Of a stretch of DNA of 42,405 bases, positions 1-42,405 are shown in pieces. The notes beneath the pieces were generated by a model. The model saw only the letters and a list, made by a program, of their open reading frames with translations. It searched no databases and was not told the DNA's origin. Both the position numbers and the translations under genes were made by a program. Within the stretch, counting starts at the first letter, position 1; each line of letters starts with the position of its first letter. The stretch is from Nitrospirota bacterium (GTDB lineage Bacteria; Nitrospirota; Thermodesulfovibrionia; SZUA-242): NCBI GenBank assembly GCA_027021335.1, contig JALUUO010000059.1, positions 1 to 42,405 of the forward strand. The letters run 5' to 3'.

Positions 1-686
1 AAACATGTGCTTATTCCAGTCCTTGCAGTTCTATCCCTCTGCAGATAAGCGGACTTACGGACGTAACCGCTATTGCTGCAGGAAGTCGCCATACCATCGC
101 GCTTAAAGCCGATGGCACAGTGTGGGCGTGGGGAAATAACGGGTCCGGACAGTTGGGGGTAACAACGACTGAAACATGTGGTGATTATTCTAGTCCTTGT
201 AGCATTACGCCTGTGCAGGTAAGCGGACTTACCGACGTAACCGCCATCGCGGGAGGAGGTCGCCATACCCTCGCGCTTAAAGCCGATGGCACGGTGTGGG
301 CGTGGGGGGGTAACCAGTCCGGACAGCTGGGAGACGGGACAACAGATGGCAGCACTACGCCTGTGCAGGTAAGCGGACTCACGTATGTTACCGCCATTGC
401 TGCCGTATGGAGACACAGCATCGCACTTACAACCGACGGCACGGTGTGGGCGTGGGGGGCTAACCGGTCCGGACAACTGGGCGACGGGACGACAGATGAC
501 AGCACTACGCCTATGCAGGTAAGCGGTCTTACCGACGTAACCGCCATCGCTGCCGGAGGTGCCCATACCCTCACGCTTAAAACCGACGGCACGGTGTGGG
601 CGTGGGGATCTAACTGGTCCGGCCAATTGGGAAACGTAACGATAAACACCTTCACCTCCACACCTGTGCAGGTAATAACTCCATAA
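1..686 (+). CDS. RCC1-repeat protein, 3' part (5' end outside window)
   Basis: The reading frame is already open at base 3, so the gene begins upstream of the window and about 227 C-terminal residues are visible. It consists of RCC1-type blades of about 50 residues with the pattern AIAAG-x-x-H-(T/S)[21 protein letters not shown], followed by a [12 protein letters not shown] linker. Four whole blades plus the tail of a fifth can be read. The last ends in TPVQVITP, the same end as the RCC1 gene at 39059-40351. Two visible blades carry a Cys-pair insertion (TC...PC). RCC1 repeats form beta-propellers. The paralogue at 39059 has a signal peptide, so this one is probably exported too, which is an inference. 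Its partner or ligand cannot be read from the sequence. Confidence 0.9.
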   Translation, partial: TCAYSSPCSSIPLQISGLTDVTAIAAGSRHTIALKADGTVWAWGNNGSGQLGVTTTETCGDYSSPCSITPVQVSGLTDVTAIAGGGRHTLALKADGTVWAWGGNQSGQLGDGTTDGSTTPVQVSGLTYVTAIAAVWRHSIALTTDGTVWAWGANRSGQLGDGTTDDSTTPMQVSGLTDVTAIAAGGAHTLTLKTDGTVWAWGSNWSGQLGNVTINTFTSTPVQVITP

Positions 687-703
687 CGCCTACCGCCTCT
701 ATT

Positions 704-735
704 CCCTCTGTGGTTTTCTTTTTAACCGCAGAGGG
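704..735 (+). terminator. Hairpin after the RCC1 gene
   Basis: A 12-bp stem with one G-T wobble (CCCTCTGTGGTT pairing with AACCGCAGAGGG) encloses a T-rich loop, 18 bp after the stop codon. No T-run follows the stem, so intrinsic termination is uncertain. A weaker version of the same sequence follows the other RCC1 gene at about 40371-40394. Confidence 0.5.
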
Positions 736-796
736 CGTAGAGGGTGAGCTGGTTTTGGTATTATTAAAAAGTATAGATAAGTTAAACCATTACCTT

Positions 797-995
797 AGAG
801 CTGCATACACAATCTAAAGCGGAAACCTATATACTGTGGAAGGCTATAACAGTTTGTTCCGGCACTTTCCGGCGAGACTAAGACGGAAGTCAAAGTGTTA
901 TACAGTAAAAGCAAGAAAATGTTTCAGTACTTCGTTATGCCTTTAATGCTTAAATGGAATTGAAACCTTGAAGCTATACTTAATTAACAATGTCC
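797..995 (+). mobile_element. IS1-family remnant, 3' end only
   Basis: This stretch closely matches the reverse complement of 18687-18870. It encodes the C-terminus of an IS1-type transposase (T-V-E-G-Y-N-S-L-F-R-H-F, then ARLRRKSKCY). A two-base insertion after the codons for KCY shifts the frame, so it cannot be functional. It ends with TTAATTAACAATGTCC, the counterpart of the putative terminal repeat of the other copy. The 5' part of the element is absent. It lies directly behind the RCC1 gene. Confidence 0.75.
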
Positions 996-1026
996 TTTTC
1001 CGGATGCTGGATACAGCCGCGGCCTG

Positions 1027-1824
1027 CTACCGTATTTTTGCTGGATATATATTTTTCGAATAGAATATTTCGGTCATTTCGTGGTCCAGCATAGTACTTA
1101 CAGCCTCTTTGCCTTCTTCGCTCAGATCGCCGCTTGCGCTGCCAAATAGATATTCGTCCAGCTTGAATTCATTTAGAATCATCTTTGTGTGAAACAGGTT
1201 TTCCTGGTAAATATTGAAATCAATCGTACGATAACGTTTGAGCAGCTTTTTGTTGATAAACTCCTGGATCGAAAGAATTTTATGGTCGATGAACAATTTT
1301 CTGCCCTTGGTATCACGCGTGAATCCGCGAACTTTGTAATCGATAAGAACTACATCGGACTCGAAGCTTGAAATAAGATGGTTCAAAGCTTTAAGCGGCG
1401 AAACCTGTCCACAGGTGCTTACGTCTATATCAACCCGAAATGTAGAGATTCCTGTTCTTCTGTTACTCTCCGGATATGTATGCGAGCAGATATGACTTTT
1501 GTCCAGATGAGACAGTTGAGTCTCAGGCAGCGGACAGTTTGGATCTTCACTTATCAGCATTGTAACGCTGGCGCCCATTGGATCATAGTCCTGGGTCGAT
1601 GTATTGAGGATGGTTGCCCCGACTATATCGGCCACGTCGTGCATTATTTTTTTCAGCCGTTTCGAGTTATATTCCTCATCAATATATTCCAGGTACTCTT
1701 TACGTGCCTGGGCCGTAGCGGCATAACATATGTCGTAGATGTTAAAACTCAGGGTTTTTGTAAGATTATTAAAGCCGGCAAGCTTGATACGCTTTTTTTT
1801 GGGCTTTTTTTTCGCCTTTTTCAC
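1027..1824 (-). CDS. speD: S-adenosylmethionine decarboxylase proenzyme
   Basis: Makes decarboxylated S-adenosylmethionine, the aminopropyl donor for spermidine synthesis. The 265-residue protein matches the long bacterial (E. coli-type) SpeD along its length: [20 protein letters not shown] near the N-terminus, [11 protein letters not shown], the [14 protein letters not shown] processing site at 107-120, [13 protein letters not shown], and a C-terminal [10 protein letters not shown]. The proenzyme of this family cleaves itself between Lys and Ser; here Ser110 would become the pyruvoyl group. The N-terminus is very lysine-rich (about 10 of the first 14 residues), longer and more basic than in E. 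coli. It is transcribed divergently from the ASKHA ferredoxin gene. No speE is present in the window. Confidence 0.95.
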
Positions 1825-1969
1825 TCATTAACCTTCCTGCAAGTGGTATGGCCGGAAAAACCGGAACTTATAATTTTTACGAAATAATCTTAATATGTCA
1901 AATTCATCGTAGCTGTCGTAGATGTTTACTTTGATTTTCCGTTCCTGATTTAATTAAGCTAATTGGACT

Positions 1970-3871
1970 ATGCATATAATTCTACCAAACGAACAGAAGA
2001 TCGAATCACTGCCGGGCGAAAGTATACTTGCCACCCTTCGAAGAGAAAAAGTGTATCTTGTCGCCTCTTGCGGCGGCAAAGGTATCTGCGGCAAGTGCAA
2101 GGTGCGCATCACTCACGGTGAAGCTGACAAGCGCTCTGTGATAAGACTTACAGAGCAGGACCTTGATCAAGGTTACACACTGGCTTGTCAGACCTATCCT
2201 AAAAGCGATGTCAGTATAGAGATTCCTGAGGAATCAAGGCTTATTGTCGGTGATAAGATAGCTGTAGGACGTGCTGATGACCTGATTAAACTCAAAGAAA
2301 AATTCGGCATTGTTCTTTCTCCTCTGGTAAGGCGTATTCCCCTTGAACTGCAGCACCCAACTCTTGAAGACAACATAAGTGATCTTGAACGGATAAAGCG
2401 TGGTCTTAATATTGAAGACCCTGACTCTGCGGAGCGGCTGCATGTACGCTATGGTCTGCTACGGCTGATGCCGGACGCTCTCAGAAAGGATAACTGGAGA
2501 GTAACCGTCACCATCGGTACCGGTGAAATCCCTGAGCTTTTGGCCGTGCATCCAGGCAGCGAGGCAACAGCCCACTACGGTGTGGCAGTGGATATAGGTA
2601 CAACAACAGTGGTTCTTTATCTGGTGGATATGGTAACCGGCAAACTACTGGATGTGGGATCAACTTATAACTCGCAGATGCAGTTTGGTGATGATGTTAT
2701 CAACCGTATTGTTCATGCAACAGAGCAGGGAAGGATGAAAGAATTACAACAAGCGATCCGATCCGATATTAATGTTCTGCTCGACCCGCTTCTTGAAAGA
2801 CACGGCCTGACACCTGACGACGTGGATTCCGTTGTTATAGCCGGAAACACCACCATGACACAGCTTTTCTACGGCCTGAATCCGCAGTACATTCGTGAAG
2901 AGCCTTATATCCCTGCGGCAAATTCCTATCCAGAGATCCATGCCGGGCAGGTTGGAATCCGCATCAACAACGGAGCGCCTATATTTACTGTTCCCTGCGT
3001 GGCCAGCTATGTGGGAGGCGATATCGTTGCCGGAGTTGTCGCTTCCGGCATGGCTAAAAGAGAGGCTTTCAGCCTGTTTATGGATATAGGCACAAACGGC
3101 GAGATAGTGCTTGGTAATAATGAAATGCTCATGACGGCAGCCTGTTCTGCCGGCCCCTGTTTCGAGGGAAGTGGAATAAAGTGCGGTATGAGGGCTACCG
3201 AGGGAGCTATCGAAGGAGTTGAATTTTCTTCTGAAACATTTATACCCAAGCTCAAGGTTGTGGGAGGCGTTAATAAACCTCTGGGCATCTGCGGCTCGGG
3301 CATGATTGATGCCATAGGCGATATGTTTCTTAAGGGCATAATCGACCAGAGGGGTAAGCTGCAGCCGGTATCACCACAGGTAAGAAAAGGTGAAGACGGT
3401 ATGGAGATTGTTCTTTACCGGGATGAGCAGAGAGATGTGGAGGTTGTTCTGACCGAGCCGGATATAGAAAACATCCTCAGGGCTAAAGCTGCCATACATG
3501 CAGGATATTCCGTTTTACTTAACCATATCGGTTTTACCATGGACATGATCGATAAAATCTATATCGCCGGCGGATTCGGCAACTACCTTAACATAGAAAA
3601 GGCGGTACTTCTGGGCATGCTTCCTGATGTTGAAAGAAATAAATTTGTCTTTTTGGGAAATACATCTATTATAGGTTCTTATCTTTGCCTCCTTTCGAAG
3701 GATATACGAACTGAGGCACAGGAGATTGCAGCAAAAATGACCTATCTCGAGCTTTCCGTCTCGCCTAATTTTATGGATGAGTACATGTCAGCTCTTTTTC
3801 TGCCGCACACCGACATGAGCAGATACCCATCGGTTGAAGCACGGCTGAGTAATAATAAAAAACAGAAATGA
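1970..3871 (+). CDS. 2Fe-2S ferredoxin/ASKHA protein (RACo/RamA-like, DUF4445)
   Basis: Proteins of this family are ATP-dependent reductive activators that return inactive cob(II)alamin on corrinoid proteins to the Co(I) state. The N-terminal domain (about 1-90) is a plant-type 2Fe-2S ferredoxin with Cys34, Cys40, Cys43 (SCGGKGICGKC) and Cys73. A linker region follows to about residue 200, then an ASKHA ATPase-like fold: GVAVDIGTTTVVLYLV, SLFMDIGTNGEIVLG, a Cys-rich CSAGPCFEGSGIKCG loop, ICGSGMIDAIGD and IYIAGGFGNYLNIEKA. The length of 633 residues is normal. No strong ribosome binding site precedes the ATG. The stop overlaps the next start. No corrinoid protein or methyltransferase gene is nearby, so the partner is unknown. 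Confidence 0.88.
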   Translation: MHIILPNEQKIESLPGESILATLRREKVYLVASCGGKGICGKCKVRITHGEADKRSVIRLTEQDLDQGYTLACQTYPKSDVSIEIPEESRLIVGDKIAVGRADDLIKLKEKFGIVLSPLVRRIPLELQHPTLEDNISDLERIKRGLNIEDPDSAERLHVRYGLLRLMPDALRKDNWRVTVTIGTGEIPELLAVHPGSEATAHYGVAVDIGTTTVVLYLVDMVTGKLLDVGSTYNSQMQFGDDVINRIVHATEQGRMKELQQAIRSDINVLLDPLLERHGLTPDDVDSVVIAGNTTMTQLFYGLNPQYIREEPYIPAANSYPEIHAGQVGIRINNGAPIFTVPCVASYVGGDIVAGVVASGMAKREAFSLFMDIGTNGEIVLGNNEMLMTAACSAGPCFEGSGIKCGMRATEGAIEGVEFSSETFIPKLKVVGGVNKPLGICGSGMIDAIGDMFLKGIIDQRGKLQPVSPQVRKGEDGMEIVLYRDEQRDVEVVLTEPDIENILRAKAAIHAGYSVLLNHIGFTMDMIDKIYIAGGFGNYLNIEKAVLLGMLPDVERNKFVFLGNTSIIGSYLCLLSKDIRTEAQEIAAKMTYLELSVSPNFMDEYMSALFLPHTDMSRYPSVEARLSNNKKQK

Positions 3872-5226
3872 AACAATATCCCGAATATCTTGAAGAACTA
3901 ATAGAGTTTCTTAAGATTCCCTCCATCTCGACTTTACCCGCCCATAAAAATGATATGAGACAGGCGGCGGACTGGGTGGCTGAGCGTGTCCGTATGGCCG
4001 GTATCGAAACTGTTGAACTACATACGGTGGATAACGGGCATCCCCTGGTTTATGCCGCCAGGATAGATGACACTGCCAATCCGACGGTTCTTCTTTACGG
4101 CCACTATGATGTTCAGCCGGTGGACCCGCTTGGTGAATGGCATAGCCCTCCATTTTCCCCGCTTGTAAAAGACGGAAAAATATTTGCCCGTGGGGCCTCT
4201 GACGACAAGGGACAGTTTGCGGCTCACCTGTTTGCGCTTAGAGAACTCTCAAAGAAGTGGGGAGATAAAAAGTGGCCTGTAAACGTAAAACTGATTATAG
4301 AGGGGGAGGAAGAAGCAGGTGGCGTCTCGATCGAAAAGTGGGCGTCCGAAAACCCCAAGAAGCTTGCAGCGGATTTTGTCTTGATCTCAGACACGGCATT
4401 TATACGGCAGGATGTCCCCTCTATTGATTACGGTCTGCGTGGAATAGCCTATATGGAACTAGAAGTTGCCGGTCCGGTTCGTGATCTGCACTCAGGAGTC
4501 TATGGCGGTGGTATCGTCAACCCCTTAAGTGCGTTGGCTCACATACTGGATAAACTCCTGGATTTGGATTCAGGCCGGGTTAGAATCCCGGGCTTTTACG
4601 ATAGTGTGGTTGAAATCACGGAAAAAGACCGGAGATATGCTGCCGAGGTTCCATTTGATAAGGCGGATTTTCTCGCAAGGGCAGGGGTGAAGGAAGACTG
4701 GGGTGAAACAGGATACACGACATACGAGAGAATAACGTCGAGACCCTCTCTTGATATAAACGGTATATACGGAGGTTTTCAGGGAGAAGGGGCAAAGACT
4801 GTGTTGCCCAGAAGAGCCGGAGCAAAGATAAGCATGAGACTTGTGCCTGAGCAGGAGCCGGATATTATTCTGAAACAGACCACGGAATATGTTAAAAAAA
4901 TCGCTCCAAAAGGGGTGGATATCTCCTGCAAGCCCGTATACTTGGCAAAGGGAGTGCTTCTGGATACGGAAAGCCCGTATTTTGAGGCAGCGGGTATTGC
5001 GATGGAAGAGGTTTTTGGCAGGCGCCCGGTATTTACCAGATCAGGCGCATCAATACCGGTTGCCAATGTCTTTAACTCTATACTGGGATTGGACATAATA
5101 TTTATGGGACTCGGCTTGCCGGACGATGGGCTTCACTCTCCGAACGAAAAATTCGAAACAACCCAGTTCTATAAGGGTATAGAGGCTGTTATTAAATTCC
5201 TGGAAAAAGTGGGACAGATGTCCTGA
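3868..5226 (+). CDS. M20-family dipeptidase/metallopeptidase
   Basis: A cytosolic co-catalytic zinc hydrolase of the M20 family, in the dipeptidase/CNDP-like branch, likely cleaving dipeptides or related amide substrates. Zinc-site motifs are visible: GHYDVQPVDP (His79, Asp81), RGASDDKGQ (about 108-115), the EGEEEAGG general-base/ligand motif (145-152), a later SDT Asp, and a C-terminal LHSPNE His. The dimerisation (lid) domain lies between, from about 190 to 300, with DLHSGVYGG. The length of 452 residues is typical. The start overlaps the preceding stop (ATGA), so the two genes are probably co-translated. A functional link with the ASKHA protein is not obvious. Substrate cannot be assigned. 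Confidence 0.9.
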   Translation: MKQYPEYLEELIEFLKIPSISTLPAHKNDMRQAADWVAERVRMAGIETVELHTVDNGHPLVYAARIDDTANPTVLLYGHYDVQPVDPLGEWHSPPFSPLVKDGKIFARGASDDKGQFAAHLFALRELSKKWGDKKWPVNVKLIIEGEEEAGGVSIEKWASENPKKLAADFVLISDTAFIRQDVPSIDYGLRGIAYMELEVAGPVRDLHSGVYGGGIVNPLSALAHILDKLLDLDSGRVRIPGFYDSVVEITEKDRRYAAEVPFDKADFLARAGVKEDWGETGYTTYERITSRPSLDINGIYGGFQGEGAKTVLPRRAGAKISMRLVPEQEPDIILKQTTEYVKKIAPKGVDISCKPVYLAKGVLLDTESPYFEAAGIAMEEVFGRRPVFTRSGASIPVANVFNSILGLDIIFMGLGLPDDGLHSPNEKFETTQFYKGIEAVIKFLEKVGQMS

Positions 5227-5304
5227 AAAAAACTGTTGCGGACTGCCTGTTTTTAGGGTATGCTTTTTTTATAAAACTAGTCCTAAAGGAGGTTTTTAAA
5301 AGAC

Positions 5305-5649
5305 ATGGAATTTTGGGAAGAGGTCAAAAAGGATGTTCAAAAAGGGATTAAGGAAGGGATGTCCATGGTCAAAGCCGGAGCAACTCTGGCAGCAAAGAAG
5401 GTGGATGCGTTAACCCAGGAGGGCAAGAAGCGCTACCAGAGCTTCGACCTTAAAACCAAGGTCCATAACGAGATTGCTGAGCTTGGTGCAAGGGTTTATT
5501 ACCTCAATAAGCAGGAAAAGATTACAATCGAAGATTCAAAAGCTAAGACGATCATTAATAAAATACGTAAGCTGGAAGAAAAAATAGCAAATCTCGAGGG
5601 GAAAAAAACATCCGGATCGGCAAAGAAAAACACAACCACAAAGAAGTAG
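5305..5649 (+). CDS. Small lysine-rich coiled-coil protein, unknown function
   Basis: A 114-residue protein I cannot assign. It has an amphipathic N-terminus (MEFWEEVKKDVQKGIKEG), a small-residue stretch (AGATLAAKKVDALTQEGKKRYQSFDLK), a helical middle, and a heptad-like segment near residues 85-99 (IRKLEEKIANLEG) suggesting a coiled coil. The tail is Lys/Thr-rich and probably disordered. There is no signal peptide or membrane segment. A strong AAAGGAGG lies at 5285-5292, 12 bases before the ATG, so it is very likely translated. It stands alone between the M20 gene and the convergent uvrA gene. Confidence 0.75.
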   Translation: MEFWEEVKKDVQKGIKEGMSMVKAGATLAAKKVDALTQEGKKRYQSFDLKTKVHNEIAELGARVYYLNKQEKITIEDSKAKTIINKIRKLEEKIANLEGKKTSGSAKKNTTTKK

Positions 5650-5651
5650 TG

Positions 5652-5669
5652 GACCGGCTTAAGCCGGTC
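5652..5669. terminator. Perfect palindrome between convergent genes
   Basis: GACCGGCTT is followed immediately by its reverse complement AAGCCGGTC, in the gap between the 114-residue gene and the end of uvrA. The position suits a shared terminator for both strands. No clear T-run follows on either side, so this is moderate evidence. Confidence 0.5.
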
Positions 5670-5682
5670 ACACCTTCACCCT

Positions 5683-8430
5683 TTATTTTTCACCCTTCAT
5701 GATTCTTAATGCCTGCCCTGTATGGGATGCCTTTACATACGCAATCTCATCCGGCTGTCCTTCGGCTACAATAAAGCCTCCAGACTCACCGCTTTCCGGC
5801 CCTAGGTCCACTACCCAGTCGGCACACTTTATCATGTCGAGGTTATGTTCCACGACCAGCACGGTATTACCGTCGTCCACCAGCCGGTTTAAAATTGTAA
5901 GAAATTTTTTGATATCATGGAAATGAAGCCCGGTTGTGGGTTCGTCAAGAATGTAAAGCACTTTTCCGCGACTGGATGTGGCGCCGAGTTCAGCGCATAT
6001 TTTCAGCCTCTGTGCCTCACCACCGGAAAGGGTCGGAGCCGGTTGGCCTAGCTTCAAGTATCCGAGCCCGATTTCCACAAGTGGGGTAAGACGTTTTGTG
6101 ATGGCCGGGACAGCACAGAACAGGTCTATTGCTTCGTCAATTGTCATATTAAGCACCTGGTGGATGTTTTTGCCAAGGTACGTGATATAAAGAACTTCGG
6201 ACTTATAACGGCGGCCCTTGCACTCGTCACACATTACGTAGAGGTCTTCAAAAAAATACATCTCCAGCTTCTGACTCCCCTCGCCTTTGCATGTTTCACA
6301 CCGTCCTCCCGGGACATTGAAAGAAAAATGGCCGGCTGGAAGCCCCAGCCGTCTTGCCTCGGGTTGTGCGGCGAATTCCTTGCGGATGTAGTTAAACACG
6401 TTCAGATAGGTGGCAGGGTTTGACCTTGGGCTACGACCGATCGGCGTTTGATCTATGAGTTTAACTCCTCTTAGATGTTCAACACCTTTAATTCCTTTAA
6501 ATAAAAGATCTGAAGAGGATGTTTTAATCCCCTCCAATTCATCCGCTTTAAGAGCTAAGGATACCGCAGGGTAAAGGGTGCCGGTTATCAGTGTGGATTT
6601 ACCCGAGCCGGACACACCGGTTATGCACGTAAATGTTTGAAGCGGCACTGACAGGGTAACATTTTTTAAGTTGTTGGCCGAGGCCTCCTCAAGGTGTAAC
6701 CAGTTTGCCGGTTTTCTGCGCCGCCATGCATGTGGAGTTGGTATTGTCTCCCTTCCGCTGATATATTTGGCTGTTAGAGTATCTGTGGCATGAAATACTT
6801 TTGAGCTTCCACTGTATAGAGCTTTACCACCCTGGTGCCCTCCGCCGGGTCCCATCTCGACGATCCAATCCGCCGATTCTATAACCGACCTGTCGTGTTC
6901 AACCACTATAACGCTGTTGCCGGTTCTTGAGAGGTCTTTGAGGATAGACAGAATCCGCTCCGTATCCCTTGCATGCAGCCCTACAGTAGGCTCATCCAGA
7001 ACGTAAAGCGTACCGGTCAGCCGTGCGGAAAGCTGGTTGGAAAGGTTTATTCTCTGGGCTTCACCGCCGGATAGGGTTCTGCTCTGCCTGGACATTGTAA
7101 GGTAATCCAGGCCTACGCGGCGAAGAAACCGAAGCTTTTCTTGTATTAGGCGGAGCATCTCGCCGGTAAGTTTGCGCTGGTGTTCAGACAGTGTCAGAGA
7201 AGCCTGCCACTGGTCAAGCTTGTCAAGCGGCATTTCCGCAATGTCGGCGATTGATCGGCCCGCAATCCGGTAACCGAGCGATTCCTGGCGCAGGCGTGCG
7301 CCGCCGCAGTCGGGGCATGGAAAGGCCCGGCGGTACCGGCTGAGAAAAACTCTAATATGAAGTTTATAGCGGCGTGATTCCAGCTCTTTAAAAAAGTCTG
7401 TAACAGAGTAAAAGCCGGAAGCTCCATCAAAAATTAGAGATTGTTGTTTAGCCGGAAGCTGAGCGAATGGTGTGTTTATATCAATGCCGGCCCGGGTTGC
7501 CTGGTCCAGGAACTGCCGGTGCCATTCATAGTGAGACGGCTTTGACCATGGCTCAATTGCACCACGGGCCAGTGAGAGATTTTTATCAGGAATAACACGG
7601 TCTGGATCGTAGCTTAGTATATTGCCGAATCCGTTACAACCTGGACAGGCGCCGGTTGGATGGTTATACGAAAACAGAAGCGGCTGAGGCTCCGGCATAC
7701 TAGTACCACAATCGTTGCAGGTAAGCCTGGATGAAAATTTTTCCACACCCCCTTGCAGCATATCTACAATAACCATCTCTTGACCTTGCTTCCAGGCCGT
7801 CTCAAAAGAATCGGAAAGTCTGCTACTGTTTTCCTGGCTGATCACAAGCCTGTCCACGACAACCTCTATCAGGCCGGGTAAGGGATCTTTCTCTACTTCC
7901 TTACCGTTTTGTCTGAACCTGAGGAATCCCTGTCTGCGCAGCATCTCGATGCGATCCGCCGCTGACTCAAAACATATAAGGGCACGGTTTCCTGATCTGG
8001 TCTCGATCAGTTGAGCTACTGCTGTTGATGGTGTCCACCTGAAAAGCTCCCTGCCGCAAGATGGACAGTCCGGCCGCGCAAGCGCGGCGTAGAGAAGACG
8101 GAAGTAATCGTACAGCTCTGTGGCTGTGCCGACAGTTGAACGTGCTCCGCGTGTAGTGTTTCTCTGCTCAAGAGCAATGGCAGGACGTATGTTTCGGATA
8201 GAGTCGACATCCGGCCGGTCGATCTTTTCGAGAAACAGACGGGCATACGTGGAGAGAGATTCTATGAATCGCCACTGGCCCTCGGCAAATATGGTATCAA
8301 ATGCGAGTGATGACTTTCCTGAGCCGCTCACCCCTGTTATCACTATCACCCTATCCTGGGGCAGGGAAAGTGTTACGTTTTTAAGATTGTTCTGGCGTGC
8401 GTTTTCGATTATAAGATCTCTTGCGGGCAT
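5683..8430 (-). CDS. uvrA: UvrABC excinuclease subunit A (diverged UvrA)
   Basis: DNA damage-recognition ATPase of nucleotide excision repair, acting as a dimer that loads UvrB. Two ABC modules are visible: Walker A GVSGSGKSS (about 33-41) and GVSGSGKST in the second half; signatures LSGGEAQRINLS and LSGGEAQRLKI; Walker B VLDEPTVGLH and ILDEPTTGLH. Zinc-binding Cys pairs are present: CPSCG, CNDCG with CPGCNGFG, CPDCGG, and the C-terminal CETC...CDEC module. The length of 915 residues is slightly under the usual 940 or so. The segment following the first Walker A reads ALEQRNTTRGARSTVGTATE, where classical UvrA has a DQK-type sequence, so this may be a paralogous UvrA group. It is convergent with the upstream operon, and no uvrB is seen. 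Confidence 0.92.
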   Translation of the reverse strand: MPARDLIIENARQNNLKNVTLSLPQDRVIVITGVSGSGKSSLAFDTIFAEGQWRFIESLSTYARLFLEKIDRPDVDSIRNIRPAIALEQRNTTRGARSTVGTATELYDYFRLLYAALARPDCPSCGRELFRWTPSTAVAQLIETRSGNRALICFESAADRIEMLRRQGFLRFRQNGKEVEKDPLPGLIEVVVDRLVISQENSSRLSDSFETAWKQGQEMVIVDMLQGGVEKFSSRLTCNDCGTSMPEPQPLLFSYNHPTGACPGCNGFGNILSYDPDRVIPDKNLSLARGAIEPWSKPSHYEWHRQFLDQATRAGIDINTPFAQLPAKQQSLIFDGASGFYSVTDFFKELESRRYKLHIRVFLSRYRRAFPCPDCGGARLRQESLGYRIAGRSIADIAEMPLDKLDQWQASLTLSEHQRKLTGEMLRLIQEKLRFLRRVGLDYLTMSRQSRTLSGGEAQRINLSNQLSARLTGTLYVLDEPTVGLHARDTERILSILKDLSRTGNSVIVVEHDRSVIESADWIVEMGPGGGHQGGKALYSGSSKVFHATDTLTAKYISGRETIPTPHAWRRRKPANWLHLEEASANNLKNVTLSVPLQTFTCITGVSGSGKSTLITGTLYPAVSLALKADELEGIKTSSSDLLFKGIKGVEHLRGVKLIDQTPIGRSPRSNPATYLNVFNYIRKEFAAQPEARRLGLPAGHFSFNVPGGRCETCKGEGSQKLEMYFFEDLYVMCDECKGRRYKSEVLYITYLGKNIHQVLNMTIDEAIDLFCAVPAITKRLTPLVEIGLGYLKLGQPAPTLSGGEAQRLKICAELGATSSRGKVLYILDEPTTGLHFHDIKKFLTILNRLVDDGNTVLVVEHNLDMIKCADWVVDLGPESGESGGFIVAEGQPDEIAYVKASHTGQALRIMKGEK

Positions 8431-8442
8431 AACTATATAGTT
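8431..8442. promoter_or_regulatory. 12-bp palindrome abutting the uvrA start
   Basis: AACTATATAGTT is a perfect palindrome directly next to the uvrA ATG. It could be an operator or part of a promoter between the divergent uvrA and mdh genes. This is position and symmetry only; it does not match a LexA box that I recognise. Confidence 0.25.
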
Positions 8443-8516
8443 TAACAGAAGCTGTGAAAATGTAATTTTCTTGCTGTTTCACGTAGAATATTTTTCAGGG
8501 AAAGGAGAATTATTTA

Positions 8517-9440
8517 ATGAAAAACAAAATTACAATCGTAGGAGCCGGAAATGTCGGAGCTTCGGCTGCGCAGCTTATTGCTCAAAAAGGCCTTGGGGAT
8601 GTGGTGCTGGTGGACATTACGGATGGAGTTCCACAGGGAAAGGCGCTTGATATGGCAGAGGCCTGTCCGGTCTGGGGCTCTTCATCTGCCGTTACAGGAA
8701 CCAATGGGTACTCGGAGACCGCGGATTCTGACCTTGTAATAGTTACGGCGGGACTGCCCCGAAAACCCGGAATGAGCAGGGACGATCTTTTGCAGGCAAA
8801 TGCAAAGATAGTAGGATCGGTAGCTATGGAGATACGGAGGACGTCACCTGAGGCTGTTGTTATAGTGGTCAGCAATCCAATGGATGTAATGGCTCAGCTT
8901 ACCTGGCAGAAAACCGGGTTTCCGGCCGATAGAGTGATCGGAATGGGAGGGATTCTGGACTCGGCCCGTTTCAGGAGCTTTGTCGCAATCGAACTTGGAG
9001 TTTCCGTCCGGGATGTTTACGCTCTTGTCATGGGAGGGCATGGAGATTCCATGGTGCCGCTGCCGCGTTACACAACGGTATCGGGAATTCCTATAACCGA
9101 ACTGTTGCCGGAAGAACGTGTGGATGTGCTTATAGATCGAACCCGCGCAGGCGGAGCGGAAATTGTGGGGCTGCTTAAGACCGGAAGCGCTTACTACGCT
9201 CCGGCCGCTGCTGCTGTCCAGATGGCAGAGGCGATACTTCTTGATGAAAAACGTGTACTTCCCTGCTCGGCACTGCTTGAAGGGCATTACGGTGTAGAGG
9301 GCGTATACTCCGGAGTTCCCTTGAAGCTGGGCGCCTCCGGAGTTGAAGGTATTTTAAAATTAGCCCTCTCCGAAGATGAACTGCAAGCTTTTAAGGCTTC
9401 TGCAGATACGGTTCGATCGTCGGTTGAAGCTTTACTGTAA
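8517..9440 (+). CDS. mdh: NAD-dependent malate dehydrogenase (LDH-like type)
   Basis: Interconverts malate and oxaloacetate in the TCA cycle. The Rossmann motif [10 protein letters not shown] (9-18) is followed by Asp33 at the end of strand 2 (VVLVD), which favours NAD. The substrate loop [14 protein letters not shown] (79-92) has Arg82, the residue that separates malate from lactate dehydrogenases, and Arg88. Asn120, Asp148/Arg151 and catalytic His175 ([11 protein letters not shown]) are present. The length of 307 residues is normal for the tetrameric, LDH-like MDH group. A good AAAGGAG precedes the ATG. It is a single gene: divergent from uvrA and convergent with ccsA, which ends only 6 bases away. 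Confidence 0.95.
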
Positions 9441-9445
9441 TTGCC

Positions 9446-10507
9446 TCAGCCGCTGCCGTAAGCGTGCAGCCCGGAAAGAAGCAGGTTTACTCCAAGGTAA
9501 GTGAAAATAACGGAAATAAAGCCGATTAGTGACAGGACTGCTGTTTTTTTACCTCGCCAGCCTCTCATTAACCGGCTGTGCAGATACAGGGCGTATACAA
9601 ACCAGGTTATGAGTGACCAGGTCTCTTTCGGGTCCCAGCTCCAGTAAGTGCCCCAGGCGCTGTCTGCCCAAATAGCGCCTGTTATTATGCCGAGCGTAAG
9701 CAAAGGGAAGCCTACGGCTATGCTTTTATAGGTGATTTCATCAAGCATATCGGCTGATAGAGAGAAGAATGAGAGCGGTTTTTGGAGTGATAGTCCGAAA
9801 CGCCAGGTGATAAACAGCAGAGCCGGGTAAGCAAGCATAGTCCAGAACCAGAATGAGGAAATTTGAGCCGGTTGCAGGTCCGGCATAAACAGGGTTCTTG
9901 CTGTCATAAGAAGCAATGTCCAGATGAACAAGCTGAAAGTGAACGACCAAAACAGATAAGATGCCGCCTTTTTTTCTGTAGAGGCGATTATGAGATGTAT
10001 ATTGGCTGTGCTGTAAGAAACGGCAAAGGCTCCATACCCGAAGAAACTTATAAGCACATGTGCTATCAGCCAGTTCGACTGAAGCGCCGGCACCAGTGGA
10101 GCGATATCTTTGGACATACCCTGCATTTCTATAAAGGCCAGGGCCAGACCCGCGACTGGGGTTACAAAAGCTCCCAACGACCTGTTTTTGTAGGCAAACT
10201 CTATAATTAAATAAACTATTATCAAAGACCATACAAAGAAAACCAAGGATTCGTAGAGGTTTCTAAGCGGGGCCGACCGTGCGATACCAAGCAGAAAAGA
10301 ACTATCCGGCGAAAAATGCATCCACTGAGTATAAGATTCACTCCACCTCACCAAGATAGCAGATGTCTGCGCTATAAAGCCCATAACAGTTATGCTGGTG
10401 GCAGCAATTCCTATCCCTTTGTTTTTAAAGGCCAGATAGCCTATATAGGCTATCATGGCCAGGATATATGCAAATGTTGATATGTTAAAAAGCTCTGAAC
10501 TTTCCAT
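9446..10507 (-). CDS. ccsA: System II cytochrome c maturation protein CcsA/ResC (CcsB-named in some schemes)
   Basis: Integral membrane haem-handling subunit of the system II cytochrome c synthetase, which attaches haem to CXXCH motifs on the outer face of the inner membrane. The 353-residue protein is mostly hydrophobic, with about eight predicted membrane segments. The haem-binding tryptophan-rich motif WGTYWSWDPKE lies at about 285-295, followed by the conserved SRLMRGWRG and LGVNLLLSGLHAYG. It is the second gene of a resB-ccsA pair; its ATG overlaps the resB stop (TAATG). Possible axial His residues occur in the membrane part. No cytochrome c gene lies in the window, so its client is elsewhere. 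Confidence 0.9.
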   Translation of the reverse strand: MESSELFNISTFAYILAMIAYIGYLAFKNKGIGIAATSITVMGFIAQTSAILVRWSESYTQWMHFSPDSSFLLGIARSAPLRNLYESLVFFVWSLIIVYLIIEFAYKNRSLGAFVTPVAGLALAFIEMQGMSKDIAPLVPALQSNWLIAHVLISFFGYGAFAVSYSTANIHLIIASTEKKAASYLFWSFTFSLFIWTLLLMTARTLFMPDLQPAQISSFWFWTMLAYPALLFITWRFGLSLQKPLSFFSLSADMLDEITYKSIAVGFPLLTLGIITGAIWADSAWGTYWSWDPKETWSLITWFVYALYLHSRLMRGWRGKKTAVLSLIGFISVIFTYLGVNLLLSGLHAYGSG

Positions 10508-11961
10508 TAATCTTTTCCTCCCAGCCTTGTTACTATACTAGAAAGCATTTTATCAACATCCCTCTGGAACGAATGCTTGTTCTTATGCGCGCTGGCTCCT
10601 ATCAGGATATTGGTAGAAGTGCCGTTATCAGGAGCGGCCTGAACGAGTATCCAGATCTTGCGGTGGCTCATGAAAAAGGCCACATACAGGGCCAGCGACA
10701 TTAGAATGCACCCCAGGTAGACAAGCCAGACCCCAGGGTCTTTACGCACTTGGAGACCTGTGTACTGAGAGCCCCAGTAGTGCATGAATTCAAGTGATAT
10801 CCCTTCATCAAGTTTTCCGGTTTCAGGATATCGTTTCCATATCCAGCCGACTTTAACACCCTTTTCGGTAGCATACTGGATTTTAACCGCAGGGTTGTTC
10901 ATAGATTCGGCATATGTGAAGAGTTGTCCTGTCTGGCGGTCCGTGGCCAGGGCAGGAGAAAAGTCCAGTACAGTGGCTGAATGTTGAGTCCCAGGAATCT
11001 GGAATGTCTGGTTCTTTCTGGCCCAGACCAGCTCTTCCGTAACGCCTGGAGCTGTTACCTTAAATACAAACCAACTGTTTGTAGGATTTGGATTAAAACC
11101 AAAGCTCGACTGATAGAACGTGATGCCTTTATAGGTCAGTGGATCATTAACACGAATCCATTTTTTTAGTACTTCCTTGCCGTTTTCATGGATCGACAGT
11201 TCGCTCTTAAATAGCTTAGGCATATCTGAACCGCCGTAGAATTCTGTCTCATACCAACTGCACTTTATTGTAAATCCAAGCGGGATAGGTTTGCCGGTTC
11301 CGTATTGATACGCTACATCGGAACTCGAGCCTTCTGTCAGGTTCAGCCCGCCCTTAAATCCCCAAATAACTCCAATGATTGCGCCTAGAAATATAATTAA
11401 AATACTGGCATGAACAACATAGACCCCCAACCGTGAGTATGCGCCTTTATGCCCGTAGACTTGTAGTGAACCACCTTCCTCTTTGTTGATATTAGGGAGA
11501 AATCCCTTTGCTTTTATAACGTCCTCAACAACCTTGCTCACATCTTCCGGTGTTGCTGTGACGCTCGCTTCCCTTTTAATGCTGAGATTACGGATTACGT
11601 TCTCTTTTAGCGGTATTATAGGATCGGTGATCAGTTTCCATATGCGGGGCAGACGATCGAAGGAACAGACAAGCAGGTTAAGTGAAAGCAGGCAGAGAAG
11701 CAACAGGAACCACCAGGAGTGGTACATATCCATAAAACCAAGCGCATCCAGAAGTCTATAAGCTGCAGGAGCCATGGATTCTCCCACAAAGGTGGAAATA
11801 ACCTGTATATTCCTGGCCTTAATAGCGTTTTGTTCGATAACAGTGCCTACAATCGAACTAAGGGCAAGCACAGCGATCAGTACAATCGCCAGTGTTACCG
11901 AGGAGAAAAAACTCCATGCTCTCATCACGATCGAGAGACCTTTTTTGTTTTTCGAAGTCAT
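10507..11961 (-). CDS. resB: ResB-family cytochrome c biogenesis protein
   Basis: Partner of CcsA in the system II haem lyase. At 484 residues it has the ResB layout: three N-terminal membrane segments (about 17-36, 72-90, 178-198), a large periplasmic domain, and a last membrane segment near 412-432 (GVWLVYLGCILMSLALYVAFF). Typical ResB sequences are visible: SVTLAIVLIAVLALSSIVGTVI, and the WWFLLLLCLLSLNLLVCSFDRLP stretch around 84-106 (given in two parts, WWFLLLLCLLSL and NLLVCSFDRLP). The tail is cytoplasmic. It is the first gene of the pair and stop-start coupled to ccsA. The separation into two genes, rather than the fused ResBC of epsilonproteobacteria, fits Deltaproteobacteria and Nitrospirota. 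Confidence 0.9.
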   Translation of the reverse strand: MTSKNKKGLSIVMRAWSFFSSVTLAIVLIAVLALSSIVGTVIEQNAIKARNIQVISTFVGESMAPAAYRLLDALGFMDMYHSWWFLLLLCLLSLNLLVCSFDRLPRIWKLITDPIIPLKENVIRNLSIKREASVTATPEDVSKVVEDVIKAKGFLPNINKEEGGSLQVYGHKGAYSRLGVYVVHASILIIFLGAIIGVIWGFKGGLNLTEGSSSDVAYQYGTGKPIPLGFTIKCSWYETEFYGGSDMPKLFKSELSIHENGKEVLKKWIRVNDPLTYKGITFYQSSFGFNPNPTNSWFVFKVTAPGVTEELVWARKNQTFQIPGTQHSATVLDFSPALATDRQTGQLFTYAESMNNPAVKIQYATEKGVKVGWIWKRYPETGKLDEGISLEFMHYWGSQYTGLQVRKDPGVWLVYLGCILMSLALYVAFFMSHRKIWILVQAAPDNGTSTNILIGASAHKNKHSFQRDVDKMLSSIVTRLGGKD

Positions 11962-12177
11962 ACCTGTTAAGTTTTATTAATGCTTACAAACATAATTATT
12001 GTACATAAAATAATTAAGAAAGATCTCTTAAAGAAAATTTGAAAAAATATTAACCACGAGGAACACAAAAAAAGCGAAGAATTGTTTTTAATAGCAGCCC
12101 TTTTGGTTGCTTGCTAGAATACATGGAGATGGTTTTTGTTGTCAATTTCGTGGAAAATAAGAAAACAAGTTAGAACT

Positions 12178-12360
12178 TTAACCGTACCCCAGGCCTCTTT
12201 TAACTACAATACATAACACCCCGGATGGCATGCTTGATAAGTAGCCGCTTCTGAAATAATCTTTTTGCCGGTACTCCAGAGCTGCAACTAAACCCGTTTG
12301 TCCCCTAAAGTATCCGGCTTGTGCTGCCGAAAAAGAGTACTGGGTGACAAAATTTGTCAT
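12178..12360 (-). CDS. Possible 60-residue protein, unknown
   Basis: A short frame reading MTNFVTQYSFSAAQAGYF at its start, with no family I recognise. Its support is an AAAAGGAGGTGG about 13 bases before the ATG, which is long for a Shine-Dalgarno, and a loose promoter-like TTGGTT/TATACA pair upstream. There is no homology argument, so it may be chance. Confidence 0.25.
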   Translation of the reverse strand: MTNFVTQYSFSAAQAGYFRGQTGLVAALEYRQKDYFRSGYLSSMPSGVLCIVVKRGLGYG

Positions 12361-12459
12361 GGGGTTTTACTTCCACCTCCTTTTGTGTATAATGGTTTTC
12401 GTATTGAAAACCAAGGAATTAATTGCAGTTACTTGAGATGTTAATCGTAAAAAACTTAC

Positions 12460-12475
12460 TGGCATGCTTGTTGCT
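12460..12475 (+). promoter_or_regulatory. Sigma-54 type promoter of pilA
   Basis: TGGCATG-CTTG-TTGCT fits the -24/-12 consensus (TGGCACG-N4-TTGCW) at all but one fixed position and with exact spacing. The predicted transcript starts near 12486, about 136 bases before the pilin ATG. PilR/sigma-54 control of the major pilin is established in Pseudomonas and Geobacter. Confidence 0.75.
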
Positions 12476-12621
12476 AAAACTATTGCGGGATTAGGATTAC
12501 AGGACTATTAAAATATTTTAATTATAAGGAGGTGAAATTTACAAAGCAGGCCAGTTTATCTGGTTTTTATTCTAAAGCAGGAAATTATTCCGTCAAAAAA
12601 GACGAAAGGAGAAAAATTGAC

Positions 12622-13290
12622 ATGTTTAAAACAATCGAGAAAATGAAATCAAGAGACGAAAGAGGCTTTACGCTGATCGAACTATTAATCGTGGTTGCTA
12701 TTATCGGAATCCTGGCTGCCATAGCCGTACCCGCATATATCGGCGCCCAGGAAAAGGCAAGAAGTTCCAATGGTGAAAAAGCGGCGGCAGCAGGCGAGGC
12801 GGATCTGCAGAACTGGCTTCAATCAGCTTTGAAGGGAGCAGGCGCAGGTTTAACAACTGGTTCTTTAAAGACCGAGGTTGATTCAGACTGGAATGGAACT
12901 GTGGAAACAGGTGTAGATCTAAGAAATGATGCCCTTTTTGCTTTAACTGGTGTTGCAAATACGGCTGCTGCCAACTGTTATGCTGATGCGAGAACTCAAG
13001 GACTTTCTGGTAATGGTAGTGGATGTGGTGCTGCTGCCCTTATTGCAGAGCTCTCTCCTTGGATAGCGATGGATGCTTGTCCTGCGGCTCAACCTCTTTT
13101 CGGCACTGTACAAGTAGGTCCACCACCGATTTTGGCAGATCCAACCGCTGCTCCTCCGTGTACAATAACTTTCTACGCTGATCCTGCATCCACTAACTCT
13201 ATTGTAATAATTGCAGCCAGTAACGGTCCTGGTGGCGCCGATACGGCAAATGCGCAAGAGCTTGTCAGAAATATGGTAACAGCAGAGTAA
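12622..13290 (+). CDS. pilA: Type IV major pilin (prepilin)
   Basis: Structural subunit of type IV pili. The start chosen at 12622 follows AAAGGAG at good spacing and gives a short basic leader ending MKSRDERG, cut by prepilin peptidase before Phe (G/FTLIELLIVVAIIGILAAIA). Glu5 of the mature protein, needed for assembly, is present. The mature part is about 207 residues, with Cys residues at the C-terminal half that may form the usual disulphide loop (DACP...PPC). It ends QELVRNMVTAE. An open frame extends 30 codons upstream to a GTG at 12532, but that GTG is part of the AGGAGGTG itself, so it cannot be the start. A terminator follows, so it is mostly expressed alone from the sigma-54 promoter. 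Confidence 0.92.
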   Translation: MFKTIEKMKSRDERGFTLIELLIVVAIIGILAAIAVPAYIGAQEKARSSNGEKAAAAGEADLQNWLQSALKGAGAGLTTGSLKTEVDSDWNGTVETGVDLRNDALFALTGVANTAAANCYADARTQGLSGNGSGCGAAALIAELSPWIAMDACPAAQPLFGTVQVGPPPILADPTAAPPCTITFYADPASTNSIVIIAASNGPGGADTANAQELVRNMVTAE

Positions 13291-13322
13291 TTAAAGTTAA
13301 CAAATACCGAAGAAACATAAAA

Positions 13323-13349
13323 CCGTGGCGTCATTTTTTGGCGCCACGG
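13323..13349 (+). terminator. Rho-independent terminator of pilA
   Basis: CCGTGGCG pairs with CGCCACGG (8 bp, extendable by two more pairs, one G-T) around a T-rich loop, followed by CTTATTTT. It lies 33 bases after the pilA stop. Confidence 0.75.
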
Positions 13350-13394
13350 CTTATTTTGTATGCACTATATAAAGGGAGCGTATAGGTATAGTTT

Positions 13395-13877
13395 ATGAAT
13401 ATGAATAATGAAAATGGTCTTACCCTGATAGAGTTGTTAGTAGTTATAGCCATTATCGGAATTCTCTCTGCGGTAGCTGTGACAAGTTATGTAGGCGTTA
13501 CAACAAAAGCCGCACGTTCAGAGGCGGTTACACAGCTTGAAAGCTTAAGACTTCTTCAGGAAGAATTCAGGGGAGAGAACAATGTCTATACAAACAGCCT
13601 TGGTGTTGCTGGTGATACGTTTGCAATTCGTGATGCAAATGTAGCAGCAATTCAGGCTGTTCTTCCTGCTTTTCAACCCGGCAATGATTCGGTTTACGCT
13701 TATTCTGTGATACAAGATGCGGCGCTTCCACCTCCACCTGTTGCAAACCCTTATGATGGTGCAAGTGTGCCGGCTCCTGCAGGTAGCTGTTTTATTGCTA
13801 TAGCCACCGGCATTGTTAATACCAGAGTGGCGGATGATATTTTTGCCGTAGACTGTAACAACAATAAAAATTATTAG
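13395..13877 (+). CDS. Second type IV pilin-like protein
   Basis: A 160-residue prepilin-like protein with a very short leader (MNMNNENG) and the cleavage/hydrophobic segment G/LTLIELLVVIAIIGILSAVA. The mature first residue would be Leu rather than Phe; Glu5 is present. The globular domain is unlike the major pilin's. It has two Cys (SCFIAIATG and AVDCNNN) near the C-terminus that could form the disulphide loop, and a proline run (LPPPPVANP). It lies 100 bases after pilA, beyond that gene's terminator. It could be a minor pilin, an alternative major pilin or a pseudopilin. The ATG at 13395 has no strong ribosome site. Confidence 0.85.
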   Translation: MNMNNENGLTLIELLVVIAIIGILSAVAVTSYVGVTTKAARSEAVTQLESLRLLQEEFRGENNVYTNSLGVAGDTFAIRDANVAAIQAVLPAFQPGNDSVYAYSVIQDAALPPPPVANPYDGASVPAPAGSCFIAIATGIVNTRVADDIFAVDCNNNKNY

Positions 13878-13892
13878 TTGAGCTTCAACTAA
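13874..13892. terminator. Small hairpin between convergent genes
   Basis: TTAGTTGA and TCAACTAA enclose a three-base loop; the stem contains the stop codon of the second pilin. Then comes AAGACCAGGTTTTTAA. It is A/T-rich and weak, a possible terminator between the pilin gene and the convergent ABC permease gene. Confidence 0.35.
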
Positions 13893-13903
13893 AGACCAGG
13901 TTT

Positions 13904-15643
13904 TTAATTTAGTTGAAACTTATCAAATCTTTTAGCGCTTAAATGCATAGAAGCGTAGGTTACAAGCAGGTTGACAAGAAGCAGAGTAAGACCAAAGGTT
14001 CCAAGTATTAACCATGATTTTTGAGTAAACTCTATTTTTGTCGACTCCTCTAAAAAAAACAGATAGATGGGGATTACTTCCAATGCTAAGTTAAAGATTA
14101 TCAGTAAAACCGAAGTAATCATATAGATTGTGCTGCCTGCTTTTGTTTCTTCCCCTGTTTTTTCTTCAGTCACATTTTTTAGGTTAAAAATGCCAAAGGC
14201 GATAGTCATACTTACCAGGGAAAAACAGAGTAATGCTGTTGTTATAATTTTTAGAATAAAAAATGGTTTTTCGAGACCTATAAAAACGGATGAAAATATC
14301 GTTAGTAATTCTCCTGAAAAAAATATAGGAGTGAAGAAAAATAAAAATTTTGTCCATGTATATCTCTTGGATGTCATAGGAGATGTTTTTAATATCCATA
14401 AAGCATTTCCTTCAGAGATAATTGCCGGATAGACAAGCCTGGCACATAATGATGTAATTATGACTAATATCAGGCCGAGGTTGAAAAACGAGATAAAGTA
14501 CTTCAAATGGGCAGTATATCCCACCCAGTTTAACGGCAGTGAAGCGATGCTGAGCAAGTAGATTGCTATTAATGCAAGAAGAATAAGAAGTTGGTGGACA
14601 TTTTTAATATCTCTGGTTTGACATTTAAAATCCCTGCTTAGAAGTGTTCTGCTTTGGATATCCAGTATTGATGTTAAGTTCTGAATAAGCTTTGATTCGT
14701 TCAGTTTTTTTGCCAGGTTGAAAACAGAAGATGTTTGTACCTGTTTGCTTTTTAAAACCATGCTTTCTGCATGCAATAGGCTCCAGCCTTTGTAGTGATA
14801 TTTTTTATATATATATGCCAGTAAAAATACTGTTAGGTATGGGGTAAGAAAAAGCAACGCTACAAAAATGAATGTATCATTGTAGTTTTTATTAAGAAAT
14901 TCAAAAAGAGCCTCGCTGAGCCACCTGTTTGGCAGCAGTATAAAAGAAGGTGTTTTTAAGTCACTTAAAAAGAGCGTAAGATTTGCAAATAATTCAGGAT
15001 TTACAAACCTTTCGGGTTTAAATATTCTTAGTAATGTAATTATTGACACTACGGTGATAACCCCTGCGGAGGCAATTGCCTTTCTTAGCTTAATAACAGA
15101 AAAAATGCCTGATAAGACTATAGTCATGCCAATGCCTATATTTACAGGAATAATCGAAAATAATATAAACAGTATTAAAGAATAAAAGTAATATATAGGA
15201 TTTGTATGGAATATAAGACCTGAAGATACAATTAATGGTATGCCAAAAATTATGAGCATCCATGATGATTTAAGATGTGTTTCAACAAGTCTTGAAAAAA
15301 ATAGAGAGATCCTGTTTACCGGGGAAGTAAGCAGAAGTTCTAAGTCTGCTGACTGATAGTAGGTGTTAAATGATATTATAACTCCATTAATAATCTGAAT
15401 AAAAAAGATTATTACGAAAATTAACGAATATCCCTTGATTAGTAAAAGTGAAAAAACATCTGTTGACAGACCTTGCAGTTTAATCATGCCTGTGTTTAAC
15501 AGCTTTGTAATCAAGATTATGAATGTAATACTGGAAAAGGTATATAAAACAAGGTTTTTATAAAACGTTCTGTTAAAGAGAATAATATTATTTTTTATCG
15601 ACCATACCACAGGAGAGAGAAGAATAAGTAGCTCTTTCAACAA
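13904..15643 (-). CDS. ABC-2 type transporter permease
   Basis: A 579-residue polytopic membrane protein with about a dozen hydrophobic segments in two blocks, separated by a cytoplasmic loop near residues 260-340. The middle of the N-terminal half has LLLTSPVNRISLFFSRLVETHLKS (quoted here as LLLTSPVNR, then ISLFFSRLVETH), and the second half repeats the theme with LWILKTSPMTSKRYTWTKF. This tandem SP-(V/M) element is typical of large ABC-2 exporter permeases. It follows the ATPase gene by 9 bases on the same strand, so both form one exporter. The substrate is unknown. Its place beside the pilins recalls the PilGHI ABC system of Myxococcus, but a role in piliation is only inference. Confidence 0.8.
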   Translation of the reverse strand: MLKELLILLSPVVWSIKNNIILFNRTFYKNLVLYTFSSITFIILITKLLNTGMIKLQGLSTDVFSLLLIKGYSLIFVIIFFIQIINGVIISFNTYYQSADLELLLTSPVNRISLFFSRLVETHLKSSWMLIIFGIPLIVSSGLIFHTNPIYYFYSLILFILFSIIPVNIGIGMTIVLSGIFSVIKLRKAIASAGVITVVSIITLLRIFKPERFVNPELFANLTLFLSDLKTPSFILLPNRWLSEALFEFLNKNYNDTFIFVALLFLTPYLTVFLLAYIYKKYHYKGWSLLHAESMVLKSKQVQTSSVFNLAKKLNESKLIQNLTSILDIQSRTLLSRDFKCQTRDIKNVHQLLILLALIAIYLLSIASLPLNWVGYTAHLKYFISFFNLGLILVIITSLCARLVYPAIISEGNALWILKTSPMTSKRYTWTKFLFFFTPIFFSGELLTIFSSVFIGLEKPFFILKIITTALLCFSLVSMTIAFGIFNLKNVTEEKTGEETKAGSTIYMITSVLLIIFNLALEVIPIYLFFLEESTKIEFTQKSWLILGTFGLTLLLVNLLVTYASMHLSAKRFDKFQLN

Positions 15644-15652
15644 ATACCTCCT

Positions 15653-16384
15653 TTATGACTCGTAGCCGGAAGTGAGTTGTAAAAAAATATCTTCAAGTGT
15701 TTTATCATCAGACTTAGCATGGTCTTTCAAATCGTTGTTGCTTCCTTGTGCGGCTATAGTCCCTTTATTTATAATGGCGATTTTATCACATATTTCTTCA
15801 GCTATGGCTATTATATGTGTGGAAAGCAGTATCGTTACACCTTCGCTCCGCAGTTTGAACAAGATGTCCTTTAGTAATCTTACGCCCTTCGGATCAAGTC
15901 CGTTATGGGGCTCGTCCAAGATAATTACTTTGGGTTTTCTCATAAAAGAAGATGTAAGTAACAGCTTCTGCTTCATTCCATGTGAGAAATTGCCTACTAA
16001 CTCATCTTTCCACTTATAGAGTCCAAATATATTTAAATACTCTTTAGCGTTATTTTTGAAGACATTCTCATCCAGCTTGTAAAGTCCGCTTATAAAGGTC
16101 AAGTATTCCCATGCAGTAAGTTTGTCGAAAATATAGCTTTTTTCAGGAATATAGGCCAGGATTTTCTTTGCACCAATAGGGTCCTTGCTGATATCATAGC
16201 CTCCCATCTTGATACTTCCTGAATCAGGTTTTAGAAGGCCTACCATCATCTTAATTGTTGTTGACTTTCCGGCGCCGTTTGGGCCAAGAAGCCCGAATAT
16301 GGCAGATTCATTAATTTTGAGAGACAAGTTATTAACCGCTACGAGTTCGCCGTACTTTTTAGTGCAGTTTTGTATTTCTATCAT
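15653..16384 (-). CDS. ABC transporter ATP-binding protein
   Basis: A 243-residue nucleotide-binding domain of the CcmA/NatA (ABC-2 exporter) type. Motifs: Walker A GPNGAGKSTT (about 34-43), Q-loop region AYIPEKSYIFDKLTAWEYL, signature variant NFSHGMKQKLLL (in place of LSGGQ), Walker B PKVIILDEPHNGLDP, and the switch His in LLSTHI. Glu follows the Walker B Asp, so hydrolysis should be possible. Its ATG overlaps the stop of the transglutaminase-like gene (ATGA), and the permease follows 9 bases later. The energised exporter is therefore encoded together with the transglutaminase-like protein. Confidence 0.9.
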   Translation of the reverse strand: MIEIQNCTKKYGELVAVNNLSLKINESAIFGLLGPNGAGKSTTIKMMVGLLKPDSGSIKMGGYDISKDPIGAKKILAYIPEKSYIFDKLTAWEYLTFISGLYKLDENVFKNNAKEYLNIFGLYKWKDELVGNFSHGMKQKLLLTSSFMRKPKVIILDEPHNGLDPKGVRLLKDILFKLRSEGVTILLSTHIIAIAEEICDKIAIINKGTIAAQGSNNDLKDHAKSDDKTLEDIFLQLTSGYES

Positions 16385-17841
16385 GACGTCTCCAGAATTT
16401 CTATTTCTATACCTTTTAAATCATCTATTATAGAAATAATCTCATCTAATCTTCCTTCTTTAAGTGGAATGTGTGTTACATCAGCCGGAAACTGGTAAAA
16501 GGCCGGATCTACCGGGATCCATTTGTCAAACCAGACCTCAGGCCATGCATGAAAATAAAAATATCCGTTTCTATAGACCAGCCCGGACACAAGACGTGTT
16601 GGTAACCCGGCCGCACGTGTATACGAAGCGTACATGACAGAGCGTTCCAAATAATTACCTGAAAGTGATTTTAGGATATCCTTGGAATCTGATACTGCGA
16701 AAACCGGCATTGTCCTTAGGAGGTTATATAGGTATGACGTCAAGTAACTTGTAAGTTGAAGTGCGTCGTTGTTGTTTGATTCTGCATATATGCGGCCTGT
16801 ATTTTGCAGCGGCTTATAATCACTTAAAACCCACCTGTCCGGAGCAAGGTAAGAATGTAATCCGTCTTTCTTATAAGGCAATGTATATGTTTTTTTCTTT
16901 ATATCTTCAAGTTCTTCTTTTTTTATAGTAAGAATATTATTTTTGATATTAACAAGACTGCTTTTGTAAAGTCGTTGGTCTAAACTGAAACCGGTTACTT
17001 TAAGTTTTAACGAGGTTAGTTTCTCTGGATCGGCGATTGCTTGTTTCGACTTGAAGTATGGCAAGGATGTGTAGTCAAAAACAACTCTGTCGGCAGGGTC
17101 TTTTGCGATATACTCCGTCTCTGCATAAAATGTAAGCCCTGTTGAAAGTTTTTGTTTTACCACTATGCCTTTTTCGTTGATCCAGAATATCGAGTCTCCT
17201 ACCCTGAACTTATATAAGCTTAGTATGTTTATACCTACCTTTATAGGCTTGATTTCTTCCAGAACAACTTGAACATCATTAATAGAGAAGTTGATTATAT
17301 CCAGCATTTTTATCAGAAAAGGTGTGTTTGGAGTTGGATTTTTCTGGTAAATAACAGGTATCAGGGTTATAGGCAGGTAGAAATCGTTTCCGTCTGTTGA
17401 TAGTTGATGTGTTGTTCTTTTATCGGCGGAGCCAAGAAAAAAGAGTATACCGTCTTTGTCCGCTTCGCCACTGACTTTGATCCCTTTCTCGTCTTTAAAG
17501 TTAGATGTATATTCAAATGACTTAATCGCATAGTTCATAGTGGTGAGGCACTTTAGTTTTTCGAAAAGAACCGTCTCTTTTTCATTCTTCTTTACCTTTA
17601 CTTGGAGTTCATACTTAATTATGATTTCGTCACCAGCCTTCTCGAAATCGGTTTTAGAAAACCCTGCCTTTTTGGTGCCTACGTAAATATCATACCAGTA
17701 GGTATTTTTGCTGAAAGCCTCACTCAATCCTTCTATTCTTTCTAATGAATCTCCTTTATAGTTTTTGTACAACAATATGGATATCAAAACGGCCCATATG
17801 CAAAAAACAGATAGATTAATTATTTTTATTGTTTTTGTCAT
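16381..17841 (-). CDS. Membrane-anchored transglutaminase-like protein lacking the catalytic Cys
   Basis: A 486-residue protein with an N-terminal membrane anchor or signal (IINLSVFCIWAVLISILLY, about 7-25), a beta-rich extracytoplasmic region, and a C-terminal transglutaminase/protease-like domain. The catalytic triad of the family is Cys-His-Asp. His431 (YFHAWPEVW) and Asp445 (WIPVDPAF) are present, but the helix that normally reads GDC-x-E reads GNYLERSVMYASYTRAAG, with Tyr397 (TAT at 16653-16651) where Cys is expected. The rest of the motif (RAAGLPTRLVSGLVY) is intact, so this is not general decay. It probably binds rather than cleaves or crosslinks, unless a different nucleophile is used. 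It is the first gene of the operon with the ABC exporter. Confidence 0.8.
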   Translation of the reverse strand: MTKTIKIINLSVFCIWAVLISILLYKNYKGDSLERIEGLSEAFSKNTYWYDIYVGTKKAGFSKTDFEKAGDEIIIKYELQVKVKKNEKETVLFEKLKCLTTMNYAIKSFEYTSNFKDEKGIKVSGEADKDGILFFLGSADKRTTHQLSTDGNDFYLPITLIPVIYQKNPTPNTPFLIKMLDIINFSINDVQVVLEEIKPIKVGINILSLYKFRVGDSIFWINEKGIVVKQKLSTGLTFYAETEYIAKDPADRVVFDYTSLPYFKSKQAIADPEKLTSLKLKVTGFSLDQRLYKSSLVNIKNNILTIKKEELEDIKKKTYTLPYKKDGLHSYLAPDRWVLSDYKPLQNTGRIYAESNNNDALQLTSYLTSYLYNLLRTMPVFAVSDSKDILKSLSGNYLERSVMYASYTRAAGLPTRLVSGLVYRNGYFYFHAWPEVWFDKWIPVDPAFYQFPADVTHIPLKEGRLDEIISIIDDLKGIEIEILETS

Positions 17842-17995
17842 GATAAGCTCTATACGAATACTTCATTTATAAGAAGGTAGTCAACCCGGTATATAACCTG
17901 GCAGTCTTGCCTGCTTTAGTTATATACTCTTATTCTGGCAAATTTACCATTCATTAAACCGGATGTCAACTGCCACTTAATTTGTTGACACTTCT

Positions 17996-18637
17996 TTATC
18001 TTAATGGGGGCTGGTAAAGAGCAGTTGGAGGTTTTAAGAACTGTTTGATTATCCGGACTCCGGCGGCTTCCATTTCCGCTACGGCACGCTCTGCATCACC
18101 CGGTTTAAGTTCTACAGCTTTGCAGGCCTCCAGAATTACGTTTACTTTGTAACCTAGCTTAATGCCGTCCAGAGCGGTGAATTTAACACAGTAGTCGGTT
18201 GCCAGTCCGGCAAGAAACAGCTCGGTTACTCCCATTGATTTAAGGTATTCGTTCAATCCGGTAGCATCTACGTGATTGTTATCAAAGAACCCCGAGTATG
18301 AATCCACCTCCGGGTTCATACCCTTTCGGATGATTTTATCTCCTGGTTTTAGCTCAAGGCCTTTCTTAAATTCAGCCCCCGGTGTGTTCTGCACGCAGTG
18401 GTCAGGCCAGAGAACCTGTGGCTGTCCGCCTAGTTCAATAATTTCACCAACATTTTTGTTGTGAGATGATGCGAAGCTTTTATGGCCGGCAGGGTGCCAG
18501 TCCTGAGTCGCCACTACCAGGTCGAACCTGTCCCGGATTTTAGTTATTATAGGAATGATTTGATCCCCATCATTTACAGCAAGGGTACCTCCGGGGCAGA
18601 AGTCGTTCTGCACATCTATTATTAATAATGCGTTCAC
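17996..18637 (-). CDS. pncA: Nicotinamidase
   Basis: Converts nicotinamide to nicotinate in the NAD salvage pathway; cytosolic isochorismatase-fold hydrolase. Visible motifs: catalytic Asp8 in LIIDVQNDFCPGGTL, the metal site DWHPAGHKSF, the catalytic Lys in IIRKGMNPEVDSYSGF, the oxyanion/cis-peptide region and catalytic Cys in GLATDYCVKFTALD. The length of 213 residues is normal. It is a single gene, downstream (on the minus strand) of the IS1 debris. An inverted repeat TGTCAAC/GTTGACA lies just after its stop (about 17964-17990), without a T-run. Confidence 0.94.
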   Translation of the reverse strand: MNALLIIDVQNDFCPGGTLAVNDGDQIIPIITKIRDRFDLVVATQDWHPAGHKSFASSHNKNVGEIIELGGQPQVLWPDHCVQNTPGAEFKKGLELKPGDKIIRKGMNPEVDSYSGFFDNNHVDATGLNEYLKSMGVTELFLAGLATDYCVKFTALDGIKLGYKVNVILEACKAVELKPGDAERAVAEMEAAGVRIIKQFLKPPTALYQPPLR

Positions 18638-18686
18638 TTTAGGTGCCCCCTGTTATCTGCCGAGTTAACCCGGCCCAAATACTATT

Positions 18687-19331
18687 GGCACTGTTAATTA
18701 AATATATATTTAAGGTTTCCGTTTCATTTAAGCATTAAAAGCATAACGGATTACTGAAGCATTTTCTTGCTTTTACTGTAACACTTTGACTTCCGTCTTA
18801 GTCTCGCCGGAAAGTGCCGGAACAAACTGCTATAGCCTTCCACCGTATAGGTCTCTTTAGATAGTGTATGCAGCTCTTTTGGTATGAACCGCTCATAATG
18901 TGTCCAGTAGCCAGTCATTATCCTTTCGATGGTTTCATGTTGGATGGCATTCCATAACTGTCGCCCTGTTTCTGTGTCGCGGGAACCCAGTACGCAATGG
19001 AGGAATCCTTTTCCATAGTGATCAACAGCAATCCATATCCAGCGATAGTCTTTTTTGAACCAATATAGGTGTGCATTTCATCCATCTCCACAACTTTACG
19101 CGCTGCGGTTGAACGTAATTCCTCAATCGACTCTCCATATGCTTTAATCCAATTATAAACAGTAACATGACTACACCTCAGGAAGCGACCTATTGAACGA
19201 AAATCTAATCCTTCAAGATACAATTCCAACGCCTGCCGCTTGATCTCGGCACTCTTTCCGCGGTGCTCAACCGTATATCTGTATCCGCATGCTTTACATT
19301 TATGGCGTTGTTTGTCTTTAACAATGCCGTC
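18687..19331 (-). mobile_element. Truncated, decayed IS1-family element
   Basis: On the minus strand this encodes an IS1 transposase lacking its first codons and left end. The visible part begins GIVKDKQRHKCKACGYRYT, continues through LYLEGLDFRSIGRFL (helix-turn-helix region) and VVEMDEMHTYIGSKK (DDE segment), then loses frame in the SYGMPSNMKPSKG tail and resumes in another frame with TYTVEGYSSLFRHFPARLRR. An in-frame stop lies in KKMLQ*SVMLLMLK. The outer end is about GGCACTGTTAATTAA. It directly abuts a regulator remnant at 19332. Not functional. Confidence 0.85.
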
Positions 19332-19538
19332 CTTATTGCCTGATACAGTTGAGCTGTCTTTTCAGATGGTTCCAGACCAAAGGTGGCATGGAGCAGATTA
19401 CGGCAGTTGCGGTACACGGCCAGTGCCTTGGTCCGGTCGCCCTGTCCGGGATCCTGAAAAGACGGCTCCTCGGGTAAACGGCCGGAGAGAGAGGCTGGGA
19501 CGCGTGATCTTGGCGGTGGAAAGGGATTTTTGCTTCAT
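19332..19538 (-). pseudogene. Internally deleted MalT/BTAD-type regulator remnant
   Basis: The minus strand begins MKQKSLSTAKITRPSLS, a start typical of LuxR/MalT-like ATPase regulators. After a two-base slip in a CT run it continues as VYPRSRLFRIPDRA. It then jumps, at a GGACAGGG that both halves share, to GQGDRTKALAVYRNCRN and LLHATFGLEPSEKTAQLYQAI. That second part is almost identical to the C-terminus of the intact BTAD regulator (36271-36390). About 1000 codons are therefore missing. It then runs into truncated IS1. Its ATG overlaps the hpt stop (TAATG), so the parent gene was translationally coupled to hpt. Confidence 0.8.
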
Positions 19539-20059
19539 TAGCCGCTCTTTTTAAAGACTGATATATAAGGCAGGTTCCTGAACTGATTGTCGTAGTCGAG
19601 GCCGTATCCCACAAGGAACTTGTTTGGAACTGTGAAGCCGACGTAATCCAGGGGTACGTTCACCACCCGGCGCTCCTTCTTGTCCAGAAGAGTGCATATC
19701 TTCAAAGATTCCGGTGCACGGCTAAGGAGGTTGTCGCGTATATGATTCAGAGTTAACCCGGTATCCACGATATCTTCCACAAGCAGTACGTGTCTGCCTC
19801 TGACTTGCTCCCTGATGTCGGCATGCACCTTCACTTTGCCACTTGTACTGGACATTACATAACTGGATGCGATTATAAAATCGACTGTGATGGGGACCTG
19901 AATATGCCTTACAAGATCTGAAAAAAACATGAAGGCTCCCTTTAACAGGCCAACGACTACCAGGCTTTTACCGTTATAGTCGTTGGTTATTTCTTCAGCA
20001 AGCTCCCGAATTCTGGTATTGATATTATTTTCGGACAAAAACGGTTTTCCGGTAATCAT
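19538..20059 (-). CDS. hpt: Hypoxanthine phosphoribosyltransferase
   Basis: Purine salvage enzyme that makes IMP or GMP from the base and PRPP in the cytosol. The PRPP-binding motif VLLVEDIVDTGLTL is clear, along with GLLKGAFMFFSDLVRHI, the SSYVMSSTSG flexible loop, and the base-binding end VGYGLDYDNQFRNLPYISV. I place the start at the ATG at 20059 (MITGKPFLSE), because AAAGGAGG sits just ahead of it; the longer frame from a TTG at 20080 would read through that ribosome site. This gives 173 residues, which is normal. Its stop overlaps the start of the regulator remnant. It is divergent from hemW. Confidence 0.94.
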   Translation of the reverse strand: MITGKPFLSENNINTRIRELAEEITNDYNGKSLVVVGLLKGAFMFFSDLVRHIQVPITVDFIIASSYVMSSTSGKVKVHADIREQVRGRHVLLVEDIVDTGLTLNHIRDNLLSRAPESLKICTLLDKKERRVVNVPLDYVGFTVPNKFLVGYGLDYDNQFRNLPYISVFKKSG

Positions 20060-20136
20060 TGTTGCCTCCTTTAGTGTCAAGGTCTAAAAACCCTTGTTTT
20101 AATACTATTCTAGCATGCTGCAGGTTACAATATCAT

Positions 20137-21240
20137 ATGAAGTCGGGTGTTTATTTACATGTTCCTTTTTGTATAGACAAGTGCAACTACTGTGACTTCT
20201 TTTCGGTTCACTGGGACGAGAGACTTAAAGACAGTTACCTGCGGGCACTGGCCCTTGAAGTCGAGTTGCGAGCTAAATCATGCTCAGGACTTGTATTTGA
20301 CACTTTGTTCTTCGGGGGAGGAACACCATCCCTTTTTTCTCCGGCTGATCTGGAGTTTGTTTTCGAGATACTACAGAACCATCTGTCACTTGAGCTTATA
20401 GAGGTTACGGTAGAATGTAATCCTGGAACTGTCTCGGAAGAGTTTTTTAAGGCACTGTCAGGCCTGGGAGTCACAAGGATAAGTTTTGGTGTTCAGTCAT
20501 TTGATGATCAGTTGCTGAAGTTCCTTGGCCGCTCGCATAGCTCGCTCGAGGCGGTCAAGAGCTTAGAGGCGGCAAGAAAATCCGGTTTCGACAATATTGG
20601 CGTTGATCTTATCTACGCAATTCCAGGCCAAACTTCCGTTCAGTGGGAGCAAAGTATTTACCAATCTCTTTCTCTTGGGGTTGAGCACATATCAATTTAC
20701 GAGCTGACGGTTGAAGATGACACGCCGCTGAAGCGAACTCTGAATGCCGGAAAAATCCGGCTCCCAAATGAATCATTGGTAGAACAGATGTATTTTACTG
20801 CGGTTGATCTGCTTGATAAATCTGGGCTTTTCAAATATGAAATATCCAATTTCGCCCGGCATAAAAAACAATGCCTCCATAATATGAACTACTGGGCGCA
20901 TGGGGAGTATTTAGGGCTCGGCCCTTCGGCCCATTCATTTCTAGACGGACACAGGTTTCATAACACGGCGTCACTGCGGCAGTACGTGGAAACTCTTCTT
21001 TGTGGGAAAGATCCCTGTACCGGTATCGAAGAGATTTCTTGTGAAACCGCTGATTTTGAGAGAGTGATGCTCGCTCTGCGCACAAGCGAGGGTGTTGAGT
21101 TGTCAAGCCTGACACCCGGCATGAAAGTGCAGGCCGCTTCGCTTATCAGGGAGGGCCTGCTTAAGAGAAAGGCAGGCAACCTTTGTCTGACTTCAAGAGG
21201 AATCATGCTTTCCAACGAGGTTTTTCTTCGATTTATGTAG
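20137..21240 (+). CDS. hemW: Radical SAM haem chaperone HemW (HemN-like)
   Basis: A radical SAM protein related to oxygen-independent coproporphyrinogen III oxidase. The length (367 residues) and the lack of the HemN N-terminal extension point to HemW, a haem-binding chaperone. The 4Fe-4S motif is CIDKCNYC (Cys12, Cys16, Cys19) in YLHVPFCIDKCNYCDFF. Other motifs: FGGGTPSLFS, VECNPGTV, RISFGVQSFD, GVDLIYAIPGQT, YEISNFAR and the C-terminal domain NYWAHGEYLGLGPSAHSF. The start at 20137 is chosen because the homologous sequence begins there; the frame upstream (from 20059) overlaps the hpt promoter region and has no family resemblance. The ribosome site is weak. Confidence 0.88.
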   Translation: MKSGVYLHVPFCIDKCNYCDFFSVHWDERLKDSYLRALALEVELRAKSCSGLVFDTLFFGGGTPSLFSPADLEFVFEILQNHLSLELIEVTVECNPGTVSEEFFKALSGLGVTRISFGVQSFDDQLLKFLGRSHSSLEAVKSLEAARKSGFDNIGVDLIYAIPGQTSVQWEQSIYQSLSLGVEHISIYELTVEDDTPLKRTLNAGKIRLPNESLVEQMYFTAVDLLDKSGLFKYEISNFARHKKQCLHNMNYWAHGEYLGLGPSAHSFLDGHRFHNTASLRQYVETLLCGKDPCTGIEEISCETADFERVMLALRTSEGVELSSLTPGMKVQAASLIREGLLKRKAGNLCLTSRGIMLSNEVFLRFM

Positions 21241-21338
21241 TCTGTTTTGCCATTTTCATCAGGATTTTTATGTTCATTTCTGTTGATTCCGGGTTTACTA
21301 ACAAAGACGTGAGTGTTATACTTTTTAGATTTTTTAAT

Positions 21339-21367
21339 TTTATTGACTTTATCTAACAAATTATAAT
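21339..21367 (+). promoter_or_regulatory. Candidate promoter of the bamA-msbA run
   Basis: A perfect TATAAT at 21362-21367, with TTTATT 17 bases upstream. The predicted start of transcription falls only about 7 bases before the bamA ATG, and no ribosome site is visible, so the message may be nearly leaderless or another promoter lies upstream. Confidence 0.35.
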
Positions 21368-21380
21368 TCATACTCTTTTA

Positions 21381-23675
21381 ATGAAAAAAAATGTGTTTGG
21401 AAAAATATCTCTGTTTATTTTTTTTGTTACTGCCATGGCATGGGGAGCGCAAGAAACTTTGGCCATTTCCGGGGGGATCGAGGGCGAACCGGTTGTAAAA
21501 TCTATCAAAGTAGAGGGTAATAAGAAAATCGACACGCAAAGCATCAAGGCTAAGCTGTCCACCAAAGTCGGCGAACCTCTTTCGATGGAAACAGTCAGGC
21601 AGGATATACGTACGCTTTACGAGATTGGGTACTTTGATGATGTTAGGGTGGATGTTGACCAAAGCCCTGAAGGAGGGGTAATACTGTATTTCGTGCTTGT
21701 TGAAAAACCGTCTCTTACAAAGGTCGAGTTTGCCGGCAACAAGGAGCTCTCCGAAGAAAAAATCAAAGAGCATGTTCTGCTTTCCCCCGGCGCTATGGCT
21801 GACTCCAGGCTTATTGATGACAATGCCGAGAAAATACGGCTTTTTTACGAAACAGAGGGATATTGGCAGGTGTCGGTATTTCCGATTTTAAGAATTATTT
21901 CGAAAGACGAGGCAACAGTCACCTTCCAGATAGATGAGGGAGAGAAGGTCAAGGTGAAAAAAATCACTTTTGAAGGCAACAAGGCATTGAGTGAATCTGA
22001 AATACTCGCTGTTATGGAAACGAAGCCTGCCGGGTTACTTTCATTTATAACAGGTTCCGGCAAGTATGTTCGCGAAGCAATGCGCAATGATCTGGAACGT
22101 ATTAAGAACCTTTACCATAACAACGGCTACATTGCCGTCAAGGTTGCCGAACCCGTAATCGATCTGTCTGATGATCTTAAGAGCATGGAAATCAGTATCA
22201 GTATAAATGAAGGAGATTTGTTTTATACCGGAACTGTTTCCGTCACCGGTCCTGAAAAGATTCAGCGTTCAAAGATTGAAGAGCTGATCAAGTTGAAAAG
22301 CGGTGATATTTTCAGGGGCAACCTTCTTAGGTCGGATATTATTGCAATAACCGACTATTACTCGGACAGGGGCTATGCTTTTGCCGACGTGGTACCTGAT
22401 CTGAATGTTTTGCAGGAAGAAAAAATCGTTAATATCGTGATAAACATCGCCGAAAATTCGCTTGTTCGTGTCGGCAAATTAAACATACTCGGCAATGAGG
22501 TTACGCGTGATAAAGTTATCCGCCGTGAGGTCAGGTTGAATGAGGGTGATATTTACCTCCCAAGGCTGCTTAGACGAAGCTATGAACGGATAAACAATCT
22601 TAACTATTTCAATACCGTTGAACTGGTACCAAAGCCCAGGCCCGAAGAGGGTTTAATGGATCTTGACATAAAAGTTGATGAACGTTCCACGGGCAGCATG
22701 ACAATGGGCGGCGGATACAGTTCTATTGACGGCCTTTTGGCCACTGTCGAAATCGTTGAGGGCAACCTGTTTGGACGTGGATATACCCTGAAACTAAAAG
22801 GAGAAAAAAGCGGTAGAACCAACAGTTACTCTTTATCTTTTAAAGAACCCTGGTTGAACGACAAGCCGATTTCCCTAAACACAAGCATTTATGACCAGCA
22901 GCGTTACTACTTTGACTACAGCAGGCGTGCCAAGGGATTTGGCGTTACGGTCGGCAAGGAACTCTCTGAGTATGTAAGGGGTAGCATAGGTTACAACCTG
23001 GAAAGTGTCGATATAATAGATGTTTCTGAAGACGCCTCAATAATTATTAAGCAGCAGGGCGAGTGGGGTAAAAGAACTACAAGCAAGGTATCGCTTTCGC
23101 TTTTGCGTGACTCCAGGGATAACTATCTTTATCCGCGAAAAGGCAGCCGTAACTCTATATCTGTGGCTTTTGCCGGAGTCGGAGGTGAGAACGCTTTTTA
23201 CAGAACGGTTCTTGACTCAAGCCTGCATTTCCCGCTTTTTAAGAACTCTGCATTTTCAATCCGCAGCCGGCTTGGTCTGGCTGAAGGCCTCTTTGGAGAA
23301 GAACTGCCGCTATACGAGCGTTTCTATGTTGGCGGGGTTTACACTGTCAGGGGACTGGATTATGGAGCGGCCGGACCTCTTGATAAAGAAACAGGGGAGG
23401 AATTCGGTGGTAACAAAGAGTTGATATTTAATGTAGAATATACAACTCCGCTTGTTTTGTCAGCCCAGCTTTACGGCGTGATCTTTTACGACATCGGAGC
23501 TGGATTTGACGATAACGAGAACATTGCATGGGATGGCCTCAGGCATGGTGCTGGTTTTGGCTTCCGGTGGATCTCTCCCATCGGCCCGTTACGTCTTGAG
23601 TGGGGCAAAAACCTATACAGGAAGGGTAATGAGCCTGGCAACAGGTGGGAGTTTACTTTTGGAACGTTTTTCTAG
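21381..23675 (+). CDS. bamA: Outer membrane protein assembly factor BamA
   Basis: Omp85-family core of the BAM machine that inserts beta-barrel proteins into the outer membrane. The 764-residue protein has a signal peptide (KISLFIFFVTAMAWGAQETLA), five POTRA domains (about 35-410, first one starting VVKSIKVEGNKKIDTQSI, later ones at VEFAGNKELSEEKI, ITFEGNKALSESEI, VSVTGPEKIQRSKI, LNILGNEVTRDKVI), and a 16-strand barrel. The barrel shows LSLLRDSRDNYLYPRKGSR and the loop 6 motif VRGLDYGAAGP, and ends in a C-terminal Phe (FTFGTFF), the usual assembly signal. It heads the outer membrane/lipid A run, a common arrangement. No Shine-Dalgarno is evident. Confidence 0.95.
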   Translation: MKKNVFGKISLFIFFVTAMAWGAQETLAISGGIEGEPVVKSIKVEGNKKIDTQSIKAKLSTKVGEPLSMETVRQDIRTLYEIGYFDDVRVDVDQSPEGGVILYFVLVEKPSLTKVEFAGNKELSEEKIKEHVLLSPGAMADSRLIDDNAEKIRLFYETEGYWQVSVFPILRIISKDEATVTFQIDEGEKVKVKKITFEGNKALSESEILAVMETKPAGLLSFITGSGKYVREAMRNDLERIKNLYHNNGYIAVKVAEPVIDLSDDLKSMEISISINEGDLFYTGTVSVTGPEKIQRSKIEELIKLKSGDIFRGNLLRSDIIAITDYYSDRGYAFADVVPDLNVLQEEKIVNIVINIAENSLVRVGKLNILGNEVTRDKVIRREVRLNEGDIYLPRLLRRSYERINNLNYFNTVELVPKPRPEEGLMDLDIKVDERSTGSMTMGGGYSSIDGLLATVEIVEGNLFGRGYTLKLKGEKSGRTNSYSLSFKEPWLNDKPISLNTSIYDQQRYYFDYSRRAKGFGVTVGKELSEYVRGSIGYNLESVDIIDVSEDASIIIKQQGEWGKRTTSKVSLSLLRDSRDNYLYPRKGSRNSISVAFAGVGGENAFYRTVLDSSLHFPLFKNSAFSIRSRLGLAEGLFGEELPLYERFYVGGVYTVRGLDYGAAGPLDKETGEEFGGNKELIFNVEYTTPLVLSAQLYGVIFYDIGAGFDDNENIAWDGLRHGAGFGFRWISPIGPLRLEWGKNLYRKGNEPGNRWEFTFGTFF

Positions 23676-23772
23676 GTTTGTATTTTTTATTTAGATTAGA
23701 AGTAGAAGTACTTTTATTAAAACATAGACGGACACAAAGGTTCGTTTCTACGCTATAGAAGGGGGAAAAAGT

Positions 23773-24318
23773 ATGGAAAATCTTAAAAAGATGTTTTTTG
23801 TGGTTTCGGCGATTTTGCTTCTAGGATTGTTTCAGAGCGCTTCCGCCGGGGAGGTTAAGGCAGAGGCAGGGCTCAAAATAGCGTCTGTGGATCTACAAAG
23901 GGCATTAAATGACTCCGAGGAGGGAAAATCTGCAAACGAAAAGCTTAATAAAACAGTGCTTAAAAAACAGAAAACCATCAGTGATATGGAGGAGAAGATA
24001 AAAAGTCTGCAGGACCAGGTAAAAAAGCAGAGGCACCTGTTTACAGAGGAAGGTCTTAAAACAAAAGAGGAAGAGATAGAACGTCTCCTGCGCAACTACA
24101 AACGTCTGGTCACGGATGCTCAGGATGAGCTTCAGAAAGAGGAGCAGCGAATGATTAAGTCGCTGATGTTAAAAATTCATGAGGTTGTGAAGAAGATCGG
24201 TAAACGGGACGGTTACTCAATAATTTTCGAGAACAACGCATCGAGAATCCTCTATGCGGATAAAAGCATAGATATTACCGATCAGGTGATCGAGCTTTTT
24301 AACAAGAGCAGTAAGTGA
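23773..24318 (+). CDS. OmpH/Skp-family periplasmic chaperone
   Basis: Skp-like holdase that carries unfolded outer membrane proteins across the periplasm to BamA. The 181-residue protein has a signal peptide ([19 protein letters not shown], cut near Ala26), the family opening [19 protein letters not shown], a long charged coiled-coil hairpin (about 55-145, with [16 protein letters not shown] and [20 protein letters not shown]) and the closing strand [22 protein letters not shown]. An AGAAGGGGG precedes the ATG. Its TGA overlaps the lpxD ATG. Placed between bamA and lpxD, as in many Gram-negative bacteria. Confidence 0.9.
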
Positions 24319-25367
24319 TGCGATTATACGACCTGGCTTCCACTATAGGCGGAAAACTTCTTGCGGACGATCATGACGCGCAGATTACAGGCGCTGCTTC
24401 ACTTGAAGAGGCAGGCAATGGCGACGTAACCTATCTGGATTCGACAAAGTTTATAGGGCTTGCCGAAAAAACCAGGGCCACAGCAGTGATAGTTGCCGAG
24501 AGTATAAATATTCCGGGCAAGAATCTTATAACGGTGGAAAATCCGAAGCTTGGGTTTGCGCGTGCTATCGAGGCCCTTCTGCCTTATTTGCGTCCGGCAA
24601 CCGGTGGAGGAATATCTTCTGAGGCTTTTATCGGTGAAGGTGTGGAACTTGGCGAAGATGTCGGTATTGCCCCTTCCGCACACCTGGAGTCCGGTGTTAA
24701 AATTGGCGATCGTACGGCTATTTATCCCGGTGTATATCTTGGCCGGAATGTCAGTGTGGGTTCTGATTGCGTTTTATTTCCTAACGCTGTTGTGATGGAT
24801 GGGTGCCGCATAGGCGCAAGGGTAACTCTGCACGCAGGGTCAGTTATAGGCAGCGACGGCTTTGGTTATGTTACAGACTCTGGCCGGCACCACAAGATTC
24901 CGCAGGTTGGCATTGTAGTGATAGAGGACGATGTGGAGATAGGAGCGAACTCAACAGTTGACAGAGCTACAGTCGGAGCTACGGTTATAGGCTCTGGTAC
25001 AAAGCTGGACAACTTGATTCAGGTGGCACATAACGTAAAGATCGGGTCTGGATGCCTTTTGGCCTCCCAGGTGGGAATTGCCGGCAGCTCAACGTTGGGT
25101 GACTATGTAATGTTTGGTGGACAGGTCGGTGTTGCTGATCATGTCTCGATAGGTGACCGTGTTATGGTCGGAGCTCAGTCGGGTATTGCAAAAGACGTTC
25201 AAAGCGGCTTGGTGGTTTCAGGTTCCCCCACTTTTGCCCATCGTGACTGGATTAGGGCAAACCTGGTTTTTCAGAGGCTTCCGGATGTCGAAAAAAGACT
25301 TAGAGCCCTTGAAAAAACTCTTGATGGGCTCAAAACAGATAAAGATAAATCAGGAGAAAAAACATGA
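24318..25367 (+). CDS. lpxD: UDP-3-O-(acyl)glucosamine N-acyltransferase
   Basis: Third step of lipid A synthesis: transfers an acyl chain from ACP to the 2-amino group of the sugar. The N-terminal uridine-binding domain (about 1-100) is followed by a left-handed beta-helix of hexapeptide repeats ([31 protein letters not shown] and so on). The catalytic His is in [11 protein letters not shown], and a GSDGFGY motif precedes it. The C-terminal helix is charged ([16 protein letters not shown]). I use the ATG at 24318, which overlaps the ompH stop (TGATG), not the GTG three bases earlier. 349 residues is normal. Confidence 0.95.
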
Positions 25368-25798
25368 TTATGGACGTAAATCAGATAAAGCAGGCATTGC
25401 CTCATCGTTATCCGTTTCTTCTTGTTGACCGAATCATAGAAATAGATCCTGGCAAAGCGATTACAGGCATAAAAAATGTTACTGTTAATGAGCAATTTTT
25501 TGAGGGACATTTCCCGGGAAAACCAATCATGCCTGGTGTGCTTCAGGTTGAAGCGCTTGCACAAGCTGCCGGTGTTCTGGTGACAAATTCCGGAATTGAT
25601 GGCAATATGGTCTACTTTATGAGCATGGATAAAGTGAAGTTCCGGAAGCCTGTTGTTCCGGGAGACCGGTTGGTTTTGAAGGTTGCCGTAAGTCACAACA
25701 GGGGTAAAGTCTGGAAGTTCAAGGGTGAAGCTTTTGTAGATGAATCTCTGGTTTCCGAGGCGGAGTTTACTGCCATGGTTTCAAGTGAGGAGTTTTGA
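25364..25798 (+). CDS. fabZ: 3-hydroxyacyl-ACP dehydratase FabZ
   Basis: Dehydrates 3-hydroxyacyl-ACP in fatty acid elongation, and competes with LpxA/LpxD for hydroxyacyl-ACP, which explains its place here. The hot-dog-fold active site [20 protein letters not shown] contains the catalytic His and Glu; [14 protein letters not shown] at the N-terminus is typical. 144 residues. The start overlaps the lpxD stop (ATGA) and follows GGAGA; a second ATG two codons on is possible. The stop overlaps the lpxA start. Confidence 0.95.
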
Positions 25799-26580
25799 TG
25801 CGCAAGTTTGTTCATCCTACGGCGATAGTAAACAAAGGAGCCAAGCTGGGCACAGGAGTGCAGGTGGGGCCGTTTTGCGTTATCGGCGGGGATGTAAGCA
25901 TAGACAGCGACACCAGGTTGCATGGGCATGTAACAATAGATGGTCATACAAAAATAGGCTCTGCATGCGAAATATTCCCCTATACCAGTATAGGGCTTCC
26001 TCCGCAGGACGTGAGATACAAAGGAGAGGATACTCTCCTGGTTATAGGTGATCGCAATATAATACGTGAGTATGTTTCTATCCACAGGGCATCCAGCAGT
26101 GGCGATGCCGTAACCAGGGTCGGCAATGATAATTTTATTATGGCCTACTGTCACATAGCCCATAATTGCACGCTTGGAAACGGAATTATAATGGCAAACG
26201 CCGCAACTCTTGCCGGGCATTCATCTATCCAGGATCAAGCTGTTATAGGCGGAATTGTTGCTGTTCACCAGTTTACCAGGATCGGTGCATATGCGATAGT
26301 GGGCGGCTTCAGCGGTGTGGCGCAAGATGTGCCTCCTTATATGATGGCTTCAGGGGCCAGGGCCAAGCTCTATGGTCCGAACCTCGTGGGACTCAAAAGA
26401 GCCGGCTTTTCACATCAGAAAATCGCACTTATTAAGAAAGCCTATAAGATCATCTCCAAGTCAAAACTCTCGCTTAAAGAAGCTCTTAAGGAGACTCAAA
26501 CTCAAATACATGATTCGCCCGAAGTTGATGCCCTGGTGGAGTTCATATCGGCCAAGAGCCCCAGGGGAGTGCTTCGTTAA
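25798..26580 (+). CDS. lpxA: Acyl-ACP:UDP-sugar O/N-acyltransferase LpxA
   Basis: First acyltransferase of lipid A synthesis. 260 residues: a left-handed beta-helix of hexapeptide repeats starting at IHPTA-like VHPTAIVNKGAKLG, the catalytic His in MAYCHIAHNCTLGN, LAGHSSI, the GGIVAVHQFTRIGAYAIVGG stretch, and a helical C-terminus (LSLKEALKETQ). The ATG at 25798 follows AGGAG and overlaps the fabZ TGA. Because gnnA and gnnB lie just downstream, this LpxA may act on UDP-GlcNAc3N, adding an amide-linked rather than ester-linked chain. That is inference from the Acidithiobacillus and Leptospira pathways. Confidence 0.95.
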   Translation: MRKFVHPTAIVNKGAKLGTGVQVGPFCVIGGDVSIDSDTRLHGHVTIDGHTKIGSACEIFPYTSIGLPPQDVRYKGEDTLLVIGDRNIIREYVSIHRASSSGDAVTRVGNDNFIMAYCHIAHNCTLGNGIIMANAATLAGHSSIQDQAVIGGIVAVHQFTRIGAYAIVGGFSGVAQDVPPYMMASGARAKLYGPNLVGLKRAGFSHQKIALIKKAYKIISKSKLSLKEALKETQTQIHDSPEVDALVEFISAKSPRGVLR

Positions 26581-26625
26581 TAAATAAAAAACTAAAAAAA
26601 CTAAAAAAAACTAAAAAATAATGAA
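26581..26625. repeat. A-rich short repeat between lpxA and lpxI
   Basis: Three or four imperfect copies of an AAAAAACT unit in a row, ending AAAAAATAATG. It fills most of the only sizeable gap in the lpx run. Confidence 0.5.
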
Positions 26626-26649
26626 TTATAAATTTACCAGGTATACGGC

Positions 26650-27510
26650 TTGAGTGCTTCTACTTCAGAAGCCGCACCAGTGGTTTCCGACGGCAGGATG
26701 ATAGGTCTTATTGCCGGAAGCGGTGAACTGCCGTTTGCTGTTGCGGCCGGAGTAAGAGCCGGTGGATTCGGTCTTGTTGTTTTTGCCCTAAAAGGTCTTG
26801 CCGAGGACGGCCTGGCTGCTCTAGCCGACCAATATCAACCTGTCGAGGTAGGGAAACTCGGCAAGCTTATTACCGCAATAAAAAAGAGTGGTGTCCAGCA
26901 GGTAGTTCTTGCCGGTAAAGTATCAAAAACCCTGCTTTATAAGATGAACATTGTGCCGGATGTCCGGGCTGTAAAATTCCTGTTTTCATTGAAAGACCGG
27001 AAGGACGACACCATAATGGAGGCATTTCTGGGCGAACTCGAGACCGAGGGGGTGAGTGTTGTGGCGACCACGGCTTTTACCCAGTCACTTCTTGCTCCGT
27101 CCGGGTGCTTTACCAAACGGACTCTTAGCAAGGGTGAGCTTAAGGATGTACGTTTTGGGGCCGGCTTGGCCAGGGAGATCGGAAGACTTGATATCGGTCA
27201 AACAGTTGTTGTTAAGAACCGGGCCGTAATGGCCGTTGAAGCGATCGAAGGCACTGACGAGGCTATAAAAAGAGGCGGAGCCCTGGCTAATAAAAAAGGC
27301 GCTGTGGTGGTTAAGACGGCCAAACCGAACCAGGACCTCAGGTTTGATGTGCCGGTGGTAGGCATAGAAACACTTAAAAGTATGAAAGCTGCAGGTGCCT
27401 CTGTTTTGGCTGTTGAGGCTGGCAGGGTAATCATTGTTGATAAAGAAGATGTGATCAAGATGGCGGATTCACTTGGAATTTCAGTAATGGGTTTTGATGA
27501 CTTTAAATGA
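26650..27510 (+). CDS. lpxI: UDP-2,3-diacylglucosamine pyrophosphatase LpxI
   Basis: Hydrolyses UDP-diacylglucosamine to lipid X, replacing LpxH in some proteobacterial lineages. The 286-residue frame carries the LpxI (DUF1009) pattern: MIGLIAGSGELPFAVAAGVR, GKLGKLITAIKKSGVQQVVLAGKV, the metal-binding region LKDRKDDTIMEAFLGELE, GQTVVVKNRAVMAVEAIEGTDEA, and a C-terminal VPVVGIETLKSM. The start is uncertain: a TTG at 26650 with a weak AGGT ahead of it, or the ATG at 26698 where family similarity begins. Its stop overlaps the gnnA start. Confidence 0.9.
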   Translation: MSASTSEAAPVVSDGRMIGLIAGSGELPFAVAAGVRAGGFGLVVFALKGLAEDGLAALADQYQPVEVGKLGKLITAIKKSGVQQVVLAGKVSKTLLYKMNIVPDVRAVKFLFSLKDRKDDTIMEAFLGELETEGVSVVATTAFTQSLLAPSGCFTKRTLSKGELKDVRFGAGLAREIGRLDIGQTVVVKNRAVMAVEAIEGTDEAIKRGGALANKKGAVVVKTAKPNQDLRFDVPVVGIETLKSMKAAGASVLAVEAGRVIIVDKEDVIKMADSLGISVMGFDDFK

Positions 27511-28427
27511 TTAAGGTTGCGGTAATAGGCGTAGGTTACCTGGGTCGACACCACGCCCGTATTTACTCGGATCTCCCTGGGTGTGAGCTGCTATATGTGG
27601 TGGACACCACATCCGGCTATGCCGAAGAGATAGCGTCTGCCCTGGGCTGCCGGGCAGAGACCGACTTCCGCCGTGTCATTGGGAAAGTGGATGCCGCAAG
27701 TATAGTGGTCCCTACTGTGGATCATTTTCCGGTTGCTATAGAGTTTTTGCGGGCCGGTGCTGATTTATTGATAGAAAAACCTATCACGACTAATATAATT
27801 GAAGGCGCCGGTCTTATACGCGAAGCCCAGAAAAGTGGTGCCGTGCTTCAGGTAGGGCATATCGAAAGATTTAATCCAGGCGTAGCGGAAATGATAGGAC
27901 GCTTTAACGTTCCCACCCTTATAGAGACACAAAGACGCGCACCGTATAGGGAAAGAGGGACTGATGTTGATGTCACTCTTGACCTTATGATTCACGATAT
28001 AGACATAATCCTCACGATTGCTAACTCGAGGGTGAGTAATGTCAGGGCTGCCGGCGAAAGCGTGATCAGCGATAACCTGGATGTGGCCAGCGCCTGGATA
28101 GAATTCGAAGATGGATGTGTGGCCCAGGCTACAGCCAGCAGGCTTTCCTCGGACCAGATGCGCCGTGTGCGTATATTTGAACGGGACCGCGTAATCTCGA
28201 TGGATTTTCAGTCGCAGAATGTTTTTGTTAAAACCAAGTCTGAAAGTGGTATTCAGACCGAACATATACAACCGAAACCTGTAGAGCCTTTGCGCGCGGA
28301 ACTCGAATCGTTTCTGGAATGTGTTAATACGCGCAGGCAGCCGGTTGTTACAGGAGAACATGCTCTCGAGGCGCTTAAAGTAGCGTTAAAGGTTTCTAAT
28401 TTGGTAAAAGGGGCGAATAACAGATGA
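27507..28427 (+). CDS. gnnA: Gfo/Idh/MocA oxidoreductase, likely UDP-GlcNAc 3-dehydrogenase GnnA
   Basis: Predicted to oxidise the 3-hydroxyl of UDP-GlcNAc to a ketone for later transamination. 306 residues: Rossmann start KVAVIGVGYLGRHHARIY, LYVVDTT, the family's catalytic EKPITTN (Lys within), QVGHIERFNPG, and a C-terminal alpha/beta domain with LMIHDIDIILTIA. The assignment to GnnA rests on context: it overlaps lpxI (ATGA) and gnnB (ATGA) inside the lpx run, the arrangement known between lpxA and lpxB in Acidithiobacillus ferrooxidans. The generic Gfo/Idh/MocA fold alone would not specify the substrate. Confidence 0.8.
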   Translation: MIKVAVIGVGYLGRHHARIYSDLPGCELLYVVDTTSGYAEEIASALGCRAETDFRRVIGKVDAASIVVPTVDHFPVAIEFLRAGADLLIEKPITTNIIEGAGLIREAQKSGAVLQVGHIERFNPGVAEMIGRFNVPTLIETQRRAPYRERGTDVDVTLDLMIHDIDIILTIANSRVSNVRAAGESVISDNLDVASAWIEFEDGCVAQATASRLSSDQMRRVRIFERDRVISMDFQSQNVFVKTKSESGIQTEHIQPKPVEPLRAELESFLECVNTRRQPVVTGEHALEALKVALKVSNLVKGANNR

Positions 28428-29527
28428 TTCCCATGGTCGACCTGAAGGCCCAGCACCAGGCCATAAAAGAAAAGATAGATGATCGTATTAAGGATATTTT
28501 CGAAAGCGGGGCATTTATCCTAGGGCCTAATGTCATGGAACTGGAGCGTAAAGTTGCGGCTTACCATGAAGTACCCTATGCCATCGGACTTGCATCCGGC
28601 ACTGACGCTCTGCACCTTGCTCTAAGAGCAGCCGGTGTTGAAAAAGGCGATGAGGTTATTACCACCCCTTTCACTTTCTTTGCCACGGTAGAGGCGATAC
28701 TTTACTGTGAGGCGAAACCGGTCTTTGCAGATATAGAGCCGGATACATTCAATATGAACATAGCTGCTGTTGAAGCGTTAATAAGTGATAGAACCAAAGC
28801 TATATTGCCGGTTCATATTTTCGGTCATCCGGTTGATATGGATGCACTTATGCCTGTGGCCGACAGTCATAATCTCAAAGTGATCGAAGACTGCGCTCAG
28901 GCTTTTGGCGCTGATATCAGGGGTAAAAAAGTTGGAAGCTTTGGTGTGGCCGGGTGTTATAGCTTTTACCCCAGCAAGAACTTCAGCTGTTATGGTGACG
29001 GAGGAATGGTGGTGACAGACATAAGCGAGATAAACGACCGCATAAGACGCCTTCGAAACCACGGAAGCAGCCGTACCTACCAGCATAACGAGGTCGGCTA
29101 TAACAGCAGGTTGGATGAAATGCAGGCCGCCGTGTTGAATGTGAAGCTGAAGAGAATCGACGGTTATAACGACCAGCGGCGCCTGGTGGCCGAGCGTTAC
29201 AGGGAGAGATTGTCTGACCTGCCTTTGACCCTTCCTGTGGAGCGTAAGGGCTGCCGGCATGTTTACCACCAGTTTACTATGCGCTCCGGCATAAGGGATG
29301 AGCTTTCAGCGTATCTGCATAGCGAGGGGATATCGAATGTAATTTACTACCCAGCCCCGATTCACCTGCAAAAAGCGCTTAACAGTTTCAACTGGAGTGA
29401 GGGAGATTTCCCAGAGGCCGAAAAAGCCTCACGCGAGGTGATGTCGATTCCTATGTATCCTGAGCTCCCGGAGTTCGACCTGGACTTTATATGTGATAAG
29501 ATCAGGAGTTTTTTCTATAAGCACTAA
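28424..29527 (+). CDS. gnnB: DegT/DnrJ/EryC1 aminotransferase, likely UDP-3-keto-GlcNAc transaminase GnnB
   Basis: PLP enzyme predicted to aminate the 3-keto sugar made by GnnA, giving UDP-GlcNAc3N. 367 residues with DegT-family signatures: MVDLKAQHQAIKEKI, LGPNVMELE, GLASGTDALHLALRA, TTPFTFFATVEAI, VIEDCAQAFGA, and the PLP-lysine motif FYPSKNFSCYGDGGMV. YNSRLDEMQAAVL and the C-terminal IYYPAPIHLQKAL follow. The start overlaps the gnnA stop. Together the pair implies lipid A with a 2,3-diamino-2,3-dideoxyglucose unit. The function is inferred from context as for gnnA; the family also makes other amino sugars. Confidence 0.82.
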   Translation: MIPMVDLKAQHQAIKEKIDDRIKDIFESGAFILGPNVMELERKVAAYHEVPYAIGLASGTDALHLALRAAGVEKGDEVITTPFTFFATVEAILYCEAKPVFADIEPDTFNMNIAAVEALISDRTKAILPVHIFGHPVDMDALMPVADSHNLKVIEDCAQAFGADIRGKKVGSFGVAGCYSFYPSKNFSCYGDGGMVVTDISEINDRIRRLRNHGSSRTYQHNEVGYNSRLDEMQAAVLNVKLKRIDGYNDQRRLVAERYRERLSDLPLTLPVERKGCRHVYHQFTMRSGIRDELSAYLHSEGISNVIYYPAPIHLQKALNSFNWSEGDFPEAEKASREVMSIPMYPELPEFDLDFICDKIRSFFYKH

Positions 29528-29550
29528 GCAGTCAGGAGTCATAAGTCAGA

Positions 29551-30765
29551 GTGAAAAACGGTAATAGTCAAACATCTTCACCATTCACCATTCACCAATC
29601 ATCACTTTCTTCTTCACGCAGCATAATGATTGTATCAGGCGAAGCCTCGGGTGACATGCATGGCGCTGCGCTTGCCTTGGAACTGAAAAAAAGGCGTCCT
29701 AACATCCATATCTTCGGTATGGGCGGAGAATATATGAGAGCTGCTGGTGTGGAGATTTTAACCCCTCTAAATCCGGTGGTCGGAATTATCGAGGTAATCG
29801 GTCATATTTCCGGAATTTTGCGCTCTTTTAAGACGCTTAAACAGGCTATTGACAAAAGACGGCCGGACCTTGTGGTACTTATAGATTATCCGGATTTCAA
29901 CCTGAGGATTGCAGCGCATGCAAAAACACTCGGCATAAAGGTGATGTACTACATAAGCCCCCAGGTGTGGGCCTGGCGTAAGGGAAGGGTGAAAAAGATA
30001 GCATCGCTCATAGACGCGATGGCGGTTATTCTTCCTTTCGAACAGAAAATCTATGAGCAGGAAGGAGTAAATTGCCTCTATGTGGGACACCCGCTTATCG
30101 AAGAGCTTGCAGTGTTTGCTTCTAAAAACGCATCTAAAAACCCAGAATGCATCAGACTGGCTGAAACCAAAAATCTAAAGAAGGACAGCCCGTTTCTTGC
30201 GCTTCTGCCTGGAAGCAGGCGTGGCGAGATAGGGCGTCATATCGATTTGCTGGTTAATACGGTTAATCTTATAAAAAAAGAATGCCCTGATATACAAGTA
30301 GTGGTCCCTGTTGCTGCAACCTTGCCTGGTGAAAGCCGATTAAAACTTGAACTTCTGAAAAATGCCGGAGCAACTCTTGTAGAGGGACATGCCCGTGAGG
30401 TCCTAAGCATGGCTGATGTGGCTCTTGTAGCTTCCGGTACCGCGTCTTTAGAATCTGCACTGCTTGGAACTCCGACCGTGGTGTTCTACAGGCTTAACAC
30501 GCTTACCTTTTTGATGGTCAGGGTTATGGTTAAAATACGTTACGCATCACTGGTAAACATTATTCTCGGGCGCGAGGTAATACCAGAGTTCATACAGGCT
30601 CAGGCTACGCCTGATAATCTTAAAAAGGCTGTTCTGTCTTTAATACATGATGAAAACAGTAGAAACAAGATGCTTGCGGCATTCGAAGCCGTAAGAAGAG
30701 AGTTGAAAAATTACAGCGCCTCTGTCAATGCCGCCGACCTTGTAGAAGAGCTTGCGGGATGGTAG
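29551..30765 (+). CDS. lpxB: Lipid-A-disaccharide synthase
   Basis: Glycosyltransferase (GT19) joining UDP-diacyl sugar and lipid X into the disaccharide. Clear motifs: IMIVSGEASGDMHGAALA, FGMGGEYMRAAGVEIL, DYPDFNLRIA, YYISPQVWAWRKGRVKKI, VGHPLIEEL, ALLPGSRRGEIGRHI and ASGTASLESALLGTPTVVFY. The frame begins with a GTG at 29551, but the first 24 residues are low-complexity, encoded by a CACCATT-type repeat; family similarity begins at the ATG at 29626. Neither has a good ribosome site, so the true start could be either. The stop overlaps the msbA start by seven bases. Confidence 0.93.
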   Translation: MKNGNSQTSSPFTIHQSSLSSSRSIMIVSGEASGDMHGAALALELKKRRPNIHIFGMGGEYMRAAGVEILTPLNPVVGIIEVIGHISGILRSFKTLKQAIDKRRPDLVVLIDYPDFNLRIAAHAKTLGIKVMYYISPQVWAWRKGRVKKIASLIDAMAVILPFEQKIYEQEGVNCLYVGHPLIEELAVFASKNASKNPECIRLAETKNLKKDSPFLALLPGSRRGEIGRHIDLLVNTVNLIKKECPDIQVVVPVAATLPGESRLKLELLKNAGATLVEGHAREVLSMADVALVASGTASLESALLGTPTVVFYRLNTLTFLMVRVMVKIRYASLVNIILGREVIPEFIQAQATPDNLKKAVLSLIHDENSRNKMLAAFEAVRRELKNYSASVNAADLVEELAGW

Positions 30766-32468
30766 GTTTACTAAAGCTCGTACAGCCATACTGGACCAGG
30801 ATTGTCGGTATCATCCTCAGCAGCCTGATTGTTTCCAGCACAACCGCTGCCATGGCCTGGGCGATTAAGTATTACATAGATGATGTGCTTATAAAAACGG
30901 ATCCTTTCTTCAGCGCCGCACTTCCGCTTTTATTTATCTTGCTTTTTTTCCTTAAGGGGCTTTTCTCCTTTACCCAAAAATATCTCGCTCTTGCTACGGG
31001 GGCAAAGATTATAATGGGTTTAAGGCAGCGTGTATACGGGCATCTTATGACCATGCCGCTTGGTTTTTTTCACAGAAATCCATCCGGATCGCTTATATCA
31101 CGTATTTTAAATGATACAAATCTAATAAAGGCCAACCTGGTGCAAGGTTCAAAAGGGTTATTTGTTGAGGGTTTTACAGTGATAGCCTTGCTGGGTGTCG
31201 CATTTTGGCGAAGGTGGGACTTGACCCTTCTGACCATTGTGGTGCTGCCTGCAGCATTTTATGCCGTAAGCAGGATTTCAGCAAAGGTTAAGGCTGTCTC
31301 CCATCGCGGCCAGAAGCGTATAGCCAACCTCACGGATGTTCTGACCGAAACATTCGGTGCAATTAAGATAATAAAGGCATTCCTGCTTGAGGCATTTCAG
31401 CGTGATGCCTTTGAGCACGAGAACCGTAATTATTACAGGCTTGAACTTAAAAACGTCAGGCTGATAGAACTCGCGGCTCTTCTTATGGATGTTGTAGCCG
31501 GTATAGGTGTTGGTTTTGTTATATGGTACGGAGGACACCTTGCCCGTATCGGAGAGATGACTCCGGGAGATTTTACTTCTTATATTGCTGCTGTTATGCT
31601 GGTTTTTACTCCGATGAAACGTCTTGCCATGGTGAACACGAAACTTTACCAGGCCGTGGCTGCATACGAGCGCATAACAGAACTTCTTAAAAAGCCGCAG
31701 GAAAAGAGCGGAGATCTGGACTTGCCGGTTATTAGAGGGGAACTTGTTTTTGAGAATGTTCACCTCAAGTACGATGGCAGTGATGTTGAGGCTGTGGCCG
31801 GAGTGGATCTGTCGGTTTCTGCTGGTGAGGTTATAGCTATTGTAGGCAGAAGCGGTGCGGGCAAGACATCTCTGGTGGATCTAATTCCGGGATTCTTCCG
31901 GCCGACAAAGGGGCGTATTCTGATCGATGGCAATGATGTAGGAAAAGCAAAAATCGAGATGCTTAGAAGACAGATAGGTATAGTCAGCCAGGAAGTCGTT
32001 CTGTTTGACGACACTATAAGAAACAATATAGCCTTTGGAGCCGGCAAAGCCGATAGTTCTTTTGAAAAAATACGGGAGGCTGCAAGGGCGGCCTATGCAG
32101 ACAAATTTATTATGGAGCTTCCGAATGGATACGACACAAAAATAGGCGAGCGGGGCGTGATGCTCTCCGGAGGACAGAGGCAGAGAATATCAATAGCAAG
32201 GGCAGTGCTTAAAAATCCGGCTATTTTGATACTTGACGAGGCTACCTCGGCTCTTGATACGGAATCTGAAACAGCTGTTCAGAGGGCGCTTGAAAACCTT
32301 ATGCAGAACCGCACCACTTTTGTTATAGCACATAGGCTCTCCACGGTCAGAAGGGCTGACCGTATTGTGGTTATGGAGAAAGGCAAAATTGTTGAAATGG
32401 GCACTCATGAGGAGCTTATAAGTCGTAATGGTGTTTATGCAGATCTTAATCAGATGCAGTTAAGTTAA
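30759..32468 (+). CDS. msbA: Lipid A export ABC transporter MsbA
   Basis: Homodimeric flippase moving core-lipid A across the inner membrane. 569 residues: a six-helix exporter domain (about 10-310) and an ATPase domain with Walker A IVGRSGAGKTSLVDLIPGF, signature LSGGQRQRISIARAVL, Walker B ILILDEATSALDTESE and switch His in IAHRLSTVRRAD. It overlaps lpxB, so its product is made with the lipid A enzymes. It could in principle transport another lipid, but the context makes MsbA the best call. It is the last gene of the run. Confidence 0.9.
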   Translation: MVGLLKLVQPYWTRIVGIILSSLIVSSTTAAMAWAIKYYIDDVLIKTDPFFSAALPLLFILLFFLKGLFSFTQKYLALATGAKIIMGLRQRVYGHLMTMPLGFFHRNPSGSLISRILNDTNLIKANLVQGSKGLFVEGFTVIALLGVAFWRRWDLTLLTIVVLPAAFYAVSRISAKVKAVSHRGQKRIANLTDVLTETFGAIKIIKAFLLEAFQRDAFEHENRNYYRLELKNVRLIELAALLMDVVAGIGVGFVIWYGGHLARIGEMTPGDFTSYIAAVMLVFTPMKRLAMVNTKLYQAVAAYERITELLKKPQEKSGDLDLPVIRGELVFENVHLKYDGSDVEAVAGVDLSVSAGEVIAIVGRSGAGKTSLVDLIPGFFRPTKGRILIDGNDVGKAKIEMLRRQIGIVSQEVVLFDDTIRNNIAFGAGKADSSFEKIREAARAAYADKFIMELPNGYDTKIGERGVMLSGGQRQRISIARAVLKNPAILILDEATSALDTESETAVQRALENLMQNRTTFVIAHRLSTVRRADRIVVMEKGKIVEMGTHEELISRNGVYADLNQMQLS

Positions 32469-32494
32469 AAGTGAGCTCAAACTGGGGTGTTTGG

Positions 32495-32820
32495 TAGCGG
32501 TAGGAAAGCCGGTCACCCGGCTTCCCCGCGTAGATCCCAGCGTGCGAAATTATCGCACTTGGCTCTCCTACCTCGAATCATACATCTAACCGCTCCAGAG
32601 GGTACGGATAATAGAATCGAACCTTGGGAAACCACGTGTCCACAAGTCGTCGCATCCTAGCCCCGGTCAGTTTGTGCTTCTGGCTACGGCTTTTCAACGT
32701 CTTCCACCACATTCAAATGCACGTATCACACCAGGGTAGCCAGGTAATTGTCCATGTCACATAGTATCGCCTTGTAACGCCCTTGAAACAGATGACCCAC
32801 CTTGTATTAAGTCTGACCCC
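32495..32820 (-). mobile_element. Group II intron 3' remnant (maturase tail, domains V-VI)
   Basis: On the minus strand, 32709-32578 encodes a typical C-terminus of a group II intron reverse transcriptase: WWKTLKSRSQKHKLTGARMR, RLVDTWFPKVRFYYPYPLER, LDV, stop. Upstream sequence (VICFKGVTRRYY) is consistent but broken by a stop and frame changes. It is followed by a domain V-like and a domain VI-like hairpin. The 5' part and most of the reverse transcriptase are gone, so it is inactive. Confidence 0.7.
32533..32565 (-). ncRNA. Group II intron domain V-like hairpin
   Basis: On the minus strand: GAGCC, AA, GTGCGA, loop TAAT, TCGCAC, GCTG, GGATC. This 33-base layout matches the catalytic domain V of group II introns (GAGCC...GGTTC), with an apical stem of six pairs and one mismatch in the basal stem. 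A GC-rich hairpin (32503-32527, GGAAGCCGG/CCGGCTTTCC) follows as a domain VI candidate. Confidence 0.6.
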
Positions 32821-33030
32821 CATGACTTTCTTACTGGGCCGTCCGTTTACTTCATGGTAATGTTGTGTCAGAATATGCAAAGGTAAGTCAGGCAAAATTT
32901 CTTATCTGAAAAGTTTAGCCCATAACCCATCAATTAATTTGCGGCGTTTAGGCTCTAGAAAATCAAGGGTGTCGAACGTGTCAATGGTTTTGTGGTCTTT
33001 TTTTTGTGTGTGCGAGAAACATTGATATCT
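32805..33030 (-). pseudogene. N-terminal fragment of a DDE transposase
   Basis: The minus strand reads TFDTLDFLEPKRRKLIDGLWAKLFR, one stop (TAA), then EILPDLPLHILTQHYHEVNGRPSKK (each quoted piece shortened: LDFLEPKRRKL, WAKLFR, EILPDLPLHIL, HEVNGRPSKKVMG). This resembles the N-terminal region of IS1182-like transposases (FREEILP-x-LP...GRPTKEL). A frame change lies in the poly-A run upstream. It ends near a GGGGTCAGACTTAATAC motif and then intron sequence. The family name is from memory of the pattern; no search was possible. Confidence 0.5.
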
Positions 33031-33171
33031 CCGGTAACTTATTGATTTAATTCCACTATTTCACCATAATCAAACCTGTAAATGCAAGCACAAATTGTAT
33101 GTTTTTAAATAAAATCAAATGGTTGCGAGATTAAGACTTTTTACGAGTTCATCCACTTTTCATATCAACTT
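33031..33171. promoter_or_regulatory. Leader of the BTAD regulator
   Basis: About 140 A/T-rich bases between the transposase fragment and the regulator. Three ACTTTT elements occur at 33136, 33155 and 33168, without a regular period. I see no consensus promoter and no ribosome site. Confidence 0.25.
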
Positions 33172-36100
33172 TTGAACGTTACCAATTTATTATCATTAAA
33201 CGTGGATAACAAAATTTCAATAAATGGCCGGCTGGCCAAGGTTTCACCACCCGATTTAACAAACTGTCTGATGCGTGAACGTATGTTCGATGCACTGGAT
33301 ACAGCATCCAGGAAAGCAATGGTCTGGGTGAACGGGCCGCCCGGTGCAGGGAAAAGCTGGGCAGTAGCCGGTTATTTGCAGACGCGGGATTTGAAACCTC
33401 TCTGGTACCGGCTGGATAAACGGGATAGTGATCCCGTATTTTTTTTCCAAACCCTTGGACGTGCTATCGAAGAGATTACCAGCCATAGGGGACAATCCTT
33501 TCCCTGCCTGCTCCCGGAAACAGGCGATGACATTGATACATTTGCACACAATTTTTTCGAGCAGGATTACCGGGCGCTGACTCACCCCTTTGTGCCGGTC
33601 TTTGATAACTACCACTCGTTGCCACCTGAAAGTCCCCTGTCCCGGTTACTGGAAATCGCCGCTTCTTCCCTGCCTGAGAATCGCAATCTTTTTATTATCA
33701 GCCGTGAAAATATCCCTGACTATTTCTCCCACTTGCAGGTAAAACAGTCCATCGCAAGGATAGATAGTCAAATACTTGAATTTACCGTAGAGGAAACAGG
33801 AGAGCTATTACCGTTACTGGGTTATGAGGGAGTATCAGAGGAAATACTTGCCTCATTATACAAGCAATTCCAGGGCTGGGTTGCCGGAATGGTATTACAG
33901 CTTCAGCAGGGAACAGATGCAGTCATCGAATCGGCACTCTCTGGTGTTGTAGGCGATTATCTGGAGCACGAGCTTTTCAGTCAGATATCGAAACAGAAAC
34001 AGGATGTCCTGATGAAATGTGCCTTGTTAGGAGAGATGCCGGGGGCGATGCTGACAGAATTGACAGGAAGCGAACAGAGTATTGAATTGTTGTCGGATTT
34101 CAGCCGCAGAGGTTTTTTCACCCGGCGCCATTCGCAGCAATACCCGACCTATACATTTTTCCCGATGTTTCGTGAATTTCTGTTGCAAAAACAGCGGGAC
34201 AATTTTTCTTCCGAACAACGCCGTGCCATACAAAAAAGAGCAGCACATCTGTTGACGGATCTGGGGCATTTTGAGCATGCAGCCAAACTGTTTCAGAGTG
34301 CCGGAGCATCTGGAGATATTGAATCCTTAATCATGGAACATGCCCCCGTTCTGCTTGAACAGGGACAGTTCCCCCGACTTCAACAACTGATAAACAGCAT
34401 ACCCGGCGAACAACACTCTCCCTGGATTACTTATTGGTCGGGCACCGCCGCTTTGCCCCTTGATCCTCACGTCGCAAGACATCACTATGAAGCAGCACTG
34501 GAACTATTTCATCAGGCAAAAGACCCTGCCGGCATCTATATGAGCTGGGCCGGTATCGTTGACAGCTTCATATTCTCCTGGGATGACTTCAACCCACTGG
34601 ATCATTGGATAAAGTGGATGGAGGCATTCATGCGGGAGAACCCGGAGTTTCCGTCACCGGAAGTTGAAGCGAGGATTGTCTTCGCCATGTTTTGCAGTTT
34701 GATGTACCGGCAGCCCCAGCATCCTGATATGCCGATCTGGTCACAACGGCTCGGTAGAATGCTGGAACATATACCGGACAAAAACAGGCGTATAGCGATT
34801 GCCACACACTATGTGCTCTACCTTGCGTGGATGGGTGAGTTTGAAGAGGCCAATGTGGTTATCGAGAGGCTAAAACCCTCCGCAAATATTGAGACCGTAC
34901 AACCTGTCAACCTGATCGCCTGGTATCAGACTTATGCGATGCACTCATGGTTAACCGCAAACTTTAATGAAAGCCGAAAATCGGTACAAGCCGGACTGGC
35001 GCTGGCAGAAAAGACCGGCATACATCTCTGGGATTTTATTCTGCGAGTGCAGGATGCCTATCTGGCGTTGGAGTCAACCAATCCGGATCACTGGCAGAGC
35101 TATCTGGAAAAGATACTTGTCATCATGGATGAAAATGGACGCCTCCACCAGTCTCACTACTATTATTTTGCTGCTCTGGAAGCACTGCTGCAGAAGAGTC
35201 ATGAACGTGCCCTGCTGCATATCAGAAAGTCGTCGCAGGCGGCCGTTGAACTGGGCACACCCTATCCCGAAGCGCTTAACTGTATCGCCATGGGAAGGAT
35301 ACTGGTCGAGCTTGCCAAGTATGAAGATGCCGTGAGTTGCCTGACCAGAGCCAATACCCTGGCTGAACAGATCAACAGCGCTTTCCTGACATTCAATCTT
35401 CATCTGGCCCAAGCTGAACTTTCCTATGCGCGTAGTAATGATAAAGCCGGTGTTGCTGCCCTGGCCCAGGCGATGGCCATTGGGGCGCAGAAAAACTACC
35501 TCAATACAGACTGGTGGCGTCCCTATGCCATGTGCGAGTTGTGCATCAGGGCGCTGGAGAACAATATTGAAGTTGACTATGTTCAGAAGCTGGTAATAAA
35601 ACGCAAGATGAATCCTGACAGTCCTCCGCTTCACCTCGACAACTGGCCGTGGCAGGTGAAGATCTACACCCTGGGGCGGTTCAGTATAGTAGTTGATGAC
35701 AAACCGGTGCACCTTAGCGCCAAGAGCCAGAAAAAACCGATGGAACTGCTCAAGGCATTGATCGCCCTGGGCGGCCGTGAAGTCAGTGAAGAACGATTAA
35801 CCGGGGAATTGTGGCCGGATGCCGAAGGAGATATGGCGCACAGCGCCTTCACTACCACCTTATCCAGACTGCGCAAGCTGTTATCCGGCGATGCATTAAT
35901 TGTTAGTGACGGGCGGTTGAGCCTTAACGATCGTCTCTGCCGGTTGGATACCTGGGCTTTCGAGCGGCTGCTCGGCGAACTTGAAAGCCTGCTTTCATCC
36001 GGACATCAAGAAGTCGAAAAAGTGCAACAGAAAATGCAGAAAGTGTTTGATCTCTACAATGGCCCGTTTTTAGCTAAAGAAACCCAGATGAGCTGGATGC

Positions 36101-36441
36101 TGGGTCCACGGGAACGCCTGCGCCTGAAATTGCTGCGCATGATAAAGGGATTCATAGGCTTCTACAGCAAAACAGGACATTGCCGACAGGTCATGGCGCT
36201 TTATGAAAAAGCCATGCAATTGGATGAGCCGGCTGAAGAACATTATCGCGGATTAATGAAATGTCATGCCGGACAGGGTGACCGGGCCAAGGCACTGGCC
36301 GTGTACCGCAACTGCCGTAATCTGCTCCATGCCACCTTTGGCCTGGAACCGTCTGAAAAGACCGCTCAACTGTATCAGGCAATAAAGACCGATGATCAAG
36401 CGTGTCTGAAACGTATATGTGATGTCTGCCAACATAGTTAG
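33172..36441 (+). CDS. ATPase-TPR-BTAD transcriptional regulator (SARP/MalT-like)
   Basis: A 1089-residue STAND-type regulator. Layout: short N-terminal segment in the style of MalT-like proteins (VSPPDLTNCLMRERMFDALD), a P-loop (GPPGAGKS, 55-62), an ATPase/winged region to about 370, a long helical repeat part (about 370-810), then a winged-helix DNA-binding domain (about 827-920: IYTLGRFSIVVDDKPV, LWPDAEGDMAHSAFTTTLSRLRK) and a BTAD domain (about 930-1080: AMQLDEPAEEHYRGLMKCHA). In SARP regulators the winged helix binds 11-bp-spaced direct repeats; such repeats occur just downstream at 36509. The start is uncertain: TTG at 33172 or GTG at 33202, neither with a ribosome site. Its C-terminus is duplicated in the remnant at 19332-19538. 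The inducing signal is unknown. Confidence 0.88.
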   Translation: MNVTNLLSLNVDNKISINGRLAKVSPPDLTNCLMRERMFDALDTASRKAMVWVNGPPGAGKSWAVAGYLQTRDLKPLWYRLDKRDSDPVFFFQTLGRAIEEITSHRGQSFPCLLPETGDDIDTFAHNFFEQDYRALTHPFVPVFDNYHSLPPESPLSRLLEIAASSLPENRNLFIISRENIPDYFSHLQVKQSIARIDSQILEFTVEETGELLPLLGYEGVSEEILASLYKQFQGWVAGMVLQLQQGTDAVIESALSGVVGDYLEHELFSQISKQKQDVLMKCALLGEMPGAMLTELTGSEQSIELLSDFSRRGFFTRRHSQQYPTYTFFPMFREFLLQKQRDNFSSEQRRAIQKRAAHLLTDLGHFEHAAKLFQSAGASGDIESLIMEHAPVLLEQGQFPRLQQLINSIPGEQHSPWITYWSGTAALPLDPHVARHHYEAALELFHQAKDPAGIYMSWAGIVDSFIFSWDDFNPLDHWIKWMEAFMRENPEFPSPEVEARIVFAMFCSLMYRQPQHPDMPIWSQRLGRMLEHIPDKNRRIAIATHYVLYLAWMGEFEEANVVIERLKPSANIETVQPVNLIAWYQTYAMHSWLTANFNESRKSVQAGLALAEKTGIHLWDFILRVQDAYLALESTNPDHWQSYLEKILVIMDENGRLHQSHYYYFAALEALLQKSHERALLHIRKSSQAAVELGTPYPEALNCIAMGRILVELAKYEDAVSCLTRANTLAEQINSAFLTFNLHLAQAELSYARSNDKAGVAALAQAMAIGAQKNYLNTDWWRPYAMCELCIRALENNIEVDYVQKLVIKRKMNPDSPPLHLDNWPWQVKIYTLGRFSIVVDDKPVHLSAKSQKKPMELLKALIALGGREVSEERLTGELWPDAEGDMAHSAFTTTLSRLRKLLSGDALIVSDGRLSLNDRLCRLDTWAFERLLGELESLLSSGHQEVEKVQQKMQKVFDLYNGPFLAKETQMSWMLGPRERLRLKLLRMIKGFIGFYSKTGHCRQVMALYEKAMQLDEPAEEHYRGLMKCHAGQGDRAKALAVYRNCRNLLHATFGLEPSEKTAQLYQAIKTDDQACLKRICDVCQHS

Positions 36442-36508
36442 GTCTGTCTGAACGAATTTTCTCTCATTTTCCTTTCATTGCTGTTCTCCTAAAAATAATT
36501 TTTCCATT

Positions 36509-36526
36509 TGTGACTGATCTGTGACC
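36509..36526 (+). promoter_or_regulatory. Candidate SARP-type operator
   Basis: Two direct heptamers, TGTGACT (36509-36515) and TGTGACC (36520-36526), are separated by 4 bases, an 11-bp period. A TACACT follows 10 bases later as a possible -10. SARP proteins are known to bind heptameric direct repeats at 11-bp spacing close to the -10 element. The site is 68 bases after the BTAD gene and upstream of the 71-residue gene. Confidence 0.5.
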
Positions 36527-36594
36527 TGCCGGCTGGTACACTCTTAATAACAAAGCAGTCATTCCGTTGATGCCACAGTGGAGGCCTGAAACAG

Positions 36595-36810
36595 ATGGAA
36601 AGCTACATTGTACACATTTACCGACGGGGTTCCAGCCCTGATTTGCGGAACGACACGGATACTATTGGTATGGTGGAAGGCATTGAAAGCGAGAAGCATT
36701 ATCCATTCACCAATCCGGATGAATTGTGGGACATAGTGACAGGAAAGAATCCGGCAAACTTTGCTGCTGGACAAGATGTTGATAGTAAAAAAGGGAGGGA
36801 TGAAAAATGA
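36595..36810 (+). CDS. 71-residue protein of unknown function, linked to the BTAD regulator
   Basis: A small soluble protein I cannot assign: MESYIVHIYRRGSSPDLRND, then GMVEGIES, PFTNPDELWDIVTGKNPANF, and a charged tail. There is no signal peptide or membrane segment. It is likely real: it has its own leader with the candidate operator, its stop overlaps the start of the HAF-repeat gene (ATGA), and a fragment of a second copy with the same protein pattern (WEIVTGKNPARFAA) is found in front of the RCC1 gene. The GTGGAGG before the ATG could serve as ribosome site. Its conserved pairing with exported repeat proteins suggests a regulatory or folding accessory, which is speculation. Confidence 0.72.
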   Translation: MESYIVHIYRRGSSPDLRNDTDTIGMVEGIESEKHYPFTNPDELWDIVTGKNPANFAAGQDVDSKKGRDEK

Positions 36811-38906
36811 TTAAAACAACACCGGACATGAAAAAATGTTTACCTTTGCTTGGTTGCCTGGCATTATTCATTGCTGCCGGCAACGCCTTCGCGGGACATA
36901 CGCTCTACACAATCACCGACCTCGGCTCTTTCGACAGTACGGACCGCATCAGCACTCCCGCCGACATCAATAACAAAGGCCAGGTGGTCGGTTCCGCTTC
37001 TCACGGTGCCAGTAACAGTGATCATGCCTTTCTGTGGGATCCGGTCAATGGACTGACCGATCTCGGCACTCTCGGCGGTGGACAGAGCAGAGCCCTTGGC
37101 ATCAACGATGCCGGCCAGGTAGTTGGATGGGCAGAGACCGCTGAAGGGGTGACTCATGCTTTTCTGTGGAACCCCGACAGCCCCAACGCTGCCACCGGCA
37201 CGATGATCGACATCGGCATACTTGACAACGGATACTCCAGCACGGCCGAAGACATCAATAACAACGGCCAGGTGGTCGGATGGACTGCTTACAATAGTAT
37301 CTACTCCGGGCCTAAAGCTGCCTTTCTGTGGGATCCGGTCAACGGGATGACCGACCTTGGCACTCTCGGCGGTTTATCGAGTCAAGCCTTTGGCATCAAC
37401 GATGCCGGCCAGGTGGTCGGAACAGCCAAAACCGCTGACTGGGAGTATTCTGATGAGACTAGTGCTTTCCTGTGGAACCCCGACAGCCCCAACAGCGCCA
37501 CCGGCACGATGACCGACCTCGGCCGTCTCGTCAGCGACCTTTATTACTCCTATGCCAGCAGCGCCACTGACATCAATAACGCCGGTCAGGTGGCTGGATG
37601 GTCATACTTTACCGGCTCGGCTTACATTACTGACGCCTTCCTGTGGAACCCCGACAGCCCCAACGCTGCCACTGGCACGATGATCGACATCGGCAGCATA
37701 GGAAGCGCTTCAAACACCATTGACATCAACGAGGTCGGCCATGTAGTCGGGAATTACTTAAGCTCGGTTCAAAATCTTGTCTTCCTCTGGGAAAACGCCT
37801 CCGAGGGAATGATCTACTTTTATTTATCTGATCAGCAACCCCACTATGTATATCCTATCGTTCCGGACGATCCGCTATTCGGGGTGTTTTTTTATGGACC
37901 AGCCGCAATAAATAATAGCGGTCAGATCGTGCTTATGGGTTTGAAGAGTGATAATTCGAGGACCGCTCTGCTGCTGACTCCGACCGACAATGATGGCGAT
38001 GGTACTGAAATCGATGTGACCGACTCCATAGGCGTTGATAACGACCTTCAGATGCCCTTTGGAGACGTAACAGTTGGAATAAGCTCGACGGCAGAGACGG
38101 CAACCATATCAAATGCGGGGAATGCCACTCTCAATGTATCCGGCATCCAGCTTACCGGTGCGGATACAGGGCAGTTCAGCCTTGACATAAACGGAGGCGC
38201 ATCCCCGTGCGGAGCCACGGCGCTGGCTATTGCACCAAGCGGAAATTGTACCGTAACAATTACCTTCAACCCCGCAACAACTGGAGCAAAGACAGCAACC
38301 CTCGAGATCACTTCCGACGACCCGGACGAGGGCACTGTAAACGTAGCCTTAACCGGAACAGGACTTTCGGCAGTCACAAACAACCCGCCTGACCAGCCGC
38401 AACTTGTCTATCCGTCAAACGGTCAGCAGAGCCTGCCGACCACCGTGACCCTGGAATGGGAACCCGTTACAGACCCTGACGGAGACACGGTGAGCTATGA
38501 CGTATACCACTGTACAAGCGCCGATCCGGCAAATAATTGTGAGCCTGCTGCAGTGGCGTTACAGCAAAAAGTCTCAGACAATAGTACTTACTTCGCAGGC
38601 CTCAGCTTTGGAGGTGGAGTATTAATATTCGGAATAACCCTTGCGGGAGGTATAAGAAGCAGGAAACGGATAGCCTTGTTAATTGCAGTGATTGCAGTAA
38701 CATGTGCTCTTGTGGCCTCATGTGGTAGCGGTAACAACGATAGTGTAGGTCAGGATAATAATAATGGACACACACCTGACGACAACAACAAAACCTATAC
38801 TGTCTCAGGCCTTAACTCAAACACCACTTACTACTGGACGGTGATTGCAAAAGACAGCAACGGCGGTGAAACTCAAAGCTCTGTATGGAGTTTTAAGACA
38901 CAGTAA
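36807..38906 (+). CDS. Exported HAF-repeat/choice-of-anchor D/FN3 protein with internal membrane-lipobox segment
   Basis: 699 residues. Signal peptide (KKCLPLLGCLALFIAAGNAFA). From about 35 to 395 there are HAF-type repeats (DINNKGQVVG, HAFLWDPVNGLTDLGTLGG, INDAGQVVGWAET), expected to form a beta-propeller. From about 415 to 520 there is an ASH/choice-of-anchor D-type domain (FGDVTVGISSTAETATISNAG...ITFNPATTGAKTATLEIT). An FN3 domain starts near 528 (PDQPQLVYPSNG) and ends YYWTVIAKDSNGGETQSSVW, but is interrupted at 596-640 by a Gly-rich hydrophobic stretch, RSRKR, a second hydrophobic stretch and VASC (Cys639). A second start eight codons in (ATG at 36828) is possible. It is coupled to the 71-residue gene. 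Function unknown; surface location inferred. Confidence 0.85.
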   Translation: MIKTTPDMKKCLPLLGCLALFIAAGNAFAGHTLYTITDLGSFDSTDRISTPADINNKGQVVGSASHGASNSDHAFLWDPVNGLTDLGTLGGGQSRALGINDAGQVVGWAETAEGVTHAFLWNPDSPNAATGTMIDIGILDNGYSSTAEDINNNGQVVGWTAYNSIYSGPKAAFLWDPVNGMTDLGTLGGLSSQAFGINDAGQVVGTAKTADWEYSDETSAFLWNPDSPNSATGTMTDLGRLVSDLYYSYASSATDINNAGQVAGWSYFTGSAYITDAFLWNPDSPNAATGTMIDIGSIGSASNTIDINEVGHVVGNYLSSVQNLVFLWENASEGMIYFYLSDQQPHYVYPIVPDDPLFGVFFYGPAAINNSGQIVLMGLKSDNSRTALLLTPTDNDGDGTEIDVTDSIGVDNDLQMPFGDVTVGISSTAETATISNAGNATLNVSGIQLTGADTGQFSLDINGGASPCGATALAIAPSGNCTVTITFNPATTGAKTATLEITSDDPDEGTVNVALTGTGLSAVTNNPPDQPQLVYPSNGQQSLPTTVTLEWEPVTDPDGDTVSYDVYHCTSADPANNCEPAAVALQQKVSDNSTYFAGLSFGGGVLIFGITLAGGIRSRKRIALLIAVIAVTCALVASCGSGNNDSVGQDNNNGHTPDDNNKTYTVSGLNSNTTYYWTVIAKDSNGGETQSSVWSFKTQ

Positions 38907-38913
38907 TGAATCT

Positions 38914-38942
38914 GACATGGTGGACGCAATGTCCACCATGTC
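38914..38942 (+). terminator. Strong hairpin after the HAF gene
   Basis: A perfect 12-bp stem, GACATGGTGGAC with GTCCACCATGTC, and a 5-base loop (GCAAT), followed by TTATTTT. It is very likely a rho-independent terminator separating the HAF operon from the RCC1 gene. Confidence 0.8.
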
Positions 38943-39013
38943 TTATTTTAAAGTGGGAGATAGTGACAGGGAAAAATCCGGCTCGCTTTGCCGCTCGAAA
39001 AAATGCGGAGTAA
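38942..39013 (+). pseudogene. 3' remnant of a second 71-residue-type gene
   Basis: The frame reads LILKWEIVTGKNPARFAARK, then NAE and stop. It matches ELWDIVTGKNPANFAAGQD of the intact 71-residue protein, and the DNA (38955-38996 against about 36729-36770) is alike at roughly four of five bases by eye. The 5' part of the gene is gone, replaced by the terminator hairpin. It lies 45 bases before the RCC1 start, the same place the intact gene occupies before the HAF gene. Confidence 0.7.
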
Positions 39014-39058
39014 GGAAGAAAAATAACCAATATTTCGTTATTCAAGGAGGGAGTTGAG

Positions 39059-40351
39059 ATGAAAAAAGCATTTTTAAATATTTTCATATGTCTGTTTGTT
39101 CTTATTTTTGCCGGTTTGTGGATTGCCGGCGGTGTTGCAGAGGCGCGTTCCAATGGGATGAAAAAAAGGGAACATCATAGGCATCACTCTTCTTACAAAG
39201 TGGACGTACCTAAGGTCATCGCCGTCGCGGCCGGAGGCACCCATACTATTGAGCTTAAATCAGACGGCACAGTTTGGGCGTGGGGATGGAACAATTTCGG
39301 CCAGCTGGGAGACGGGACGACGACAGACAGCCTAGCCCCGATACAGGTAAGCGGACTTACGGACGTAACAGCCATCGCGGCCGGAGATGTCCATAGCATC
39401 GCACTTAAAAACGACGGCACAATTTGGGCATGGGGATTTAACCGTGCAGGCCAGCTGGGAGATGGAACGACGATATACAGCTCTACGCCTGTACAGGTAA
39501 GCGGGCTTACGGATGTGACCGCCATCGCGGCCGGGAGTTATCATTCCATCGCGATTAAAACTGACGGCACGGTGTGGGCATGGGGATGGAATCGTGGCGG
39601 CCAGCTGGGAGTAGAAACAACCGAAACATGCGTGTTTCCCCTTATGGAGTGGTCTTGCTCCACCACGCCTGTACAGAGCAACATCACGGATGTGACTGCC
39701 ATCGCGGCCGGGAGTTATCATTCCATCGCGATTAAAACTGACGGCACAGTGTGGACCTGGGGGAATAACTACTATGGCCAGCTGGGAGACGGGACGACGA
39801 CAAACAGCATCACACCTGTACAGGTAAGCGGACTTACAGACGTAACAGCCATCGCGGCCGGAAATGTCCATAGCGTCGCACTTAAAAATGACGGCACAGT
39901 GTGGACCTGGGGGAATAACTACTATGGCCAGCTGGGAGATGGGACGACGACAAACAGCATCACACCTGTACAGGTAAGCGGCCTTACAGGCGTTGCAGCA
40001 ATAGCAGGCGGAGGCATGCAAGAGTGGTCTACGGGGTATACCATCGCGCTTAAAACCGATGGTACGGTCTGGGCGTGGGGAAGCAACGAATACGGCCAGC
40101 TGGGAGCAACAGTGACAGAAACCTGTTCTGTAAGCTTCGGGCGATGGGGTAGTATTTCTACGTCTTGTTCAACCACACCTGTGGAACTAAGTGGCCTCAC
40201 AGGCGTAGCAGCCATCTCGGCTGGAAATTCCCATACCCTCGCGCTTAAAACAGACAACACAGTTTGGGCATGGGGAGGGAACGAATACGGCCAGTTGGGA
40301 GACGGGACGACGACAAACAGCACCACGCCAGTGCAGGTAATAACTCCGTAA
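39059..40351 (+). CDS. Secreted RCC1-repeat beta-propeller protein
   Basis: 430 residues. A signal peptide ([20 protein letters not shown]) is followed by a basic, His-rich linker ([13 protein letters not shown]) and seven RCC1 blades of about 50 residues, each AIAAG-x-x-H-(S/T)-x-A-(L/I)[18 protein letters not shown]. Seven blades make a complete RCC1 propeller. Blades 3 and 6 carry Cys-pair insertions (TETC...SCSTTPV). Blades 4 and 5 are nearly identical in DNA. It ends TPVQVITP like the RCC1 gene at 1-686. A good AAGGAGGGAG lies before the ATG. No anchor or sorting signal is seen. Eukaryotic RCC1 is a nucleotide exchange factor, but bacterial secreted versions are structural or binding proteins of unknown ligand. 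Confidence 0.9.
39741..39990 (+). repeat. Recent 150-bp tandem duplication of an RCC1 blade
   Basis: 39741-39840 and 39891-39990 differ at only a few positions over about 100 bases, with a period of exactly 150 bases (50 codons). A second pair, about 39516-39572 and 39689-39745, is also almost identical. The changes are mostly silent, pointing to recent unit duplication or gene conversion. Confidence 0.8.
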
Positions 40352-40405
40352 CGCTTATCGTCTTTGCGCTCTCTGTAGTTTTTTAACCGCAGAGGGCGCG
40401 GAGGT
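40331..40405 (+). repeat. 3' flank shared with the first RCC1 gene
   Basis: From the last codons (CAGGTAATAACTCC) past the stop to TTTTTAACCGCAGAGGGCG and GAGG-TGAGC, this matches 671-756 with a few differences. The hairpin here is weaker (CTCTGTAGTT against AACCGCAGAG). The two genes are thus duplicates that include flanking DNA. Confidence 0.75.
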
Positions 40406-40678
40406 TGAGCGATTTTTTAGATTCACCGCACTGCAATATAGTTTAGGTCGAAGACTGTAGGGGCTTATCGGCGGAGGCCGGTACGACGTATTACCACAGG
40501 GTTCGAGCTGTTGGTGGTGATGGATATTCAGAGTATTCCAAATGCCTCAAATGAGACAACGTCCTGTTCGCTAACGGCTATAGATGTGGTCAATATTCTC
40601 TCCGCAGCTCAGAAAGCGGGACGGCTTAAGAAAGAGGGGCAAGCTAGGGTGCCTGCCCCTTTACTGTTTTATCAGGAG
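40406..40678. other. Intergenic region between convergent genes
   Basis: About 270 bases between the RCC1 gene and the end of the MopE-like gene. A 95-codon frame on the plus strand starts here (40511) and runs into the opposite gene, but it shows no family features or ribosome site. I see no promoter, RNA or terminator I can support. Confidence 0.5.
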
Positions 40679-42405
40679 CTACCTACCTCTTCTCCCATGC
40701 CTCATTCCTCTTCTGATGCCTATAGTTGTGAATTCAGCACTGATTGTATGGTCAGAGGATACATTTGTAAATGTATAGCTTATTATCCGGCCTACTGAAA
40801 CACCATCAACCAATACATCTGATACCTGATAGCCTCTCCCGGGAGTGATCGTAAAGGTCTGATCACTGCCCGCATCCACAATCACATCGCCCGAAGGAGA
40901 TATACTTCCACCAGAACCTGCTGTAGCCGTAATGGTATAGATGAGTGGACAGTCGGCGGAATCATCCGTATCGGTTAATCCATCGCAGTCGTTATCCTGG
41001 TTATCATCACAAGTGGCTTCCGGACTTTCGGCTGGTGTCCCCGGGGCACAAGTATCAACTTCAGCGCCATCAATACATTTTGTCAGGCCTGTTGCTGCAC
41101 AGACGCCGAGTCCGCAGATGGTGTCGGTTGGCAGATAATTGTTATCAACCACGCCGTCACAGTCATCGTCTCTGCCATTACAGTCGGTGTCATCACCAGA
41201 CGGGCTGCATGCATCTACGGTCAGCGTTCTTTTGCCAGGGCCTTGAGCAGTTCCATTAAGAACGTGTAGGTTCCAGCTTGTTCCGGCGCTGTTGGTTGCT
41301 TTTACATTCCAGGTATATATGCCGTCCGGCAGGTACCTGGTGGCCATGTAGACTTTACCCGGGATAAGGACATCATCCGGTATGCCAAAGAATGCACGTA
41401 GAACAGCTTCATCCACTTGAGTCATAGACAAAGACGAGCTGCCGTCTACATACAGCAAAACTTCGGTAACATCTGGATAGGTGAAACCGCCCGTGGTCGG
41501 CTCCAAAACGCCTGCGACAAAGATCACGTCATTGGTGCTTGTTTCGATGTAGCCATTTTCCGGGTATCCTGAGAGTACTTGCGGCGGCATGATCGTACCG
41601 TCAAATATTGGCAGGCCGGCGGCGTTCCACTCCTGCATCCCTCCCTGATCGTTATTAGGCGTACCGTCGGTGTCAATATTAAACAGATTTGTAAATGATG
41701 AGGTCTCGTTTGTCGCAGGATTTGTGAAGGTCTGACTGTTCATCCAGGCGACCATGTGATAACTTCGGTATGCTGTAGAGCTTATAAGGTATATTGGTGT
41801 ATCAAAGCCTATGATATTGGCTGCAAGAGCGCCTTCTATAATATTCCTTGTCTGGGCCTCGTCCTCGGGCGGACCAGTATTGCGGTTAATGCCGGCATAC
41901 CAGTAGGGCAACGTTATCGCTAGTTTTTCTACACCGCCTACTGCCCATTGCGGAGTACCGGCATAGGCGGCATCGGTATCTATCTGACCGCCACAATTTT
42001 GATCCCATGGCTGGCAATAGCCGTTGTGCTCGTCTACTGTGCGCGTGTCGAACATGACCGCGGTCGGGTCTGTTGTCAGAACATCATAGGCATCCTCGAC
42101 TGATACGCTCTGCACGCCCGGGGCATTTGTTGCATATTTGAGGTCCCAGTCAGTGGAATAAATATCCCAGTCAGTGGTATCAACATAGCTGATATGCACG
42201 TTGTCGTTTGAGTCTATCGCGATAGAGGTATCTCCTGCCCACCCCCCTTGAGCATCAACGGCTTCAATTATCCATGAGCCTGAAGCATTCGTAGCATAGT
42301 TGAGGATGGGTTCGTAGATATTACGATAGCTGATATGCACGTTGTTGCTTGAGTCTATCGCCATGGAGTGATACAATCCTATACGCTCTCCTTCATCAAT
42401 GGTTT
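40679..42405 (-). CDS. Surface protein with rhodanese-like, MopE-like and InlB B-repeat-like parts (N-terminus outside window)
   Basis: The frame is open to the window edge, so the start is missing; about 575 residues are visible. Order: two copies of a propeller-type unit (SIAIDSNDNVHISYVD, LKYATNA), a rhodanese-like domain (VSVEDAYDVLTTDPTAVMFD, TRTVDEHNGY...) whose active loop reads LISSTAYRS, without the usual Cys, then a beta-rich region. Next are two MopE-type Asp-rich, Cys-containing segments (DCNGRDDDCDGVVDNN; CDDNQDNDCDGLTDTDDSADC shortened here to DNQDNDCDGLTDTDD) that look calcium-binding. An InlB B-repeat-like module (ITATAGSGGSISPSG...VLVDGVSVG...FTNVSSDHTISAEF) and a basic tail RRGMRHGRRGR end it. 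No membrane anchor is visible. Likely exported; function unknown. Confidence 0.8.
   Translation of the reverse strand, partial: TIDEGERIGLYHSMAIDSSNNVHISYRNIYEPILNYATNASGSWIIEAVDAQGGWAGDTSIAIDSNDNVHISYVDTTDWDIYSTDWDLKYATNAPGVQSVSVEDAYDVLTTDPTAVMFDTRTVDEHNGYCQPWDQNCGGQIDTDAAYAGTPQWAVGGVEKLAITLPYWYAGINRNTGPPEDEAQTRNIIEGALAANIIGFDTPIYLISSTAYRSYHMVAWMNSQTFTNPATNETSSFTNLFNIDTDGTPNNDQGGMQEWNAAGLPIFDGTIMPPQVLSGYPENGYIETSTNDVIFVAGVLEPTTGGFTYPDVTEVLLYVDGSSSLSMTQVDEAVLRAFFGIPDDVLIPGKVYMATRYLPDGIYTWNVKATNSAGTSWNLHVLNGTAQGPGKRTLTVDACSPSGDDTDCNGRDDDCDGVVDNNYLPTDTICGLGVCAATGLTKCIDGAEVDTCAPGTPAESPEATCDDNQDNDCDGLTDTDDSADCPLIYTITATAGSGGSISPSGDVIVDAGSDQTFTITPGRGYQVSDVLVDGVSVGRIISYTFTNVSSDHTISAEFTTIGIRRGMRHGRRGR
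42140..42369 (-). repeat. Direct repeats inside the MopE-like gene
   Basis: About 42188-42228 and 42330-42369 share TAGCTGATATGCACGTTGT and TTGAGTCTATCGC, the codons of the DSNDNVHIS propeller unit. TCCCAGTCAGTGG occurs twice within 42144-42183. These are coding repeats of a propeller domain. Confidence 0.6.

Follow-up and report, generated by a model that had tools for sequence, protein, structure and literature searches.

The last ~175 residues of a HAF-repeat protein encoded in the window (the whole stretch of 42,405 nucleotides of Nitrospirota contig JALUUO010000059.1 that was analysed) are best explained as a modular C-terminal anchoring tail, a device that probably holds unrelated exported proteins at the cell envelope once the chain has been cut and lipidated within the last domain. 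In the protein, a signal peptide, HAF repeats and a choice-of-anchor D domain precede a C-terminal FN3 domain, and an insert formed by two hydrophobic helices, a basic loop and a lipobox lies in the C'-E loop of that last domain (Table 1). The initial annotation had described a membrane helix, a basic cluster and a lipobox within an FN3 domain, and this was confirmed when the exact positions were re-derived. Its numbering of Cys639 was right, whereas the Gly-rich start that it placed at residue 596 was about five residues too early, helix 1 beginning at residue 601.

Table 1. Features of the tail-bearing protein, with positions in the window and residues of the protein.
Feature	Position	Strand	Residues and remarks
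HAF-repeat/choice-of-anchor D protein carrying the tail	36807..38906	+	699 aa; HAF_rpt 168.7 bits, choice_anch_D 66.7 bits
N-terminal signal peptide, ordinary type, without a lipobox at its end	36807..36893	+	1-29; from the sequence
FN3 N-half, strands A-B-C-C'	38382..38567	+	526-587; Cys569/Cys578 paired; W and Y 99% conserved
YFAG motif and Gly-rich hydrophobic helix 1	38589..38654	+	595-616 (YFAG 595-598; helix 1 FGGGVLIFGITLAGGI 601-616); column conservation
RSRKR basic loop, predicted cytoplasmic	38655..38669	+	617-621; Lys/Arg-rich in homologues
Hydrophobic helix 2 ending in the lipobox LVAS-C (VASC)	38670..38723	+	622-639, IALLIAVIAVTCALVASC; Cys639 codon at 38721-38723; Cys in 95/95 (loci from a model including Cys)
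Polar Gly/Ser/Asn linker downstream of the Cys	38724..38789	+	640-661; composition of ordinary lipoprotein tethers
FN3 C-half, strands E-F-G, reaching the C-terminus	38790..38903	+	662-699; W100, F100, D98 and Y95 per cent conserved

Pfam fn3 called the second half of the domain above its cut-off (residues 656-692, 28.1 bits), and AlphaFold2, supplied with 93 aligned tails, folded both halves into a single FN3 domain with a pLDDT of 95-98, the insert (pLDDT 50-76) forming one short and one long helix. In Foldseek, the best PDB match was one domain of 94 residues that aligned with both halves of the query (TM 0.81, by target). These models suggest that the insert takes the place of the C'-E loop without disturbing the FN3 fold, and they bear out the earlier statement that FN3 strands flank the insert on both sides. 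The core residues of the FN3 fold were 95-100% conserved on either side of it.

The FN3-plus-insert sequence was found seven times in the genome of origin, on seven contigs, and a model built from 23 tails (model A1, E<=1e-15) detected tails in 46 of the 396 Nitrospirota genomes that were sampled; a search of a plasmid collection for the tail gave no match. When only the flanks, the two FN3 halves, were modelled, 95 distinct inserted domains were located, spread with open frames over many genera, along with 11 FN3 domains without the insert, which had 6-20 residues at the corresponding place. The inserted domain was the extreme C-terminus in 95/95 cases, with its C-half ending 0-9 residues from the end of the protein, and one protein of 3358 aa (L143) carried an uninserted FN3 domain plus the terminal inserted one. 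The tail of 'Nitrospiraceae bacterium SURF_66' (L014) was identical to that of a genome of the same class (G094, L037). As regards incomplete copies, the apparent split genes of G204 and G250:C5 were frame-broken copies in MAGs, and two apparent split copies of G308 ended at contig ends. The tails of L087 (1896-2518, +) and L088 (2278-3076, +) were disrupted by a shift of frame, located within the hairpin or immediately ahead of it, being either pseudogenes or sequencing errors, and in L092 (1086-2060, -) a frame like an AMP-binding enzyme was directly joined to the lipobox and the FN3 C-half, probably in a chimeric MAG contig.

The lipobox Cys was present in 95/95 inserted domains, a count to be read knowing that the loci came from a model including the Cys and that 21 of the 23 seed tails had been picked by a pattern requiring it; a member lacking just the Cys should still have been detected, however, because well-formed copies score 110-268 bits. 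Position -1 was Ser, Ala or Gly in 94 of the 95 domains (Ser76, Ala15, Gly3 and Gln1), position -3 was mostly Leu (Leu61), position +1 was Gly in 81, and Gly and Ser occupied positions +1 to +5. The composition of these five residues correlated at 0.85-0.99 with that of 18 ordinary N-terminal lipoproteins of the same loci. The loop between the helices held three to six Lys or Arg residues in 94/95 domains and two in the remaining one, with no acidic residue in 86/95, which is the pattern predicted for a positive-inside hairpin. Helix 1 followed the pattern Y-A-G...G..GLLLFG...G (Y67 or F14, A86, G71 and, within the helix, G84 per cent), whereas the sequence of helix 2 varied freely until the lipobox. 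A role of Cys639 as a disulfide partner was rejected, since the lipobox Cys persisted in domains without other Cys residues in the N-half (two such residues in 69/95 domains, none in 14/95).

The cargo modules of the tail proteins were unrelated to one another and comprised HAF repeats, a reprolysin-like metalloprotease (metzincin), MopE metal-binding repeats, Big_5/FN3 arrays, FG-GAP, SBBP and lactonase-type propellers, and laminin-G, as well as a rhodanese-like domain that was judged by eye from the sequence and called by no model. A signal-peptide-like start was recognised in 61 of the 67 copies with a complete 5' end, and a lipobox was missing from it in 60 of these 61 and present in one. 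A C-terminal tail on varied cargo behind ordinary signal peptides is what one expects of a tail for sorting or anchoring. Elsewhere in the window, the downstream neighbour (39059-40351, +) was an exported seven-repeat RCC1 propeller protein without an anchor tail, and the protein at 40679-42403 (-) resembled, by eye, the N-terminal rhodanese-like part of tail proteins encoded elsewhere in the same genome (L049, L053 and L054), its end being a short basic peptide without the hairpin tail, i.e. similar cargo with a different C-terminus. At L053 (1-1158) and L054 (1201-2550, -) the gene after a tail-bearing rhodanese-like gene was itself rhodanese-like and had an ordinary N-terminal lipoprotein signal, both anchor types thus standing side by side.

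Lgt and LspA are the general enzymes of lipoprotein processing. Candidate processing enzymes were surveyed in 30 tail-positive and 20 tail-negative genomes, with Lgt, LolC/E and rhombosortase sought in eight tail genomes. LspA was found in 49/50 genomes, and Lgt and LolC/E-type genes each in 8/8. Rhomboid proteases occurred in 27/30 tail-positive vs 17/20 tail-negative genomes. Exosortase (20/30 vs 2/20, Fisher p 0.0001) and CPBP proteases (21/30 vs 5/20, Fisher p 0.003) were enriched in tail-positive genomes, both comparisons being confounded by phylogeny. Exosortase was missing from G061 and CPBP from G110, for example, two tail genomes reported as 99-100% complete, and genes of either family could be absent from complete genomes with several tails. 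Rhomboid, exosortase and CPBP were each rejected as the obligatory enzyme because each one was lacking in some of the tail genomes. On the most economical interpretation, the universal lipoprotein enzymes are all that is needed, at any rate for cleavage at Cys639. Surface export of lipoproteins by the GspN-dependent route (PMC12802150) was rejected, as T2SSN gave no match above cut-off in any of the 50 genomes. The genome of origin contained two full-length Lgt genes (C68:41475-42206 and C84:6943-7686; PF01790, 262 and 224 bits), and a second Lgt could serve a special substrate class; six of seven other genomes checked had one Lgt, and G037 had a second, weak copy.

The tail belongs to a known kind which has only been named provisionally and is mechanistically unstudied. 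Residues 583-673 matched positions 14-102 of the 113 of NF058595 (invert_tail, 'lipo-invert putative C-terminal anchoring domain'; NCBIfam release 20), with a borderline score of 32.0 bits by hmmscan and 36.8 bits, or 37.2 with neighbours, in the genome search, for a curated cut-off of 37. Both share the hairpin, the lipobox and the start of the FN3 C-half, and all 95 tails have the C-terminal position with hairpin and lipobox of that model, which nevertheless spans only part of the FN3 domain. Most of the sub-threshold matches of NF058595 that were inspected were ordinary lipoproteins. A literature search on NF058595 or 'lipo-invert' found no paper, and nothing on point for internal lipoboxes. 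Like ordinary N-terminal lipoproteins, the substrates of Lgt and LspA, the tail has basic residues, a hydrophobic helix, a lipobox whose invariant Cys closes the signal helix, and a Gly/Ser tether, but here the signal is internal, ~60 residues from the C-terminus and behind a separate N-terminal signal peptide.

The GlyGly-CTERM/rhombosortase system also places a modular C-terminal tail (motif, membrane helix, basic cluster) on unrelated exported cargo, with many targets per genome (PMC3237569), whereas the tail described here adds a second helix with the lipobox Cys and half a domain. The likeness of the first half of the insert to a C-terminal sorting tail, as noted in the initial annotation, held for the layout (GlyGly/PEP-CTERM-like) and failed for the models: the segment ending at RSRKR matched none of the NCBIfam sorting-tail models, GlyGly-CTERM included, at E<=0.1. 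This, together with the lack of a rhombosortase (TIGR03902) above cut-off in the eight tail genomes, that of origin included, led us to discard identity with that system. In MYXO-CTERM, an invariant Cys thought to be lipidated (Lgt has been proposed) anchors a C-terminal tail at the surface; this Cys lacks a lipobox and stands ahead of the only helix, which has inverted topology and an Arg-rich end, and cleavage downstream of the Cys is by a CPBP protease (myxosortase) (PMC11980579). The two share an invariant Cys with a putative lipid on a C-terminal tail, but here the predicted topology is that of a normal lipoprotein with a lipobox, the Cys comes after the second helix and is followed by ~60 residues of FN3, and CPBP genes are not obligatory. 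The insert domain of the insulin receptor lies inside FnIII-2. This FnIII-2-associated insert holds a cleavage site that yields two chains (PMC7039211), a parallel to the present FN3-associated insert that we use as an analogy only, without claiming homology; in the receptor the insert is soluble, and furin and disulfides are involved.

The mechanism that we favour, and regard as reasonably probable, is processing at an internal lipoprotein signal, after which two chains would remain clasped as one FN3 domain. The protein would be exported by Sec via its N-terminal signal peptide, the FN3 N-half would reach the periplasm, helix 1 would stop transfer and the Arg/Lys loop would stay in the cytoplasm, while helix 2 would re-enter as an internal lipoprotein signal, placing Cys639 at the outer face of the membrane. 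Lgt would then attach diacylglycerol to Cys639 and LspA would cut before it, giving a long N-chain that ends in the FN3 N-half and the membrane hairpin, and a 61-residue lipoprotein with the FN3 C-half. The halves would dock non-covalently as one FN3 sandwich, so that the lipid on the short chain would clasp the large cargo to the membrane, with a net effect of moving the lipid anchor from the N-terminal to the C-terminal end; the final location would be the inner membrane or, should helix 1 be lost as well, the outer membrane. A device yielding two processed chains, as envisaged in the initial annotation, thus fits the invariant Cys, the positive-inside hairpin, the conserved halves and the Lgt and LspA genes, from which we infer the processing itself. 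A stricter form, in which the lipidated half left by the cut inside the FN3 domain would hold the cargo by fold complementation alone, the hairpin possibly being excised, seems possible and is put forward tentatively.

The enrichment of exosortase and CPBP in tail genomes, phylogenetically confounded as it is, speaks against the favoured mechanism, and so does the conserved motif of helix 1, its main unexplained feature, which a plain stop-transfer helix would not need; a further processing step may therefore be missing. Moreover, the lipid would be partly redundant, because the hairpin, if kept, would retain the N-chain in the inner membrane anyway. In an alternative that we consider unlikely, a second protease would also cut helix 1, perhaps at the YA/G motif, removing the whole hairpin and leaving a nicked FN3 domain held only by the lipid of the C-chain and free to go to the outer membrane or the surface. 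The conservation of Y/F-A-G and of Gly positions, in an arrangement resembling that of GlyGly-CTERM, the presence of LolC/E and the resemblance of the cargo to surface proteins are in line with such excision, and remnant signal peptides are usually cleared by other proteases. On the other hand, none of the protease families tested strictly tracked the tail, given the similar rhomboid frequencies and the gaps in exosortase and CPBP, no rhombosortase scored above cut-off in the eight genomes and helix 1 alone matched no sorting-tail model.

It is rather improbable that the protein stays uncut, its Cys unprocessed, and is simply kept in the inner membrane by the hairpin: a hairpin with a positive-inside loop would be enough for anchoring, but a plain two-helix anchor leaves the Cys of all 95 domains, the canonical lipobox and the lipoprotein-like residues at +1 to +5 unexplained. 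A gene-fusion scar, which the initial annotation had raised, a frameshift or an assembly artefact has a negligible probability. A few loci in other genomes (G204, G250:C5 and G213) were indeed broken or chimeric at the tail, but the same insert, C-terminal and in open frames, recurred in the same FN3 loop behind unrelated N-terminal cargo in 95 distinct domains of many genera, and this recurrence refutes such an origin. Because these 95 homologous inserts lie at the same place and all have the lipobox Cys, the insert is far beyond chance.

To the provisional definition of this kind of tail, the present analysis adds that the FN3 domain is split, that the tail is broadly distributed and that no sortase is obligatory. 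If the favoured mechanism is correct, C-terminal lipid anchoring would be achieved by the universal lipoprotein enzymes alone, a split immunoglobulin-like fold would act as the clasp, and the attachment of dozens of uncharacterised envelope proteins of Nitrospirota would be explained.
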